The notes beneath the pieces are model-generated. The model did no database searches and had not been told where the DNA came from. It saw nothing but the letters and a program-made list of their open reading frames with translations. Source: Cellvibrio sp. KY-YJ-3 (lineage in GTDB: Bacteria > Pseudomonadota > Gammaproteobacteria > Pseudomonadales > Cellvibrionaceae). Taken from it: a DNA stretch of 64,000 nucleotides. A program made the translations under genes and the position numbers. Positions 1 through 64,000 of this stretch are shown piece by piece. The DNA lies in NCBI RefSeq assembly GCF_008806955.1, contig NZ_CP031727.1, positions 682,001 through 746,000 of the forward strand, in the 5' to 3' direction. How positions within the stretch are numbered: the stretch's first letter is position 1; each line of letters starts with the position of its first letter.

Positions 1-1
1 T

Positions 2-958
2 GAAGCGAAATTTGAACAAATAGTGGCATTTGCTGATATCGGCGACTTTATCGAGAGGCCAGTCAAAACTTATTCCAGCGGCATGTATGTGCGACTGGCA
101 TTTTCCGTCGCCGTCCATGTTGAGCCTGACATTTTGGTCATTGACGAAGCTTTGTCAGTAGGTGACGAGCTTTTTCAACGGAAATGCTTTTCCAAAATTG
201 AAAGCATACGTGCATCGGGAGCAACTATATTATTTGTCTCCCACTCAGCATCATCAATAGTTGAATTATGCGATAGAGCTATTCTAATCGACAATGGAGA
301 TTTTTTAATAGATGGTGCACCAAAGGATGTTGTAAATCGATACCAAAAACTTCTTTATGCCCCTGCACACGAAAAGACAGCAATAATTAGTGAGATCAAA
401 CAACAAGCTCAGATTCAAGCCCTTGAACCACATTCTGAAATTCGCGAAAGTGCCCATGAAGAACTGGTCGAAACATATGATCCAAGCCTGATTCCTGCCA
501 GTGCATTTGAATATGTAGCTCGCGGTGCATTAATACAATCACCATGTATTACGACGCTCGACGGAATTCAGGTTAATGGTTTAGTGACGGGTAGGAAATA
601 TCGGTATAGCTATAAAGTTGTGTTCGACGAAGCAGCATTTGATGTGCGGTTTGGTATGTTGATAAAAAGCACATCTGGTTTGGAACTTGGGGGAAGTATT
701 AGCGCCTCCACACGCGATCAATCTATTCGCTTTATCGAAGCGGGAGCAACCCTCGCGGTAGAGTTTACGTTCGACTGTCATTTGAACCCGGGCGTATATT
801 TCCTAAATGCTGGTGTACTGGGCTCTATCGATCAGGAAGAAACATTTCTGCACAGAAAAATAGATGTTATCGCGTTCAGGGTTCTGCCACAAAAGCTGTC
901 CACCTCTACAGAATTTATTGATTTCAATTGTTGTCCCTCGGTAAGAATAGATGACTAA
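2..958 (+). CDS. Wzt-like O-antigen/polysaccharide ABC transporter ATP-binding protein (5' truncated by window edge)
   Basis: The reading frame is open to the left edge, so the start and Walker A lie outside the window; the first in-window GTG at 23 is internal. Visible ABC motifs are the signature YSSGMYVRLAF (about residues 25-35), Walker B ILVIDEA followed by a D-loop, and the switch histidine in LFVSHS. After the nucleotide-binding domain comes about 150 residues resembling the C-terminal carbohydrate-recognition domain of Wzt proteins, which reads the modified end of the finished glycan. With a Wzm permease, presumably encoded upstream, it would export polymer across the inner membrane. 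It overlaps the next gene by 8 bp, which suggests co-transcription with the glycosyltransferases. Family assignment is firm; substrate specificity is inferred. Confidence 0.9.
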   Translation, partial: EAKFEQIVAFADIGDFIERPVKTYSSGMYVRLAFSVAVHVEPDILVIDEALSVGDELFQRKCFSKIESIRASGATILFVSHSASSIVELCDRAILIDNGDFLIDGAPKDVVNRYQKLLYAPAHEKTAIISEIKQQAQIQALEPHSEIRESAHEELVETYDPSLIPASAFEYVARGALIQSPCITTLDGIQVNGLVTGRKYRYSYKVVFDEAAFDVRFGMLIKSTSGLELGGSISASTRDQSIRFIEAGATLAVEFTFDCHLNPGVYFLNAGVLGSIDQEETFLHRKIDVIAFRVLPQKLSTSTEFIDFNCCPSVRIDD

Positions 959-3900
959 TTTATTTAATGATTTACTTATTTCCGCCCCCAATCATAATGG
1001 CGGCCTTTTTTTTATATCAGAGCGTAAATTCGTCAGAATAGATACGTTAGGTACCTGCGGTATTCTTTTTGAAAAAGGAAAACTTGTACGAGGCGTGCAA
1101 CCTGACAAAGCGGTTATTTATGCAACTCAACAGGACGAACAGAACAAAGAAATAAGTGACTTACAAGATATTCATGACATTTTTTATTTAAGTGGAAGTT
1201 ACTATATTGTTTGCACGATGACCAATGAAATAATTCAGGCCGACAGCAACCTGAATGAAGTTAGACGCTGGCGCTTCCCGGGAGAAGCAGACTCAATGCA
1301 TATCAATTGCGTTGGCACATGGAATGAAAGAATTATTTTTTCCGCTTTTGGTGATTTTCACCTTCATCGCGGTTACAAAGAAGATTCCACCAGAAAAGGA
1401 TTTGTTCGTGACCTGCTTACCGGTGAGACGTTAATTTCGGGACTATCACAACCACATAGCCTGGCACAGCATGGCAACAATTTAATTCTGGCTAATTCCC
1501 AACAACATGAAATTGCAGAATATCTTCCCAACGGCGAGTTATTGCGAATGAAGAAAATGCCCGGATATACCCGTGGCTTGACTATCATCGATAACATTTT
1601 GTACGTTGGCCTTAGCAAAAGCCGTAATAGCCAAGAGAATACCCAATCAACTGCCAGCTTGGTAGCAGTTGACCTTGCTAATTTCGAAATTCTAGAATCT
1701 ATTGAGGCTCCATGTGACGAAATTTATTCCATAATTTTATTAGAAAAAAATACTCTAAGAGACAATATAGAAGGCCTATTTACCTATGCACTGGAAAAAG
1801 CAACGGAAAAAGTATCAATTACACTGAAAAATGCTGAAGCAGTTGTATTAGCAGATCAAAAAAATGAATTTGATATAGAAATCCGCGAAATTACAAAAAA
1901 ATGGGAAATGGCCCAAGAACAGTGGAACGCCCACCGCACTCAATTGGAAATAGCCATCCATAGCATCAGGAACGAGCGAGATGCATCAATTGCAAAAAGC
2001 CTAGAGAATGCTCAGACAGAATTCGAAAAGCAAAAGCAATTTATTATAGAAGCCCATGACAAACAGATGGCCTGTACCATGGAATACAATAAGAAAATAC
2101 TGGACGAAGCGAAAGAAGAGAAAGAGCAACTACTTATCGATTACCAAAAGCTGATTGCGCACGCACATGCGATTCAACTTGAAAAAGATCGAGAAACAAT
2201 AGACTTAAACAAAAAACTGGTCGAACAAGAAATCATTGCAACAGAAAAGCTTTCAGCCAATCAAAAATACTACGACACCAAAATTAGTAACGCAGAAGCT
2301 CTGATCGCAGAAAAAAACGAAACGATAAAATTGCTACAGGAACAATTACAAGAAAGTAAGAACTACAATCAGGAAATATACGCCGCTAATTTTTTACAGT
2401 CAGAGCAATTTACGGACGCTTTAGCGCAGACCGAAGTCGAGATAGCTCAGCTTCGGATTAAACTCCAAGAAAATGAAACAGCCATCCAAGAAAGATATCA
2501 AAATACTTTTTTACAATCCGAAAAAGATAATATGACAATTGATGATTTGAAAACAAAAAATGAATGCTTACAAGCAGAGAACAATAAGTTATCTGTCGAA
2601 ATATCCCAACACTCAAGCAAAGAACACGCACAGCGCTGCCATATCACAGAGCTGGAAAATACAATTGATCAAAGAGCCTATGCTTGGCAACGTGAGCTAC
2701 AAGCAATAAAAGCTCAACACCAATCCGAGCTAGACTCCATATTGAAATCACGCTCATGGAAAATAACTGCACCTTTGCGACTAGGTCGCACCGCGATTGG
2801 AGCGACAAAAAACAACATTAAAAACTCTATAGCCAATACTTATCGCAAACTTCCACTATCGATTTCTCGTCGAAAAAAAATTAAGGACTTTTTATTCACT
2901 AGTGTTCCATGGCTCTTTAAAGACTTAGCCACCTATAAAAACTGGAAGGCGTATAAAGATTTACAAGCTATGAGCGTGGAAGCAGTTATTGAGGACAACG
3001 CCACAAATACTACCGATGTGCAAATCGTGGCAAATACTCAAAATTTGGTTTACGTCGCGTCAAGCCATTTGGCAGCAGCAGATGGACATTGGGAATGGGC
3101 AAATTATGCCAGCACAAAAGCAACCATTAAAAAGCTACAACAAAAACAGCGAATGATTGATCCTGGTGATGTAGATATTATTGATTTACATAACAAGCCC
3201 TTTGACGAAGTTGTTAAATCGATAGCGTTACCGACACTAACTGATCATCCATTGGTTTCAATCATATTACCGGTCTACAATAATATAAAACTCACGCTTG
3301 AGTGCATTTTATCAATTCAAAAATACACTGATTCAAGCACGTCTTATGAAATTATTGTTACTGATGACGCTTCAACCGATGAAACAAATCATCTGTTGGA
3401 AAAACTGGCCAATATAAAATATATCCGAAATGAAAATAATCTGGGTTTTTTACGCAATTGCAACAAGGCACTAGAGCATGCCCAAGGCGAATATATTGTC
3501 TATCTCAATAACGATATTCAAGTCAGTAAAGACTGGCTGAAGAATTTGCATGCCACTTTTAATGTACATCCAAGAGTCGGCGCTGTAGGCCCAAAATTTA
3601 TATACCCTTCAGGCCACCTTCAAGAAGCCGGTGCTTCATTTAACTTTGATGGCACCTCAACCATGATTGGCCTTAATGAAAATCCTGATCAAGATAGGTT
3701 TTCCTATACTCGCCGGGTTGACTACGTTTCTGGTGCATGCTTGATGCTTCGCACTGATCTCGCCAAAAAGCTAGGCGGATTTTCGGAAGAATTTTTACCA
3801 TGTTACTGCGAAGACAGTGATTTGTGCCTGCGCATTGAACGAGAAGGTTATTTTATCTATTTCAATCCATCCGCAGTTCTAATTCATCATTTGTCAAAGA

Positions 3901-5081
3901 CAACAGCAGCTGTTGATAACAGCTTTAAAATGAAATGTATTAATAATAATGTTCAGAAAATTAATGAGCTTTGGAAGGATAGATTACAAAAAAATATTAA
4001 CCCTCGAATAATTACGTTCTATTTGCCACAATTTCATCCATTTCCTGAAAATGACAAATGGTGGGGCTCAGGCTTTACAGAATGGACAAACGTTACCAAA
4101 GCCAAGCCCAATTTCATAAATCACTACCAACCTCGATTCCCTGCTGATTTGGGATATTACGACTTACGCCTTCCGGAGGTTATGGCCGCCCAAGCAGAAT
4201 TAGCAAAAAAATATGGTGTCGGCGCCTTTTGCTTTTACTATTACTGGTTTGATGGAAAACGCTTACTAGAAAGACCGATTGAACAGCTCCTTCAAAATAA
4301 AGATATCGAGATGCCATTCTGTGTATGCTGGGCCAATGAAAATTGGACTCGCCGCTGGGATGGGCAAGACCATGAAGTATTGATGGCTCAGGCTCACTCA
4401 CCATCTGATGACAGAGCAGTTATTCTCGATTTGATTCGTTATTTTAAAGATCATAGATACATAACTATTGATGGGCGGCCTTTAATTGTTATTTACAGGG
4501 TAACTCTCTTTCCCGACTTTAAAGCAACCGCTGCGCTCTGGCGTGAAGTTTGTCGTGAAGAAGGTATTGGTGAAATCTATATTGCAATGGTTGAATCTTT
4601 TGATTTGGTTCATGCCAAAACAAATCCCAAACAATTCGGCTGTGATGCAGCGGTTGAATTCCCACCTCAGGGACTTGCCGAACAAAAGCCGCCATCAGGA
4701 GAAATTATTAATCCAGATTTTGCCGGTCATGTAGCAGACTACCGAGAGCTAGCCATTCGCTACGCGACTCGCGAACAGCCCCCTTACACGCGATTTATGA
4801 GCGCAATGCCAGGCTGGGACAATAGTGCCAGACGTCAAAACAATAGCTTTTGTTTTGAAAATGCTACGCCAGGTGTTTTTCAAGCATGGCTTGAATCTAT
4901 TTTGGAACAGACTAGATTGCAATATTCCGGCGATGAAAGAATTGTGTTCGTTAACGCATGGAACGAGTGGGCAGAAGGCGCTTATTTAGAGCCAGACAAG
5001 CGCTTTGGGCATACCTATTTGGAAGCGGTGAGAAATGCCGTGGATGCATATAAATTTTTACGAAACGATTCGGAATCTTGA
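951..5081 (+). CDS. Giant multidomain glycosyltransferase: propeller-like N-domain, coiled coil, GT2 and WbsX-like domain
   Basis: This 1376-residue protein appears to join four modules. Residues 1-265 are beta-rich repeats resembling the DUF4915/TIGR03032 type. Residues about 280-600 are charged heptad-like coiled coil, ending in the SRSWKITAPLR segment that commonly precedes sugar-transferase domains. Residues about 765-1015 are a GT2 domain beginning LVSIILPVYNN, with DDAST, a NND metal-binding triad (YLNNDIQ) and EDSDLCLRI. Residues about 1017-1370 are a WbsX-like (GH99-related) domain starting ITFYLPQFHP, with WWGSGFTEW, CWANENWTRRWDG and VNAWNEWAEGAYLEP. It probably adds one or more sugars on the cytoplasmic side during polysaccharide assembly. 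The acceptor is unknown. It overlaps both neighbours. Confidence 0.85.
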   Translation: MTNLFNDLLISAPNHNGGLFFISERKFVRIDTLGTCGILFEKGKLVRGVQPDKAVIYATQQDEQNKEISDLQDIHDIFYLSGSYYIVCTMTNEIIQADSNLNEVRRWRFPGEADSMHINCVGTWNERIIFSAFGDFHLHRGYKEDSTRKGFVRDLLTGETLISGLSQPHSLAQHGNNLILANSQQHEIAEYLPNGELLRMKKMPGYTRGLTIIDNILYVGLSKSRNSQENTQSTASLVAVDLANFEILESIEAPCDEIYSIILLEKNTLRDNIEGLFTYALEKATEKVSITLKNAEAVVLADQKNEFDIEIREITKKWEMAQEQWNAHRTQLEIAIHSIRNERDASIAKSLENAQTEFEKQKQFIIEAHDKQMACTMEYNKKILDEAKEEKEQLLIDYQKLIAHAHAIQLEKDRETIDLNKKLVEQEIIATEKLSANQKYYDTKISNAEALIAEKNETIKLLQEQLQESKNYNQEIYAANFLQSEQFTDALAQTEVEIAQLRIKLQENETAIQERYQNTFLQSEKDNMTIDDLKTKNECLQAENNKLSVEISQHSSKEHAQRCHITELENTIDQRAYAWQRELQAIKAQHQSELDSILKSRSWKITAPLRLGRTAIGATKNNIKNSIANTYRKLPLSISRRKKIKDFLFTSVPWLFKDLATYKNWKAYKDLQAMSVEAVIEDNATNTTDVQIVANTQNLVYVASSHLAAADGHWEWANYASTKATIKKLQQKQRMIDPGDVDIIDLHNKPFDEVVKSIALPTLTDHPLVSIILPVYNNIKLTLECILSIQKYTDSSTSYEIIVTDDASTDETNHLLEKLANIKYIRNENNLGFLRNCNKALEHAQGEYIVYLNNDIQVSKDWLKNLHATFNVHPRVGAVGPKFIYPSGHLQEAGASFNFDGTSTMIGLNENPDQDRFSYTRRVDYVSGACLMLRTDLAKKLGGFSEEFLPCYCEDSDLCLRIEREGYFIYFNPSAVLIHHLSKTTAAVDNSFKMKCINNNVQKINELWKDRLQKNINPRIITFYLPQFHPFPENDKWWGSGFTEWTNVTKAKPNFINHYQPRFPADLGYYDLRLPEVMAAQAELAKKYGVGAFCFYYYWFDGKRLLERPIEQLLQNKDIEMPFCVCWANENWTRRWDGQDHEVLMAQAHSPSDDRAVILDLIRYFKDHRYITIDGRPLIVIYRVTLFPDFKATAALWREVCREEGIGEIYIAMVESFDLVHAKTNPKQFGCDAAVEFPPQGLAEQKPPSGEIINPDFAGHVADYRELAIRYATREQPPYTRFMSAMPGWDNSARRQNNSFCFENATPGVFQAWLESILEQTRLQYSGDERIVFVNAWNEWAEGAYLEPDKRFGHTYLEAVRNAVDAYKFLRNDSES

Positions 5082-5089
5082 GGTCGCCA

Positions 5090-6211
5090 ATGCAAAATTA
5101 CAACATACGATTGGTAGGTCATCCCTTTGCCCCTATTGGCATGGGTGAGCATTTAAGAAGCACATTTAGATCTCTGCGGGCAGCTAGTCTAATGCCCTCT
5201 ATTACAGATATTTATAAACTAAACACACCAACACACGAAGAACAAAATGAGCTTTTCCCAGCCTGCTCGGATACTCCAGCTTCTATAAATATTTATTGTA
5301 TTAATGGCAATGAAGTAGAACAGGCAGTAAAACATCTTTCCTATCAGGAAACATGGAGTGGCTATAACATCATTTATCCAGCTTGGGAGTTATCTCGTTA
5401 CCCTGAAACATGGGCAGCCCAATTAGATAAATTTGATGAAATTTGGGCATCATCAACTTTCACTTATGAAGCACTACGTAATGCCTGTAAAAAAGAAGTT
5501 GTGAAGTTACCGCTCGCATGCGGAGTATCTCTTAGCTCTTTTCTTGGCCGGCGCTACTTTCAAATTCCAGAATCAAGCTATGCATTTCTATTCTTCTTTG
5601 ATCTGAAATCCTATACGAGCAGAAAAAATCCCTATGCTGTAATAAATGCATTTAAACAATTACTCAAGTTGCGCCCCTATTCAAAAGCGCACTTGGTAAT
5701 TAAAATTAATGGGGCTGAAAGCAACCCAGAAGAATTTAAAAAAGTCACTGAAGCGCTTGGCATACTTGGTGATAATGCCACCTGCATAAGCCATACGATG
5801 ACAAGCAATGAAGTTAAAAATTTGCAACGTAACTGCGACTGTTTTATTTCTTTGCACCGTTCAGAAGGCTTTGGCTTTGGCATTGCAGAAGCAATGGCAT
5901 TTGGAAAACCTGTTATCGCTACCGCTTATTCAGGCAACCTAGAGTTTATGGATGCCAACGTTTCATATGGTGTGAACTATCAGCTTATTCCATTAGGTGA
6001 GAGTGACTATCCATTCGCTGATGGACAAGTTTGGGCTGATGCGGATTCGAATGAAGCAGCTCAGCATATGGCTTACCTTATCGACTCTCCTCAAACCGGC
6101 AGAGAAAAAGGTAAACAAGCACAAGCGCATATGGAAAAGAAATTTAGTCACCGGGCAATCGGGCTAAATTATTTGAACCGAATAGAGCGCATCCAAAACA
6201 CCTATAAGTAA
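5090..6211 (+). CDS. GT4-family glycosyltransferase
   Basis: A 373-residue GT-B-fold glycosyltransferase of the GT4 type. The donor-binding half carries the characteristic acidic motif in HRSEGFGFGIAEAM (about residues 255-268), followed by GKPVIATAYSGNLEF. The N-terminal IRLVGHPFAPIGMGEHLR is a typical glycine-rich acceptor-domain start. The ATG at 5090 is chosen over an in-frame TTG at 5078 because GAGG at 5080-5083 is correctly placed and overlaps the stop of the preceding gene. It is the third gene of a tight polysaccharide operon. Donor and acceptor sugars cannot be told from sequence. Confidence 0.85.
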   Translation: MQNYNIRLVGHPFAPIGMGEHLRSTFRSLRAASLMPSITDIYKLNTPTHEEQNELFPACSDTPASINIYCINGNEVEQAVKHLSYQETWSGYNIIYPAWELSRYPETWAAQLDKFDEIWASSTFTYEALRNACKKEVVKLPLACGVSLSSFLGRRYFQIPESSYAFLFFFDLKSYTSRKNPYAVINAFKQLLKLRPYSKAHLVIKINGAESNPEEFKKVTEALGILGDNATCISHTMTSNEVKNLQRNCDCFISLHRSEGFGFGIAEAMAFGKPVIATAYSGNLEFMDANVSYGVNYQLIPLGESDYPFADGQVWADADSNEAAQHMAYLIDSPQTGREKGKQAQAHMEKKFSHRAIGLNYLNRIERIQNTYK

Positions 6212-6259
6212 CAACCCAGGTGCTTAACTCTCACTCTATTCCTGCTCAGGTATGCAATT

Positions 6260-8434
6260 GTGACAACTCCAGTAACTACAAACACCCAGCAAGGTGTTAG
6301 CACAATATTTTGGGTTTTACTTTTTGGGATATTCTTTGCTTATCTTCTACTCGGGATAGCCCTTGGATACCCCATACTTGCGTCTGATGAGTACTTATAT
6401 TATATCAGCGGAAAGTATCTGAATGACTTAACCAGCATTCAAATGCTGGATCCCTATCTACAAAAAACCGCAAACCTATTCTACTTTAAAATGGTGAATG
6501 CGGCTTTTTACATTTTTCACGATCAATCTATTTTGGGATTACGATTGATACATGTTCTGGAATATTTTTTATGCATGATAATTCTTTATAAGACATTTGA
6601 AAAACATATTCCAAAAGCAGCTCTACTAAAGGGATGCATAGCTTTTTCCATCTTGCCATCGTCGCTTTATCTTTTTACTTCAATGCCTGAAATAGAACTA
6701 ATGCTTCTGGGCTGTTGCCTTATGTATTCAGTATTAGCGGTGCTTCCTTCTTCACCAATTCGAGGATCTTTATTAGCTGGTGTAACCATGGGGTTGGCAA
6801 TTTTGGTAAAGCCCCATGCTGTCGCCATGATAGCCTGCGCCATACTGGTAATCAGCATGCAGCCTTTTATTACTCAACAACCAAGTAAAAAAAGCATAAT
6901 GCAAGCCAGTATCAATCTAGTAGTGTTTTTGATTTCGACCTATATTTCTTTTTTACTGATCTGGCGACTTTGTTCATCTGAGTGGCTGATTGACCCCAGA
7001 GCTCCTTTAGGCCTGAATTTTTATGGGCGCTATCTAAATACTGAAACTGTTAGTACCGCTGAAAAATTGCTTGGCATATCGCAATACATAGGTATTCACT
7101 TGCTTGTGCTATATGTCGTCTTCTCTCCCGTGATGGTTTATTTATGCCGCACAATCATTGAATTTCTAAAAAGAGACACCAAGCAAACAACTAGCTTCGA
7201 AATATTACTTTCACTATTTACCTTATCTTTCATTTTTATCCATGTTGTCATGGTTGCGTACTTTACATTCAATGCAGGGCAATTAAATGAAGGAGAAAAT
7301 CTACGAATTCACGGGCGCTATTTAGGTGCCGCAATAGGGCTCCTTGCTTTTATCTATTTCTTCTCTGTAGAAAAAATTCACAAAACTAAAGCGACCTTGT
7401 TTTGGGTGATGCACCTTTTTAGCTTTTTTGTTTTTATCTTATGGATTAAAAACTTCAAAATTTTCCCATGGGATTACCCATTACTTTTTGCATTTTTTAC
7501 TGAAAAAAACTCCTACAGCTGGAGTTTTTCCCAACAAAAAATTGAAATAAAAACAATTTTGTTATTGTTTATTTTAATGGCAGGAATTCTCGCACTCGTT
7601 AAAGAAAAATGGCGTAAGCCAATTCTTAACCTGCAGTTGTTTATCATTATCTTTGCTGGATCTACCCAAACTTACAATTGGTTATATCATCATCTAGCTG
7701 CTAACAAAAATAATGCCGCCATTGGACAGATGGTTGCAAAAACCTTTTCTAGCGAAACACCAGGAAAGGGTTTAATTGTTACCAGTGAACGATATGGCAA
7801 GGCGTCTTATATTCTATTTAATATGGCCGATGCGCCTAGAGTGCTTGTCAAGCCAGCAGGAGAGAAGATTTCCGAAAGTGATGCCGCGGGTGCCGATTGG
7901 ATTATCACAACCGACCCTTATATCGCCGATTTCAGCTATCAAAATAAGCTTGAGATAAAAGGAATAGATTTCTACAACATAAGCTCTTCAGTCACAATCT
8001 CAAAACCTCAGCTGCACTCACTAAAAATAGGAGATCTATTGCAACTAAGGCTTGGTACCGCAGGTGAATCAAGAGCAACCACCTCTGGATTTAATGATCC
8101 AGAGGAATGGGGAAGCTGGTCATCAGAGGAAAACGCGGAAATTCACCTGCCAGCGACCATTGATGGAAAAATTAGCATCGAAATATTTGGCTGGATGCTT
8201 GCCGAAACAGCGAACAAAATAGTTCACGTACAAATTGGAAACGAAATGCATCAGCTTAATTTTTCCGAAAAACCGGAACTGCACAGTTTTGAAGTTAAAA
8301 TAGCAACTCCAATTGATACGCTGCGCCTACATTCAGCGACAATAACACCAAACAACTCTCATCGTGCGATGGGAATTGCAATCAGCTACATCAATATTAA
8401 AAAAATCGACTCAGTTACACCCTCGGAGAAATGA
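6260..8434 (+). CDS. Polytopic membrane protein, putative GT-C type glycosyltransferase
   Basis: The 724-residue protein has a first membrane segment at about residues 14-38, followed immediately by ILASDEYLYY. An acidic pair in the first extracytoplasmic loop is typical of GT-C enzymes that use polyprenyl-phosphate sugars. Around ten further hydrophobic segments run to about residue 475. The last 240 residues are soluble, probably periplasmic, and beta-rich. Translation appears to start at GTG 6260, with AGG at 6248-6250; the nearby ATG at 6252 is out of frame and hits a stop at once. It overlaps the following DPM1-like gene by the ATGA arrangement. A lipid-linked sugar made by that enzyme and used here is a plausible pairing, but it is an inference. 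Confidence 0.65.
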   Translation: MTTPVTTNTQQGVSTIFWVLLFGIFFAYLLLGIALGYPILASDEYLYYISGKYLNDLTSIQMLDPYLQKTANLFYFKMVNAAFYIFHDQSILGLRLIHVLEYFLCMIILYKTFEKHIPKAALLKGCIAFSILPSSLYLFTSMPEIELMLLGCCLMYSVLAVLPSSPIRGSLLAGVTMGLAILVKPHAVAMIACAILVISMQPFITQQPSKKSIMQASINLVVFLISTYISFLLIWRLCSSEWLIDPRAPLGLNFYGRYLNTETVSTAEKLLGISQYIGIHLLVLYVVFSPVMVYLCRTIIEFLKRDTKQTTSFEILLSLFTLSFIFIHVVMVAYFTFNAGQLNEGENLRIHGRYLGAAIGLLAFIYFFSVEKIHKTKATLFWVMHLFSFFVFILWIKNFKIFPWDYPLLFAFFTEKNSYSWSFSQQKIEIKTILLLFILMAGILALVKEKWRKPILNLQLFIIIFAGSTQTYNWLYHHLAANKNNAAIGQMVAKTFSSETPGKGLIVTSERYGKASYILFNMADAPRVLVKPAGEKISESDAAGADWIITTDPYIADFSYQNKLEIKGIDFYNISSSVTISKPQLHSLKIGDLLQLRLGTAGESRATTSGFNDPEEWGSWSSEENAEIHLPATIDGKISIEIFGWMLAETANKIVHVQIGNEMHQLNFSEKPELHSFEVKIATPIDTLRLHSATITPNNSHRAMGIAISYINIKKIDSVTPSEK

Positions 8435-9447
8435 TGCAAAACACAATTGAAACAGCATCTGTTATAGCGGTTGTACTTCCATGCTTTCGCGTAAAAAAAC
8501 ATATTCTGGACGTAATTTCCTCTATCGGGACAGAGGTACATTATATCTATGTGGTAGATGATAAATGCCCGGAACAGTCGGGGCAGTTTGTTGCAGAAAA
8601 TTGCACAGATACTCGTGTAAAAATCATATACCACGAAGTGAATCAAGGAGTAGGCGGAGCCGTCATGAGCGGTTACGCATCCGCAATCAAGGACGGTGCA
8701 GATGTAATTGTAAAAATTGATGGTGACGGACAAATGGATCCCAACCTATTAATTGATTTTGTCGCGCCAATATTGTCGGGTGAGGCTGATTACACCAAAG
8801 GAAATCGATTCTACGATCTAGAAGAAATTAGCTCCATGCCCAAGATTCGGATCTTTGGTAATGCAATGCTATCGTTGATGTGTAAATTCTCATCGGGGTA
8901 CTGGGATTTATTTGATCCTACAAATGGCTACACAGCGATTCATAGGGATGTTGCAAAACTTCTACCATATAGCAAAATCAGCAAGCGTTATTTTTTTGAA
9001 ACCGACATACTATTTAGACTCAATACGTTACGAGCAGTTGTTATAGATATTCCCATGATTGCCAAATATGGCGATGAAGTTAGCGGCTTAAAAGTATCGA
9101 AGATCGTCGGCGAATTCTTTTTAAAACATCTCCGTAATACTGCAAAACGTATTTTTTATAACTACTATCTACGCGATATGACCGTTGCATCCATAGAGCT
9201 ACCGTTAGGATTATTGCTTTTAACATTTGGTTTACTTTTCGGCATTTACCACTGGATTGAAGCCACCACTCAAGAGTTACTTACTCCCATAGGTACGGTT
9301 ATGATCTCATCACTCTCTATCCTTGTGGGCATACAGTTTATATTGGCGTTTATCTCTTTTGACGTGTTCAGTGTACCTAGACGACCAATTCAGATTCGTA
9401 ATAGAATAAGAAACATGTATGTGTTTTCAACCGAAAAGCAGCAATGA
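8431..9447 (+). CDS. GT2 glycosyltransferase, polyprenyl-phosphate sugar synthase (DPM1/GtrB-like)
   Basis: A 338-residue GT2 enzyme. The N-terminal GT-A domain begins AVVLPCFRV, with VVDDKCPE for nucleotide binding and the DGDGQMDP metal motif at about residues 97-104. Two hydrophobic segments near the C-terminus (about 250-272 and 287-310) resemble the membrane anchors of dolichol/undecaprenyl-phosphate sugar synthases. Such enzymes transfer a sugar from a nucleotide donor to a lipid carrier, for later use outside the membrane. GGAG at 8425-8428 supports the ATG at 8431 or 8434. The ATGA overlap with the upstream membrane protein implies translational coupling and fits a synthase and GT-C partnership. 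Confidence 0.85.
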   Translation: MMQNTIETASVIAVVLPCFRVKKHILDVISSIGTEVHYIYVVDDKCPEQSGQFVAENCTDTRVKIIYHEVNQGVGGAVMSGYASAIKDGADVIVKIDGDGQMDPNLLIDFVAPILSGEADYTKGNRFYDLEEISSMPKIRIFGNAMLSLMCKFSSGYWDLFDPTNGYTAIHRDVAKLLPYSKISKRYFFETDILFRLNTLRAVVIDIPMIAKYGDEVSGLKVSKIVGEFFLKHLRNTAKRIFYNYYLRDMTVASIELPLGLLLLTFGLLFGIYHWIEATTQELLTPIGTVMISSLSILVGIQFILAFISFDVFSVPRRPIQIRNRIRNMYVFSTEKQQ

Positions 9448-9482
9448 TATCTGCTTTCACAAATTTGAATATGGAGCAGCCA

Positions 9483-10370
9483 ATGTCGTTGTGGATTGAT
9501 GATCAAAATGCACTAGAAAAAATCAGTAAATTAGATGCTGAAGACTATATTAAGCAGGCGTTGCTTGACCTACATAATGATGGAATTGCAGTTTTGAGAG
9601 GTATTCACTCTGCTGACGAGTGCACGGCAGTAGTAGATGATTACTTAAAGTGGTCAGCTCAAAAGGCCGATTATGTATCTCAGAATCTTGATGAGCTAGG
9701 ACGCCCCAAGCGTCTGGTGAATTTTCAAATGGTCTCTGCTAATGCAATGAAAATTGGCGCGTCAGAAAAGATACACAAAATATTAGATATTTTATTTGAT
9801 AAGAAATCATCTTTTTACACATCCCTTACATTCAAATATGGAACTCAACAGCCAGTACATAGAGACACTCCTCATTTCGCGACCTGGCCAGGCTCTCAAT
9901 TTGTTGGCGTTTGGACTGCATTAGAAGACGTTGATAAGAACGCTGGCCCACTCTTTTATCACAAAGGCGGACATAGGTTAGTTATAGACTCAGAAAAGAA
10001 ATTTTTGTCTGAAGCTATCGCTAGAGAACCTAATGCAACGCAAAAAGATCAATTAAGGTTAGCGTTAGACTTGTACAACGGAGAAGTAATCAGAAAAGCG
10101 ACAGCTTTTGTAGAACCTACAACCTTGATGCTCAATAAGGGCGATGTCGTGATATGGCATCCTCAAATGCCTCACGGTGGAACGGTAGCGGGAGATCCTA
10201 TGCGGAGTCGCTGGAGTATAGTTTGCCACTGCGCGCCGGAGTCCGTCCAAGTATTTCAGCATGATATGTTTTTCTTACACGAGGGCCCTAATCCCCCAGC
10301 AAATCGCTATGGATTTATAAACCATGAGAATAGGAAAGTTGCCCTATCAGGTGATGTAAGCTTCATGTGA
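9483..10370 (+). CDS. Phytanoyl-CoA dioxygenase (PhyH)-family Fe(II)/2-oxoglutarate oxygenase
   Basis: About 295 residues of the PhyH fold. The facial triad is visible as H-x-D in PVHRDTPHF, with a distal histidine in HPQMPHGGTVAGDP, followed by the arginine region RSRWSIVCHC expected to bind 2-oxoglutarate. PhyH relatives hydroxylate lipids, small metabolites or sugar-linked groups. In this glycan operon the substrate could be a sugar or its acyl decoration, which is inference only. An ATG at 9444 overlaps the previous stop (ATGA) but lacks a Shine-Dalgarno. The ATG at 9483 has GGAG six bases upstream and is preferred, though the longer form is possible. It is the last gene before a 319-bp gap. 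Confidence 0.82.
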   Translation: MSLWIDDQNALEKISKLDAEDYIKQALLDLHNDGIAVLRGIHSADECTAVVDDYLKWSAQKADYVSQNLDELGRPKRLVNFQMVSANAMKIGASEKIHKILDILFDKKSSFYTSLTFKYGTQQPVHRDTPHFATWPGSQFVGVWTALEDVDKNAGPLFYHKGGHRLVIDSEKKFLSEAIAREPNATQKDQLRLALDLYNGEVIRKATAFVEPTTLMLNKGDVVIWHPQMPHGGTVAGDPMRSRWSIVCHCAPESVQVFQHDMFFLHEGPNPPANRYGFINHENRKVALSGDVSFM

Positions 10371-10689
10371 TCTATTTTCTACATACGGCGGCCGACACCC
10401 GCCATATGTAGTTACGAATGAAAGCAAACATCAACAATCGAAAATTTCAACATTGCTTAACCCTCTTCAGCTTACGGAATCTTCAGACCTGATTTATTGG
10501 CCGGAGTAAGCGATCATATATTCAGCTTTTCCGAGCACCAGAATTACTTGATGTTCCACTTACGAAAAAAATCACTACTTATATCAAGCACACACAGCAA
10601 GCGATTAGGCGCATCTGCGTCATATAGTAGTACAAAAATGCTATTACTCCTCATTAGAGATCATATGCCACTACAAATCCGACCATCCT
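10371..10689. other. 319-bp AT-rich intergenic region with a hairpin
   Basis: No convincing gene is present; a 66-codon frame opening at 10497 has no ribosome-binding site and no protein-like pattern. A 13-bp inverted repeat with one mismatch lies at 10379-10391 and 10399-10411, nine bases after the PhyH-gene stop. It lacks a following T-tract, so it may be a 3'-end stabiliser or a factor-dependent terminator. The rest presumably contains the leader of the acyltransferase gene. Confidence 0.45.
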
Positions 10690-12699
10690 ATGAATGACAT
10701 CCGCTCTCACTTAAAGTACAGACCAGACATTGATGGTCTCCGCGCAATTGCCATTTTGGCTGTTGTGATATTTCATGCCTTCCCCAGCTTGATCCCTGGC
10801 GGTTTTATTGGGGTTGATGTTTTTTTTGTTATTTCAGGGTTTTTAATATCAAGTATTATTTTTTCTAACTTTAAGAATGATAAATTTTCGTTTCTTGATT
10901 TTTACAAAAAGCGTATCAAGCGCATTTTTCCAGCATTATTATTAGTTCTTCTAACATCCTTTACAATTGGATACTTTGTCTTACTGCCTGATGAATTTAA
11001 GCAATTAGGAAAACATATAGCAGCTGGTGCATTTTTTTCTCAAAATTTTATTTTGTGGCAAGAAGCGGGTTATTTTGATACAGCTTCAGAAACTAAACCC
11101 TTGATGCATTTATGGTCACTGGCGATAGAGGAGCAATACTATTTGCTTTACCCAGTACTGATTGCGTTTTTATGGAAAGCCAAAAAAAATATACCGCTCA
11201 CCTTAGTCGTACTCTCTATAGCTTCGTTTATATCATGCGTGTTCTTCACATATAAGAACTCATCTATGGCATTCTTTATTCCTATAACACGCATATGGGA
11301 ACTTTTAGCCGGCTCTCTTTTAGCCTACGGTAATATTTTTTATTCAAACAAAGCAAATGATTGGCCATATAAAAACACCTACTATAAAAATGCAGTTTCT
11401 ATAGCAGGTCTTGTTCTGATAATTATTGCTGCCTTCACAATAGACAAAAGTTTGCCTTTCCCAGGTTGGCTATCACTTTTACCAGTGCTTGGTGCAGTTC
11501 TCTTGATCCACGCAGGAAATGATGCGGTTATTAACAGAGCAGTATTATCTAATCGGCTAATGATTTTTATCGGGCTAATTAGCTACCCACTTTATTTATG
11601 GCATTGGCCGTTATTATCATTCCTTCAAATTGTAAAGTCCGGAAATGAGCCTGTATCTTATCGAGTGATTGCAGTTTTGGTTTCTGTTTTTTTAGCTTGG
11701 GGGACTTATCGTATATTTGAGAACCCAATCAGGTTTAGATTCAAATCCAAGTTGGTAGCTCCTTATCTTGCAATTTCCTTAACAGCTATCGCCGGAGCGG
11801 GGCTATATATATTCATGCAAAATGGACTTCAATCAAGAGAAGCTGTCAAAGCAAACACCATTATTACCACAGGCCAAATAAGTGGCGATCTCGGATTTTT
11901 AACAAAAGGCTGTGGTGTGGCTCCTGAGGATGAGGGCAAATTTGGGGACTGCATGAGAGATAGCAGAAGCACTCCTAGTTTTTTGTTGTTAGGAGATAGT
12001 AAAGCCTCCGCTCTATCAGCCGGAATATTCCTAAAATCATCAAAAGAAAAATCGTGGAAATTTATAGGAGGTAATGGACCAAATGGCGCCCCTATAATGG
12101 TTTTAAGTAACAATCAATTATACGAGCAATATCAAACACTATCGAAAATAGCACTTGAAGTTGTTACAAATGATAATGATATTAAAGTTGTCGTACTTAC
12201 TGTCGCAACACGCGCCTTATTTCAGCTTAAAACTGATTATACGATTGAAGATCTACCGGAAAATCCAAATTTTGATGTTGCATACGCAGGACTAAAGAAT
12301 GCAATAAGTAAAATGATTGACGCAGGAAAGAAAGTTGTACTCGTGGTTGACAACCCTAGCTTAAAAGATCCTAAACAATGCATAACTCGAAAAACAGCTT
12401 TCATATTGCTTGATAATTTTCTATCGCTGGATAACACATATCAATGCCACATATCATATGAAAGCCACTTGAAAACCTCTGAAAAATACAGAAAATTGCT
12501 TGAAAGTATCAGAGAGCTTAATCCAGAAATGATCTATATTTATGATCCTCTTCATTTACTCTGTGACATTCAACAAAATAAATGTACAACGGTACTGAAT
12601 GGAAAACTGCTATATGGCTACTCTGATCATATATCTCCGTACACGAGCATGCTTATTGCCGAAGAGTTAGTTCCATTTGTTGAAAAAATAGCTAAATAG
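10690..12699 (+). CDS. OafA/YrhL-type acyltransferase with C-terminal SGNH domain
   Basis: A 669-residue protein typical of O-antigen/peptidoglycan O-acyltransferases. Residues about 8-370 form the acyltransferase-3 membrane domain: YRPDIDGLRAIAILAVVIFH at the N-terminus carries the conserved histidine, followed by FFVISGFLI and LMHLWSLAIEEQYY. The C-terminal periplasmic part (about 410-669) is an SGNH-hydrolase-like domain with block-I LLGDSKASA and the Asp-His pair in YSDHISPY. It would acetylate a sugar of the lipid-linked or exported glycan. The start ATG at 10690 has no obvious Shine-Dalgarno. It is the last plus-strand gene of the AT-rich block and is followed by a strong hairpin terminator. 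Confidence 0.92.
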   Translation: MNDIRSHLKYRPDIDGLRAIAILAVVIFHAFPSLIPGGFIGVDVFFVISGFLISSIIFSNFKNDKFSFLDFYKKRIKRIFPALLLVLLTSFTIGYFVLLPDEFKQLGKHIAAGAFFSQNFILWQEAGYFDTASETKPLMHLWSLAIEEQYYLLYPVLIAFLWKAKKNIPLTLVVLSIASFISCVFFTYKNSSMAFFIPITRIWELLAGSLLAYGNIFYSNKANDWPYKNTYYKNAVSIAGLVLIIIAAFTIDKSLPFPGWLSLLPVLGAVLLIHAGNDAVINRAVLSNRLMIFIGLISYPLYLWHWPLLSFLQIVKSGNEPVSYRVIAVLVSVFLAWGTYRIFENPIRFRFKSKLVAPYLAISLTAIAGAGLYIFMQNGLQSREAVKANTIITTGQISGDLGFLTKGCGVAPEDEGKFGDCMRDSRSTPSFLLLGDSKASALSAGIFLKSSKEKSWKFIGGNGPNGAPIMVLSNNQLYEQYQTLSKIALEVVTNDNDIKVVVLTVATRALFQLKTDYTIEDLPENPNFDVAYAGLKNAISKMIDAGKKVVLVVDNPSLKDPKQCITRKTAFILLDNFLSLDNTYQCHISYESHLKTSEKYRKLLESIRELNPEMIYIYDPLHLLCDIQQNKCTTVLNGKLLYGYSDHISPYTSMLIAEELVPFVEKIAK

Positions 12700-12720
12700 C
12701 TGCCGAAAAAACAAGAAAAA

Positions 12721-12767
12721 TTATTTTTCCACCAAAAGAAAGGATTTCGATTGGTGGAAAAAATAAC
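12721..12767. terminator. Bidirectional intrinsic terminator after the acyltransferase gene
   Basis: A 15-bp stem (12721-12735 with 12751-12766, one extra A in the right arm) carries T-rich and A-rich ends on both sides. It can therefore work for the plus-strand operon and, on the other strand, for the minus-strand operon that ends at cysC. The loop is 15 bases. Confidence 0.7.
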
Positions 12768-12834
12768 ATTTATAGACTTGACCTTAGGCAACAATATCTT
12801 TCGTCTCGCCTTAATTTTGATGTGAAAGCAGAAT

Positions 12835-13032
12835 TTAGTATTGAATATGCGTTGTTATATCTGAATGTAATTTTTCGCCAAGATACAATCTAACCAGCTC
12901 ACGAAGATAACGCTTAAGATATTGATATTCCATATTCAACCTCAAGAATTTATAGGCTACAGTGTCTAATAAAAGTTTGGAAAACCTCTGTCTAAAAACA
13001 TGTGTAAAAAATCCTATTTCAGGTAAATAAGC
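12835..13032 (-). pseudogene. Possible 3' remnant of a gene downstream of cysC
   Basis: On the minus strand a 65-codon open frame runs between stops at 13033-13035 and 12835-12837. It has a protein-like, amphipathic basic composition (for example FFTHVFRQRFSKLLLD and EYQYLKRYLRELVRLYLGEK). Its only ATG is mid-frame at 12933. It lies directly downstream of cysC on the same strand and fills most of an otherwise unexplained 365-bp gap. It may be the C-terminal stump of a deleted gene, or chance. No family is recognised. Confidence 0.25.
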
Positions 13033-13064
13033 TCAATCTCTTTTTAGTATTACGAAAATATTTA

Positions 13065-13643
13065 TTACTCTTCAATAATCATACTAATAGATTGGTTAAG
13101 ACTTAGATTATTTGTATCTATGACAAAATCAGGACTGAGAGGGACCTCGTAAGGAGATGATACGCCTGTAAAGTGTGGGAGTTGTCCAGAGCGTGCCTTC
13201 TGATAAAGACCTTTTGGATCCCTACTTTCGCAAACCGCCAGCGAGGTACTCAAGTATATTTCACAGTAATTACTCTCTCCAATTATCTGTTTAGCCATAT
13301 GGCGATCAGCATTAAAGGGGGTAATAAATGCGGTGATGACAATTAGTCCTGCATCATTCATTAATCGACTAACTTCTGCAATACGACGTATATTTTCAGA
13401 CCGATCTTCAGATGAAAAACCTAAGTTTTTATTTAATCCATAACGAATGTTATCGCCGTCAAGCACGTAACAAAGCTTACCTTGATTAAACAAGGTTTCT
13501 TCCAAGCCATAAGCTAATGTGCTCTTCCCTGAACCGCTTAATCCTGTTATCCAATATGTGATCGCTTTTTGCTTGAGCAGACCTTCCCTTAGTTCCTTAT
13601 CAATAGAACCTGATGTTTTCGTTAGATTTGATATAGTATTCAT
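13065..13643 (-). CDS. cysC: Adenylylsulfate (APS) kinase
   Basis: A 192-residue kinase that phosphorylates APS with ATP to give PAPS, the universal sulfuryl donor. The P-loop is GLSGSGKST (about residues 34-42). The DGDNIRYGLNKNLGFS segment with RSENIRR forms the APS site, and the lid region FTGVSSPYEVP is present. The length matches stand-alone CysC. No sulfate permease, ATP sulfurylase or PAPS reductase is nearby. The gene sits six bases after a GT2 gene in the polysaccharide operon, so its PAPS may serve sulfation of the surface glycan rather than cysteine synthesis. That role is inferred. No clear Shine-Dalgarno precedes ATG 13643. Confidence 0.95.
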   Translation of the reverse strand: MNTISNLTKTSGSIDKELREGLLKQKAITYWITGLSGSGKSTLAYGLEETLFNQGKLCYVLDGDNIRYGLNKNLGFSSEDRSENIRRIAEVSRLMNDAGLIVITAFITPFNADRHMAKQIIGESNYCEIYLSTSLAVCESRDPKGLYQKARSGQLPHFTGVSSPYEVPLSPDFVIDTNNLSLNQSISMIIEE

Positions 13644-13649
13644 AACAGG

Positions 13650-14606
13650 TCATTTTTTAATATTAATTGACGATAAAAGCTTAATTGATGAAACTCTTCT
13701 TTCGCTTTGAATTTTTTTGCGTTGCTTTAATATTTCACCTAGTTTGCTTAAAGCATCAAACTTCGCTTTAAGGATTATCTTCCCCCGTCCTTTTAATAAA
13801 AAAAATAATATGGCGAAAAAATTTGCCGCCAAATGGAGTGGAAGAGAAAGCAAAAGCAATAAAAAAGGCATATTGCGTAGGTAAACCCAGATTAGATTTC
13901 GATGCCCATGGTAAATCGCAAAGTCACTATCTTGCCCACCCGAGGTCATAGAGCCTATATGACTCACTCTAGCCGAGGGTGCATACCAGCTTGTATAGCC
14001 CCGTGCTCTGAGACGAAAACCGAGATCAACATCCTCACAATAACAAAAGAATGACTCTTCGAATCCACCCACTTCAACCAATGCATCAAGTCGATACAGT
14101 GCTGCAGCAGCACAAGGAGAGAAAATTTCTCTCTCGAGTAGATCGTTATCAGTAATCAATTCACCATGCTTTTTTCGCCACATATAGCCACTGATGTGAT
14201 AACAATCACCTATACCATCCACTATGCCGGGGAAACCGTGCATCAACTGTAGAGAACCGATTGATGCCGCGCTAGGATGTGAGGTCATCGCTGCCAATAA
14301 ACTTTCGAGCCATTGTGGCTCGGGAAAAGCATCTGGATTTAACAACGCAACATAAGGAGTAGTAATTTTTTTTAACGCGATGTTATTCCCTCTCGCAAAA
14401 CCCTCATTTTTATTTAATGCAATTATCTCTATGCGATCCATACCTATTACGGAGGCCAAACTATTATCCGTGCTTGCATTATCTACTACATAGATAACCT
14501 CCGGCGTTAAGGTTTGCTTTAGAAGGTGCTGAACACATTTTTTCAGTACCGTTCCTGCGTTCCAGTTAACGATTATCACGCTAATTGGTATTGTCGTATT
14601 TTGCAT
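13650..14606 (-). CDS. GT2-family glycosyltransferase (rhamnosyltransferase-like)
   Basis: A 318-residue GT2 protein. The N-terminal SVIIVNWNAG and VVDNASTDNS form the nucleotide-sugar site. ALLNPDAFPEPQW supplies the metal-binding aspartate, and FFCYCEDVDLGFRLRARGY is the hallmark of the rhamnosyltransferase/WcaA-like subgroup. A hydrophobic stretch at about residues 250-275 suggests peripheral membrane anchoring. It is transcribed with cysC (six-base gap) and follows another GT2 gene. It probably adds one residue to the lipid-linked repeat unit; sugar identity is unknown. Confidence 0.85.
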   Translation of the reverse strand: MQNTTIPISVIIVNWNAGTVLKKCVQHLLKQTLTPEVIYVVDNASTDNSLASVIGMDRIEIIALNKNEGFARGNNIALKKITTPYVALLNPDAFPEPQWLESLLAAMTSHPSAASIGSLQLMHGFPGIVDGIGDCYHISGYMWRKKHGELITDNDLLEREIFSPCAAAALYRLDALVEVGGFEESFFCYCEDVDLGFRLRARGYTSWYAPSARVSHIGSMTSGGQDSDFAIYHGHRNLIWVYLRNMPFLLLLLSLPLHLAANFFAILFFLLKGRGKIILKAKFDALSKLGEILKQRKKIQSERRVSSIKLLSSINIKK

Positions 14607-14648
14607 TTTTAACCTTATAGCGGCGGACTTATTTGACTTGAAGATATA

Positions 14649-15494
14649 TCAAAAATGGGATTTACATTTATATTTAAAAAATGAACCGGAAAAATACTTT
14701 ATATGTTTTATCCCCTTTTTAAATGCGCCACCACCAAAATGAACGATACGCAATTCAGGGTGGTGTACTACCCGACTGATTGTCGCTATACGACGGCTTA
14801 GATTAAAATCCTCAAAGTACATAAAAAAATCGGGATCAAAGCCGCCAATTTGTTGCGCAATAGATGTTCGCAGGAACATGTAGCAACCACTGGCCAACTC
14901 TATTTCAACAGGTACTTGCGTGGGAATAATGTCACGATATTCGTAGCGATAAAGTTTTTGTGCCATGAGTTTGCGCATAAATTCCAAGGAAAAAGCGCGC
15001 GCCAATAACACCAATAGTGAGGGTTTGCGCTTGGCAAGGTACTGCCGCTCACCGAACTCATCTACCGCATCCGGTGCCAGCAAACCCACCTGCGGATGTT
15101 GATTCATATAATCCAGTGCAAGGCTGATATTATTTTCAGCCAAGAGCACATCCGGATTAAGTACTAAATGATAGTGACTGGTGGTTTGCAGCAATGCGAG
15201 GTTGTTGCCGCTGCCATAACCAAGGTTTCCATGCCCCGTTAACAACGTGATTTTTTCAAAGTGAGCATAAAATGCAGACTGAATAGCACAGAGCGCGCGA
15301 TAGTTTTTTTCATCGGGCCCGTTGTCTATTAAGTACAAATGGCTGACAGCCAAACGGCCTTGTGCCCTTGCATAGGCGCAAGCACAGGCAAGTGATTCTA
15401 TTGTTGCGTTAAATGTACTGTTGTGAAGATTGTAGGTCACGCAAGAAATACTGAGTGATGCGGGCTCAGTTGCAGTGGAATCAGAAAGCGCCAC
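14649..15494 (-). CDS. GT2-family glycosyltransferase
   Basis: A 281-residue GT2 enzyme with ISCVTYNLHN at the N-terminus, YLIDNGPDEKN and GNLGYGSGNNLAL for donor binding, and LVLNPDVLL for the metal site. FFMYFEDFNLSRRI matches the acidic motif of rhamnosyl/fucosyltransferase-like GT2 proteins. Translation appears to start at GTG 15494, because GGAG six bases upstream overlaps the stop of the preceding dehydratase gene and couples the two. It probably acts cytoplasmically in repeat-unit assembly. The C-terminal tail is basic. Donor sugar unknown. Confidence 0.85.
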   Translation of the reverse strand: MALSDSTATEPASLSISCVTYNLHNSTFNATIESLACACAYARAQGRLAVSHLYLIDNGPDEKNYRALCAIQSAFYAHFEKITLLTGHGNLGYGSGNNLALLQTTSHYHLVLNPDVLLAENNISLALDYMNQHPQVGLLAPDAVDEFGERQYLAKRKPSLLVLLARAFSLEFMRKLMAQKLYRYEYRDIIPTQVPVEIELASGCYMFLRTSIAQQIGGFDPDFFMYFEDFNLSRRIATISRVVHHPELRIVHFGGGAFKKGIKHIKYFSGSFFKYKCKSHF

Positions 15495-15497
15495 AAT

Positions 15498-17453
15498 TTA
15501 CTCCGAAATGGCTTTTTTGTCGGCCAACCCAGAAATTAGCAATAGCTTTGCATTTTCTTTGCGGGTTCTATGCATAAAATCGCTAATTTCATAGAGCGGA
15601 TCAAAATCAGCTTCAGAGTCCACGATCAAACTGAACAATTCCTGATAGCGATAATTTTCACAAAACCCTTTGGCTTGGTTAACTAAAGCTTCCAAGTCAG
15701 CGGCTGCCATTTTCTTTTCCTGGGCACGCATGATCCTCGGGTGAATAGTGCCTTCACAGTTGTCGCCACAAAGCAATTCTTCATACAACTTTTCCCCAGC
15801 GCGCAGACCAGTGAATTGGATTTCAATATCACCATTGGGGTTGTTTTCATCTCTGATGCTATAACCAGAGAGCAATGCCATTTCACGGGCGAGATCCAGA
15901 ATTTTTACCGGTTCGCCCATATCCAACACAAATACATCGCCACCCTGTGCGATGGAGGCTGATTGAATAACCAACTGCGCTGCTTCACTGATAGTCATGA
16001 AGTAGCGCACTATGTCTTTATGGGTAACGGTGATGGGGCCACCCTTATTGATTTGCTCGCGAAAACGCGGCACTACGGAGCCGGAAGAGTCCAGTACATT
16101 GCCAAAGCGCACCATACTGAAAATAGTTTTGGACGGCCGAGAGGCGAGATCCTGCAGCACCAATTCAGCAAGACGCTTTGAGGCCCCCATGATGTTGGTG
16201 GGGCGTACCGCTTTATCGGTAGAGATTAATACGAAATTTTTAACATTGTTGCGCAGAGCGGCTTCGGCGGTGTTTTTTGTACCAAACAGGTTATTTTTAA
16301 CACCTTCAATAATATTCTGCTCAACCATGGGGACATGTTTATAAGCAGCGGCGTGGTAAACACTGTGCACGTCAAATTGACGCATCACCATATCCAGCAG
16401 CGGAAAGTTTTGCACGGATCCCAATAAAGAAACCAGTTCCACTTGCGGTAATACACCGGCCTGCAGTGCGTTCAATTCTTTTTCAATGCGGTAGAGGTTG
16501 AACTCATTTTGTTCAAACAACACAATTTTGAGTGGCTTGAGTTTGATCAGTTGTCTACAGAGTTCGGAGCCAATCGAACCACCGGCACCAGTCACCATCA
16601 CCGTTTTACCCGTGGTATTTTTGCTCATCAATACAGGGTTTGGTTCAACTGGGTCACGACCCAGCAGATCTTCAATCTGAATATTGCGCAACTCATTAAT
16701 GCGCGCCACACCTTTGACTATGTCTGTCACCGGCGGAATAGTCTGCACCTGCACCAACAGCGGTTCGAGGTAGCGAATGATTCGTACTCGCTCCTGACGG
16801 TTGATATTACCCAAGGCCAGCAAAATACGGGTTACCGAGTACTGCTCAATCAGGGCAGCCAACTTGTGCGGGGGGTATACCGCCAACCCGCTGAGCACAC
16901 TGCCATGTAGCCTTTTTTCATCATCTACAAATGCAACCGGATTAAACTCACCACTCAAGCGCAATTGGTTGGCCAGGTTATTGCCCGTTTCACCGGCACC
17001 GTAAATAACCACATTGATATTACCTCTCGGGGTAACCATTTTAACCACATTGCGAAATACCAACCGCGGTAATCCAATCAAAATCAGCGTGGTAAATACA
17101 TAAATGATGGGAACAGAGCGCGGCAAAAATGCCTGGAAAAAGAAGGCACTGAGCGTCATTGCAAGGCTTGAAATAAGAATTCCGGTAAAAATGGTCACCA
17201 TAGCGTGCTGGGTCATGTAGCGCAGAATGGCGCGGTACAACCCCATGCGAACAAAGGTGAAAATAGAAATAGCCAAAGTGAAAGCAAGACACAACAAAAG
17301 TGGTTGGTCGATGTTAATCCCTAAACTACCCAAGCGCAGGGCATAGGCAAGATAAAACGATCCAATTATAGCCAGCGCGTCATAAGCGATTGAAATTAAT
17401 CGTTTTATTGGGCGGGGTGCACTAAGAAATTTGAGAATCAGCGAAGTTTTCAT
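15498..17453 (-). CDS. WbpM/CapD/FlaA1-type membrane nucleotide-sugar 4,6-dehydratase
   Basis: The 651-residue protein has the WbpM/PglF architecture: four N-terminal membrane segments (about residues 15-140), a first Rossmann domain (VIYGAGETGNNLANQL, about 148-163) and a second SDR domain starting VMVTGAGGSIGSELCRQL (about 285-302). The catalytic region has a TDKA motif and, unusually, no obvious YxxxK tyrosine (MGASKR occupies that position), as is typical of the long WbpM-type enzymes. These convert UDP-GlcNAc to the 4-keto-6-deoxy intermediate used for QuiNAc, FucNAc or bacillosamine-type sugars. AAGGA precedes ATG 17453. Together with the next epimerase it probably makes the first sugar of the O-antigen unit. 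Confidence 0.9.
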   Translation of the reverse strand: MKTSLILKFLSAPRPIKRLISIAYDALAIIGSFYLAYALRLGSLGINIDQPLLLCLAFTLAISIFTFVRMGLYRAILRYMTQHAMVTIFTGILISSLAMTLSAFFFQAFLPRSVPIIYVFTTLILIGLPRLVFRNVVKMVTPRGNINVVIYGAGETGNNLANQLRLSGEFNPVAFVDDEKRLHGSVLSGLAVYPPHKLAALIEQYSVTRILLALGNINRQERVRIIRYLEPLLVQVQTIPPVTDIVKGVARINELRNIQIEDLLGRDPVEPNPVLMSKNTTGKTVMVTGAGGSIGSELCRQLIKLKPLKIVLFEQNEFNLYRIEKELNALQAGVLPQVELVSLLGSVQNFPLLDMVMRQFDVHSVYHAAAYKHVPMVEQNIIEGVKNNLFGTKNTAEAALRNNVKNFVLISTDKAVRPTNIMGASKRLAELVLQDLASRPSKTIFSMVRFGNVLDSSGSVVPRFREQINKGGPITVTHKDIVRYFMTISEAAQLVIQSASIAQGGDVFVLDMGEPVKILDLAREMALLSGYSIRDENNPNGDIEIQFTGLRAGEKLYEELLCGDNCEGTIHPRIMRAQEKKMAAADLEALVNQAKGFCENYRYQELFSLIVDSEADFDPLYEISDFMHRTRKENAKLLLISGLADKKAISE

Positions 17454-17565
17454 TAGTTCCTTCAGGCCTAAATCTATCCGGCTTGGATGGTATCAAGTGC
17501 ATGCGCGCTTTAACAGTTTTAACCAGTAACAATTTGTTAGCGCTTCAGCAGTTTTTAACCCATTT

Positions 17566-18456
17566 TCAGGGTTTTGGTCGCCAGCCAAGTCGAGCGCACG
17601 TAGGTTGAATGTCCACTTCCAGATCGCCCGATAATTTATCCAGCTTTGCCCCTAGGCCAGGGCAGAGTGCGAGTACCGCAAGCAGCCACCTTGGGCAGTG
17701 AATCAATCTGGGCCGCGACTCCAGGCCAGAGGTGATCAGGCGGATAATATCGGCAGTACTGCGTGCCTGACCATCGCTCACCAACAAGGTCTGCCCTGCA
17801 GCCTCAGGATGAACAAGCGCGAGCGCAATAAGGCTGCACAAATTATCCAGTGACACCAGATCGCGGCGATTATTCAATCCGGCAAACGGCAGAGGCACCC
17901 CCATAGTCACCAAGCGCTGCAATAAAGCGAGATTACCCTTCATGACCCCACCCCATATAAGTGGCGGCCGGATGATTACGAGTTCAGTTGTGGTGCCATC
18001 CAACAGTTGATGTAATGCCTGCTCTGCCGCCCACTTGGAGCGACCGTAGATATCTTGTGGCGCAGCTGGGGAGTCAAAGCGATAAGGCGTGCCAAACGTA
18101 GCCTCACCGTTAACCTTGATACTGCTGATATAGATAAACCGTCGCACCCCGCGTGCTAAAGCAAGAGTGGCAAGTCTTCGCGTCTGCTCAAAGTTCACGG
18201 TCATATAAAGCGCTTCGGTTGCCGCATCGCTACGACCAGCTTGATGGGCCAGCGCCGCCAAATGGATTATGCCCTCCTGCCCCTGCAAACATGCGCGCAC
18301 TTGCTCCTCCTGCTGCCAGTGTAGTATCTGATTAGAGGTGCCCTCCAGTTCAAACGGTGCGCGAGTCAACGTGGTAACTGCATGACCTTGGGCCACTAAC
18401 AAAGGGCATAGAGCACGCCCCAGATAACCATTAGCGCCAGTCACAACCAACCGCAT
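17566..18456 (-). CDS. NAD-dependent epimerase/dehydratase (WbpV/GalE-like SDR)
   Basis: This extended-SDR protein starts at ATG 18456 (296 residues). The Rossmann motif TGANGYLGRAL begins at residue 6, which is the canonical position, so the longer 336-codon frame is rejected. HLAALAHQAGR, the catalytic YGRSKWAAEQ (Tyr-x-x-x-Lys) and SSIKVNGE are visible. By analogy with Pseudomonas O-antigen loci, such an enzyme next to a WbpM-type dehydratase reduces the 4-keto sugar to UDP-D-QuiNAc or FucNAc. The exact product is inferred. The gap to the dehydratase gene is about 110 bp without an obvious terminator. The start is preceded by TGTGGATG rather than a classical Shine-Dalgarno. Confidence 0.82.
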   Translation of the reverse strand: MRLVVTGANGYLGRALCPLLVAQGHAVTTLTRAPFELEGTSNQILHWQQEEQVRACLQGQEGIIHLAALAHQAGRSDAATEALYMTVNFEQTRRLATLALARGVRRFIYISSIKVNGEATFGTPYRFDSPAAPQDIYGRSKWAAEQALHQLLDGTTTELVIIRPPLIWGGVMKGNLALLQRLVTMGVPLPFAGLNNRRDLVSLDNLCSLIALALVHPEAAGQTLLVSDGQARSTADIIRLITSGLESRPRLIHCPRWLLAVLALCPGLGAKLDKLSGDLEVDIQPTCARLGWRPKP

Positions 18457-18610
18457 AGAAAAACATCCACAAATGTTTACAAGATTGAGAATTAAAGACG
18501 CACTAATAACGACCAACCGCGCCAATACTGCTAACCTTAGAGCGGCGATAAAAACAAAAGCAGCGCCAATAGGCAAGGTAATTCTCTACTCTAAATGATT
18601 ATGCCAATCC

Positions 18611-19945
18611 ATGAATGACAAGCGTTTCAATTCCATATTGCTGCTCGCCATAGCCGCCACGCTTATCGCGCTGTTATTACAGCAATATCTACCGCAAAAG
18701 CGCCTGACCCTTTTACCTAGCAACACCCCCAGTTATTTTTTTCATGCAGGCCCAGGTGAGGATGGATCCCCAGCGGCATTTTGGGTGGATGAACGCAAGC
18801 TTCACTGGCGCTGTACGCCTCCCCGCGATAACACCACTCCCTATTTCCCTTGCAGCTTCAACTTACTGCTGACCAATGACGGGCTGCGGGGAACCGATTT
18901 ATCAGGCTATTCATACCTGAATGTCAAACTGAGGGTGATCGGCAAATCGCGCAAAATTCGCTTTGCAATGCGCAATTTCAACCCCGCCTATTCCACACCG
19001 GAGGATGCCAACAGTGGCAAGTTTATCTCCGTCAATATCCCTGTCGGCGACCTGCAAGGTGAGACGCGTATTGAGCTGAGTGAGTTCAAGGTGGCCGACT
19101 GGTGGTTGGATCAACTCAACATTCCCCGCATCCATGCACAACCCGAGCGCAGCAATATTACTACCCTGGGTATTGATTACGCCGAGGGTATGGAACCGGG
19201 TAACTACGACATGATCATGGAGAAAATTGAATTTGTGGGTGAGTGGGTGAGTGCGGAGACCTGGTATTTAGCGATTCTCACCGCCTGGCTGCTGGGTATT
19301 TTTAGCTACGCCATCATCCATTTAATCCGCCTGCGCGAACAGTCACGCCATGACGTACAGGTGATCAATACCCTTAACCAATACACTACTGAACTGCGCC
19401 GCGAAACCGACAAGTTCCGCCGTTTGTCTACCGTCGACCCACTGACCCAAGCCTACAACCGCTTTGGTATTGACCAGATTGTCAGCACTATGATCGCGCT
19501 GAATGAACGCGAAAGCGGTGCCGGCACGAATCCGGATTTTGCCTTGATCCTGATCGATATAGATCACTTCAAGCGCATCAATGATCGGCGCGGCCACGAC
19601 ACTGGCGACCGGGTTTTACAAGCGGTGGCCACCATTATCGCCAAGGCCATCGGCCGCAAGGATTATCTTGGGCGCTGGGGCGGTGAAGAATTTATTGTGC
19701 TGCTACCCAATAAACGCAAGGAATTTGCTATCGCCATGGCGGAGAAAATCCGCCTGTCAATTGATGGAACCCTATTTGAACCGGACAACCCACTCGCGGT
19801 AACTGCCAGTTTTGGGGTGAGCGACCGCTTGCCGGGAGAAGAGTTTAATGACACTTTCAAACGCGCCGATATAGCGCTCTATCAAGCCAAAGCCCAAGGG
19901 CGCAACTGTTCAGTGATGGCGAGCGATCGCCTTGATGACCACTGA
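18611..19945 (+). CDS. Membrane diguanylate cyclase with periplasmic jelly-roll-like sensor domain
   Basis: The 444-residue protein has membrane segments at about 7-25 and 218-240. They flank a roughly 190-residue periplasmic domain rich in beta strands and aromatic residues, which looks like a galactose-binding/CIA30-type jelly roll. A short coiled coil leads to a C-terminal GGDEF domain (about 270-440) with an intact active site RWGGEEF. The inhibitory RxxD site five residues upstream is altered: the Asp is present but the Arg is shifted by one (GRKD), so product inhibition may be weak. It makes cyclic-di-GMP from GTP. It is divergent from the sugar epimerase across about 150 bp. Ligand identity is unknown. 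Confidence 0.88.
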   Translation: MNDKRFNSILLLAIAATLIALLLQQYLPQKRLTLLPSNTPSYFFHAGPGEDGSPAAFWVDERKLHWRCTPPRDNTTPYFPCSFNLLLTNDGLRGTDLSGYSYLNVKLRVIGKSRKIRFAMRNFNPAYSTPEDANSGKFISVNIPVGDLQGETRIELSEFKVADWWLDQLNIPRIHAQPERSNITTLGIDYAEGMEPGNYDMIMEKIEFVGEWVSAETWYLAILTAWLLGIFSYAIIHLIRLREQSRHDVQVINTLNQYTTELRRETDKFRRLSTVDPLTQAYNRFGIDQIVSTMIALNERESGAGTNPDFALILIDIDHFKRINDRRGHDTGDRVLQAVATIIAKAIGRKDYLGRWGGEEFIVLLPNKRKEFAIAMAEKIRLSIDGTLFEPDNPLAVTASFGVSDRLPGEEFNDTFKRADIALYQAKAQGRNCSVMASDRLDDH

Positions 19946-19965
19946 GTTTGCAGTACCCGCCCATT

Positions 19966-19990
19966 AAAAAACCCGCCGTAGCGGGTTTTA
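19966..19990. terminator. Bidirectional intrinsic terminator
   Basis: AACCCGC and GCGGGTT form a stem with loop CGTA, with A-tract before and T-tract after. It lies between the convergent diguanylate cyclase gene and fadE and could serve both. Confidence 0.8.
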
Positions 19991-20012
19991 ATGCTTGCCA
20001 ATACCATTTGTC

Positions 20013-22430
20013 CTAGAGCTTGTCGAAGGAGTCGGTAATCAGGCAATCGAAACGGCGCGCATCATAATCCACCACTCGCGCCACATCTTGCGGTTGAATG
20101 ATGTTTTTAGCAGCCGCATCTTTGGCAAGCTCTTCGATAGAAGAGCCACTGATCTTGCCGGTATTTTTCGCCTTGAGGAATGACTGCCACACAGGACCAA
20201 GTGACAAAAGCATTTGATAGGTACCCTCCACGCGACCAAACGCATCCTCCGGGTCGTGGCTGACATAGAGGTACTGGCCGAGCATAGTGCGCACCGGATT
20301 CTCCTCCATGATTAAATCTCCCAGTTCGCGAATCAGATGATCATTGGGTTTCTTCACAATACTGCCAAACGGCATAGCAACAAAACTGATCACTTTGGCG
20401 AGGAATTTCACCGGGAAATTATCGGCAAAGTCACGCAGCGCCTCCTGTGCAATATAAAGTGCCCGGGTTAAGGCGTACTCTGCGTGCGCATCTTCTGCGC
20501 GGGTGCGTGCATGAGCAGAGTGGAATTTCAAAATCGCACAGGCGATAAACAACTGGCTGTGCACATCACCCAAGCGCGCTGACAGCAACTCGCGGCGCTT
20601 GAGATTGCCACCCAAAACCCCGAGGGCAATATCCGACATGGACGCTAAGGCCGCACTCAGCAGATTAATGCGCTGATACCAGCGCTTGCTGAAATCATCG
20701 GCATTGGCAGGCAGGCTGCTGAACCGACCACCCACTATGCCCAGCAATTTGGTGCGCAGCATGTTGTTGGCGATATGGCCAAGGTGCGAAGTAAACAACT
20801 TATCGAACTTTTTCAGGCCCTCGCTGCCGTTTTCCAACTGCATGGCCTGCATCTCTTCAAATAGGAAAGGATGGCAACGCATAGCGCCCTGCCCAAAGAT
20901 CATCAGCGAGCGAGTAAGAATATTGGCACCCTCAACGGTAATCGCCACCGGTACCGAGTGGTAAGAAGCGACTAAAAAGTTGCGCGGGCCTTTTTGAATG
21001 GCGCGACCACCCACCACATCCATCGAGTGCTCAACCGATTTACGCATCAGTTCAGTGGCGTGATATTTAGCCATAGCGGTCATTACCGACGGTGCGCCGG
21101 TTTCCAAGCCCTTGGTAACGAACTGACGCATCGCCTCCAGGGTATAACCGGTCGCCGCGATTTCGGCAGTAGCTTCTTGCACCCCTTCAAACTTGCCGAC
21201 TTCGGTATTGAACTGGCGACGAATACGCGCATAGGCGCCAACCATGCGGTAGTTCATTTCACCGCTGGCGGTAGACAGTGCCGGTAGCGAAACCCCGCGA
21301 CCTGCACCGAGACATTCAATCAGCATGCGCCAACCCTTACCGGCCATGGCGGCGCCGCCGATGATCCAATCCACGGGGATAAATACATCCGTCCCATAAA
21401 TAGGGCCATTCATAAAGGGTGAGCCGGGGTTGTGGCGCTTGCCAATCTCTACACCGGGGTGGTTGGCGGGGATCAATGCACAGGTAATACCGTAGTCAGT
21501 TTTGCTGGCATCCCCCAACAAACCTTCAGGGTCGTACACTTTAAAGGCCAAACCCACTACCGTTGCCACCGGGGCGAGGGTGATCCAGCGCTTGCTAAAG
21601 GTGAGCTTCAGGCCGATGACTTCCTGCCCTTCAAACATACCTTTGCAGACAATACCGGTATCGGGAATTGAACCCGCATCGGAGCCCGCTTCGGGGCCAG
21701 TCAGGCCAAAACAGGGAATCTCGGTACCGTTCGCCAAACCGGGCAACCAGCGCTGGCGCTGCTCTTCGGTGCCGTATTTGACCAGCAGCTCACCTGGGCC
21801 GAGGGAGTTGGGAACCATCGCCGTAACCGCCGCCGTGCCGGAACGGCTGGCGATTTTGCTCATAATGCGGCTTTGTGCGTAGGGGCTAAAATCGCGCCCG
21901 CCGTACTCTTTGGGGATAATCAACCCAAAGAAATTTTTGTCTTTGAGGAACTGCCATGCCTCTGGCGGCAGGTCTTTAAGGTCATTCTGGATCTTCCATT
22001 CGTCCAACAAAGCACAGAGTTCACTGACTTCGTTATCAATAAAGGACTGCTCTTCGGCGGTGAGTTGCGGCAGGCTGATTTCGGCAAACTCATTCCAATC
22101 GGGACGGCCGCTAAACAGCTGCTTTTCCCACCAGGTAGTACCGGCTTCCAGAGCATCGCGCTCAGTGGCGCTAATGGGCGGCATGGATTTTTTGAGCATG
22201 GCAAACACCGGTTTGGTGAGCAATGCGCGGCGCACGGAACCTACATTGAGCACAACCAGAATCAATGCCAAGGGCACCACTAACCAAGGGGAGAGCATAG
22301 CCGGGGTGATAGCACCGAGCACCAGCCAGGCGATAATCACAATCGATGACGCAGCAGCCAAAGCCACCTGACGGTAAGTCAGCACGGCGACCAATATCCA
22401 TATCGCGAGTAAAGAAAGCAGTAACATCAT
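20013..22430 (-). CDS. fadE: Acyl-CoA dehydrogenase FadE
   Basis: The 805-residue flavoenzyme has the length of E. coli FadE, about twice a classical acyl-CoA dehydrogenase. It starts with three hydrophobic segments (about residues 1-80), as FadE does. The catalytic core follows with LTGPEAGSDAGSIPD (FAD/substrate), FSKRWITLAPVA, and PFMNGPIYGTDVFIPVDWIIGG. EGANILTRSLMIFGQGAMRCHP marks the C-terminal FAD-contact region. It performs the first, trans-2-enoyl-CoA-forming step of fatty-acid beta-oxidation, at the inner membrane. It is monocistronic as far as can be seen; no FadR-like operator was searched for. Confidence 0.95.
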   Translation of the reverse strand: MMLLLSLLAIWILVAVLTYRQVALAAASSIVIIAWLVLGAITPAMLSPWLVVPLALILVVLNVGSVRRALLTKPVFAMLKKSMPPISATERDALEAGTTWWEKQLFSGRPDWNEFAEISLPQLTAEEQSFIDNEVSELCALLDEWKIQNDLKDLPPEAWQFLKDKNFFGLIIPKEYGGRDFSPYAQSRIMSKIASRSGTAAVTAMVPNSLGPGELLVKYGTEEQRQRWLPGLANGTEIPCFGLTGPEAGSDAGSIPDTGIVCKGMFEGQEVIGLKLTFSKRWITLAPVATVVGLAFKVYDPEGLLGDASKTDYGITCALIPANHPGVEIGKRHNPGSPFMNGPIYGTDVFIPVDWIIGGAAMAGKGWRMLIECLGAGRGVSLPALSTASGEMNYRMVGAYARIRRQFNTEVGKFEGVQEATAEIAATGYTLEAMRQFVTKGLETGAPSVMTAMAKYHATELMRKSVEHSMDVVGGRAIQKGPRNFLVASYHSVPVAITVEGANILTRSLMIFGQGAMRCHPFLFEEMQAMQLENGSEGLKKFDKLFTSHLGHIANNMLRTKLLGIVGGRFSSLPANADDFSKRWYQRINLLSAALASMSDIALGVLGGNLKRRELLSARLGDVHSQLFIACAILKFHSAHARTRAEDAHAEYALTRALYIAQEALRDFADNFPVKFLAKVISFVAMPFGSIVKKPNDHLIRELGDLIMEENPVRTMLGQYLYVSHDPEDAFGRVEGTYQMLLSLGPVWQSFLKAKNTGKISGSSIEELAKDAAAKNIIQPQDVARVVDYDARRFDCLITDSFDKL

Positions 22431-22597
22431 TTTATTGACCTCTGATCCGTCTATCTGTGTTGGTTTTTATTGCTGATTTATTCTAATCATGGTTTTGCGG
22501 CGCAAACCCTACCACTAACCTTAGCCCAATACCGTTAAGTCGGTGATATTTCCATTGCAACACCCAAAACCTTGCCTTGCTTGCGGGCTGGCACAAT

Positions 22598-23605
22598 TTA
22601 CAACCGGCGTGCACCCAACAGCTGTTGCTCCAACTCATCTACCGCGAGCAATCGATCATCTATTAACTCAATACGACTATCGAGCAGATCCAGCTCAGCG
22701 TCTGCGTCCAGTGGTTTCACACTCAGCACACCCTGCTCGGCATTAAACATGTAGACACCCTGATCAGTATTCATCACCGCTTTGGCGCGCACCAGCGCCA
22801 ACCCGGTCATCCAGCCGAAGAGTTGATTGAAGTCAAACACGATTGCGGGTTGGAACATCCAGCCACAGGAGTAAAACCCCTGCCCGCTATTTTCGCGGCG
22901 CAGATACTCCTTACCCTCCGGCAACTTAATTGCCGCATTGTAAAGCTCGCGCTGGGGACTGAGGCGGTTGGGTTTGGCGGCCGCGTGCAGGCCAGGGTGA
23001 ACGAGTGTGTGAGCCTGGCGCGGATAATCCAGCCAGGGCAATTGTAGAGCCCCCTGCTCCACCGCAAACGACGCTTGTTTAGGCGGTGTAAAACTGGCGA
23101 CAAGATCGTCGAAATTGGCGCGATCCAGCGGCGAACACTGGTCGATCTTGTTGGCAACCAGCACATCGGCCACGGCGAGTTGATCGTTAAATGTCGCATT
23201 GCCTATATAGCGCTCGTCACTCAGTTTGCGCGGATCAACGAGAGTCAGGGTCGCGCGCAAATCCAGCACTGTGTCGTAATATTCGCCGGTCAGGGTATTG
23301 ATGATTTCTTCCGGGTGACCAAGGCCGGTGGGCTCAATCAAAATGCGGTCGGGTTTGGTGCGGGCGATAAGCATGTTCAGCGCCATTTTCATCGGTAGCC
23401 CCGCCACACAGCAAATGCAACCGCCCGGCACCTCACGCACATGGGCGTTACTCTCTTTGAGCAGCGCGCCATCGATACCAATTTCACCAAACTCATTCAC
23501 CAGCACCGACCAAACCTCGCCCGCCGGTTTAGTCGCAAGCAAGTGTTTAATCGCCGTGGTTTTACCCACTCCTAAAAAGCCGGTGATGATATTGGTTGGA
23601 ATCAT
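22598..23605 (-). CDS. COG0523 (CobW/YjiA-family) G3E GTPase, putative metal chaperone
   Basis: A 335-residue P-loop GTPase: Walker A GFLGVGKTT (about 9-17), the metal-binding CxCC in GGCICCVAGLPM (about 61-72), Walker B-like ILIEPTGLGHPEE, and the guanine motif NKID. The C-terminal CobW_C domain (about 215-330) follows. COG0523 proteins deliver or manage zinc, cobalt or other metals. Lack of a His-rich loop and the isolated position leave the metal open; the zinc-uptake genes are 20 kb away. AAGGA seven bases before ATG 23605 fixes the start. Confidence 0.88.
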   Translation of the reverse strand: MIPTNIITGFLGVGKTTAIKHLLATKPAGEVWSVLVNEFGEIGIDGALLKESNAHVREVPGGCICCVAGLPMKMALNMLIARTKPDRILIEPTGLGHPEEIINTLTGEYYDTVLDLRATLTLVDPRKLSDERYIGNATFNDQLAVADVLVANKIDQCSPLDRANFDDLVASFTPPKQASFAVEQGALQLPWLDYPRQAHTLVHPGLHAAAKPNRLSPQRELYNAAIKLPEGKEYLRRENSGQGFYSCGWMFQPAIVFDFNQLFGWMTGLALVRAKAVMNTDQGVYMFNAEQGVLSVKPLDADAELDLLDSRIELIDDRLLAVDELEQQLLGARRL

Positions 23606-23766
23606 GAAACATCCTTAACACGTTAAATGCCAAACAGGGCTGATGCAGGCAAGCTGCGCGGCCGCCAGTCTAGTGATAATCCACCCCCACTGAAACAGAG
23701 CGCGATAAATACTCCCCCCAAGACCATGACTATTTTTTATCAATACTGTGTAAAAATGTAACTAAA

Positions 23767-23780
23767 TGTAATCGGTTGCA
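23767..23780. promoter_or_regulatory. LacI-family-like operator 1
   Basis: TGTAATCGGTTGCA, a 14-bp imperfect palindrome (10 of 14 self-complementary) with the central CG typical of LacI/GalR-family operators. It lies 324 bp upstream of the TBDR start. The regulator is not in this window. Confidence 0.45.
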
Positions 23781-23960
23781 AATTTTTGTATGGATGACAT
23801 AGGTCATAGTTTTAACTATTAAGCCCAAAGCCGCCCTCAAATAAAACTAACAAGTTGTTATTTTTCATATAGATAAATAAAAAACGTTAGAAGCCAATAT
23901 TTTTATCTATCAAAAGACCCGCTTTTTTATAATTTTTTTTACGCACAAATCATTTGAAAA

Positions 23961-23974
23961 TGTAAACGATTACA
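23961..23974. promoter_or_regulatory. LacI-family-like operator 2
   Basis: TGTAAACGATTACA, nearly perfect (12 of 14 positions), with central CG. It is 130 bp upstream of the TBDR start and a second version of the box at 23767. Confidence 0.55.
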
Positions 23975-24103
23975 AATAGGATTCCGCCTTCTCGAGCATG
24001 GGACGGCAATTCATATTCAAGCCTCACCCGACCGAGCGCCTGGTCTTGAGCAACCTCACGGGCAATAGACGACATAACAAATCAAAAACTAGAGGACGTA
24101 CGC

Positions 24104-27043
24104 ATGAAGAGTTCTGCAAGTTTTAACCGGAAATTACTTTCCACCCTGATCGCCGCCAGTCTTGCCACGGGTGCCTACGCACAAGACCAAGGCTTGGAGG
24201 AAGTAGTAGTCACCGGTATTCGCGCGTCACTGACCAACTCTGTCAGTGTTAAACGCAATTCTGCCTCGGTAGTGGACGCCATCAGCGCTGAAGACATTGG
24301 CAAGCTGCCGGATACCACCATCGCCGACTCGCTGCAGCGTGTACCCGGCATTCAAATTCGCCGCAACGCCGGTGAAGGTTCAACCGTGAACGTGCGCGGT
24401 ATGCCGCAGGTGAGCACCCTGTTGAATGGTGAACAATTCCTGAGCGCGGGCTCTATCACCACCGCCCAACCCGAATTTACCGATATTCCCGCCGAACTGC
24501 TGTCGCGCGTGGATGTCATTAAATCTGCTCAGGCCTCAACCCTGGCGGCCGGTGTTGCAGGTACTATCGACCTGAAAACCCGTCGCCCCTTTGACCTGGA
24601 TTCAGGCTGGACTTTTGCGGGTTCTGCCGAAGCCTCACAAGGCCAGTACACCGATGACGATACCGGCCATAAAGTGAATGGTTTTGCCGGTTTTAATAAC
24701 GGTGACAACTTTGGCGCTCTGGTCAGTGTTTCCAATTCCGAAGCCACACTGGCCAACTACCGCTACGGTATGTACAGCGACTGGTGGTTCCGCGGTTATA
24801 ACGAAAATGGCGATTGGCCAGGCCGTGGCACACCTGCTGACCTGACTGGTGATGGCGATACCAACGACCAGGTTTTTGGCACCATCGACTACGGCGTTAC
24901 CAACCGTATGGCGGAGCGCGAGCGTACCGGTGTCTCGGCAACGACCCAATTCCAGGTGAATGATCGCGTTGAATTATTGGCCGATGTTTTTTACACCAAG
25001 ATGGACCAAGGCGATTACGTGAACGGCTTGATCGCCGATAACTCCTGGGCCCAGTACGACTGGGTTAGACCTGATGCTTCCACTCTGATCAATCGCGGCC
25101 CGGCGGTCGGTGGCAACGGTAAGGATTTTTACACCTCGTCCATTACCAACCTGGATGCCTTGCGGGTTATCGCCAAAGGCGAAACCCAAATAGATGAGCG
25201 CGAATCGCTGAACTTTAACCTGCAGGCCAATGTAGAGCTGACCGACAAGCTGAGCGGCTCGGTGCGCTACGCTCACGGCAATGCGACCAACGATCACACC
25301 GGCAGTTTTGCCGACGCACTACTGACCAGCGGCATGCAATCCGGCCTGCAAACCAGTTACGGCGGTGTAAAGGCGCCGGTTAACCCGGGTGGTTACGGCC
25401 CCAATGGCGAGCGCGTACCAGTGGTGGCCGACTTCTCCGGCAAACACCCCAGCATTCAATACCCCGCCGGTTTTGGTCAGGATATTAATAGCTACGGCTT
25501 GGTCTCCTCTTTCGCGCATCAAAACCGCGAAGAAGAATCGACGCTGGACGTGTTCCGCGTTGACGGTACTTACGACTTCCAGGACGGGGTAAAACTGGAC
25601 TTCGGCTATCGCTTTGCCGACCGCGAAATCGAACGCTACCAATATGATCTGATCGCTCCCTTTACCGTGAAAGATGCCAATGGCGCGGATGTCACTGTCT
25701 ACTCCAAATGGAAAGACTCAGGTATCGCCGGTGTGAAAGATGGCGACACCATTGCCCGCACCTTCAAGTTCACCGAGCTGCAAGAGCTGGGCTATATCCA
25801 TCAGGTGAGCGATTTTGGCCCGGTTAGCGATGGCAATAGCTACTACTTCATCAACCCCAAAGCGATGAAAAATACGGCGGCGTTCCACGAGGCGCTCTAC
25901 CCCGGCAACGTGCGACAAAAAGATGGCTCACAAAGTTTTGTAGTGGGCGACCAAACCCAAACCTTCTACATTCAAGGTTCATTTGAAGGTGAAGCTGGCC
26001 TGCCATATCAAGCCAACTTCGGTATGCAGTACGTAGAAACCAGCCTCGACATCACCCAATTTATCCCTTCGGTCGATACGACCAAGGTGACAGTGGATGG
26101 CGTGGTGTATCCGGCACTGGATGGTGTTGCACCGACTATCGCCGGTACCGAGGTAGTTGAACGCAAATTCAATGACTTCCTGCCACGTTTCAATATCGCC
26201 TTTGATACCAGCGAAGACACCAAGTTGCGCTTGGCCTACTCCAAAACCATGACCCAGTTGGATGCCAACGATCTGGGCTTGGGCCGCACCTATACCACCA
26301 ATAACAACCCCGAATTGGGTGTGTTCCAGGTGGTTAGCGCGTCGCAAAACGGCAACCCCTACATGGAGCCATGGCGCGCCGATAACCTGGATTTGAGCTA
26401 CGAGTGGTATTTCACCGAGAGCGGCATCCTGAGCCTGGGCATGTTCCGTGTGGATGTAGAAACCTCTATCGCCACTACCACGGTTCGAATTCCAACTGTC
26501 GCCGACTCGGACGGCGTCAACCGCAGACCGGGTGAAACCATGGATTTGACTACCCGTGGCAATACCGACGGCGGCGTGGTGAAGGGAATGGAATTGGGCT
26601 ATCAGCAAGCGTTTGATTTCTTGCCTGGCGCCTGGGGTGGTTTGGGTGCAACGGTAAACTATACCTTTACTGATGGCACCGGCGGCGAAAAAGACTTCTA
26701 TGGCGCAACTATGCCGATGGCCGATAACTCGGAAGATCAAGTCAACGCCGTGCTCTGGTACGAATACGACCGGTGGCAAGCGCGTGTTGCCTACAACTAC
26801 CGCAGCGAGCGTTTTATTGGTCGCGCCTGGAACGACGGCAGCCCGGCCGCTTGGTGGCAAGCGCCGACCTCATACGTGGATGTTTCGGTTAGTTATGACA
26901 TCAACGACAACCTGACGGTCTATGCGCAAGGCACCAATGTCACCGAAGAGTATGAAGAGACTTACATGCAATGGAGCGACGTAGTCGTTAACCAAAATGT
27001 GTATGAAGCTCGTTATACCCTGGGTGTCCGCGCCAAGTTCTAG
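24104..27043 (+). CDS. TonB-dependent receptor (TIGR01782-type, probable carbohydrate importer)
   Basis: The 979-residue outer-membrane receptor has a signal peptide ending GAYAQDQ, then the TonB box region LEEVVVTGIRASL, and a plug domain with IGKLPDTTIADSLQRVPGIQI and GEGSTVNVRGMPQV. A long beta-barrel ends in aromatic Phe (VRAKF), as required for Bam-mediated insertion. The extended plug start and size match TIGR01782 receptors found with glycan-utilisation genes in Cellvibrio, Xanthomonas and Caulobacter. It is convergent with a tryptophan-halogenase-like gene. Its promoter carries two LacI-like operators, suggesting sugar-responsive control. The substrate is unknown. Confidence 0.93.
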   Translation: MKSSASFNRKLLSTLIAASLATGAYAQDQGLEEVVVTGIRASLTNSVSVKRNSASVVDAISAEDIGKLPDTTIADSLQRVPGIQIRRNAGEGSTVNVRGMPQVSTLLNGEQFLSAGSITTAQPEFTDIPAELLSRVDVIKSAQASTLAAGVAGTIDLKTRRPFDLDSGWTFAGSAEASQGQYTDDDTGHKVNGFAGFNNGDNFGALVSVSNSEATLANYRYGMYSDWWFRGYNENGDWPGRGTPADLTGDGDTNDQVFGTIDYGVTNRMAERERTGVSATTQFQVNDRVELLADVFYTKMDQGDYVNGLIADNSWAQYDWVRPDASTLINRGPAVGGNGKDFYTSSITNLDALRVIAKGETQIDERESLNFNLQANVELTDKLSGSVRYAHGNATNDHTGSFADALLTSGMQSGLQTSYGGVKAPVNPGGYGPNGERVPVVADFSGKHPSIQYPAGFGQDINSYGLVSSFAHQNREEESTLDVFRVDGTYDFQDGVKLDFGYRFADREIERYQYDLIAPFTVKDANGADVTVYSKWKDSGIAGVKDGDTIARTFKFTELQELGYIHQVSDFGPVSDGNSYYFINPKAMKNTAAFHEALYPGNVRQKDGSQSFVVGDQTQTFYIQGSFEGEAGLPYQANFGMQYVETSLDITQFIPSVDTTKVTVDGVVYPALDGVAPTIAGTEVVERKFNDFLPRFNIAFDTSEDTKLRLAYSKTMTQLDANDLGLGRTYTTNNNPELGVFQVVSASQNGNPYMEPWRADNLDLSYEWYFTESGILSLGMFRVDVETSIATTTVRIPTVADSDGVNRRPGETMDLTTRGNTDGGVVKGMELGYQQAFDFLPGAWGGLGATVNYTFTDGTGGEKDFYGATMPMADNSEDQVNAVLWYEYDRWQARVAYNYRSERFIGRAWNDGSPAAWWQAPTSYVDVSVSYDINDNLTVYAQGTNVTEEYEETYMQWSDVVVNQNVYEARYTLGVRAKF

Positions 27044-27046
27044 GTA

Positions 27047-27069
27047 GAACGGGAGCCAGCCTCCCGTTC
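27047..27069 (+). terminator. Hairpin directly after the TBDR gene
   Basis: GAACGGGAG pairs perfectly with CTCCCGTTC around the loop CCAGC, starting four bases after the stop codon. It has no T-tract and may protect the mRNA 3' end ahead of the strong terminator that follows. Confidence 0.5.
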
Positions 27070-27083
27070 AAATAATCCGGAAG

Positions 27084-27124
27084 CCCATAAAAAAACTCTG
27101 CCTGGTGCAGAGTTTTTTTATGGG
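27084..27124. terminator. Strong bidirectional intrinsic terminator
   Basis: A perfect 18-bp stem (27084-27101 with 27107-27124) with loop CTGGT contains seven A on one arm and seven T on the other. It separates the convergent TBDR and halogenase-like genes. Confidence 0.9.
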
Positions 27125-27149
27125 TATAAGAATCAGGCCGAAAAGCACC

Positions 27150-28655
27150 TCAACCCGATAATTGCCAGCGCATCAACAGCGCGCGATGGTCGTTAAAGTT
27201 CAAACTGCAGCGACGCAAAAATTCATCGACAGCAGCGATGTCGAAACACGCCTCCTCCGCAGTTGCCCTACGCAGCTGTTCACCTTTGGGCACAATTCCC
27301 ATGCCGGTAAAAATGCTGTACCAGGAAGGTGCCGGATAATAATTGCCCAGCTGGAGCCGATTAATTTCCGCCGCTAAATCCTTACCGGCATACCAGCTGC
27401 GGTACAACTCCAACATAACTGGCGATACATCCTGCTGATTGGCAGTGTTAGCGCACCAATAGTCAGTGTCGCGCCGCGAACTGGTTTTGTAGTGGGTAAC
27501 AATATAATCGCGCACGCCATCAAAATGATTATTCATACGTTGATTAAATTCAGCCTGTAGCCGATTGGTAAATTCCCCACGCGCAAAATATTCCGCAAAA
27601 ATCGCGACCGTCTGCTGCACCAAAAATAACGCGGTCGCTTCCAACGGTTCGATAAAACCCTGCGCTAATCCCACCGCCAAACAATTGTGCGCCCAGTGCT
27701 GCTCCACCCGCCCAATTTTCATTTTCAAATGACGTACCGGTACGTCAGCATCCAATAACCCCAAGTGCGCACGCAATTCTGTTTCGGCTTGATCTGCCGA
27801 GCAAAAATCAGCGCTATACACATAACCATTGCCATAGCGATTGGTGAGTGGAATTTGCCAGGCCCAACCGCACGACATTGCAGTCGCAAGTGTTTGCGAT
27901 GGAATTTTTTCACCAATAGTGGAAGGCATAGCCACAGCCGCATTGTTCAACAAATTATTGGCGTAACTTATAAAGGGAACCTGCAAGGTTTGTTGCAGCA
28001 ACAAGCTGGAAAAACCGGTGCAGTCGACAAAAAAATCAGCAGCGATAATGCGCTGGTCCGCCGACTGCACGCTGGCAATATCACCATTTTCCCGTTGCTG
28101 TACCGCAACGACATGCGCAGACTCATGAATAACCCCCAGAGCCAGCGCTTTTTTCCGCAAAAATTGCCCGAGCAATGTGGAGTCAAAGTGATAGCCGTAA
28201 TGCACGTCAAACGGAAAATGCTCCGGCGCTACAGGTGCAAGGCATTGTTGTGCCAGACGCGCAGCAATAAAAAAGCGATCGGGTTGAGCGTAAACATCCG
28301 CACCACGCAAACGCATTTGCGCGTTGTGCATAAACATCGGCAAGGTCTGGCGATCCAAGGCCGCCGAAAAAGGATGGAAATAGGATTCAAAACCAGCGTG
28401 GGTTGACCAGCCATCAAAGCGAATACCGCACTTGTAGGTGGCGTTGCATGCGGGCATCCACTCACTTTCCGCGATATTCAAACGATCAAAAAATAATTTA
28501 AGTGCAGGTGTTGAACCTTCCCCCACGCCAATAATGCCAATGTCGGGAGATTCAATTACACGGATACTGACCCCCTGCTGAATCCACTCGCGCGCCATAA
28601 CCAACGCACTCATCCAGCCAGCGGTACCACCACCGACAATCACGATATTTTTCAT
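27150..28655 (-). CDS. Tryptophan-halogenase-family flavoprotein
   Basis: A 501-residue FAD-dependent halogenase-family protein. It has the dinucleotide motif VGGGTAGWMSA (about 7-17), GVGEGSTP near the flavin, the lysine in TYKCGIRFDGW (the position of the catalytic lysine in PrnA), and the halogenase signature WAWQIP. All key motifs are intact. Nevertheless, members next to TIGR01782 TBDRs in glycan-degrading bacteria have no demonstrated tryptophan chlorination, and the natural substrate may be a TBDR-imported compound. It is convergent with the TBDR. A LacI-like box lies 55 bp upstream of the start. Confidence 0.88.
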   Translation of the reverse strand: MKNIVIVGGGTAGWMSALVMAREWIQQGVSIRVIESPDIGIIGVGEGSTPALKLFFDRLNIAESEWMPACNATYKCGIRFDGWSTHAGFESYFHPFSAALDRQTLPMFMHNAQMRLRGADVYAQPDRFFIAARLAQQCLAPVAPEHFPFDVHYGYHFDSTLLGQFLRKKALALGVIHESAHVVAVQQRENGDIASVQSADQRIIAADFFVDCTGFSSLLLQQTLQVPFISYANNLLNNAAVAMPSTIGEKIPSQTLATAMSCGWAWQIPLTNRYGNGYVYSADFCSADQAETELRAHLGLLDADVPVRHLKMKIGRVEQHWAHNCLAVGLAQGFIEPLEATALFLVQQTVAIFAEYFARGEFTNRLQAEFNQRMNNHFDGVRDYIVTHYKTSSRRDTDYWCANTANQQDVSPVMLELYRSWYAGKDLAAEINRLQLGNYYPAPSWYSIFTGMGIVPKGEQLRRATAEEACFDIAAVDEFLRRCSLNFNDHRALLMRWQLSG

Positions 28656-28709
28656 AATAATTCTTTAGCAAACTTGCGAAGGATTCATCTTAACCTTACC
28701 GATGCAAGA

Positions 28710-28723
28710 TGTAACCGTTATCA
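28710..28723. promoter_or_regulatory. LacI-family-like operator 3 (weaker)
   Basis: TGTAACCGTTATCA matches the outer half-sites and central CG of the boxes at 23767 and 23961 (8 of 14 self-complementary). It lies in the 145-bp divergent promoter region of the halogenase-like gene and the binding-protein gene. Confidence 0.3.
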
Positions 28724-28800
28724 TAAATTTTTGCACAGGAATTTTTCGCAAAGCGTCGTATAGTTAAGCCATGCTCGTTTAAATTCTGTGGTGCAACACT

Positions 28801-29688
28801 ATGGCTTCTGTTCAAGTACAGGTGACCCGTTTTCTAAGGCTAATGGGCATAGTTGCGCTCTTTTCTGCCGCCTCCGCCACTGGTGATGTATTGCAGGTTA
28901 AATACATAGGCAATAACCATCAGGTCAGCGAACAATATTATCTTGCGCTGATTGCCGCTGCGCTTGAAACCACGCGCGCCAGCCATGGCCCTTATCACAT
29001 CAATTTTTCTGAACAGACACTCACGTCCGAACGCAAACACGAGTTGTTGATTGCGGGTGACGCGTTGAATATTGATCGCCTGGTTGGCTTTCCGGTTGCG
29101 CAGGGGCCGCGGTTGAAATTACTCCGCATTGACCAACCTATATTGCAAGGCGCCATGGGCTACCGGGTGCTGTTGATTCACAAGGATAACCAGGCGCTAT
29201 TTGACAAAATTTATGCACTCAACGAACTGCGCCAATTATCGATGGGTTTTGGACGCGGCTGGGAGGGGCATGTCTACACCCACAATCAATTTGCGGTAAC
29301 TGAATCGCTGAACATGACCAGCCTGTTAAAAATGTTAGCGGCGCAGCGCTATATGTTTGTGCCCTTGAGCATTATTGAAATAGAAGATAATTATCTGCTG
29401 GACGGCGAGCGGGCCAAGAATCTGGCCATTGAAAAAAACCTGCTGCTCTATATGCCGCTGCCGGTTTATTTTTATGTGAGCCCCAATGCCCCCGAACTGG
29501 CAGAGCGACTGCAAAGTGGGTTACAGACCTTGAGCAAATCGGGTGCAATGGATGATTTATTTCGACAACACTTTGGCAGCCGATTGCAACGGCTCAACCT
29601 GTCCAAGCGCCGCTTGATCAAGTTGCAAAACCCCGACCAAAGTAGCGACTACCCCGAACAACATCATCAATGGTTAGGTAATTATTAA
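28801..29688 (+). CDS. Periplasmic substrate-binding-like protein (type 2 PBP fold)
   Basis: The 295-residue protein has a signal-like N-terminus (hydrophobic to about residue 27). A pattern typical of transporter substrate-binding domains follows: NELRQLSMGFGRGWEG around residues 140-155, LLKMLAAQRYMFVPLSIIEIE around 176-196, and a C-terminal LQSGLQTLSKSGAMDDLFRQHFG. No permease or ATPase is adjacent, so it may be an orphan sensor or binding protein rather than part of an ABC importer. It is divergent from the halogenase-like gene and shares the LacI-like box. Its stop is only three bases from the stop of the convergent haemoglobin gene. Confidence 0.6.
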   Translation: MASVQVQVTRFLRLMGIVALFSAASATGDVLQVKYIGNNHQVSEQYYLALIAAALETTRASHGPYHINFSEQTLTSERKHELLIAGDALNIDRLVGFPVAQGPRLKLLRIDQPILQGAMGYRVLLIHKDNQALFDKIYALNELRQLSMGFGRGWEGHVYTHNQFAVTESLNMTSLLKMLAAQRYMFVPLSIIEIEDNYLLDGERAKNLAIEKNLLLYMPLPVYFYVSPNAPELAERLQSGLQTLSKSGAMDDLFRQHFGSRLQRLNLSKRRLIKLQNPDQSSDYPEQHHQWLGNY

Positions 29689-29691
29689 CCG

Positions 29692-30117
29692 CTAGTGGTA
29701 GACAACATCTTTATAAGTCGGCGCCAATTTTGCGAGCAACCGGTTTTGCGTTGCAACCGGCACACCACATTGTTCCATGGCCAAAATCAAATCATCCACA
29801 ATCGCATTAAATTCGGTGTTGGTGTAGTTATACCCGGCGTGAATGGTTTTCATGGAGTCCCCCTGATATTCGCAAGGGCCTTGCACCAGGGCGCAGACAT
29901 AATTGGTAAACCCGATTTTAAATTTCTGCATATTCACGCCTTTGAAGCGATGTTTTACCCGCTCGTCTTGTGCGAAATTTAAAATCATCTGATGGGTAAT
30001 ATTGGCAATTCCCTCGCGTTGACCCAGCGCATCGTAAAGCGAGGGCTCTCTGGGTGAACTTGTGCAGGCGGATAGCAACAAAAAAATACTCATCATTAAC
30101 ATCGGGCGCAGTAACAT
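29692..30117 (-). CDS. Lipoprotein group 1 truncated haemoglobin
   Basis: Starting at ATG 30117 (GGGGAG upstream, three bases after the preceding stop), the 141-residue product has a lipobox LLSAC, with Cys followed by Thr, which predicts an outer-membrane lipoprotein facing the periplasm. The globin part begins SLYDALGQREGIANI. It contains the expected proximal histidine in IHAGYNYTNTEF (compare AHAGL-I in trHbN proteins). The distal B10 Tyr typical of trHbN seems replaced by Ile in THQMILNFAQDERV (alignment by eye). An exported globin could bind oxygen or nitric oxide or handle haem in the periplasm. It is the last gene of a five-gene operon with cyclic-di-GMP enzymes. Confidence 0.82.
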   Translation of the reverse strand: MLLRPMLMMSIFLLLSACTSSPREPSLYDALGQREGIANITHQMILNFAQDERVKHRFKGVNMQKFKIGFTNYVCALVQGPCEYQGDSMKTIHAGYNYTNTEFNAIVDDLILAMEQCGVPVATQNRLLAKLAPTYKDVVYH

Positions 30118-30119
30118 TA

Positions 30120-31040
30120 TTAAAAACTCCCCTGCAGCGATAAATACCAACCGGTTTGATCTTTAAAGGTGGCCACTTCACCCAAGTCCACATAAGCAGC
30201 AACCAGCGCTACGCGTTTATTAGGAAACCAGCCAACAAATACTGTCTGCCAGTCATCCTCTTTAATAAAGGATAAGTTGTTGGGCTTTTGGCGATATTCG
30301 GTGCCCAGAAGCCAATGGCGATTCACTAAGACACCCGCGGATATCTCTGGCAGCAATTCATAGTCATCATTTTTATCGCCGCCAAAACCCACCAATCCGG
30401 TTTGATTGGCCTTGGTATAACGCAAGTTCGCATTGAGTAATAAATTGCGGTGCAACAATCCACCCAGAATTAATTTGGTGGCAGTGAAATTGATATCGGT
30501 GCCCGAATCGTCCTTTGCACCAACCGCTGCAGGCACCAAAAAATCCAGATTCTTTTTATGCTGAACGCCAATACTCAGCTGCGGTAGCCGTGTATAAATT
30601 AAATCGCCGGCCACACGCACCTTGGCAGAAATAATTCGCTGGCTAATGGAATCGCTCGGCAGGGACAAGGCGGCGGTTAAAGAATCGTGAGTCAGTTTTT
30701 GCTGCGCGATGGATAGCTCCACGCGATTGCGCCAACTCCAGCTGCCGCCAATCGCTTCCAATTGATAATCGCCGGTATCCACATAACTTGCAAAGGCGGT
30801 AGCGCTCTGCTCTTCCTGCGCGCCGTAACCGGAAATAACCGCCATAGGCACTATGCCACCACCGGCACTGCCTTCAATGGTTGTTGCGCCGCCGGTTGCC
30901 AATAAGCGGCTGCGCTTGATGGGTTGGTCGGCCGCCAAATCAGTATCGGTAACCGCGTGCACAAACAATGTTGGCAGCAATAACACAATACTCAATAACA
31001 TTTTGGGGACAGTCATTTTTTTGATAGCCATTATTTTCAT
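30120..31040 (-). CDS. DUF3034 family outer-membrane protein
   Basis: A 306-residue exported protein. The signal peptide ends near LFVHAVTD. The mature part starts with LLATGGATTIEGSAGGGIVP, the recognisable DUF3034 pattern, and continues as alternating beta strands with a C-terminal Phe (LSLQGSF), consistent with an outer-membrane barrel. The function of DUF3034 is not known. ATG 31040 overlaps the upstream stop (ATGA) with GGAG upstream. It lies between a GGDEF-EAL protein and the lipoprotein globin, so pore, sensor or anchor roles in the same envelope pathway are possible. Confidence 0.82.
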   Translation of the reverse strand: MKIMAIKKMTVPKMLLSIVLLLPTLFVHAVTDTDLAADQPIKRSRLLATGGATTIEGSAGGGIVPMAVISGYGAQEEQSATAFASYVDTGDYQLEAIGGSWSWRNRVELSIAQQKLTHDSLTAALSLPSDSISQRIISAKVRVAGDLIYTRLPQLSIGVQHKKNLDFLVPAAVGAKDDSGTDINFTATKLILGGLLHRNLLLNANLRYTKANQTGLVGFGGDKNDDYELLPEISAGVLVNRHWLLGTEYRQKPNNLSFIKEDDWQTVFVGWFPNKRVALVAAYVDLGEVATFKDQTGWYLSLQGSF

Positions 31041-33364
31041 GCGCGCAACTCCGCCAGATACCGATTCACCCACTGGATAAAATCTTCCGCTGGTAGCGGC
31101 TTGCTATACAAGTAGCCTTGAGCGGTATCGCAGCCGTAATCTTTTAATAAGGTTTTAATCGCCTCGGATTCAACACCTTCCGCCGTAATGCTCAAGCCGA
31201 GGGTATGCCCTAAATCAATCGTGGAGCGCACAATCAATTGATCATCAGCGCTGGTGTCCAAATTTAAAATAAAAGATTTATCAATTTTTAATTCCGAAAC
31301 CGGCAATTTTTTTAATTGCGAGAGCGACGAATAACCAGTGCCAAAATCATCAATCGACAAGGTCAAACCCAGGTCGCGCAAACGGCGCAAATTATTCAGG
31401 CATTTATCGGCCTCGCGCATGATGGCGCTCTCGGTAATTTCCAATACCAAATGCTCGGCAGGTACACGTTGTGACTGCAACAACTCCGCGACATAGGCCG
31501 GCAGGTCATCCACTAGCAAATCAAGCGCCGAGAGGTTCACCGAGCAGGTGATATTAATCTGCAGATCCAACAAACGACGCAAATGGGTTACTGCCGTTTT
31601 TAACGCCCAGCGCGTGAGCAAGGTAATTTGCCCGGAACTTTCTATGACACTGATAAATTCATCCGGGCTAACAAAACCCATCTCCGGATGGTGCCAGCGC
31701 ACCAGCGCTTCCGAACCCAGGTTATCGGGCTGATCCAAATTTATTTTCGGCTGGTAGTACAAACTGATATGGCCGGCATTTAACGAGGGTTCAAATTCGC
31801 GAAACAAATGCAAACGGCGCAAATGTTTTTCATCCCAACCCGGTTGATACCAACAGCTGCGCTGTTCGCTCGCGCGCCCCTCATTTAAGGCGAGATTAGC
31901 GCGGCGCAACAACGAATCCGCCGAATCGGCATCCGCCGGATAGGTCGCCAAACCGATATTCATTTCCACACTGACTTGAATACCGCTGACCTGTAGTGGC
32001 GTTTTAAACCCGGCATGGATCAATTCAACCAGCTCATTCACCGTCTCTTTATCGGGCGCCATTAAAATAGCTAAAAACTCATCGCTACCAAACCGCAATA
32101 CTTCACCGTGCGTTAACAACCGGTGAATTTTTTGGCCGACTTCGCGCAACACCGCATCGCCAATTTCCTGGCTGAGTTCATCGTTGATCTGGGTAAAATT
32201 TTTAATATCTATCACTAACAAAAATACGGCTTGTTTCAGCGGTCGCGAGCGCGAAATCGCCTCTTCCAAACGCGGAAAAATTACCAGCCGATTAGGCAGG
32301 CCGGTCAGCGGATCATGCTCTGATTGATACAACACTTGCTGTTCACGCTCACCAATCGCTTTTTGCATGCTGATAAAAGCGCGTGCCAAATCGCCCAACT
32401 CATCATTGGATTTCACCGCAATCGGGGTGGAATAAAAACCACCGGCAATGCGCCGCGCAATTGTGGCTAACAAGGTCACCGGGCGCGTGACGCTGCGCGC
32501 TAAAAATAATGCCGCTATACCGGCAAGCACAGAAAACACCAACGCCAGCACAAACAACTGCACATTTAAATGCGAAAAGTGCGCGAGGGATTGGCTTAAA
32601 GATACCTGTAATACGGCAATCAACTGCTGGTTTTGACGCGCCGCCGGCACCGCCAGGGAAATAAAATCGTCATAGATAAATACATCGCCCAACTTCTCGC
32701 GCTGTGTTAATTGGCGAATTAAATTCTGTGGTTGCTCATGGCTAAGCGTGCCGTTGAGATAATGAAAGCCATCGTCTAACTGACTGACAAACGACACTTC
32801 CAGACCGGTCAGTTTGCGCAGTTCTGCGCTGAAATCCTGTTTTATTTCAAAACCCATTCCCGCAAGGCCAATTACCACTGGCGCCTTGACCGTAAACATT
32901 ACAAATTGGTAGGCGCGACCATCCACAAAAATAATGTCATACGCCTGACCGCGGCGCTGGGCCTGATCTTGCAAGTTGGCAAATTCATCGCCCACCTGCA
33001 ATGCAAAACTTTCACTGCTGGCCACTAATTTGCCATCGCGACCAATCATCACACCGATATCCGCTTTCACCCGCGCCGAGTGATTCATTAATGCCGAGGC
33101 AATGGTTTTTTCATCGTTAGTGGCTACCGCATCCTTAAAGCCAAAATCTTCCGTAAGCACTTTTACCGAGAGCGCCAACTGCTCAACATTTTTTTGCATG
33201 ATGCGCGTAAACAACTCGCCACCAGCGAGTAATTCAACACGCGCATTTTGTGTCACCGCTTTATTAATGATGACACGTGTCGCGAGGTAGGAAATCGTTT
33301 CCAGCACAATCACTAACCCGATTAAAAAAGTTAGCAATTTGAGCAGATAACTAAACTTTGGCAT
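31037..33364 (-). CDS. Membrane GGDEF-EAL protein with periplasmic sensor and HAMP
   Basis: The 775-residue protein has a first membrane segment (about 10-32), a large periplasmic sensor (about 35-260, Cache-like) and a second segment (about 265-290). HAMP (about 290-345), GGDEF (about 350-510) and EAL (about 525-770) follow. The cyclase motif is degenerate, FGSDEF instead of GGDEF. The phosphodiesterase motifs are intact: SEALVRW, LEITESAIM, DDFGTGYSSL, KIDKSF and AEGVES. It is therefore most likely a cyclic-di-GMP phosphodiesterase, with GGDEF as a GTP-sensing or structural module. It is encoded between a cupredoxin-like protein and the DUF3034 barrel. Confidence 0.9.
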   Translation of the reverse strand: MPKFSYLLKLLTFLIGLVIVLETISYLATRVIINKAVTQNARVELLAGGELFTRIMQKNVEQLALSVKVLTEDFGFKDAVATNDEKTIASALMNHSARVKADIGVMIGRDGKLVASSESFALQVGDEFANLQDQAQRRGQAYDIIFVDGRAYQFVMFTVKAPVVIGLAGMGFEIKQDFSAELRKLTGLEVSFVSQLDDGFHYLNGTLSHEQPQNLIRQLTQREKLGDVFIYDDFISLAVPAARQNQQLIAVLQVSLSQSLAHFSHLNVQLFVLALVFSVLAGIAALFLARSVTRPVTLLATIARRIAGGFYSTPIAVKSNDELGDLARAFISMQKAIGEREQQVLYQSEHDPLTGLPNRLVIFPRLEEAISRSRPLKQAVFLLVIDIKNFTQINDELSQEIGDAVLREVGQKIHRLLTHGEVLRFGSDEFLAILMAPDKETVNELVELIHAGFKTPLQVSGIQVSVEMNIGLATYPADADSADSLLRRANLALNEGRASEQRSCWYQPGWDEKHLRRLHLFREFEPSLNAGHISLYYQPKINLDQPDNLGSEALVRWHHPEMGFVSPDEFISVIESSGQITLLTRWALKTAVTHLRRLLDLQINITCSVNLSALDLLVDDLPAYVAELLQSQRVPAEHLVLEITESAIMREADKCLNNLRRLRDLGLTLSIDDFGTGYSSLSQLKKLPVSELKIDKSFILNLDTSADDQLIVRSTIDLGHTLGLSITAEGVESEAIKTLLKDYGCDTAQGYLYSKPLPAEDFIQWVNRYLAELRA

Positions 33365-33376
33365 TCCGGGTTCCGG

Positions 33377-34024
33377 TTAAAACAAGTTGGAGTAATCGTC
33401 TGCTGGCGCAGCGTTATCGGGAGGGTTCAGCTTCTCCAGGCGAATAGTCTGCGCTGCTGCACTCTCATTTAACTGCACCGCACTTGCCGGGTAGTCGCCG
33501 GGCAAACGGGGATGATAGACCTGTAATTGATAGCTGCCTGCAGGTGCGCTGATGCTCACCTTGCCGGTGTTATCGGTCACTGCAAAATACTCGCTGTCCA
33601 CCACATAAATATAGGCCACCATGGAATCGTGAATATTACAGCCCAGCACTACAGTGCCTGGTTTATCAAACACTACTGGCTCCGCGGTCATACCGTGATA
33701 GAGACGCAACTCAAATTTTTTCGCTGGCGAAAAGGAATAGACGTGGTGGCGAACATCGTCGCCATTGGGAAAACGCACCTGGGTATTGGTGCGAATGGCG
33801 AGCACCTTGGGCACAAACATATTCTGCCGCTGGTCCATCAGTGCGGTAGGTACATCGGTGTAATTGGGTTGCTGCGCGGGAATCAGGGCGATAACCCCAT
33901 CTGCCAGCGGTGCACCGTCGGCGTCTACCAAGGTCGCCGTAAATTGCGCCGCAGCGACATTCATGGAGATAAGAAAAAAGCTGCACCACAAGGGGACTTT
34001 GCTAACCCAAAAAAAATATTTCAT
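33377..34024 (-). CDS. Secreted cupredoxin-like protein (methylamine-utilisation-type)
   Basis: The 215-residue protein has a signal peptide ending NVAAAQ. Its plastocyanin-like domain carries putative type 1 copper ligands: His in RHHVYSF, then Cys, His and Met spaced as CNIHDSM (about residues 122-128). A second beta domain around 145-190 looks like a carboxypeptidase-regulatory (Ig-like) fold. Databases often call such proteins methylamine utilisation proteins, but no mau genes are here. It may be a periplasmic electron carrier or copper sensor. It overlaps the upstream diguanylate cyclase gene by 4 bp (ATGA) and is followed after 12 bp by the GGDEF-EAL gene. Confidence 0.8.
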   Translation of the reverse strand: MKYFFWVSKVPLWCSFFLISMNVAAAQFTATLVDADGAPLADGVIALIPAQQPNYTDVPTALMDQRQNMFVPKVLAIRTNTQVRFPNGDDVRHHVYSFSPAKKFELRLYHGMTAEPVVFDKPGTVVLGCNIHDSMVAYIYVVDSEYFAVTDNTGKVSISAPAGSYQLQVYHPRLPGDYPASAVQLNESAAAQTIRLEKLNPPDNAAPADDYSNLF

Positions 34025-35754
34025 TGTGCAATATCTCTTATTAATTCGCAGCGATTGCGACCATTGGCTTTGGCGCGGTACAGCGCTTTGTCGGCGCGTT
34101 CAAATGCACTGGCTAAATCATCGCCCGCTTTAAATTCGGTTAATCCAATAGAGATGCTGATGGACATAGGTTGGTTTTTGTAATTAAACGCCGCCTTGGC
34201 AATTGCCTCACGCAATTTTTCCAACACCACGAGCGCAGATTCGGCATCGGTTTCCGGCATAAATGCCACAAACTCTTCGCCGCCATAGCGACAGAAAAAA
34301 TCCACTTCACGCAGGCGTTTGGCAATCGAGCGCCCAATTACTTTAATCACTCGGTCGCCCGCCTGATGACCAAAGTTATCGTTTATCTTTTTAAAATAAT
34401 CGATATCAAAAATCGCAATCGTCAATGGCCGTTGGTAGCGCTGCCAGCGCTGCACTTCTGCTACGGCGCGTTCGTTGTAGGCCTCGCGGTTAGGCAGCTC
34501 AGTGAGCGGGTCATGCAATGCTTTGTGCCGATGTTTTTCCAGACTGGAGCGATTTTGCTCCGCCTCACTTTCCATCAGTTTTATTTTTTCGCCCAGCGTC
34601 GCTAACTGCTGCGCCAATTGATGTTGGTTGATATCGCTGCTCTGGTACTGATCAATTGCCTGGCGAATATTGCCAATCTGGGATTTCACCCGGTCTTTGA
34701 GTTGATTGATGTCGGTGGCACTATTGGCACTGGTTTCCAAATCACTCATCTCGCGCATTACGTCGTCTTGTAACTTGCGCGATGCCGCGAGTTCCTGTTG
34801 GTTATTTTTAACCGCGCCGCCCAACAACCCATAAATTTCGGCCAATTCCTGATTGACGTTTTTTAAATAATTGGCAAACGCCTGATTCGCCGCGAGGTAG
34901 GCCTCCATCACCAGATCGCGCACAGCCTCCAGTGTTGGGATTAGCGCTGTTTGTGCCAACCCATTCGCCACCTGGCGGCGGATAGCATCAACCTTGTCCT
35001 TTATCGCCGCTTCATTTTCAAGGCTGAGTAAAAACTGGTTCAGCACCCGTGCAATTTCCTCAGCATATTCCGGTGCCAGTTCAGGCACCTGACTTTTGGC
35101 GCGCGGGGCAATGTTCAGGGAAACGCGCGCCTCCTCGCGATGCTGTTCCAGCGCCGCTTGCGATTCTTCCTGTGCCAATGCATCAGGGTTATCCATATCT
35201 GCCAAGAGATCGGCGGCAGTCGTTTGAGGCTCCGCTTTGGCTCCCAGTAAGCGTTCAAAAAAACCGGTCTTTGGCTGTTCGATTTCCTCCAGCGCCAACT
35301 GTTGGATTTTGGCCAGCTGCTGCAACAGCGCCGGATAGAGGCGCACTTTCTTACTACGCTGGGGCAGCTGGGAAAGATAATCGCCCAACTCTTTTTTTAC
35401 ACTGCGCGACAATTTGAATTGCTGCAACGGTTTGGTCACGTCCATCAACGCCTGGCGCACATCCTGCGAGCCCTGTTCGCGCTGCTGCTCAAAGCTCAAC
35501 GCCGCACGCTCCAACTGTTGGAGAATGTCGGACATATCCACCGTGCTCATATCGCCACGCAGCTTTTCACGCAGGCTGGCGAGAATCCGATCCAGTACTT
35601 CATCCTGTCCATCGGCGGCAATGCTCACGCGCACCAACGCGCTGCGCAAAATGGCCTGCTGCTCGGCAAACTTTTTTTCCAGCTGATCCTGTTCATCAAG
35701 CGCATTCAAATACTTTTCGCGCCAGTTATTTTTATCGCTGTTATTTGCTGTCAT
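34021..35754 (-). CDS. Cytoplasmic diguanylate cyclase with long helical N-terminus
   Basis: The 577-residue protein has no membrane segment. Residues 1-400 are helical and coiled-coil-rich. Residues about 410-575 form a GGDEF domain with intact YGGEEF and a canonical inhibitory site REVD five residues before it, so active synthesis with product feedback is expected. Its position next to dsbA and cytochrome c4 matches the P. aeruginosa locus carrying a GGDEF protein (PA5487), so it is probably the orthologous conserved cyclase. It opens the five-gene minus-strand operon that ends with the lipoprotein globin. Confidence 0.88.
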   Translation of the reverse strand: MTANNSDKNNWREKYLNALDEQDQLEKKFAEQQAILRSALVRVSIAADGQDEVLDRILASLREKLRGDMSTVDMSDILQQLERAALSFEQQREQGSQDVRQALMDVTKPLQQFKLSRSVKKELGDYLSQLPQRSKKVRLYPALLQQLAKIQQLALEEIEQPKTGFFERLLGAKAEPQTTAADLLADMDNPDALAQEESQAALEQHREEARVSLNIAPRAKSQVPELAPEYAEEIARVLNQFLLSLENEAAIKDKVDAIRRQVANGLAQTALIPTLEAVRDLVMEAYLAANQAFANYLKNVNQELAEIYGLLGGAVKNNQQELAASRKLQDDVMREMSDLETSANSATDINQLKDRVKSQIGNIRQAIDQYQSSDINQHQLAQQLATLGEKIKLMESEAEQNRSSLEKHRHKALHDPLTELPNREAYNERAVAEVQRWQRYQRPLTIAIFDIDYFKKINDNFGHQAGDRVIKVIGRSIAKRLREVDFFCRYGGEEFVAFMPETDAESALVVLEKLREAIAKAAFNYKNQPMSISISIGLTEFKAGDDLASAFERADKALYRAKANGRNRCELIRDIAQ

Positions 35755-35853
35755 ACAACCTGTGGGGACCTGCTTAATCGGGGCGTTGAAAAGGGAGTCT
35801 GTTGAGTATAGCCAGTGCTGCTTAAATCACATTTTTAGCGTCACAGAAAAACA

Positions 35854-35884
35854 AAACCCGCGCAGCGTAACGCGGCGCGGGTTT
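35854..35884 (-). terminator. Intrinsic terminator of dsbA
   Basis: AAACCCGCGC pairs with GCGCGGGTTT around an 11-base loop 22 bases after the dsbA stop. On the minus strand the stem runs into TTTTGTTTTT. Confidence 0.8.
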
Positions 35885-35905
35885 CAGGCAACAGCCTGGA
35901 AAAAG

Positions 35906-36556
35906 TTATTGCGCGGGCGCTGTGGTACCGCGTTCAGCGCGAATCTTGGCAACCAGAAAATCCACCACTTTCAGCATCTCGGCATGACCACCCGCCAAAC
36001 GCGAGCTGATGCGGTATTTGCCATCAACCACCATTTCCGGTGTGCCGGTGATTTTGTAGCTGCGCGCACGGGCTTCAGCTTGTTTGATCTGGCTGGTAAC
36101 ACCAAAGGAGTTATAGGTGCTCAGTGCCTTGGCCTTGTCAACGCCGTAGGTAGCGAAAAAGTCAGCCCACTGTTCAGCACTATTGATTTGTTTGCGCTCC
36201 AAATGCAGGGCGTTAAAAACGGCCATGTGGGTTTTTTCTTTCAGCTTAAGCGCTACAGAGGTGTAGTAACCACGCACCAGCGGCTCCATCTGCGGATTCC
36301 ACATAGCATGGGTTTGACTCAGGTAAACATCTGACTCCTGCTTTTTTTCCCAGGCTTGCAGCATGGGTTCAAAATCAAAGCAATGCGGGCAGGAATAGGC
36401 GAATACTTCCGCTACTTCAATTTTGCTGGGGTCACTGGTGCGTACCGGCTGCTCCAGTACCACGTAGTGTTGACCTTCTTTATAAGTATCAGCTGATTCC
36501 TGGGCACAGGCACTCAGCGAAAACACCAGCCCTAACAGGGCAACCAAAATACGCAT
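35906..36556 (-). CDS. dsbA: Thiol:disulfide interchange protein DsbA (probable lipoprotein form)
   Basis: The 216-residue product starts at ATG 36556 with GGAG seven bases upstream. A thioredoxin-fold oxidase active site CPHC lies in AYSCPHCFDFEP (about residues 55-66), with the cis-Pro loop ITGTPEMVV around 170. It introduces disulfides into exported proteins. The signal region ends LVFSLSAC-A, which satisfies a lipobox, so the protein may be lipid-anchored rather than soluble. Gene order dsbA, cytochrome c4, engB, polA matches Pseudomonas. A perfect 102-bp tandem repeat occupies its upstream region. Confidence 0.92.
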   Translation of the reverse strand: MRILVALLGLVFSLSACAQESADTYKEGQHYVVLEQPVRTSDPSKIEVAEVFAYSCPHCFDFEPMLQAWEKKQESDVYLSQTHAMWNPQMEPLVRGYYTSVALKLKEKTHMAVFNALHLERKQINSAEQWADFFATYGVDKAKALSTYNSFGVTSQIKQAEARARSYKITGTPEMVVDGKYRISSRLAGGHAEMLKVVDFLVAKIRAERGTTAPAQ

Positions 36557-36580
36557 AAACCGCTCCTCAATACTTATATT

Positions 36581-36784
36581 GTTGATGTAATAGTTGTGCA
36601 AAAACCTGTGGGTTTAGTCCTGCAATAGACTGACTAGTTCCCAACTTGGGCCGGATTCTGCGACCCAAGGTCATATCTGTAAGTTGATGTAATAGTTGTG
36701 CAAAAACCTGTGGGTTTAGTCCTGCAATAGACTGACTAGTTCCCAACTTGGGCCGGATTCTGCGACCCAAGGTCATATCTGTAA
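36581..36784. repeat. Perfect 102-bp tandem duplication upstream of dsbA
   Basis: Two identical 102-bp units (36581-36682 and 36683-36784) run from GTTGATGTAATAG to CATATCTGTAA. The unit is a multiple of three, so both copies stay open in one minus-strand frame (34 residues per unit), but that frame has no credible start signal. Each unit contains alternative inverted repeats on the minus strand: CTTGGG with CCCAAG, or CCCAA with TTGGG. It fills nearly the whole interval between the cytochrome c4 terminator and dsbA and so may duplicate a promoter or leader. Confidence 0.97.
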
Positions 36785-36795
36785 AGAGCAGATAC

Positions 36796-36823
36796 AAAAA
36801 AGGCGACCGGAGTCGCCTTTTTT
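36796..36823 (-). terminator. Intrinsic terminator of cytochrome c4 gene
   Basis: A perfect 12-bp stem AAAAAAGGCGAC with GTCGCCTTTTTT around CGGA, 25 bases beyond the cytochrome c4 stop on the minus strand. It separates that gene from the tandem repeat and dsbA. Confidence 0.9.
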
Positions 36824-36847
36824 AACACTTGTTAACTCTCGCAGCGA

Positions 36848-37531
36848 TCAGTGCAAACCGGCGATGTAGTTAGCCAAAGCAACTATCTCGGCATCACTCA
36901 ATGGGGCAGCAATCGAACGCATGGTCATTTGGTCGCCATCGTTAGTGCGATCGCCCGCGCGGAAAGCGCGCAATTGTTTTTCGATATATTCCGGATGTTG
37001 CCCGCTCAAGCGTGGGAAACCAGCAGCAACGTTGCCCTTGGCATCCGGTGCGTGACAACCGGTACAAGCAGGGACACCCGTACTGATATTACCTGCACGA
37101 AAGGTGCGTGCACCCAAGGCCAAGGCATCCACTTTCAAACCGGAGTTGACCTGCACTTGCAATGGTTTGGAACCAGACAGTTGCATAGTTTGAGCCGCGT
37201 AGTGAGCGGCTATGTCTGCCAGATCCTGCTCATTCAAGTTGGCCAACAAACCCACCATTTCCGGCACTTTACGGCCGGTAGTTTCTTTTTTGGCGGCGTC
37301 CTGCTCCAGGTCCCAGGCTTGAATATCCTGCAACTGTTTAACAAGGTATTTCTCGCCCAAACCAGCCAATTTCGGGAAGGTTCCAACCAGGCTATTGCCG
37401 TCGGCGCCGTGACAGGCACCACATACGGCTGCCTTGGCAGCACCCGCTGTAGCATCGCCAGCCGCCATAGCGCCCTGGGCAACCGCTACCAGACCCAGTG
37501 ATAAAAGTGCATTTCGTACGATATGTTTCAT
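36848..37531 (-). CDS. Dihaem cytochrome c4
   Basis: The 227-residue periplasmic protein has a signal peptide ending GAMAAGD and two class I c-type domains. The haem sites are CGACHGADGN (about residues 37-46) and CTGCHAPDAKG (about 137-147). Axial Met candidates are in VPEMVGLL and DQMTMRSIA. The size and two-domain layout are those of cytochrome c4, which passes electrons from the bc1 complex to terminal oxidases. Maturation of its cysteines is functionally linked with the Dsb/Ccm systems, fitting the conserved neighbour dsbA. It is divergent from engB across 225 bp. Confidence 0.93.
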   Translation of the reverse strand: MKHIVRNALLSLGLVAVAQGAMAAGDATAGAAKAAVCGACHGADGNSLVGTFPKLAGLGEKYLVKQLQDIQAWDLEQDAAKKETTGRKVPEMVGLLANLNEQDLADIAAHYAAQTMQLSGSKPLQVQVNSGLKVDALALGARTFRAGNISTGVPACTGCHAPDAKGNVAAGFPRLSGQHPEYIEKQLRAFRAGDRTNDGDQMTMRSIAAPLSDAEIVALANYIAGLH

Positions 37532-37756
37532 TGGCTAATCCGATTTGATCGATGAATCTGATTGTTATGCGTGCGTCTTTGGTGGCAAGTATATACGCAA
37601 GAAATTCGGGTTAGGTTCGCTTAATGACAAGTCAACAAGCTACAATCTCACCCCTATTCCGCATGAATCCCGCTTTTGGCGCGCACGGCGGCCCGAAAAG
37701 CGCCGGCATTATATTACCAACGCGCTAATAACACACTATTTTGAAGGGTTATTATC

Positions 37757-38413
37757 TTGACCGAGATCGTATTTACCAAGGCTTATTTCACCAAGAGCGC
37801 ACCCAGTATCCGCGAGTGTCCTCCAGAGACTGGCTATGAAGTCGCCTTTGCGGGTCGCTCCAACGCCGGTAAATCCAGTGCGATTAATGCGTTGACCAAC
37901 CAAAAGCTGGCACGCACCAGTAAAACCCCCGGTCGCACCCAGTTAATCAACTTTTTTAACCTGAGCGATACCCAGCGCCTGGTGGACTTGCCCGGTTACG
38001 GCTACGCCAAGGTTTCGCGCGATCAAAAAGAAAAATGGCAGCGCGACTTGTCGGAATACCTGCAAAAACGCCAGTGCTTGCAAGGTTTGATCCTGCTGAT
38101 GGATATTCGTCACCCACTGCAGGACTTTGACACCACCATGCTCAACTGGGCGATCAAGGGCAATATGCCGGTGCACATCCTGCTCACCAAAGCCGACAAA
38201 CTCAGTCGTATGCAGGCTAACAATTCCCTATTCGCGGTGCAAAAGCAGCTCAAACAAGCGAAACTCGATCAATTGGTCAGTATCCAGTGTTTTTCAGCGT
38301 TGAAATATGCTGGCCTCGATGAACTCAAAGCGAAATTGCAATCCTGGCTCGCACCGGAATCGGCACAATTGGATACAGCTGGCACAGCGCCAAGCGCGAC
38401 ATCGCAGCAATAG
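37757..38413 (+). CDS. engB: Ribosome-biogenesis GTPase EngB/YsxC
   Basis: The 218-residue Era/Obg-class GTPase has G1 GRSNAGKSS (about 33-41), G2 region KTPGRTQ, G3 [11 protein letters not shown]4 TKAD and G5 SALK. It assists assembly of the large ribosomal subunit. Translation must start at TTG 37757: GAAGGG lies eight bases upstream, an in-frame stop occurs five codons earlier, and the resulting N-terminus ([16 protein letters not shown]) aligns with the family. The C-terminal tail after about residue 200 is short and low-complexity. It is convergent with polA across a 550-bp region rich in terminators. Confidence 0.95.
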
Positions 38414-38423
38414 AACCCCCCAA

Positions 38424-38535
38424 TAAAAAAATCCGATGATTTGTGAAAATCATCGGATAAAAAACTGGCACCCTTGGGGTGGCGCCAGATGGGCTAGAGT
38501 AAAACAACCAAAGACGGGAGGAAAATACACACGTT
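38424..38535 (-). ncRNA. Candidate small RNA B (engB-proximal)
   Basis: On the minus strand a CU-rich stretch TTTTCCTCCC (38516-38525), complementary to a Shine-Dalgarno, is followed by a hairpin CTGGC...GCCAG near 38464-38488. A perfect 12-bp terminator stem (38431-38458) with a T-tract comes next. Location and architecture match a trans-acting Hfq-dependent small RNA such as ErsA or Spot 42, but no primary-sequence homology is claimed and the 5' end is a guess. Confidence 0.35.
38431..38458 (-). terminator. Minus-strand intrinsic terminator B
   Basis: ATCCGATGATTT pairs perfectly with AAATCATCGGAT around GTGA. The T-tract exists only on the minus strand (38424-38430), so it does not primarily serve engB on the plus strand. 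It lies over 500 bp beyond polA, behind another terminator, which implies a transcript of its own. Confidence 0.85.
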
Positions 38536-38728
38536 AAATCAATAAGTTGGCTTAACTGGTTACTCTGACCTAAGGGCTGGCAATAAAGTTCAGTGAAATT
38601 TTTCAAATACGCTCGGTGCAACATTTTTTGCACAATTTAGTGATCGAGGTCACCTCTCGCGGCATCAAAACCATCCAATCGTCACCTTATCCCCCCTGAA
38701 TACCGCGCCTGTGATTGCCAAATAACAG

Positions 38729-38850
38729 GCAAAAAAAACCCCGATAAAATCGGGGTTGGCTTAGCTTAATTGACTTCATGCTCAGCTGGCTTAAACGCCA
38801 TTAGGGGAGGAGTTAGCTCATGATCGTAAAACACACATAACTGAGACCCA
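38729..38850 (-). ncRNA. Candidate small RNA A (polA-proximal)
   Basis: On the minus strand a CU-rich stretch CTCCTCCCC (38804-38812) precedes about 45 bases of imperfect inverted repeats and then the terminator at 38737-38757. It may be an independent small RNA or a processed polA 3'-UTR fragment. The 5' end is not defined. It resembles candidate B in order of elements. Confidence 0.3.
38737..38757 (-). terminator. Minus-strand intrinsic terminator A
   Basis: AACCCCGAT pairs with ATCGGGGTT around loop AAA, followed on the minus strand by eight T. It is about 210 bases after the polA stop and could end polA mRNA or a small RNA. Confidence 0.85.
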
Positions 38851-38964
38851 CCCCTTTCAAATTAAGTTCAACAAATTTGTAAATAAATTTGCACAATCTT
38901 TGGTTAATTCAGTAAACATTAATAAAAACAACGCCTTAGCTTGTTAAAAAAATTTACATAGCGC

Positions 38965-41766
38965 TTAATGTGCCTCATCCCAGTTATCGCCCACACCCGC
39001 TTCCACCAGTAACGGCACCTTCAGCGACGCTGCCGCCGACATGCGTTCAATTAACCCTGCACGTACGCTATCGAGTTGTGACTCAGCGACTTCCAGTACC
39101 AATTCATCGTGTACTTGCATGATGATTTTGGCATCCAATCCCGTTTCATCCAGCCAGGCCTGCACCTTAATCATCGCGGTTTTGATGATATCGGCAGCCG
39201 TACCCTGCATGGGGGCATTAATAGCGGTGCGCTCGGCGCCCATTTGCAGGTTTTTGTTTTTGGCGTTGATCTCCGGCAGATATAGGCGACGACCAAACAA
39301 GGTCTCCACATAACCCTGCTCATGGGCAAGCGCGCGGATATTGTTCATATAGCGCTGCACACCCGGGTAGCGCTCAAAGTAGCGGTCGATATATTGCTGT
39401 GCTTCGTTGCGCCCGAGATGTAGTTGTTTGGCGAGACCAAAGGCCGACATGCCGTAGATCAAACCAAAGTTGATCGCCTTGGCACTGCGACGCATTTCCG
39501 GGCTGACCGCATCCAACGCCACGCCAAATACTTCGGCGGCGGTGGCACGGTGTACATCCAGCCCTTTTTCAAAGGCGCTGAGCAGGCCGGCGTCATCCGA
39601 CAAGTGCGCCATAATGCGCAGTTCAATTTGCGAGTAGTCCGCCGCTACCAATTTATAACCTTGGGGGGCGATAAACGCCTGGCGAATACGGCGCCCCTCT
39701 TCCGTTTTAATCGGAATATTTTGCAGGTTGGGATCTTGCGAGGATAAACGCCCGGTTGCCGCTACCGCTTGATGATAGCTGGTATGTATGCGGCCAGTGC
39801 GCGGGTTAATCACCAGCGGCAATTTATCGGTGTAGGTCGATTTTAATTTTGCGAGGCCGCGATACTCCATCAACACTTTGGGCAGCGGATAATCCAGTGC
39901 CAACTCTTGCAACACCTCCTCTGCAGTTGAAGGCGTACCTGTCGGTGTTTTTTTAATAACGGGCAACTTCTGTTGTTCAAATAAAATCGCGCCTAATTGT
40001 TTGGGCGAACTTAAATTAAATTCTTGCCCGGCAATCTCAAAGGCTTTGCGCTCAAGTTGTGTTAATCGCTCACCTAATTCAATACTGTGTTTGCCGAGCA
40101 ACTTGGCATCCACCAACGCGCCGTTGCGCTCAATAAGCGACAACACTGGCACCAGCGGCATTTCAATATTTTCAAATACATTTTTTAGCGATTCAATTTT
40201 TTCTAACTGCGGCCAAAAAAATTGATGCAAGCGCAGAGTGATATCGGCGTCTTCCGCCGCGTAGTGTCCGGCGTCCTCAATTTTTAATTGGTTAAAGCTG
40301 AGCTGTTTTACACCTTTGCCCGCCAGCTCTTCAAAGGTGACGGTTTTGTAATCCAAATAATTTTGTGCAAGGTCATCCATATTGTGGCGACTGCCTATGG
40401 AGTTCCATACATAGGATTCCAGCATGGTATCGAATTTAATACCGCGCAATTCGATGTTGTAATTGAGCAGCACACTGCGATCGTATTTTAAATTCTGGCC
40501 AATTTTTATTTTATTGGCATCTTCCAAAATGGGTTTTAATTGTTCCAGCACCCACTCCAGCGGCAGTTGCTCGGGTGCGCCCATGTAGTCGTGACCACAG
40601 GGCACATAGGCGGCGATACCGGCTTCAATCGCAAAATTCACCCCGACAATTTTGGCATCCATAATTTCCAGCGCGGTGGTTTCAGTATCAAACGAAAAAG
40701 CGCTGGCGTTTTGCAGGCGCAGCAACCACTCGGCAAATAAATTTTTATCAGTAATGATGTCGTAGCGAATTTCCTGCGGAGCAACAGCACTAACGGATTC
40801 AATTTTTTCTTCATCATTATTACTGAGAGTAAGATTATTCGCGGCGCCAGGTTGGTCTGTGGCATGTTGCGCGATGGCGCTTTCACCTAAATCTTTTACC
40901 CAACTTTTAAATTCCAACTCTTCAAATAATTCGCGCAAGCGCTGATTATCGGGTGCTGAAAGATGAATAGATTCCGGGCTCAGCGGCAATTCCACATCCA
41001 CTTTAATCGTGGCCAAGCGATAAGACAGATAAGCCATATCGCGATGCTCAAGCAATTTTTCCGGCATGGTTTTGGCGCCGCGAAAGGACAGGCTGCGCAC
41101 TTTTTCCAAGTCAGCATAAATCGCATCCAAGCCGCCCATACCCTGAATTAACCCCTGCGCGGTTTTTTCACCCACCCCGGGCACACCGGGAATATTGTCA
41201 ACCTTGTCGCCCATGAGCGCGAGGTAATCAATCATCAACTCCGGACCAAAACCGTACTTGGCATTAACGCCGGGAATATCCAATACCGTTTCAGTCATGG
41301 TATTGACCAAAGTGACATGCTCATTCACCAGCTGCGCCATGTCTTTATCGCCGGTGGAAATCACTACATCGCGTTTTTGTTCGGTGGCTTGGCGCGCGAG
41401 GGTGCCAATCACATCGTCGGCCTCTACTCCCTCTATTACTAATAGCGGCAACCCCATGGCTTGCACTATGTCGTGAATGGGTTGTACCTGCGGGCGCAAA
41501 TCGTCGGGCATAGGCGGGCGATTGGCTTTGTATTCGGCAAACATGTCGTCGCGGAAGGTTTTGCCTTTGGCATCAAAGACTACGGCAATAGGACTGCGCG
41601 GGTAGTCCTTCACCAACCGACGCATCATATTTACCACCCCTTTGACCGCACCCGTGGGCTGGCCTTTGGAATTGGTGAGTGGTGGCAGGGCGTGATAGGC
41701 GCGATAGAGGTAGGAAGAACCATCAACAAGCACCAGAGGCGGCTGATTTTGGAGAGTCTCGGTCAT
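38965..41766 (-). CDS. polA: DNA polymerase I
   Basis: The product is 933 residues when started at ATG 41766 (MTETLQNQPPLVLVDGSSYLYRA), the usual polA N-terminus; a longer 958-codon frame is an unneeded extension. It has a 5'-3' exonuclease (1-290, including the VEADDVIGTLA and GDKVDNIPG metal-site segments). The 3'-5' exonuclease (about 340-535) has FSFDTETTAL with intact Asp-x-Glu. The polymerase domain (540-933) has DYSQIELRIMAHLS, the O-helix RRSAKAINFGLIYG and QVHDELVLEV. All three activities look intact. It processes Okazaki fragments and fills repair gaps. Confidence 0.97.
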   Translation of the reverse strand: MTETLQNQPPLVLVDGSSYLYRAYHALPPLTNSKGQPTGAVKGVVNMMRRLVKDYPRSPIAVVFDAKGKTFRDDMFAEYKANRPPMPDDLRPQVQPIHDIVQAMGLPLLVIEGVEADDVIGTLARQATEQKRDVVISTGDKDMAQLVNEHVTLVNTMTETVLDIPGVNAKYGFGPELMIDYLALMGDKVDNIPGVPGVGEKTAQGLIQGMGGLDAIYADLEKVRSLSFRGAKTMPEKLLEHRDMAYLSYRLATIKVDVELPLSPESIHLSAPDNQRLRELFEELEFKSWVKDLGESAIAQHATDQPGAANNLTLSNNDEEKIESVSAVAPQEIRYDIITDKNLFAEWLLRLQNASAFSFDTETTALEIMDAKIVGVNFAIEAGIAAYVPCGHDYMGAPEQLPLEWVLEQLKPILEDANKIKIGQNLKYDRSVLLNYNIELRGIKFDTMLESYVWNSIGSRHNMDDLAQNYLDYKTVTFEELAGKGVKQLSFNQLKIEDAGHYAAEDADITLRLHQFFWPQLEKIESLKNVFENIEMPLVPVLSLIERNGALVDAKLLGKHSIELGERLTQLERKAFEIAGQEFNLSSPKQLGAILFEQQKLPVIKKTPTGTPSTAEEVLQELALDYPLPKVLMEYRGLAKLKSTYTDKLPLVINPRTGRIHTSYHQAVAATGRLSSQDPNLQNIPIKTEEGRRIRQAFIAPQGYKLVAADYSQIELRIMAHLSDDAGLLSAFEKGLDVHRATAAEVFGVALDAVSPEMRRSAKAINFGLIYGMSAFGLAKQLHLGRNEAQQYIDRYFERYPGVQRYMNNIRALAHEQGYVETLFGRRLYLPEINAKNKNLQMGAERTAINAPMQGTAADIIKTAMIKVQAWLDETGLDAKIIMQVHDELVLEVAESQLDSVRAGLIERMSAAASLKVPLLVEAGVGDNWDEAH

Positions 41767-42176
41767 AGAAATATCTGCACTAAAGGGGCTGTAAATAGGC
41801 CGCAGGATACACCAAAGGCCCAGCGATCGAGCCAGAGCCATAACGCAATCCCCCCAAAGGTAACAATCAGGGAAGCGATGATTACAAAAGTGTTACCACT
41901 ACAAAAATGTGTTACCAGACGACAAAGCTCGTGCGATTTATAGGATAACCAGCTAAGTTTCGGTATTTATTCACATTTTATAGATTTCAATAACAAAAAG
42001 ATTTAACGAAGCACTAGCCAATCAAATTTAATGTGTTACCATGAGTAACATAAGGTAACAAAAGAGCTTAACCCGCTTCTGATGTTACCCAAACGCTAGA
42101 CCTAAACACTTTACCCAAGACAAATAGGTTGCTCACAAGGCAACTGGAATTGAATGATCCATCGGAGGAACCCACG
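41767..42176. other. 410-bp region between polA and the small secreted protein gene
   Basis: No gene is seen. It contains the polA promoter on the minus strand and a cluster of seven TGTTACC-type heptamers (annotated separately) leading to the secreted-protein gene. The GGAGG at 42164-42168 is that gene's ribosome-binding site. Confidence 0.6.
41859..42089. promoter_or_regulatory. Cluster of seven TGTTACC/GGTAACA heptamers
   Basis: Copies lie at 41859 (reverse), 41891, 41910, 42034, 42044 (reverse, AGTAACA), 42054 (reverse) and 42083. Those at 42034, 42044 and 42054 are spaced by exactly 10 bp, one helical turn. The pair 42034 and 42044 forms the perfect palindrome TGTTAC-CATGA-GTAACA. Chance recurrence of a 7-mer seven times in 231 bp is very unlikely, so this looks like a multi-site operator. 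No known regulator is assigned. Confidence 0.55.
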
Positions 42177-42434
42177 ATGAAAAAGACCACACTGATATTT
42201 GCAACTTTGTTACTGACCGCAACCGGCGCTTATGCCGATGATGCCAAGAATCAAGAATTGACCCTGGCCGCTGCCGATTTAGGCGTAAAGGCGACTTGGG
42301 TTGAAACTCAGGAAGACGCGGAAGCGCGTATTGCTGATGAATTGACTGCTAAAGAAGATGCCCTGAACGACAAGGCACACGCCAAACTCGAAGAGCAGTT
42401 GGAAGCCAAACTGGCCAAGCAGTTCGAACTCTGA
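42177..42434 (+). CDS. Small secreted helical protein of unknown function
   Basis: The 85-residue product from ATG 42177 has GGAGG eight bases upstream; a longer frame from 42129 bypasses this signal and is rejected. The signal peptide MKKTTLIFATLLLTATGAYA is textbook, with cleavage before DDAKN. The mature 65 residues are charged (Glu, Lys, Ala, Leu) and helical, with EEQLEAKLAKQFEL at the end, but no recognised family. The upstream region has the heptamer cluster, so it is probably tightly regulated. A terminator follows about 135 bp downstream. Periplasmic or extracellular location is inferred. Confidence 0.75.
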   Translation: MKKTTLIFATLLLTATGAYADDAKNQELTLAAADLGVKATWVETQEDAEARIADELTAKEDALNDKAHAKLEEQLEAKLAKQFEL

Positions 42435-42794
42435 TTGAAACACTGAAACACCGGTTGTAGCCGGACTGGTCAACTGCTAATCCGGCAAGTATTTTCTCGT
42501 TATTGTTTTGTTTGACCCTTTATTTTCTCCTCGTGTATTAGCCCTGCAAAGACTTGATAAGTGTTATCGAGCCGCTGCGGGGCTCTTTTTTTGTACAGAA
42601 TCACAAATTTGTCATTTGCTTTTTAGGTTGGCGTCAAAACAAACATCAGTAACTGGCAGCTGACCTAGACTGATCAGGAACGCTGCTTTTATAAGCCGTT
42701 TTTTGCGTGCAGATGTATCAGCCACAGCAATAAACCATCGCGATGTTTATTCTTTCTGTCGGGTATTAACACCCCTATTTGCACAGGACTGTTT
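42435..42794. other. 360-bp intergenic region with terminator
   Basis: It holds the terminator at 42569-42592, a small upstream hairpin GATAA/TTATC (42555-42567), and about 200 bp presumably carrying the promoter of the next small gene. AGGA at 42785-42788 is a plausible ribosome-binding site. No further gene is seen. Confidence 0.5.
42569..42592 (+). terminator. Intrinsic terminator after the small secreted protein gene
   Basis: GAGCC pairs with GGCTC around a seven-base loop and is followed by seven T on the plus strand. Confidence 0.75.
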
Positions 42795-43094
42795 ATGGAT
42801 ACTTTAATCTTCTCGCAAACGGCGATTTTTCGCCTGCAACAATTAGCCAGCTGCATTTATCACAAAACAGGAATTCGCCATCGCATGGCGACACAAGAAG
42901 GAATGCTGGAACTGCTGCGCGATGGCAGCGCGTCACGCGATGCGGAGGTGCGCGAGTATTACGATTCATTTGTGCTGGAGTTAAACAAACGCCAGCTGGA
43001 CATGCTGGAAGCGCGCAATGTAAAACTGCGCAAACCCTTTCACAGCTCAGTGATTGGCGGCGCCACTGTCAGCACTATCCGCAAGACAGCGTAA
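42795..43094 (+). CDS. Conserved-looking hypothetical protein
   Basis: A 99-residue soluble protein with no signal peptide or membrane segment. A helical region GMLELLRDGSASRDAEVREYYDSFVLELNKRQLDMLEARN dominates in the middle (written here only as residues 36 to 75: GMLELLRDGS onward). AGGA seven bases upstream supports ATG 42795. Its last 48 bp overlap the 3' end of the convergent znuA gene. No family is recognised. A competing 177-codon frame from 42779 lacks protein character. Confidence 0.5.
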   Translation: MDTLIFSQTAIFRLQQLASCIYHKTGIRHRMATQEGMLELLRDGSASRDAEVREYYDSFVLELNKRQLDMLEARNVKLRKPFHSSVIGGATVSTIRKTA

Positions 43095-44000
43095 AAAACT
43101 CTGCCCTAATTGCTCCATCAACATGCGATAGCTGGATACTTGCTCATTACCCACAGGGTCCAGCATACCGATATTCAAGCCCAACGAATGCGCCATTTCC
43201 TCTAGCGAACTGCTGTTATGGTAGGGCTCCAAAAAGACACAACGCCCCTCTTTTGCTAGTACATCGCGCAATTCCTGCAAATGTTTCGCGCCCGGGCGAC
43301 GCTCCGGCGTAAAGGTTACATAGGCCAATTGATGCAGGCCGTAATGGCTAACAAAGTGGCTGTAGCCCTCGTGATACACCGCAAAACCCAAGGGCTTTAC
43401 CGGCGCCAACTGCTTGAGCAACTGCGCATCCAACTCCACTAACGACTGACTAAAACGCTCGGCATTGAGGGTAAATTGTGCACCCGACTCAGGCGCAATT
43501 TGAGTCAGGCGCTCGGCCAGTGCACGGGCGATAACCGCCGCATTGCGCGGATCCAGCCAGATATGTGGATCGCCGCTGGTGTGCTGATGCTGATTGTCGC
43601 GACTGGTATGGGCATGATCGTGATTATCGAGTTCAGGCCAAAATAAATCGCTCAAGCCATAGGTTGTCAGCACTTGTTGCGCCGGCAAACTGGCGAGTGG
43701 GCGCGCCAGAAAACTCTCCAATTCCGCTCCCACCCACAGCACCAAATCCGCATCGCGCAGGCGACGGTGATCGGACATTTTGAGCGGATAATCATGGGCT
43801 GAGGCTGTTACAGGCAGCAGAGTATCGATATCCGCATGACTGCCAGCCACCTCCTGGGCGATAAGCGCCAGTGGTTTAATGCTGGCCAACACCTTGGGTT
43901 TGGCCGCCGCCGTGCTCGCCAATGAACATAGCAACAACGCCATCAAGGTGCGACAAATAAAAGCCAGGGGGAAAACAAAACCCAAGCGGGGTAAACCCAT
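43047..44000 (-). CDS. znuA: Zinc ABC transporter substrate-binding protein ZnuA
   Basis: The 317-residue product starts at ATG 44000; 43943 is an alternative and the 378-codon frame is too long. A signal peptide ends TAAAKPK. The cluster A-1 metal-binding fold shows SIKPLALIAQEVAG, the first His ligand in TASAHDYPLKMSDHRR, and a His/Asp-rich loop NHDHAHTSRDNQHQHTSGD that shuttles zinc. DPHIWLDPRNA and the later ligand in YHEGYSHFVSHYG are also present. It captures zinc in the periplasm for ZnuBC. It is divergent from zur-znuCB with a Zur-box-like palindrome between them. Confidence 0.95.
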   Translation of the reverse strand: MGLPRLGFVFPLAFICRTLMALLLCSLASTAAAKPKVLASIKPLALIAQEVAGSHADIDTLLPVTASAHDYPLKMSDHRRLRDADLVLWVGAELESFLARPLASLPAQQVLTTYGLSDLFWPELDNHDHAHTSRDNQHQHTSGDPHIWLDPRNAAVIARALAERLTQIAPESGAQFTLNAERFSQSLVELDAQLLKQLAPVKPLGFAVYHEGYSHFVSHYGLHQLAYVTFTPERRPGAKHLQELRDVLAKEGRCVFLEPYHNSSSLEEMAHSLGLNIGMLDPVGNEQVSSYRMLMEQLGQSFLRCLADSADSGAANH

Positions 44001-44058
44001 GATTGTGAATCCTGTAACACCGCGCAACGGCGGCAGTGAAATAAATGCCCGAACAAAG

Positions 44059-44071
44059 GTTATATAGTAAC
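44059..44071. promoter_or_regulatory. Putative Zur box in the znuA-zur divergent region
   Basis: GTTATATAGTAAC, a near-perfect palindrome resembling the GTTATANTATAAC core of gammaproteobacterial Zur sites. It is 59 bp before znuA and 67 bp before zur, so zinc-loaded Zur could repress both arms. Confidence 0.65.
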
Positions 44072-44138
44072 ATAGCCAACTCATTCCTCGCCTGCCCCAC
44101 ACAGAGATGGGCGCGCGCCAACCGACAGTGACAACGCT

Positions 44139-44642
44139 ATGGAACACACACCGCTCGCCTGCAGCCATCACGATCACGGCCATTGTATTAGCGATGCATT
44201 AGAAGCCGCGCGCCAACTGTGCCTGAGCCGCGGTGTGCGCCTGACCGATTTGCGCTTGCAGGTGCTGGAGCTGATCTGGCAAAACCACAAACCGCTCGGC
44301 GCCTATACCCTGATGGAGATGTTGGCCAAAGCCAATACCCGCCGTGTGGCGCCGCCAACGGTATATCGCGCGCTGGATTTCCTGCTGGAGCAGGGGCTGA
44401 TCCATCGTATTAATGTACTCAATGCCTTTATCGGCTGCCCGTCGCCCGGCACCAAACACCAGAGTCATTTTTTGATCTGCCGCGCCTGTGGCATTGCGGT
44501 GGAACTGGATCAACCGCAGTTGAGCGAACAAATTCTGGCGGTCGCGCAAGACGCAGGTTTTACCGTGGAAACCCAGGCGCTGGAAGTATCTGGACTCTGC
44601 GCCAACTGTGCCAACCACACACCTGAGCGAGCGACGGCATGA
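44139..44642 (+). CDS. zur: Zinc uptake regulator Zur (Fur family)
   Basis: A 167-residue Fur-family repressor. The winged helix has [13 protein letters not shown] and [24 protein letters not shown] (about 33-80). The dimerisation domain carries the structural zinc cysteines CRAC and CANC (about 106-109 and 151-154) and a His-rich N-terminus (SHHDHGH). The genomic context (znuA divergent, znuC overlapping) identifies the metal as zinc rather than iron. It overlaps znuC by 4 bp (ATGA). Confidence 0.93.
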
Positions 44643-45442
44643 GTGAGTTATTGATTAAAGCCCGCGGCTTGGGTGTGCTGCGCAATGGACGGCAGATTCT
44701 GCAAAACGCCGATCTGGATCTCGCGGCAGGCAAAATCGTTACCCTGATTGGCCCCAATGGCGCAGGCAAAACCACGTTGGTGCGTGCCGTACTTGGGCTG
44801 ATTAAGATCGATCAGGGCAGCATCGAAAAAGCAGCGGATTTACGCATTGGCTATATGCCGCAAAAGCTCCATTTGGATGCCAGCTTGCCGCTCACTGTGG
44901 CGCGCTTTCTGGCGCTGGGTGGCAAAGCGCGTGTGGATTTGGGTGAGATACTGCAACTGACCGGTATCGATAAACTGATCAATATGCCGATCCAATCCCT
45001 CTCGGGTGGCGAAACCCAGCGGGTATTGCTCGCGCGTGCGCTATTGCGCGACCCCCAACTTCTGGTACTGGACGAACCGGTGCAAGGTGTGGATGTGGGC
45101 GGCCAATCGGCGCTCTACGCATTGATTAACGAGATTCGCAACCAGCGCCACTGCGGCGTGTTATTAGTCTCCCACGACCTGCATTTGGTGATGGCAACCA
45201 CCGACACCGTGATCTGCCTCAACCAGCATGTATGCTGCCACGGCCACCCGGAACAAGTCACCAATCACCCGGCCTACCTTGCGCTCTTTGGCGATGCGCT
45301 GGGCGGGGCGGTGGTGACGCCGCAAGTCGCCATTTACACCCATCACCACGATCACCAACACGATGCCCACGGTAACGTCATTAACGCCAAACCCGGCGAC
45401 CATGTGCATACCAGCAGCTGCGGACACGACCACCATGCCTGA
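44639..45442 (+). CDS. znuC: Zinc ABC transporter ATP-binding protein ZnuC with His-rich tail
   Basis: The 267-residue ATPase has Walker [10 protein letters not shown] (about 39-47), signature [16 protein letters not shown], Walker [13 protein letters not shown] and switch LLVSHDLH. After the ATPase, residues about 233-267 form a His/Asp-rich tail ([12 protein letters not shown] and [13 protein letters not shown]) that could bind zinc and sense its cytoplasmic level. It overlaps znuB by 8 bp. It energises zinc import with ZnuB and ZnuA. Confidence 0.94.
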
Positions 45443-46220
45443 TTTTTTACTGCTCGCCCTGCTCGCCGGTATTGCCGTGGCCCTGGTTGCTGGCCCACTG
45501 GGTGCCTTTGCCGTCTGGCGGCGCATGGCTTATTTTGGCGATACCCTCGCCCATTCGGCACTGCTGGGTGTGACCTTTGGTTTGCTGCTGGACATCAACC
45601 TCAACCTCGCCATAGCGCTGGGGTGCCTGTTATTGGCACTGATTTTGGTCGCCCTGCAAAACAATCGCTTTCTCGCCACCGATACGCTGCTGGGCATTCT
45701 CTCCCACTCCACTCTCGCCCTCGGTTTGGTATGTGTCAGTGTGTTTAGCGAGAGCCGCATCGACCTGCTCGCCTATTTATTTGGTGATATTTTGTCAGTC
45801 AGCCAAGGCGATGTGATCAGTATCTGGGTGATTTCGCTCGCGGTACTGGCGGCGCTGATCTGGCTCTGGCGACCACTATTGGCGATTACCGTACACGAGG
45901 AATTGGCGCAGGTAGAAGGTGTACCGGTGACGCGGGTGCGCACCGCACTGATGTTATTGATGGCACTGGTGATTGCGATTGCGATGAAAGTGGTCGGTGT
46001 ATTGCTGATTACCGCGCTGCTGATTATCCCCGCCGCCGCCAGCCGCCGCCTGAGCCGCACCCCGGAACAGATGGCCATTATCGCCAGCCTGTTGGGCATG
46101 CTGGCCGTAGTTGCCGGTTTGGGCGCGTCCTATTTATGGGACAGCCCCGCCGGGCCCGCGATAGTGCTGTCAGCCACCGTTATGTTCAGCCTGACCCTGC
46201 TCAAAAAGCAGCAGAATTGA
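45435..46220 (+). CDS. znuB: Zinc ABC transporter permease ZnuB
   Basis: A 261-residue integral membrane protein of the ABC-3 family, starting at ATG 45435 ([12 protein letters not shown]). An upstream in-frame ATG at 45363 lies inside znuC and is unlikely. About eight membrane segments are seen, with conserved [21 protein letters not shown] near residue 20-40 and [24 protein letters not shown] around 190-213. It completes the znuABC importer and ends the zur-znuC-znuB operon. Confidence 0.94.
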
Positions 46221-46366
46221 ATCGGCGATGATCGGTTTGTAAGCCAAAGCGCACAAACAATAGCGAAATTTGCGACTGTTTTCACATTGTCGCCTGGTAG
46301 ATACTGCGATCTGTCGTGCCGTACCCAATGACTGGAGTGGCGGCTAAATCAGCAAGGACAGAACCG

Positions 46367-46594
46367 ATGACTACCCTCAATATTGGCAATCAGGCATACA
46401 ACAGTCAGGATGTTGCGCACAAAGTGCAAAGCGACATCCAGTTTTTGGAGTCACGTATCGCCCTGCTGCGCGAGCAAACTAACCCCAACCCGCAAGTGCT
46501 GCAAATCTATGCACAAATGCTGGAGAGCCGTCAGGCCGTACTCGGCTGGCTCAACCAGAGTGAAATGCAAAAAGCCTTGGATAAATTGGGCTAG
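46367..46594 (+). CDS. Small hypothetical cytoplasmic protein
   Basis: The 75-residue product starts at ATG 46367 with AAGGA eight bases upstream; the longer 92-codon frame is less likely. It is helical, with VAHKVQSDIQFLESRIALL and NPQVLQIYAQMLESRQAVLGW. There is no signal, membrane segment or known motif. It lies alone between znuB and a metallophosphatase. It might be a small coiled-coil regulator; no function is claimed. Confidence 0.6.
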   Translation: MTTLNIGNQAYNSQDVAHKVQSDIQFLESRIALLREQTNPNPQVLQIYAQMLESRQAVLGWLNQSEMQKALDKLG

Positions 46595-46677
46595 CTGTCA
46601 CCCAAACTTCATCAAAATGTTGCGTTTCCGTCATGTTTTCGCCGCAATATGCTGCGAAACAGCTCAGGAAACGCACT

Positions 46678-47532
46678 ATGAATACTTCTGCCAATCACCT
46701 CGCTGCTGCTCTAGCCCTACCTGTTGTCGCTGTGGACAACACCCCCAAACCCACCGCCAGTTTGATTAATGCGCGCACCGTGTGGATCTCCGATATCCAC
46801 CTGGGTTTTCGCGATTGCAAGGCCGATTACCTGCTCGATTTTCTCAACCGGATTCACTGCGACACGCTTTATCTGGTGGGTGATATTGTCGATTTATGGT
46901 CGCTCAAACGCCGCTTCTGCTGGCCCGCCAAACACTATCAAGTAATGCTCAAATTCTACGAACTGGCCGCTAAGGGTATGCGTGTAGTCTATGTGCCAGG
47001 CAATCACGACGACCCCATGCGCCACTTCAGCGGCGAACTCTTTGGACCAATCGAAATCGCCCACGAACATGAATATGTCACCGCCGATGGCAAGCGTTTA
47101 CTGATCATGCACGGTGATGCGATGGACGCCTACATCAATCACAGCTGGTTAAAACGCGTGATTGGCGATCACGGTTACGAGTTATTGCTGTTTATCAACC
47201 GCTGGTCAGACCGGCTGCGCAAGCTGGTGGGACGACCTTATTTTTCGCTCGCGGGTCTGATTAAAAGCAATATCAAAGGCGCCAAAGCGGCGATAGCAAC
47301 TTACGAGAAAGAAGCCTTAGCGGAGGCAAAACGGCGCGGCTACGACGGTGTGGTGTGCGGACACATTCACTACCCGGCGCTGCGTGAAGAAGGGGGTTTG
47401 CGCTACGCCAATTGCGGCGATTGGATCGAAAGCTGCACGGCACTGGTGGAGGATCACCAGGGTGTGATGCGCCTGTTGCATCACAGCGACACCATTCAAT
47501 GGCAGGAGCTGGAGCAGCTGCGCCAGGCTTAA
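46678..47532 (+). CDS. LpxH-like calcineurin-type metallophosphoesterase
   Basis: A 284-residue phosphoesterase. The metal-binding motifs are in order: SDIHLG, LVGDIVDLW, VPGNHDD, a His in MHGDAMD and CGHIHYPA. This is the layout of the UDP-2,3-diacylglucosamine pyrophosphatase LpxH superfamily. The closest type is probably the second LpxH-like paralogue common in gammaproteobacteria, whose substrate is not certain, so no symbol is given. ATG 46678 has CAGGA upstream; a start at 46633 is possible. The N-terminal 30 residues are extra and hydrophobic (AALALPVVAV). Confidence 0.82.
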   Translation: MNTSANHLAAALALPVVAVDNTPKPTASLINARTVWISDIHLGFRDCKADYLLDFLNRIHCDTLYLVGDIVDLWSLKRRFCWPAKHYQVMLKFYELAAKGMRVVYVPGNHDDPMRHFSGELFGPIEIAHEHEYVTADGKRLLIMHGDAMDAYINHSWLKRVIGDHGYELLLFINRWSDRLRKLVGRPYFSLAGLIKSNIKGAKAAIATYEKEALAEAKRRGYDGVVCGHIHYPALREEGGLRYANCGDWIESCTALVEDHQGVMRLLHHSDTIQWQELEQLRQA

Positions 47533-47551
47533 GGCACAAGCTATACAACAA

Positions 47552-47573
47552 AAGGCGCCGCCACTGGCGCCTT
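47552..47573 (+). terminator. Hairpin after the phosphoesterase gene
   Basis: AAGGCGCC pairs with GGCGCCTT around GCCACT, 20 bases after the stop. The T-tract is very short, so termination efficiency is uncertain. Confidence 0.55.
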
Positions 47574-47637
47574 ACTCATCGAATTGTCATATTCATCCAC
47601 TAAGCTGGCGCGCTAGTCCATCGCGAGAGTTGCCGCC

Positions 47638-48150
47638 ATGCTTGACCCTCATCGGCCCGCCTCAGAGTCAGCGCCACTGGATGAACGTCTGACGTCTGCC
47701 ACTGGGCCACTTAAACGTTATATCCAGCGAATTGCGCCAAACAGCAGCGATGCAGCGGATATCTACCAAGAATCTATCCTGCGGGTGATAGAGCAAGCCC
47801 GCACCCAACCACTGCGCAACCCGCTGGCCTATGCGGTGCGTATCGCGCGCAATTTGTTACTGAGTGGCAAACGCCAAACCCTGTCGCTGGAAACCCTGGA
47901 TGACCTCAGCAGCCCGCTCCCCTGCCCGGAAGAACGCACCAGTCAACGCCAACGTGCCGAACTGCTTACCGGTTTTTTGGCGACCATGCCCGTCCAGCGG
48001 CGTGAAGTATTAATTCGTCGTCGCCTGCAGGGCGAATCACGCGAGCAGATAGCGGCGGCAATGGGCCTGAGCGAAGCGGCCGTTAAAAAACACATGACCC
48101 GCGCGCTCGCCGATTTGCAGCGTTTTTTAGACAACCATCGCCACTTTTAA
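47638..48150 (+). CDS. ECF RNA polymerase sigma factor (FecI-like)
   Basis: The 170-residue protein has only sigma regions 2 and 4. Region 2 includes DAADIYQESILRVIEQ (about 36-51) and NPLAYAVRIARNLLL. Region 4 (about 105-165) has MPVQRREVLIRRRLQGESREQIAAAMGLSEAAVKKHMTRALADL in its helix-turn-helix (the segment from REQIAAAMGLSEAAVKKHM is the recognition part). The downstream FecR-like and STN-TBDR genes mark it as the sigma factor of a cell-surface signalling cascade, released when the TBDR binds its ligand. Confidence 0.9.
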   Translation: MLDPHRPASESAPLDERLTSATGPLKRYIQRIAPNSSDAADIYQESILRVIEQARTQPLRNPLAYAVRIARNLLLSGKRQTLSLETLDDLSSPLPCPEERTSQRQRAELLTGFLATMPVQRREVLIRRRLQGESREQIAAAMGLSEAAVKKHMTRALADLQRFLDNHRHF

Positions 48151-48164
48151 GCCTTTTGATTGCA

Positions 48165-49151
48165 ATGAATACGATTCCTGTGAATAGCGACAATGATGAT
48201 TACCAGACGGCGGCCGAATGGCTGGAACAGCTGAGTGAACAACCGCTGGATGAACTTTCCAAACGCCGCCTGCTACTGTGGCTGGATAGCAATAACGAAC
48301 GCCGCGCGCTGTTTGAACGCATGCTTAGCACTTGGGCTGACCCGGCGCTAACCCAAGCCGCGCATAGCCTGCTGGCTAGTCAGCAAACGCGCACAGCGGC
48401 TAGTGCCAGCGCAGGTTTCAGACGGGGCGCCGCCTGGGCCTTGTGCCTTACGCTCTGCGTTGCACTGCTGGTAAGCAATCGCTTTTTGGGCGAGGCACCT
48501 GCGGCCAAAACCCTGCCCTTTGCCACTGCCAACGGTATTCGCCACGACCTGCAACTAAGCGACGGTTCGCTGCTGGAGATCAGCCCGGCCAGCCGTTTGG
48601 CCATCACCCTTAGTGCACAGCAGCGCAACATCGAGCTGCAAGCAGGCGCCACCTATTTCCGCGTTGCCAAGGATAAAACCCGCCCCTTTGCAGTGACTAT
48701 TGGTACTGCCAGTGTGGTGGCGGTGGGCACTGAATTTAATATCGACAAACGCCTGCATGAAACTGAAGTCACCGTTTATGAAGGCGCAATTGAAGTCCGC
48801 GCCAACCCCGCCGCCCAACCGCTACTGCTGCGGGCCGGTGAACGCGCGCTCATTAGCGCCAAAGGCGTAGAGACAGTGGCTGTCAATCTGGCCGAACTGG
48901 TGGATTGGCGCTCGGGCTGGCTGGAATTGCAAAACGGCAGTTTGGGGCTGGTGGTGGAGCAACTCAACCGCTACAGCCCTACGCCCATTCAATTGGCAGA
49001 CCCCGCGCTCGCCAAGATTGCTGTCGCAGGCCGCTTTCGCCTCAAAGAGGTAGATACAACCCTGCAATTGATGGCCGAATTACATCAGCTCGAGCAGCGC
49101 CAGATCACCCAACAAGGCAAAGCCGTCATCCAACTGTTTGCCCGGCAGTGA
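48165..49151 (+). CDS. FecR-like anti-sigma factor/sigma regulator
   Basis: The 328-residue protein has an N-terminal cytoplasmic DUF4880-type segment (AAEWLEQLSEQPLDELSKRR, about 14-33). A single membrane segment follows (AAWALCLTLCVALLV, about 88-102). The periplasmic FecR domain has LQAGATYFRVAKDKTRPFAV and GTEFNIDKRLHETEVTVYEG. The C-terminal STN-like region ends near SPTPIQLADPALAKIAVAGRF. It would transmit the signal from the STN domain of the TBDR to the ECF sigma. It lies 14 bp after the sigma gene; ATG 48165 has no clear Shine-Dalgarno. Confidence 0.9.
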   Translation: MNTIPVNSDNDDYQTAAEWLEQLSEQPLDELSKRRLLLWLDSNNERRALFERMLSTWADPALTQAAHSLLASQQTRTAASASAGFRRGAAWALCLTLCVALLVSNRFLGEAPAAKTLPFATANGIRHDLQLSDGSLLEISPASRLAITLSAQQRNIELQAGATYFRVAKDKTRPFAVTIGTASVVAVGTEFNIDKRLHETEVTVYEGAIEVRANPAAQPLLLRAGERALISAKGVETVAVNLAELVDWRSGWLELQNGSLGLVVEQLNRYSPTPIQLADPALAKIAVAGRFRLKEVDTTLQLMAELHQLEQRQITQQGKAVIQLFARQ

Positions 49152-49168
49152 AACCTTAACACCACACC

Positions 49169-52069
49169 ATGAAATCCTCCGGCAGATACAGGCATTTACC
49201 GGGATTGATCGTCGCGGGTCTGCTGCTGACAAGCATGGGTACTACTCATGCACAGGCGGATGCCAAACTCCCGGCGGCCGCCACTGCACTCAACCTACCC
49301 GCGCAACCCCTGAGCGACGCCCTTACCCACGCGGCGCGCCAACTGCAGGTGAGTATTGTGTTCGACCCACGCGCACTGGCAGGTGCCACAGCACCGGCGC
49401 TACAAGGATATTTCAGCCCGGAGCAAGCACTGCAGGAATTGCTGGCAAACACCGATTTTATCGCCCTGCAGCGCCCCTCCGGCTGGTTGATTCAAACGCG
49501 TCCACCGCTCATCACCCCTGTGCCACCGGCAGTACCAACCAGCACAACGCAAACTGTGGAGCAGCTGTTGGTGCTAGGCAGTTACAGCAAAAACCAGCAG
49601 ACAGCCATCGATCAGAAACGCCGCAATAATCGCTTCATGGAGAGCATTTTCGCCGAGGATATCGCCAAATTCCCCGCCCACAATATTGCCGAGGCGATTC
49701 AGCGCAGCCCCGGTATTTCGGTGGTGCGCGACCGCGGCGAGGCGCTGTTTTTAAGCATTCGCGGCCTACCCACCCAATTCAATCGCGTCAGCCTGAATGG
49801 CCACCCGCTCACGGTGAACGAAAATGTACGCAACTCCGAGCAGTACGGGCGCCGCTTCCACTACGACACCTTCCCCGCCGAGTTGGTGGCCGGGGTTGAT
49901 GTGCGCAAAAGCACAGCGGCGGGCGATGAAGAAGGTGCAATTGGCGGCAGTGTGGATATCCGCTCCTTTGCGCCGCTGAGGATTGGAGAGCCGCGCCTGA
50001 GCCTGAGTGCAAGCGCCAACAGCGCCGAGCTAGTGGGCGATTGGCGCCCCAAGTTGGCGGCGCTGGGCAACTGGGTCAACGGCGACCGAACGCTAGGTTT
50101 TACTCTCGCAGGCGCTTACAACCAACGCCATTTGCGACAGGATCGCGCACTCAACTTCCGCTGGCAGCACCTATCTGTAAACCAATTGCCAACAGGGGGC
50201 GACCGCGACATGTTAGTCACCCCCGCCGGGGTGCGCCCCACCCTGGAACTGGAACGGCGTGAACGCTTGGGGTTGAGCAGCAGCTTGCAGTGGCACCCCA
50301 ACGAATCCTGGCAGTTGGATGTGCACTGGCTGCAGCTGCACCAGCAGATCGATTATCAGGAATACAGCTACAGCGCCGACTATGACAGCGAGGGATTGCT
50401 GAACGATACCCTGCAAACCCGCGGCAATGCCTTGGTCGCGGGCAGCACCGACACCGGCTCAGTGCAAATCGGCCACGAATCTGCCGGCTTGGAAGATAAC
50501 AATCGCATGCTGGATATCGCCCTCGGCTGGCAGGGCGACGACTGGCAACTCAGCACCAGTTGGGTGAACAGCCGCGCCAGCAGCGGCAACCCAGAGGCGG
50601 TGAAACGCACCCGCCTGCGCCGCACCCGGGATGTCAGTTTCAGTTTTGATTACACCGCCACCAACGCACTACCGCAGATTGATTACCAGAATATAAACCT
50701 GCTCGACCCCGGCAATTTCCCCGGCCGCCGCCTGGAATGGCGCAGCACCCGCAGCACAGACAGCGACAATGCGCTCAAGCTGGATAGCACCCGCACACTC
50801 GATCACCCGCTCTGGCACAGCCTGGACCTAGGCCTGCACTGGCGCCGCCACAGCCGCGACTACTGGCGCAAGGATCGCCTCGTGAGCGAAGGCATAACCG
50901 GCGTTTATTTCCCCAGCGACTATTTTGTCGCCCTGCCGGTCGCTGACTTTTTGGGCAATACCCGCCGCCTGCCCCACAACTGGTTGGTGCCCAAGGCGGA
51001 AAAATTTTGGCAAGGTGTTGATGAACAAGCGTTTTATCAATCCTCCTTAAGCAACGAGGACTTACAAAATAGCTACCGCATTAGAGAGGACAGCCACGCG
51101 CTTTATCTCCAGCTGAATTTGGATGCCAGCCAAGGCCGCTGGCCGCTACGCGGCGATATAGGATTGCGCTTGGTGGCAACCGACCAACAGGCACAGAGCG
51201 GCGTACAAACCGCGACCAACGAGCAGCGCTATCAGCAGACCTATAGGCAACTGCTGCCAGCTGCAAATCTGGTGGTAGAGTTGGATGAACAATTACTCTG
51301 GCGCTCCGCACTGGCAAAGGTGATGGCGCGCCCCGAGTTTCAGGATCTGGCGCCAAGGCTCACCCTCAACTCCGGCGACATAGCCACCGCCACCGGCGGC
51401 AACCCGGAATTAAAACCCGTCACCGGCTGGCAATGGGACAGCGCACTGGAATACTACCCTGCCGAAAAAATGCTGTTATCGGCAGGGATATTTGCCAAAA
51501 ACCTGGATAATTTCTTCCAAACCAGCACCCGCACACAAGTGATTAACGGCACTGCCTACGAACTCACCCGCCCCGACAATGGCGCCCGCGCCGACATCGC
51601 CGGCATCGAACTCGCGTGGCAACAAACCCTGCCCGAACCACTGCAACACTGGGGTGTAAACGCCAATTACACCCACACCTGGACGCGCGCCAGCTATCGC
51701 ACCGCTACAGGCACTAGCGACAACTCAAGCACTAACATCACCCGCGACCGGCTCGCCGATGTGGCGCGCAACAGCGTTAACCTGGGAATTTACCGCGAAA
51801 CCGACCACTGGCATTGGCGCGCCCACTACAGCTGGCGCGATCAAGTACTCAATCAGGTCGCCAGCAGTAACCTCGCGGCACAAAACATAGAAGCTTTCGG
51901 CACCCTGGACATGCACCTGAGCTGGCAGCTGAATTCCAATCTCAGCCTCAGCATGGACGCCACCAACCTCACCAACGCCGCCCAGTGGGAAAGTGTGTTG
52001 GATGGCGAATTCGCTGGTTACACCCATTACGGGCGCAGTTTTTGGGTGGGTGTTAGCTTTAAACTCTGA
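49169..52069 (+). CDS. TonB-dependent transducer with N-terminal STN signalling domain
   Basis: The 966-residue FecA-type receptor has a signal peptide ending THAQAD. Its STN domain has LPAQPLSDALTHAARQLQVS and the YFSPEQALQELL segment (about 45-105). A linker leads to the plug (about 140-290), with NIAEAIQRSPGISVVRDRGE and LFLSIRGLPTQFNRVSLNG. The barrel ends at a C-terminal aromatic-hydrophobic strand (SFWVGVSFKL). The STN domain signals through the adjacent FecR-like protein to the ECF sigma. It is visibly paralogous to the TBDR at 53784, sharing the plug segment FDTLPAEL/YDTFPAEL and SADYD/SADYN barrel patterns. It is convergent with the PhoX-type gene across 18 bp. Confidence 0.93.
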   Translation: MKSSGRYRHLPGLIVAGLLLTSMGTTHAQADAKLPAAATALNLPAQPLSDALTHAARQLQVSIVFDPRALAGATAPALQGYFSPEQALQELLANTDFIALQRPSGWLIQTRPPLITPVPPAVPTSTTQTVEQLLVLGSYSKNQQTAIDQKRRNNRFMESIFAEDIAKFPAHNIAEAIQRSPGISVVRDRGEALFLSIRGLPTQFNRVSLNGHPLTVNENVRNSEQYGRRFHYDTFPAELVAGVDVRKSTAAGDEEGAIGGSVDIRSFAPLRIGEPRLSLSASANSAELVGDWRPKLAALGNWVNGDRTLGFTLAGAYNQRHLRQDRALNFRWQHLSVNQLPTGGDRDMLVTPAGVRPTLELERRERLGLSSSLQWHPNESWQLDVHWLQLHQQIDYQEYSYSADYDSEGLLNDTLQTRGNALVAGSTDTGSVQIGHESAGLEDNNRMLDIALGWQGDDWQLSTSWVNSRASSGNPEAVKRTRLRRTRDVSFSFDYTATNALPQIDYQNINLLDPGNFPGRRLEWRSTRSTDSDNALKLDSTRTLDHPLWHSLDLGLHWRRHSRDYWRKDRLVSEGITGVYFPSDYFVALPVADFLGNTRRLPHNWLVPKAEKFWQGVDEQAFYQSSLSNEDLQNSYRIREDSHALYLQLNLDASQGRWPLRGDIGLRLVATDQQAQSGVQTATNEQRYQQTYRQLLPAANLVVELDEQLLWRSALAKVMARPEFQDLAPRLTLNSGDIATATGGNPELKPVTGWQWDSALEYYPAEKMLLSAGIFAKNLDNFFQTSTRTQVINGTAYELTRPDNGARADIAGIELAWQQTLPEPLQHWGVNANYTHTWTRASYRTATGTSDNSSTNITRDRLADVARNSVNLGIYRETDHWHWRAHYSWRDQVLNQVASSNLAAQNIEAFGTLDMHLSWQLNSNLSLSMDATNLTNAAQWESVLDGEFAGYTHYGRSFWVGVSFKL

Positions 52070-52087
52070 ACCTGATATCAAAGGGAA

Positions 52088-53560
52088 TTAGCCCAACTTA
52101 TCAATCCCCTTGGCGCGGCTGCGCAGGTTGCCCCAGGGGCCGGTGATGGCGAGGGTGAAGCCGGGGCGTTGGATGTTGACGAACAGCGTAGTGCCGTCGG
52201 GGGAGAAACAGGCGCCACAGAATTCACCTTTGTCGGGGTGGGCGTTCATCGCGAGGGTGTAGATGCGCCCGTCCGGAGTGAGGCCGCGCAGGTAGTTCAC
52301 CGTATCCGGGTTTTCCGAGTAGCTGTCTTCGCAGATGATCAGGTCGCCCCAGGGTGCCACGGCGATGTTGTCGCAGGATTCCAAAATGGCACGGTTGTGG
52401 GTTTCATAGACTAATTCCATCACCCCCGGCTGCTCTGTTTCGCGCGCCGTGCCTTCAAACGCGCTGGGCTGATAGCGCCACACCTGGCCGATTTTGAGCG
52501 GGCCGCCACCAGTCGCCGCAAAGAGTACTTCGCGGGTTTTGTCGTCGCGCAGGGCAAAAGCCAGACCTTCGCCGCGTGCAAAAATCGCCGCGCCTTTGGC
52601 TTCACCGCGAGTATTCAAATCACCCTCGGGGGAGGTGACATTCTCCAGGTCGATCCACTCGCATTCAAAGCGCTGGCGCATAGCAACGGGTTGCGCATTC
52701 TTGTCCTGCGCGTCTTCCGGCCAGTTGCGGGTATTGGCACTCGGCCAGCCGCGAATGACCAAGGCTTGCAGCTGTCCGCCCTCCGCCAGTTTGCCCGGGG
52801 TTTTGGGGATAAAGCGGTAAAACAGGCTGCGATCCGTATCTTCCGAGAGGTACACAATGCCGTTGGTGCTATCGACCGCCGCCGCTTCGTGTACAAAACG
52901 CCCCATATCCTTGAGCGGCACCGGGTCGACCAAGCCCTTGCCGAGTGACGGCACTTCAAAGATATAGCCGTGTTCGCGGCCGTAGCCCTGGGCTTTGCCG
53001 ACCAGCGTCTCCTCACAGCTGAGCCAACTGCCCCAAGGCGTGGCGCCACCGGCACAGTTGCGTGCGGTGCCCACCAAACTCAGGTGACTGCGCTCCACCC
53101 GCTGGCTGCGATGGCTGTAAACCAGGGTGCTGGTGCCGCCATTGACGGGCAGACCGCCGAAGCTGTCGTAACCTTTGCGGCCGACATGTTTGCGCGCCAA
53201 ATCCTTATCGCCGCCGAAGGCATCAATTTCCTCGCCCACGGAATCCAGTTCGTGGTTGCGCACCAGAATGCATTTGCTCAGATCACCCGGCAGCGGGAAG
53301 GCGGCCATACCGTCCATCGCGCTGGGGGTAATCAACCCATCGCTCATGCGGTCGCCGGTGCGGGCGATAATTTTGTAACTGAAATCGCGCGGCAAATTGA
53401 GAATGCCCGCCGGGTCGGCCAGCAGCTGGCCGACTTTATCGATCCCGTAAACCGGGTCTTGGGCGTAGACCTGTGCCTGCAGTTGCAAACTGCGCAGGCC
53501 GCCCAGTGCGATGGCGGTAGCGCTGGCATTTTTAAGAAAGTGACGACGGGTTAAACGCAT
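52088..53560 (-). CDS. Tat-exported PhoX-type phosphatase (DUF839)
   Basis: The 490-residue protein starts at ATG 53560. A twin-arginine signal TRRHFLKNASATAIALGG opens it. The DUF839/PhoX propeller contains CAGGATPWGSWLSCEET (about 155-171), AAVDSTNGIVYLSEDTDRSLFYRF and FCGACFSPDGTTLFVNIQRPG. PhoX enzymes are calcium/iron alkaline phosphatases releasing phosphate from organophosphates outside the cytoplasm; metal occupancy here is inferred. It follows the minus-strand TBDR by 223 bp and is probably co-transcribed, suggesting uptake of a phosphorylated ligand or its product. Confidence 0.85.
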   Translation of the reverse strand: MRLTRRHFLKNASATAIALGGLRSLQLQAQVYAQDPVYGIDKVGQLLADPAGILNLPRDFSYKIIARTGDRMSDGLITPSAMDGMAAFPLPGDLSKCILVRNHELDSVGEEIDAFGGDKDLARKHVGRKGYDSFGGLPVNGGTSTLVYSHRSQRVERSHLSLVGTARNCAGGATPWGSWLSCEETLVGKAQGYGREHGYIFEVPSLGKGLVDPVPLKDMGRFVHEAAAVDSTNGIVYLSEDTDRSLFYRFIPKTPGKLAEGGQLQALVIRGWPSANTRNWPEDAQDKNAQPVAMRQRFECEWIDLENVTSPEGDLNTRGEAKGAAIFARGEGLAFALRDDKTREVLFAATGGGPLKIGQVWRYQPSAFEGTARETEQPGVMELVYETHNRAILESCDNIAVAPWGDLIICEDSYSENPDTVNYLRGLTPDGRIYTLAMNAHPDKGEFCGACFSPDGTTLFVNIQRPGFTLAITGPWGNLRSRAKGIDKLG

Positions 53561-53710
53561 AAAAAAACATCCACAAAAGTAAATAACAGACATTGGAAAA
53601 CCAGCGCTGTTTTTGACGCAAAAATATGACTATTAGATGACAACCAAGCACAGCACCAAAAAAAGGCCGAGCTGAAATGACTGCCAAGCCTGAAATTGGG
53701 AAATGCAAAC

Positions 53711-53779
53711 TTCGTCATACCCGCGAACGCGGGTATCCATAAAATGCCTCTGGACTCCTGCGTTCGCAGGAGTGACGAA
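53711..53779. repeat. REP/MITE-like paired palindrome element
   Basis: A 69-bp element bounded by TTCGTCA and TGACGAA contains two perfect hairpins. These are ATACCCGC-GAAC-GCGGGTAT (53717-53736) and ACTCCTGC-GTTC-GCAGGAGT (53754-53773). This matches the widespread GTCAT-CCCGCGAA-CGCGGG type interspersed repeat of proteobacteria. It lies between the TBDR stop and PhoX and could act as an mRNA 3' stabiliser or attenuator. Confidence 0.8.
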
Positions 53780-53783
53780 TGGC

Positions 53784-56426
53784 TTAGAAACTGGCGCGCA
53801 CCCCCAAGGAATAGGTGCTGCCGTAGTCGGTATAACTGCGGAATTCATCGCCCTGCACAAAATCCTGCTGGGCTTGGTCGGTGATGTTGATACCTTCCAC
53901 AAATACCGTGACATTGTCCGACAGGTCATAAGACGCGCTTAAATCCAGGGTGCCGAACTCCGCTTTGTTTTCCGAGGCGAGGCTGTTGGTGCCAATCTGG
54001 TTCAACACACCATCGCGCCAGCTGTAGCTCAGGCGCAGACCGAAGCCGTCCTTTTCATAAAAGGCGGTGATGTTGTAGCTGTTTTTGGCGACATCTTCCA
54101 ACTCGCCTTTGACCGATTTGTCGTTGTCCACATAGACGGCGCTAGAGTCGGTCCAGGTGTAGTTGGCCTGCAGACCCAAGCCGTCAAACGGCGCGGGCAG
54201 TTGGTCAAATACCTGTTGATAAGCCACTTCCATCCCGGTCACTTCGGCGTTGGAGCCGTTGACCTTGGAGCTGAGTTCATAGACCACGCCGTTGAACAGC
54301 AAATCCGACTTTTGGGTTTGGATAAAGGTGTCAATATCCTTGTAGAAAATACCGGCCGAGAGCGCGGTTACCTTGTCCAGATACCATTCCAGCGTCAGGT
54401 CGTACTGCCAGGCTTCAAAGGGGTTGAGCAGCGGGTTGCCGCCACTGGCGGTGTTGACGTCACCGGAGTTAAAGGTCAGGCGCGGCGCCATGTCTTGCAG
54501 ATCCGGGCGGGTAATTACCTTGGCCACGGCAGCGCGGGTGAGCAAATCGTCCGTCCAGTTGAGGGTGAAGTTGGCCGAGGGCAGCACATCGGTATAGTCC
54601 TCGTCAAAGCTCACCGGCGTAGTCACACCGCCTACAGACGCATGACCGGAAGAGGTCTGTTCAGTTTGGGCGACGCGCACACCGACATTACCCTTGAGCG
54701 GCAAACCGCCCAGCTGGTGCTCCATATCCACCATCCCATAGGCCGAGGTGATGGTCTCTTCGATGCGGTAGGAGTTGCGCAAATCGCCCGAGGACAGGGG
54801 CGCTGCCAAGTCGGTCGCGCTGGGGTAGTTGCTCCAGAATTTACTTTCGTCCGGCACCAGCCACAGGGTGGGGAATTCGCCTTTGGCATCGCCGAGGAAA
54901 ACGCTCACCGGGAAGGGTTCAAAGTAGCTCTCGTCAAACACTTCACCTTCAATGCCATTGATCAACACCAAGTCGCGGCGGTCATAGTTGCGCGAACGCT
55001 CACGCAGTTTGATGCCAGTGGTGAATTTGGTGAGGCCGGCGACATTCAGCTCGCGCTCGGCATCAAACTTAAGCGCCTGCTCTTCGTCTTCCGCGCGAAT
55101 TGTGCGCCATTCCAAACGGCGCCCCAACCACTGCTCGGGGTCGGTCAAGTCGGCGTTTTGATAGGTGATGCTGGGTACCGAGTCGCCATCCACTTTGGGG
55201 AAGTAGAAATCAAAGGCCACGCCGCTGGTGCGACGGAAACGGGTGCGGATAATCGGGTCGGCGTCTTCACTGTCGGCGGTGGAGTGGAACAGGTCGCCGG
55301 AGAGTTTCCAGTTGCCCAGATAGAGCGCGCCGTTTAAGCCCAACGCCAGATTTTCATCGTTGATGCCCGAACTTTCGCGGCCGATTTGCACTGCGCCATC
55401 GGTGGTGGAGCCGCCAATCAAGGCGCCATTGCGGATCACCGCCGAACCGGGGGTAAGTTTGTTGAGGTTGTAATCCGCGCTGTAGGTGAACTCGTCGTAG
55501 TTCACTGTTTGGTCAACGTAGAAAATATCGAAGTTAACTTCGGCTATGTCACTCGGGCGCCATTGCAAGGCGGAGGCTATACCCACGCGCTCGCGGTCTT
55601 CCAATTCCAGGGTGGGGCGAATGCCGCCGGGGGTGATGATGGGGCCGGAATCCACTGTGCCATCGCCGTCAGTATCTATGCCAGCGGATTGGGTCCAGCC
55701 AAAGTTGAGCGAGCGATCCTGACGCACACTGCGCTCGGCGTAAGCGGCGGAAACCAGCGCGCCAAAGGTGCTGTCGCTGTTGCTCCAACTCGCCAAACCG
55801 GACAGACGCGGGTCAGTTTTATCGGCTAATTCAGAGTGGCTGGCTTGCAGCGAGCCGGTGTATTTGCTGCCGTCCAAATCCAGCGGCTTGAAGGTTTTGA
55901 TATTGACCGTGCCGCCGATGGCGCCTTCATCCAAATCGGCGGTGGGGCTTTTGATCACTTCCACGCTGGAGACCAGCTCGGCAGGTAAAGTGTCAAAACG
56001 GAACTGGCGACCGAACTGCCCGGAGGTGCGCACGTTTTCGTTGACCGCCATGGCGCGACTATTGAGGCTGGTCACTTGGAAGTTGGAACCCAGACCACGC
56101 ACCCGCACATACACACCTTCGCCACGGTCGCGCACCACTGCCACACCGGTCACGCGCTGCAAAGCTTCCGCGATATTTTGTGCGGGGAATTTGCCTATAT
56201 CTTCCGAGGCGATGGCATCCACCACGCCGGTTGCATTGCGTTTGGTGTCCAACGCCGATTGCAAACTTCTGCTGTAACTACCCTGCACGACCACTTCTTC
56301 GAGCAGATCATTTTGTACGGCGCTAGTTTGGGCAACAGTGTTTTGGGAAAAAACAGAAAGGCTGGTCAAGGCAATACTGCCGATGGCAGCGGCCAATAAA
56401 TTGCTAGGAAAAAATGGGGTTTTCAT
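53784..56426 (-). CDS. TonB-dependent receptor (no STN), paired with PhoX
   Basis: The 880-residue receptor starts at ATG 56426. Its signal peptide ends NTVAQTS. The TonB-box region is LLEEVVVQGSYSRSL. The plug has IGKFPAQNIAEALQRVTGVAV and GEGVYVRVRGLGSNFQVTSL. The barrel ends LGVRASF. It lacks the STN domain of its neighbour at 49169, so it transports without signalling by itself. The two share extended similarity (VNENVRTSGQFGRQFRFDT versus VNENVRNSEQYGRRFHYDT). The ligand is unknown; linkage with PhoX suggests a phosphorylated compound. Confidence 0.92.
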   Translation of the reverse strand: MKTPFFPSNLLAAAIGSIALTSLSVFSQNTVAQTSAVQNDLLEEVVVQGSYSRSLQSALDTKRNATGVVDAIASEDIGKFPAQNIAEALQRVTGVAVVRDRGEGVYVRVRGLGSNFQVTSLNSRAMAVNENVRTSGQFGRQFRFDTLPAELVSSVEVIKSPTADLDEGAIGGTVNIKTFKPLDLDGSKYTGSLQASHSELADKTDPRLSGLASWSNSDSTFGALVSAAYAERSVRQDRSLNFGWTQSAGIDTDGDGTVDSGPIITPGGIRPTLELEDRERVGIASALQWRPSDIAEVNFDIFYVDQTVNYDEFTYSADYNLNKLTPGSAVIRNGALIGGSTTDGAVQIGRESSGINDENLALGLNGALYLGNWKLSGDLFHSTADSEDADPIIRTRFRRTSGVAFDFYFPKVDGDSVPSITYQNADLTDPEQWLGRRLEWRTIRAEDEEQALKFDAERELNVAGLTKFTTGIKLRERSRNYDRRDLVLINGIEGEVFDESYFEPFPVSVFLGDAKGEFPTLWLVPDESKFWSNYPSATDLAAPLSSGDLRNSYRIEETITSAYGMVDMEHQLGGLPLKGNVGVRVAQTEQTSSGHASVGGVTTPVSFDEDYTDVLPSANFTLNWTDDLLTRAAVAKVITRPDLQDMAPRLTFNSGDVNTASGGNPLLNPFEAWQYDLTLEWYLDKVTALSAGIFYKDIDTFIQTQKSDLLFNGVVYELSSKVNGSNAEVTGMEVAYQQVFDQLPAPFDGLGLQANYTWTDSSAVYVDNDKSVKGELEDVAKNSYNITAFYEKDGFGLRLSYSWRDGVLNQIGTNSLASENKAEFGTLDLSASYDLSDNVTVFVEGINITDQAQQDFVQGDEFRSYTDYGSTYSLGVRASF

Positions 56427-56590
56427 GAGTCTCTCTCTGGTTGGTTGTATTGGCCGCAAGGCCTCTGGCAACTACCAAGAGAGAGCTGGAACGAAAAAGG
56501 GGACACATTTTTTTATATTTTTAACGGCGCGTTCAATTCACCGTTTTTGTCATGCAACTGCAACTTGCCACTGGTTGAATAGCGCGTTTT

Positions 56591-57340
56591 TTACGCCTCC
56601 AGCGCTTGTAACGCCACTGCCACCACAAAGCCCAGCGCCGCAATCAACCCCGACATCTCATGGGTTTCGGCAAAGGCTTCAGGGATCATGGTTTCCACCA
56701 CCATCGCAAAAATACCGCCAGCGGCCACACAGGTGATCAGCGCTTTTACCTGCAGCGGAGCAGCGCCAAAAAACACCGCGCCCAGAATCGCAAATACACC
56801 CGAGCAAAACGCGATGCCGCCCCACAGACGCAACATAAACCAGCCGCTGCGCCCGGCACGACGCATACCGGCAGTGCTGGATAGCGCCTCGGGAATATTG
56901 GAGATAAAAATCGCGGCGATGGTGGCCAAACTGAGTTTGCCTCCGCTCGCCACTAGCAACCCTATGGCGATGGATTCCGGGATGCCGTCCAGCAGGGTGC
57001 CAGCGGCTATGGCAACACCGGTATTTTCCGCCGCCGGTTGCTGGGTGTGGGAGCGTTTGCGGTGTTTTACACCGGGGCTATTCAACCGATGATTCACCAG
57101 CGAGAACACCAGTGCGCCACCCATAAAACCACCGGCAATCCACAGCACACTGGCCTGCGCCAGCGCCTCGCCCACCAATTCAAAACTGAGCGCTGCAACC
57201 AGAATACCGCTGCCAAACGCCATGACATAGGCGACAGCTTTGGGCGGGAAGCGGATAAACCACCCCAAAAGCGCGCCGATCAACAGCGCACTGGAGGCGA
57301 CAAAGCCCCAAAATCCCGCCTCCAGCCATGCCGGTATCAC
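56591..57340 (-). CDS. ZIP-family metal transporter
   Basis: A 249-residue membrane protein with about eight segments and the ZIP signature helices AAGTLLDGIPESIAIGL (about 112-128) and AIFISNIPEALSSTAG (about 142-157), where His/Asn/Pro-Glu motifs bind the metal. The first His is replaced (LLDGIPE instead of HNIPE). Substrates could be zinc, manganese or iron. Translation starts at GTG 57340, overlapping the thioesterase stop by 4 bp. It ends an operon with the hydratase and thioesterase genes. Confidence 0.85.
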   Translation of the reverse strand: MIPAWLEAGFWGFVASSALLIGALLGWFIRFPPKAVAYVMAFGSGILVAALSFELVGEALAQASVLWIAGGFMGGALVFSLVNHRLNSPGVKHRKRSHTQQPAAENTGVAIAAGTLLDGIPESIAIGLLVASGGKLSLATIAAIFISNIPEALSSTAGMRRAGRSGWFMLRLWGGIAFCSGVFAILGAVFFGAAPLQVKALITCVAAGGIFAMVVETMIPEAFAETHEMSGLIAALGFVVAVALQALEA

Positions 57341-57753
57341 TGGGGGTCAAACCAGCAGCGCACATTGTCCGGCAGAGGCACGGATTTTCCGTCCACTGCA
57401 CTCACCCACACCACTTTGGAATAGCCTTCAGCGGCGGGTGTATCCGGGTGGGACTGGGTGTAAACCAGGTACTTGACCATAAAGCTGGAGCGCCCCGGCT
57501 CACTCAAAAACACATCGATACGCAGCAGTTCCGGGTGGAAAATCGGACGCAAAAAAGTGCAGCCAATAGTGACCACCACCGGATGGGTGTCACTTTTGAG
57601 TGGCAGGCCTTTTTCCAGCATCCACTGGAAACGCGCCTCTTCAAAATAGCGAAAATAGAGGGTGTTATTCACATGGCCGTAAGCGTCCATATCGCCCCAG
57701 CGCACGGGAATCTGGCAGGAATAAAAGGGTTTAACAGCGGTTTCGTTACTCAT
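57337..57753 (-). CDS. Hotdog-fold acyl-CoA thioesterase (YbgC/FadM-like)
   Basis: The 138-residue protein has the 4-hydroxybenzoyl-CoA-thioesterase signature IPVRWGDMDAYGHVNNTLYFRYFEEAR (catalytic Asp in GDMDAYGHVNN, about residues 17-27). It hydrolyses acyl-CoA thioesters in the cytoplasm; chain preference is unknown. AAGGAG seven bases before ATG 57753 fixes the start. It lies nine bases after the hydratase gene and overlaps the ZIP gene. The operon association suggests a degradation or housekeeping thioester function. Confidence 0.88.
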   Translation of the reverse strand: MSNETAVKPFYSCQIPVRWGDMDAYGHVNNTLYFRYFEEARFQWMLEKGLPLKSDTHPVVVTIGCTFLRPIFHPELLRIDVFLSEPGRSSFMVKYLVYTQSHPDTPAAEGYSKVVWVSAVDGKSVPLPDNVRCWFDPQ

Positions 57754-57762
57754 AATGGCTCC

Positions 57763-58563
57763 TTAGTTTGCCTTCCTTGGGGTAAAACTGACTTCCATAC
57801 TGCCCAGACCAGCATAGTCGATCTTGATCGCACTATTCACCGGTACTTCAATCACGCCGGCATAGGAACCGGTAATCACCGCCTGCCCGGCCACTATGCC
57901 CTCGCCGCGGCTGCGCAGAAATTCCGCCAGCCAGTAGAGCGGCGCACGCGGATGGGTATTGGGGTGCTGGCCCTGGCGCTCAATTATTTCGCCGTTAGCG
58001 CAGGTCATGGTCACGGTAAAACTGCTGGCGCTACGCGCGTTGCGGGAATCCACTTCCGGGCCGATAAACAGGCCCTGATTCACCAAACCGTCGGCGAGCA
58101 TTTCGGGGAATTCACAGCTGGACGGGTCGGTGTAGCGGCTGTTGATCAGCTCCAGCGCCATGTGGGTGCGGGCGATGGCGGCATCCACCTCCTCCGGGGT
58201 ATAGGGTTCAGGGCGCGGGGGCAGATCCCGCCCAAAGAAAAACGCCAGTTCCGGTTCGATGCGCGCACGCTCGCCCTCTGCTGTCGTTTTAGTCCACAGG
58301 CTCACCGGCGGAACCGAATCGATAGTGCGGGTATAAATAGGGCCGACGATCAGTTTGTCCTCCGGCGGCAACAGGCATTTCCAACCGCCAATGCTGTCGT
58401 CCATTTGCTCGCACCACTGCTCGCTCACGGCAGCCTGGATCGCCAGCGCCTGTTCAATGTTTTGCGGGCGACAGGAGGGCGCCAAACGCTCCCCCTGGGT
58501 TCCGGCAATACGCCGTACAACTAGTACTTTTGCTGCCTCGGCGGCAGGGAATAATTCGGTCAT
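57763..58563 (-). CDS. 2-keto-4-pentenoate hydratase-family protein (FAH superfamily)
   Basis: The 266-residue protein resembles the MhpD/HpaH group: GWKCLLPPEDKLIVGPIYT (about 60-78), IEPELAFFFGRDLPPR with metal-binding acidic residues (about 102-117), and ALELINSRYTD. GAGIVAG-type active-site replacement appears as GEGIVAGQAVITGSY near 208-222. Such enzymes hydrate or decarboxylate 2-oxo-dienoates from aromatic meta-cleavage. No other meta-pathway gene is nearby, so the physiological substrate is open. First gene of the operon. Confidence 0.75.
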   Translation of the reverse strand: MTELFPAAEAAKVLVVRRIAGTQGERLAPSCRPQNIEQALAIQAAVSEQWCEQMDDSIGGWKCLLPPEDKLIVGPIYTRTIDSVPPVSLWTKTTAEGERARIEPELAFFFGRDLPPRPEPYTPEEVDAAIARTHMALELINSRYTDPSSCEFPEMLADGLVNQGLFIGPEVDSRNARSASSFTVTMTCANGEIIERQGQHPNTHPRAPLYWLAEFLRSRGEGIVAGQAVITGSYAGVIEVPVNSAIKIDYAGLGSMEVSFTPRKAN

Positions 58564-58633
58564 GGGCTCTCTCGCTGGTTGATGGGGTGTGGCTCTTATC
58601 GCCGGCCACTAAAAACAGTTTCACTATAAACAA

Positions 58634-58657
58634 AAAACCCCTCGCAAAAGGGGTTTT
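58634..58657 (-). terminator. Intrinsic terminator of the HDOD gene
   Basis: AAAACCCC pairs with GGGGTTTT around TCGCAAAA and runs into a T-tract on the minus strand, 29 bases after the HDOD stop. Confidence 0.85.
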
Positions 58658-58685
58658 GATCACGCAGTTTTAGACTGGCGCCGCA

Positions 58686-60089
58686 CTAGTGGTGGGGCGC
58701 CAGTTCGTTCGCGATGTGCTTTAAATCGTCGCTGCTCTCAATAATATTGGCCACCGTGGTGTAGGCCTTTTCCGGATCCAAATGCAGGTCTTCAAACACT
58801 TGTGGTGGAATCGCTAACTTGGGGCCACGGCCGATGTTGTGTTGGTGCAACAATCGCTGGGCGACAAAAATCAACTTGGCGTATGCAGCATATTCACCCT
58901 GGTAATGCGGGTTGGCCTGATAGCGCAACCCAACCACGACTTCCTCCGGCATTGACCAGAGCGACATCAGTGAAGCCGCCAATTGCTCGCGGGTAATACC
59001 CAGTAAATGGCGTTCAATAACCTGATGCTCAACATGGGGGTTGGCATCGGCCAATTCACAGTAGTTGTGGAAGTAAGGCGGAAACACTTCCGCCAGAATC
59101 AGATAACCGAAGTTGTGCAACAGGCCACAAAGGTAGGCCATGCCAAAACTGGGGCGGTGATCACGCGGGATTGCCGTCACCAAACCTTCAATAGTGGCCG
59201 CCATGTATACCGCTTGTTGCCAGTAAGGCAGTGCACCATGCGGGCCTTCTTTGGGGATGGTCATGGCCTTGCCAAGGGACAAACCCAGTGCGAGGTTGAG
59301 TACCATGTCAAACCCCAGCACACGCACTATGGCATCGTGGATGGATTTGATTTTTCCCGGCGCAGAATAATAGGGAGATGCCGCCCAGCTGACGACCTGC
59401 GCTGCGAGGCTCGGGTCAGTCTCCACGATTTGCGCCAAATCGCTGATATCCGCATTGGGGTTTACTCGCAATTTGATGATGCGCTGGGCGGTATCGGATA
59501 AGGGCGGTAATTCCAGGGTTTCTTCCAACCGCTGTTTGATACGCAATTGGGTGAAGTTGCGCACCGCACCCAGAATCTGGTCGCTATCGCTACTGCGGGT
59601 ATCGTCAATTTCCAGCGGCTCCAGCGGTACGGCGAAATCGCAAATAGTCGCGTCATCCATAATCTGTTGGAATTCTTCGCGGCTGAAACGCAGTAATTGC
59701 TGCTCATCGCCCGAGTCGGCCAACAGCTCACTGCGCTCGACCAGGCTGCGGTCAATCAGGGTCAACAGCCCCGCCAACTTGGGCAGCGCGGGTATGGATT
59801 GTAAATTGTGGGACAGGCAAAACTTGTGAATATCCTCCGGCTTGGCGGCGTGAAGTTCGCGCCCCAGCTGCCGGTTCACGGCCTTGAGATCCAACAGGCG
59901 GTCGGCGGCAAAAATCACCTGCACACGGCCTTTGGTGTCTTGCAGTATTACGGATTTGGCTGCGCTCATAGTGCGTAGATGCTGGTCATGCCAGAGCGCT
60001 CGTTCATTCTCATCGAACGGCACCTCAGACACCTGATAATGCACATTCTGTTTGCTGAGCAATGATTGAACACTGGAAGGGACTGGCAC
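58686..60089 (-). CDS. YbaK-like deacylase domain fused to HDOD signalling domain
   Basis: The 467-residue protein begins with a YbaK/ProX-type aminoacyl-tRNA-editing-like domain (about 1-150: SAAKSVILQDTKGRVQVIF and AADRLLDLKAVNRQLGRELH). An HDOD domain (about 195-400) follows, with LPPLSDTAQRIIKLRVNPNA, IVETDPSLAAQVVSWAASPYYS and CGLLHNFGYLILAEVFPPYF. The HDOD domain is an HD-like non-enzymatic signalling module. The same pairing is annotated in Pseudomonas relatives. Translation starts at GTG 60089 with GAGGAG upstream. Function is unknown; links to motility or stress signalling are plausible. Confidence 0.85.
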   Translation of the reverse strand: MPVPSSVQSLLSKQNVHYQVSEVPFDENERALWHDQHLRTMSAAKSVILQDTKGRVQVIFAADRLLDLKAVNRQLGRELHAAKPEDIHKFCLSHNLQSIPALPKLAGLLTLIDRSLVERSELLADSGDEQQLLRFSREEFQQIMDDATICDFAVPLEPLEIDDTRSSDSDQILGAVRNFTQLRIKQRLEETLELPPLSDTAQRIIKLRVNPNADISDLAQIVETDPSLAAQVVSWAASPYYSAPGKIKSIHDAIVRVLGFDMVLNLALGLSLGKAMTIPKEGPHGALPYWQQAVYMAATIEGLVTAIPRDHRPSFGMAYLCGLLHNFGYLILAEVFPPYFHNYCELADANPHVEHQVIERHLLGITREQLAASLMSLWSMPEEVVVGLRYQANPHYQGEYAAYAKLIFVAQRLLHQHNIGRGPKLAIPPQVFEDLHLDPEKAYTTVANIIESSDDLKHIANELAPHH

Positions 60090-60406
60090 GGCCTACTCCT
60101 CTTATTGACGATAACTGATTGATATACATAGGGTTAGGCGACTCCTGAGCTAGTCGTGAACGGGAGTGTAATGCAGTAAAAACATTTCTCATATAGCGCA
60201 CGAAAAGAATTGTTAGCACCCGCTGGCCCTTGCACACGTGTTTTCAAGCATAGCCGAGATTTTGGAGGCAAGAATGACAAACAAGGGGCAATGGCGAATA
60301 AATGCGCCAAAAATACGACAATCATTCCTGCTTATGCAGAAAAATACGCCAAACCGTCAAAAGCAATCAATACCCCTGTGTTAAAACCAGCCCTATTAAG
60401 CAAACC
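60090..60406. other. 317-bp intergenic region between HDOD gene and recG
   Basis: The left part holds the HDOD promoter on the minus strand. The right part has a possible short open frame with a strong Shine-Dalgarno (listed separately). No hairpin with a T-tract was found after recG. Confidence 0.5.
60274..60384 (+). CDS. Possible 36-residue small ORF
   Basis: GGAGG at 60264-60268 lies five bases before ATG 60274. The 36 residues are basic (MTNKGQWRINAPK at the start) with no recognised motif. A second frame (ATG 60291) has a poor signal. Only the ribosome-binding site supports it. Confidence 0.2.
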   Translation: MTNKGQWRINAPKIRQSFLLMQKNTPNRQKQSIPLC

Positions 60407-62536
60407 CTAGACCTGAAGATAGCGCTGGTTTTGCCCCAACCAACGCAATACTAATTGTTCGCAAAGTTGCGGGTAATCGCTCATTAGTAACAGCGCGGCA
60501 TCTTTTACTACCGGCAGTAAATGGCCATCGCGCTGCAGGTCGGCGATTTTGAATTGCATCTCACCCGTCTGGCGCGTACCCAGCACCTCGCCGGGGCCGC
60601 GCAACTGTAGATCCTGTTCGGCGATATAAAAACCGTCGCTGCTTTCGCGCATCACCCGCAAGCGCTCGCGCCCGTTGTGCGATAGCGGCGAGCCGTATAA
60701 AAGTACACAGTGGCTGGCCGCCGAACCGCGCCCCACTCGCCCGCGCAGCTGGTGCAACTGGGCAAGGCCGAGGCGCTCGGGGTTTTCGATAATCATCAAA
60801 CTGGCATTGGGTACATCCACCCCTACTTCAATCACCGTCGTCGCCACCAGTAAATCCAATTCATTGGCTTTAAAGGCCGCCATCACCGCCTCTTTTTCCG
60901 CGGGTTTCAAGCGCCCGTGGATTAGCCCAATACGCAGCTGTGGCAGGGATTCCGTGAGGTTCGCCGCAGTGGCCTCCGCCGCTTGCGCCTCCAGTGCCTC
61001 GGACTCTTCGATCAGCGTACACACCCAATAGGCCTGCCGCCCCTGTTCACAGCCCAGGCGCACCCGCTCGATCACCTCCTCGCGGCGGTTGTCGCTAATC
61101 ACCACCGTAGTAACCGGCGTGCGACCGGGCGGTAGCTCATCGATCACCGAGCAGTCCAAATCCGCATAGGCGCTCATCGCCAAGGTACGCGGAATGGGGG
61201 TAGCAGTCATAATTAGCTGATGGGGGCGCAGCAACCCGGAGCGGTGCTGTTCGTCGCTGTTAGTACCTTTTTCGGAGAGTGTTAGCCGCTGATGCACGCC
61301 AAATCGATGCTGTTCATCAATCACAATCAAACCCAAGTTGGCAAAACTCACCGCCTCCTGAAACAGCGCATGGGTGCCAACCACCACCTGTGCTGCGCCG
61401 CTGGCAATCGCCGCCAATTGGCGGCGGCGCTCCGCCACTTTGAGTTTGCCAGTGAGCCAGCCGAGCTGGATACCCAGCGGCTCCAGCCATTTGCCAAAGT
61501 TGAGGCGATGTTGTTCGGCAAGGATTTCGGTGGGCGCCATAATCGCCGCCTGCTTGCCCGCCGATACCGCTGCCAGCGCTGCCAGTGCCGCCACCACCGT
61601 TTTACCCGAGCCCACATCGCCCTGCACCAAGCGCAACATGGGAATCGGTTTAGCCAAGTCAGCGGCGATTTCAGCCACCACCCGGCGCTGGGCGCGGGTC
61701 AGGTCAAACCCCAAACCGGCAACAAACCGCTGCTGCAAGGCGGCATCCAGCTTCAAACGGGCGGCGCCATCAGCCTGGGTTTCGCGGCGCAGCAATAACA
61801 AACTCAGGTGATGAGCAAGCAGTTCCTCAAACGCCAACCGCTCTTGGTAAGGGTGTTCGCCATCCATTAACTGCTGGATATTGGCGCTGGTGGGCGGCTG
61901 ATGTAAGTAGCGCAGCGCCTCGGCCAGCGGCACCTGATTGAGCTGGCGGCGCACCACCTCGGGCAGCAATTCTTTCAGCGCGTGTTTGTCCAGCCAGGTC
62001 AATGCCTGCACTGCCAGCGAGCGCAGGCGCGGTTGGGTCAAGCCTTCGGTGGCGGGGTAAATCGGGGTGAGCGACTGTTCCAGCGGCAGCGGCGCGGCGC
62101 TATCCAGCTCGTCGTATTCGGGGTGGTACATCTCCAAACCCGCGGCGCCGCGGCGTGTCTCACCAAAAATACGCAGGCGTGTGCCCTGCACCAACCGCTG
62201 TTTTTGCGCATTGTTGAAGTGATAAAAACGCAGGGTAATAGTGCCAGTGCCGTCCTGCACCTTGCATACCAGACTGCGGCGCTTGCCAAATACCACGTCG
62301 CAGGCGCGCACCTCCGCCTCCAACACCGCATTGATATTGGGCTGTAGCGCGCCAATCGGCGTAATACGGGTGCGATCCATATAGCGCAGGGGCAGATGGA
62401 GCAGAATGTCTTGCACGCTAAACAGGCCGATCTTTGCCAATTTAGCCGCTAAAATGGCACCAACCCCCTTAATCGCGGTGACCGGGATCTGGTCGAGAGT
62501 TTTACTGGTATTGATGGCTATGCTCACATTGGACAT
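60407..62536 (-). CDS. recG: ATP-dependent DNA helicase RecG
   Basis: The 709-residue helicase starts at ATG 62536. Its N-terminal wedge/OB region (about 1-150) has IKGVGAILAAKLAKIGL and LPLRYMDRTR. The helicase motifs follow: GDVGSGKTVVA (about 310-320), MAPTEILAEQH, IVIDEQHRFGV and MTATPIPRTLAM. VATTVIEVGVDVPNA and QLRGRVGRG complete the set. It reverses stalled replication forks and processes recombination intermediates. It lies 12 bases after oxyR, an arrangement also known from Pseudomonas, where the two genes are co-transcribed. Confidence 0.96.
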   Translation of the reverse strand: MSNVSIAINTSKTLDQIPVTAIKGVGAILAAKLAKIGLFSVQDILLHLPLRYMDRTRITPIGALQPNINAVLEAEVRACDVVFGKRRSLVCKVQDGTGTITLRFYHFNNAQKQRLVQGTRLRIFGETRRGAAGLEMYHPEYDELDSAAPLPLEQSLTPIYPATEGLTQPRLRSLAVQALTWLDKHALKELLPEVVRRQLNQVPLAEALRYLHQPPTSANIQQLMDGEHPYQERLAFEELLAHHLSLLLLRRETQADGAARLKLDAALQQRFVAGLGFDLTRAQRRVVAEIAADLAKPIPMLRLVQGDVGSGKTVVAALAALAAVSAGKQAAIMAPTEILAEQHRLNFGKWLEPLGIQLGWLTGKLKVAERRRQLAAIASGAAQVVVGTHALFQEAVSFANLGLIVIDEQHRFGVHQRLTLSEKGTNSDEQHRSGLLRPHQLIMTATPIPRTLAMSAYADLDCSVIDELPPGRTPVTTVVISDNRREEVIERVRLGCEQGRQAYWVCTLIEESEALEAQAAEATAANLTESLPQLRIGLIHGRLKPAEKEAVMAAFKANELDLLVATTVIEVGVDVPNASLMIIENPERLGLAQLHQLRGRVGRGSAASHCVLLYGSPLSHNGRERLRVMRESSDGFYIAEQDLQLRGPGEVLGTRQTGEMQFKIADLQRDGHLLPVVKDAALLLMSDYPQLCEQLVLRWLGQNQRYLQV

Positions 62537-62548
62537 CAAAGATCATGC

Positions 62549-63463
62549 CTAATGGCGACAGGCCTTGATCGCCGTGCGCAGCGCGTCAATCGCTTTGTGA
62601 CGGGGGAAACTCGCGCGCCAGGCCAGAGCCACAGTGCGGCTGGGTGAAGGTTCGGTAAAGGGGCGAGTGACCAGTACTTCGGCGCTGTAGAGTGAACTTT
62701 CAGCGGCAGACGCGGGCAGAATGGTCAGGCCGAGACCCGAGGCCACCATGTGGCGCAGGGTTTCAAGGGAACTGCCCTCGGCGGCGGTGCGCACGTTGCT
62801 GCTATTGGCGCTGGCTTCGGCGCTGTGTTGCAGGCTAGGGCAGGTGGTGAGCACCTGATCGCGGAAGCAATGGCCTTCGCCGAGCAATAACAGCTGCTCA
62901 CTATTGAGATCGAGCGGGTCGATGGCGGTTTTGGCGGCGAGAGGGTGATCCTTGGGCATCAATACCACAAAGGGTTCGTCGTACAGCGCCTGGGTGACTA
63001 CGTCCGGTTCCACAAATGGCAGGGCGACAATAATCACATCCAGCTCGCCGTTGCGCAGTTTTTTGCGCAGGTTGTGGGTATAACCCTCTTCCACATAGAG
63101 CGGCATTTTGCTCGCCAACTGTTGCAGGTGGGGAATAAACTTGGGCAACAAGTAAGGCCCAATGGTGAAAATCGCGCCCACCGACAGCGGGCTGCTGAGC
63201 TGGTCTTTACCGGCGTCGGCCAGGTCTTTAATCGCCGCGGTCTGCTCCAACACTAAATTGGCCTGGGCGACAATTTGTTCGCCGAGTGGCGTGGGCTGCA
63301 CCCGCGACTTGGTGCGTTCAAACAGGGCTACCCCCAGCTCGTCCTCCAGCTTTTTCACCGCAATACTCAAGGTGGGCTGGCTAACGTAACAGCGGTCGGC
63401 GGCACGGCCAAAATGTTGTTCCTGGGCAAGGGTGACTATGTAGCGCAGTTCGGTCAGGGTCAT
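62549..63463 (-). CDS. oxyR: Hydrogen-peroxide-responsive LysR regulator OxyR
   Basis: The 304-residue product starts at ATG 63463 (MTLTELRYIVTLAQEQHFGRA) with GGAG upstream; the longer frame from 63550 is rejected. The N-terminal LysR helix-turn-helix includes CYVSQPTLSIAVKKLE. The redox cysteines are present with the right spacing: GEGHCFRDQVLTTCP (peroxidatic Cys in GHCFRD, resolving Cys nine residues later). Peroxide oxidation would form the disulfide and activate catalase, alkyl-hydroperoxidase and similar genes. It is followed by recG in the same direction. Confidence 0.95.
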   Translation of the reverse strand: MTLTELRYIVTLAQEQHFGRAADRCYVSQPTLSIAVKKLEDELGVALFERTKSRVQPTPLGEQIVAQANLVLEQTAAIKDLADAGKDQLSSPLSVGAIFTIGPYLLPKFIPHLQQLASKMPLYVEEGYTHNLRKKLRNGELDVIIVALPFVEPDVVTQALYDEPFVVLMPKDHPLAAKTAIDPLDLNSEQLLLLGEGHCFRDQVLTTCPSLQHSAEASANSSNVRTAAEGSSLETLRHMVASGLGLTILPASAAESSLYSAEVLVTRPFTEPSPSRTVALAWRASFPRHKAIDALRTAIKACRH

Positions 63464-63514
63464 AATACAGCTCCGCAGGATGGGCTTTTTTAAAAAGCGA
63501 GGGCGTTTCTTGGA

Positions 63515-63529
63515 ATAGCCTAAAACTAT
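63515..63529. promoter_or_regulatory. OxyR-binding-site-like motif
   Basis: ATAG-N7-CTAT (ATAGCCTAAAACTAT) fits the half-operator of the OxyR consensus. It is 52 bp upstream of oxyR and 86 bp before the divergent gene. The expected second half-site is not obvious. Confidence 0.4.
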
Positions 63530-63614
63530 CAGATAAGCAACATTTATCAAATACTAATTAACGCAACTTCACACCATCGCACCATCACACTATCACCCAA
63601 ATGAAACCGAACCT

Positions 63615-64000
63615 ATGAATGAACCTGTGTTGAGTGAAAAGTTATTAATTATCGGCTGCGGCGATATAGGCCAGCGCCTCGCACAGCAACTGGCGCCGCG
63701 CGGCTATGACATAACCGGCCTGCGCCGCCGCGCTTGCAGCGACCTGCCCTACCTCCGCTATCGCCAGTGTGATGTCACCCAGGCCGGGCAACTGGCGCCG
63801 ATCCTGGCTGAGGGTTTTGACGTGATTGTGATCAGCATGACGCCCGCCGAGCGCAGCGATGCGGGCTATCAACAAGCCTATGTGCAGAGCTGCCAGCAGT
63901 TGGTTGTAGGGCTAAAACAACAGACACACACACCGCGCCTGATCCTCTTTGTGTCCAGCACGGCGGTTTACGGCCAAAACGATGGCAGCTGGGTGGATGA
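63615..64000 (+). CDS. NAD(P)-dependent epimerase/dehydratase-like protein (3' truncated by window edge)
   Basis: The frame runs from ATG 63615 to the right edge without a stop, giving 128 residues. The Rossmann motif IIGCGDIGQRLAQQL (about residues 12-26) and FVSSTAVYGQNDGSWVDE (start of the active-site segment, about 111-128) place it in the atypical extended-SDR group of the YeeZ/YbjT type. It is divergent from oxyR and shares the region with the OxyR-like motif. Substrate unknown. Confidence 0.75.
   Translation, partial: MNEPVLSEKLLIIGCGDIGQRLAQQLAPRGYDITGLRRRACSDLPYLRYRQCDVTQAGQLAPILAEGFDVIVISMTPAERSDAGYQQAYVQSCQQLVVGLKQQTHTPRLILFVSSTAVYGQNDGSWVD

Follow-up and report, generated by a model that had tools for sequence, protein, structure and literature searches.

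Gene content and domain organization of the locus

The window, a stretch of 64,000 nucleotides from contig NZ_CP031727.1 of Cellvibrio sp. KY-YJ-3, contains a minus-strand run of five genes extending from 35754 to 29692. The open reading frame coordinates confirm the gaps given in an earlier note on this DNA (-4, +12, -4 and +2 bp), the junctions being, in order, an ATGA overlap, a 12-bp spacer, a second ATGA overlap and a 2-bp spacer. The domain families that the note named for the five genes are likewise borne out by Pfam, fold prediction and profile comparisons. The features are as follows:

34021..35754, minus strand: DgcP-like diguanylate cyclase with DGCcoil and GGDEF domains, motif GGEEF; outside the conserved cassette
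33377..34024, minus strand: secreted type-1 copper protein (CUP) with an N-terminal cupredoxin domain and a C-terminal Ig-like domain (fold, Foldseek, profile against PDB)
33620..33748, minus strand: predicted copper ligands His93, Cys129, His132 and Met135, C-x2-H-x2-M (alignment)
31037..33364, minus strand: inner-membrane receptor with periplasmic dCache_3, HAMP, degenerate GGDEF (GSDEF) and intact EAL (Pfam, alignment)
32696..33211, minus strand: dCache_3 periplasmic sensor domain of the receptor, the part common to CUP-adjoining receptors elsewhere (Pfam)
31097..31795, minus strand: EAL phosphodiesterase domain of the receptor, catalytic residues invariant (Pfam)
30120..31040 (ATG start), minus strand: DUF3034 protein, predicted outer-membrane beta-barrel (Pfam, fold, Foldseek)
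29692..30117 (ATG start), minus strand: lipoprotein group 1 truncated haemoglobin, predicted exported, LSAC lipobox (Cys18)
29839..29895, minus strand: globin Cys75/Cys82 pair (probable disulfide) and proximal His93 (F8) (alignment)

Pfam recovers DGCcoil (PF20975) and GGDEF in the first gene and dCache_3, HAMP, GGDEF and EAL in the receptor. No Pfam model scored above its cut-off in CUP; its predicted fold (pLDDT 92) is a cupredoxin beta-sandwich with Foldseek matches to 6hbe, 5fc9 and 4hcf and to amicyanin, pseudoazurin and NirK, and amicyanin is also among the matches of its profile against PDB. In an alignment of 143 rows, from which those below 95 bits were left out, His93 is present in 143/143, and Cys129, His132 and Met135 in 142/142 each, one row being gapped at these last three ligands. 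The C-x2-H-x2-M spacing is that of amicyanin. CUP resembles the amicyanin, pseudoazurin and plastocyanin cupredoxins in fold and H-C-H-M ligands but differs from them in its additional Ig-like domain. A plasmid-borne relative is annotated as a “methylamine utilization protein.”

In the receptor, E552, N610, E642, D672, D673, K693, E729 and Q749, which we take to be the EAL catalytic positions, are retained in all 135 cassette rows, and in 148/148 when 13 paralogues from outside the cassette are included (rows below 380 bits left out). Its GGDEF domain carries GSDEF in the window, and the canonical GG[DE]EF occurs in 24 of the 135 rows, marking this domain as mostly degenerate across cassettes.

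The DUF3034 protein matches its Pfam family at 1.9e-109 and is predicted (pLDDT 87) to form a closed barrel of 12 long strands behind a signal helix; Foldseek retrieves FapF, OmpG and NanC (best E value 1.8e-07, about 8-11 % identity). The globin matches Bac_globin (5e-11), and its sequence family and proximal His F8 place it among the group 1 truncated haemoglobins. His93 is invariant (152/152 rows), and Cys75 and Cys82 are found in 150/152 and 149/152. Prediction from sequence and fold thus supports the claim of exported haem and copper proteins. HbN-type NO dioxygenases have Tyr B10 and Gln E11 as distal residues. With these columns set by sequence alignment to HbN, the globin has L/I/V/M at B10 in 150/152 rows (Tyr in one of the 152) and L/F/I/M at E11 in 152/152. 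Hence, despite membership in the HbN family (1e-12 with a single sequence, 1e-24 with a profile) and the shared proximal His, it departs from HbN in an apolar rather than polar distal pocket, in being exported, usually with a lipobox Cys, and in its conserved Cys pair. A pocket of this apolar kind would be expected to favor NO or CO as ligands over O2.

A four-gene cassette conserved across proteobacterial classes

Comparison across genomes identifies the conserved unit as four genes, coding for the type-1 copper protein, the dCache_3-HAMP-GGDEF-EAL receptor, the DUF3034 barrel and the exported group 1 globin. The concern that this gene order might be unique to the strain is dispelled: the set is also present in named members of the Gamma-, Beta- and Alphaproteobacteria, as well as in one MAG with an Acidobacteria label, a recurrence far from chance. 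The four genes are confined to 4.5 kb in 142/162 loci (including L178, where the EAL gene is on the opposite strand, beyond the globin). The first gene was seen upstream of them only in some genomes of the window's family. DUF3034 is near the globin in 154/160 loci. Among 398 genomes of the phylum, CUP (at least 110 bits; counted by hand from listings) is found in 38 of the 39 with DUF3034 versus 15 of the 359 others.

The genes occur in the order CUP-EAL-DUF3034-globin, in L152 instead as DUF3034-globin-CUP-EAL, and as divergent gene pairs both in one alphaproteobacterium (L153) and in a different class (genomes L208-L213); thus, more than one order has been inherited. In eight loci, two of which (L043 and L092) are truncated by contig ends, DUF3034 and the globin have no CUP and EAL genes close by, indicating that the DUF3034-globin and CUP-EAL halves are separable.

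Shared flanking genes were considered as a functional clue and set aside, as the 40 most widespread flank clusters are mostly lineage-specific loci, exceptions being one scattered cluster of GGDEF type and a few of mixed content. Upstream of cassettes, a sigma28 (FliA) promoter match of at least 11/12 was found in 14/125 regions (0.1 in shuffles), in some lineages, and no such minus-strand match was seen for the operon of the window. Boxes for Anr/FNR, Fur, NsrR, ArcA and sigma54 showed no clear enrichment in these upstream regions. A sigma-S-like -10 (CTA..CT), present in 29/101 upstreams against 10.9 expected, proved too loose for use. The string CGTGATCTTC recurs upstream of 7 of 22 aligned Pseudomonas cassettes.

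The copper protein adjoins receptors with exchanged outputs

Of the 59 CUP genes scoring at least 110 bits, 33 adjoin DUF3034, and a receptor of the dCache sensor type adjoins 48: 30/33 with DUF3034 and 18/26 without it (hand counts). At the DUF3034-less loci, the output domains of these receptors are those of c-di-GMP phosphodiesterases, nucleotidyl cyclases (Guanylate_cyc; L247, L254, L271, L275, L276), Ser/Thr kinases (Pkinase; L268, L278-L281) and histidine kinases (HisKA; L273 and, more weakly, L269 and L270). As an independent check, Pfam dCache_3 was found within 3 kb of 14/23 CUP genes, the chance fraction being about 0.001. The sensor profile is weak in all of the kinase-type receptors except L273: 63, 59 and 35 bits at L268, L269 and L270, and 46, 33, 49 and 43 bits at L278 through L281. 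Pfam dCache_3 was not found in L269 and L270 and is sub-threshold in L273, while L280 and L281 have dCache_1 in its place. The spacing also varies, with the receptor 1.8 kb from CUP in L278, about 0.8 kb upstream of it in L272 and L274, and separated from it by a peroxidase gene in L269. Eleven of the 59 CUP genes have no such receptor alongside (8/26 without DUF3034, one of these eight at a contig edge, and 3/33 with it), and the sensor was found near none of 18 lower-scoring CUP relatives (below 100 bits, L282-L299). With the EAL control taken into account, mirror-tree comparison leaves a modest signal between CUP and the sensor (partial r 0.33; 0.11 for the sensor and DUF3034). What looked like a DUF3034-like barrel following the EAL gene in L249, L253 and L258 was rejected as a shadow of the EAL reading frame, since over-extended ORFs had gone into the model that found it and a clean model finds none. 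The barrel comparison made with a clean DUF3034 alignment gave an hhalign probability of 1.7.

Against a receptor role stands the classical function of type-1 copper proteins, which is to carry electrons. Unlike the classical cupredoxins, which lie beside dehydrogenases or reductases, CUP mostly adjoins receptors, and the diversity of their outputs makes CUP itself a probable component of the sensing apparatus. That CUP stays with dCache receptors even as their outputs change suggests that it acts as a periplasmic copper-redox co-receptor, and lends support to the proposal of a periplasmic sensor responding to the copper protein. On the other hand, c-di-GMP, which the earlier note made the output of the pathway, does not find support as an indispensable output, as cyclase and kinase outputs exist.

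A proposed mechanism and its alternatives

The gene set, copper and haem ligands, EAL residues, output swapping and cross-genome association are established at the level of sequence. We give about an even chance to the proposal that the genes from 34024 to 29692 encode a cupredoxin-coupled envelope receptor with redox signalling of the following kind. The periplasmic type-1 copper protein would dock on the dCache_3 domain of the inner-membrane receptor. The activity of the cytoplasmic output, in the window the EAL c-di-GMP phosphodiesterase, would then be set by the redox state of the copper protein or by a complex of it with the outer-membrane parts. Barrel (DUF3034) and lipoprotein globin would pair at the outer membrane to supply or make the redox signal, for which candidates are an oxidant and, as ligands of haem, NO or some other molecule. 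In this lineage the cassette follows dgcP, so that a maker (dgcP) and a breaker (the EAL receptor) of c-di-GMP are probably co-transcribed there. Counting against the proposal are the weak sensor profile of the kinase-type receptors other than L273, the varied receptor spacing, the CUP genes with no such receptor alongside, the lower-scoring relatives with no sensor near them, the modest mirror-tree signal and the separable halves of the cassette.

Alternatively, the cupredoxin, barrel and globin could constitute an envelope redox enzyme system, such as a scavenger of NO or peroxide with its electron carrier, the receptor merely regulating motility or biofilm under the same conditions without physical contact. 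This would accord with the electron-carrying role of cupredoxins, the HbN affinity of the globin, the intervening gene of L269, which codes for a di-haem peroxidase next to a kinase, a peroxidase-like fragment in L270, and MauG-type peroxidases near 7/18 lower-scoring cupredoxins. However, the residues at B10 and E11 are apolar, unlike the Tyr/Gln of HbN, and CUP keeps its receptor in 18 of the 26 loci that lack DUF3034 and the globin; we consider this alternative unlikely. Invariant copper ligands combined with a receptor of changing output could also be read as a device for sensing copper itself, in which copper-loaded and apo CUP signal differently to the receptor. Against this, no copper-resistance family was recognized in the 40 most widespread flank clusters, judged by eye from first residues, and a complete type-1 site is an electron-transfer site rather than a typical chaperone or sensor site, which makes the idea distinctly improbable.

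The earlier note took all five genes as one operon, and DgcP and the EAL receptor could then be a single antagonistic pair. The ATGA overlap of dgcP with CUP, and the position of dgcP immediately upstream of the cassette in 17/31 DUF3034-bearing genomes of the window's family, would favor such a unit. However, a DgcP-like cyclase (above 300 bits) was detected in just 18/162 loci, all of this lineage (L016 and L017 repeat two genomes), and four same-genus genomes without the cassette (L240-L243) retain dgcP in their dsbA locus; the gene behind dgcP in L242 differs from that in the other three. With its DGCcoil and GGDEF domains and its dsbA/cc4 neighbors, presumably ordered likewise in P. aeruginosa, the first gene resembles Pseudomonas DgcP (PA5487). 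It is the resident cyclase of a cc4-dsbA-dgcP locus and not a cassette member, so that the five-gene unit is not sustained and the paired reading is very unlikely. PA5487 is named as an active cyclase in the part consulted of PMC9355167. The Pseudomonas cassette loci examined, unlike the window, have no dgcP in the stretches of flank that were covered. Lastly, a haem or siderophore acquisition device of DUF3034 and globin, with the signalling genes reporting haem supply, would suit a barrel so regularly near an exported haem-binding fold (154/160), yet the 12-long-strand barrel has no plug domain among its Pfam matches and no haem-uptake family was recognized by eye in the 40 flank clusters, leaving this the most improbable of the alternatives.

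Relationship to known systems and implications

In YfiBNR and HmsCDE, an outer-membrane lipoprotein and a periplasmic partner are combined with an inner-membrane c-di-GMP enzyme. Compared by layout alone, the cupredoxin-coupled receptor that we favor is similar in having an outer-membrane part, a periplasmic partner and a membrane c-di-GMP enzyme. However, its partner is a type-1 copper protein, it has a barrel and globin in addition, and the output of receptors of its type has been swapped among c-di-GMP, cyclic nucleotide and kinase forms. HmsC/HmsD are listed as redox-responsive in the sections seen of a 2022 review of c-di-GMP sensing (PMC8846402), and term counts over its main text retrieved neither “copper” nor “cupredoxin.” The available text of a Shewanella benthica globin paper (PMC11904497) contains none of six context words, that of an iron-oxidizer genome paper (PMC3770913) has globins but no mention of such a cluster, and “DUF3034” in the excerpts of PMC12548924 and PMC4255298 concerns other genes. 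Literature searches, judged in part from search entries, returned no description of the four-gene cassette.

More generally, and tentatively, the association may define a general receptor class not yet described, whose dCache sensors have a type-1 copper protein as periplasmic co-receptor. This protein would report envelope redox to outputs of no fewer than four types (c-di-GMP hydrolysis, cyclic nucleotide synthesis, Ser/Thr phosphorylation and histidine phosphorelay), DUF3034-globin being one of several outer-membrane front ends; we see this general reading as a real possibility that falls somewhat short of probable. With cyclase and kinase receptors also adjoining CUP, several unrelated bacteria with differing read-outs lend themselves to testing the idea. 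If true, it would provide the first function for DUF3034 and for the accompanying “methylamine utilization protein,” and copper redox chemistry would be added to the means by which bacteria are known to sense extracytoplasmic conditions.

Conservation and gene content of the cassette

The earlier note had described a tight run of five minus-strand genes from 35754 to 29692, and its gaps of -4, +12, -4 and +2 were confirmed. The genes and their Pfam matches are as follows:

34021-35754, minus strand: DgcP-like cyclase (dgcP); DGCcoil and GGDEF
33377-34024, minus strand: CUP, the putative secreted type-1 copper protein; no Pfam model above cut-off
31037-33364, minus strand: EAL receptor; dCache_3, HAMP, GGDEF and EAL
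next, minus strand: DUF3034 barrel; DUF3034
ending at 29692, minus strand: exported globin; Bac_globin

The host genome, a single contig of 4.49 Mb, encodes one further globin of this family; the nearest named locus among the matches listed is that of Cellvibrio sp. 79 (DUF3034 identity 85 %). Convergent with the globin gene, with ends 3 bp apart, lies a gene for a periplasmic solute-binding-like protein (28801-29688, plus strand; weak SBP_bac_3 match, 0.0077). Also adjoining the operon (24104-28655) are, by eye, a TonB-dependent-receptor-like gene (plus strand) and a tryptophan-halogenase-like gene (minus strand), relatives of which turn up close to the cassette or dgcP at several loci within the window's lineage.

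A scan of named genomes yielded at least 437 confirmed DUF3034 loci, of which the best 80 were retained, a selection skewed toward close relatives; rank-drawn genomes were added to offset this bias. DUF3034 occurs in 15/274 genomes of the class draw, 39/398 of the phylum draw and 31/100 of the family draw (one of these 31 with fragments only), and in 13 of 72,556 plasmid records. The resulting set of 162 loci combines the 80 with 82 others, some genomes entering twice (e.g., L016/L156 and L017/L226). A DUF3034 match above 100 bits is present in 160 loci, with a globin nearby in 154; all four cassette genes fall within 4.5 kb in 142, and 123 keep the window's exact gene order. Contig ends explain some incomplete loci (L043, L092). 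By hand count, 30 of the 39 DUF3034 genomes of the phylum draw have all four genes linked. Rearrangements include the order DUF3034-globin-CUP-EAL on a Caballeronia plasmid, EAL-CUP divergent from DUF3034-globin on a Novosphingobium plasmid and likewise in L208-L213, six genomes from a different class, and inverted arrangements in L093 and L199. As side observations by eye, the DUF3034 gene of L203 (8938-9762) is without its usual partners and adjoins a sulfide:quinone oxidoreductase-like gene; in L178, CUP, DUF3034 and globin are followed by a FadL-like gene, and the EAL gene lies on the other strand beside di-haem- and imelysin-type-looking genes.

The DgcP-like cyclase, in contrast, is a resident of the locus and not a member of the conserved unit: matches above 300 bits occur in only 18/162 loci, all in the window's lineage (17 of the 31 genomes of the family draw that have DUF3034, the window counted), and the dgcP locus exists without the cassette. 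Among five genomes of the same genus lacking DUF3034, four (L240-L243) retain cc4-dsbA-dgcP, and the fifth (L244) carries dgcP in a different context. In L240, L241 and L243, dgcP is immediately followed by a gene 70-73 % identical to the one after the cassette in L172, which argues that the four genes represent a clean insertion or loss; L224 and L228 also carry this gene, and L242 has a different one behind dgcP. The grouping first proposed is real, and its conservation exceeds what could be known from the sequence alone, but the conserved unit is four genes rather than five, and the emphasis of the first proposal also had to shift.

Residues and predicted folds

Alignments comprised proteins encoded no more than 8 kb from a DUF3034 match, identical ones once, at cut-offs of at least 95 (CUP), 60 (globin), 380 (EAL receptor) and 200 bits (DUF3034), with weaker and broken copies excluded. 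At E 0.01, Pfam recovers Cupredoxin_1 in 15, Copper-bind in 4 and CarboxypepD_reg in 49 of 64 CUP members. Searched against the PDB, the CUP profile hits chains of nitrite reductase, amicyanin and pseudoazurin, none of which was found with the single sequence; the predicted model (pLDDT 92) aligns with these folds along some 90-130 residues. Of the predicted copper ligands, His93 is present in 143/143 rows, and Cys129, His132 and Met135 each in 142/142 ungapped rows. In the receptor, the EAL catalytic residues are invariant (135/135 cassette rows) and the GGDEF motif is canonical in 24/135 (GSDEF in the window), making it most likely a phosphodiesterase. DUF3034 is predicted to form an outer-membrane barrel of 12 long strands. 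The closest structures are FapF, OmpG and NanC; normalized by query length, the TM-scores are below 0.5.

The globin retains the F8 His in 152/152 rows, a Cys pair (150 and 149 of 152) and a Cys at the lipobox position in 127/152 (strict pattern in 89/152). With positions labeled from an alignment with HbN, the group 1 truncated haemoglobin, its distal pocket is apolar (B10 L/I/V/M in 150/152, E11 L/F/I/M in 152/152), which speaks against an HbN-type NO dioxygenase. Among NO sensors, an apolar haem pocket fits NO or CO better than O2; by analogy, these ligands would also fit the cassette globin better.

CUP beyond DUF3034

For the converse test, the CUP profile was run on the same 398 phylum genomes. 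At 110 bits or more, it gave 59 matches, 33 adjoining DUF3034 and 26 not. CUP occurs in 38 of the 39 DUF3034 genomes (the exception being G342) versus 15 of the 359 others, a hand count over related, not independent, genomes; G521, G473, G485, G648 and G506 have a separate CUP-EAL pair elsewhere. The 26 DUF3034-free loci were sorted by hand according to what adjoins CUP: a dCache_3 GGDEF-EAL receptor in 13, a receptor of different output in 5, no receptor of either kind in 7 and a contig edge in 1. Overall, CUP adjoins a receptor in 48/59 cases, including 30 of the 33 DUF3034-linked copies. Pfam identifies the other outputs as Guanylate_cyc (L247, L254), Pkinase (L268) and hybrid histidine kinase (L269, L270); in L269, a di-haem peroxidase (CCP_MauG) gene (4940-5950, minus strand) lies between CUP and the kinase. 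A further 29 CUP loci from the class draw add Guanylate_cyc (L271, L275, L276), HisKA (L273), Pkinase (L278-L281) and EAL (L272 by Pfam, L274 by our own model).

As an independent control, Pfam dCache_3 gave 151 matches (summed by hand) in 89/274 genomes. Fourteen of the 23 CUP genes of at least 100 bits have such a match no more than 3 kb away, against a chance fraction of about 0.001; that estimate used 157 matches and took genomes to average 3.2 Mb.

That CUP keeps a dCache-type sensor as its neighbor even where the output is a different one is the strongest argument for the favored reading, in which CUP acts within the receptor as a co-receptor would. Several observations count against it: kinase-type receptors except L273 score weakly with the sensor profile, Pfam dCache_3 was not found in the L269 and L270 receptors, and those of L280 and L281 match dCache_1. 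Nor was a receptor found at L277 (CUP 126 bits) or near 18 CUP relatives below 100 bits (L282-L299), seven of which have MauG-type peroxidases nearby. Co-evolution across 136 loci (partial r: DUF3034-globin 0.50, CUP-sensor 0.33, sensor-DUF3034 0.11) agrees weakly with CUP as a receptor part.

In 13 of the 26 DUF3034-free loci (L245, L246, L250, L255, L256, L259, L260, L262-L267), the gene next to CUP encodes a member of a family of secreted proteins roughly 412 residues long, with an aromatic C-terminal residue in 10/13. None of the three members run against Pfam gave a match, and no relation to DUF3034 was detectable (hhalign probability 1.7); this is probably a second outer-membrane barrel family, and so a candidate second front end.

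Upstream signals and implications

Regions upstream of CUP, with starts chosen by rule and dgcP loci excluded, were scanned for the FliA-type promoter consensus, TAAA-N14-16-GCCGATAA. Matches of at least 11/12 occur in 14/125 regions, versus 0.1 in shuffles, rows of one genus not being independent: Xanthomonas (6/6), the Caballeronia plasmid (1), the Pseudomonas oryzihabitans group (4), P. quercus, and two in one genus (together L023, L026, L030, L049, L051, L057, L064, L070, L077, L080, L152, L190, L201, L217). Such matches are absent from the other 111 regions and from the window's operon. Ten perfect sites occur in 5.82 Mb of locus sequence on both strands, seven of them upstream of CUP. 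This suggests that in several lineages the cassette may be part of the flagellar regulon. Separately, seven of the 22 aligned Pseudomonas cassettes share the string CGTGATCTTC upstream of CUP (L020, L036, L039, L040, L045, L054, L075).

We found no description of the cassette in the open-access papers searched. It would be a tripartite envelope system feeding c-di-GMP, an already-known type of layout, and its novel part would be the idea of a copper co-receptor. The FliA promoter, where present, would link the cassette to motility.
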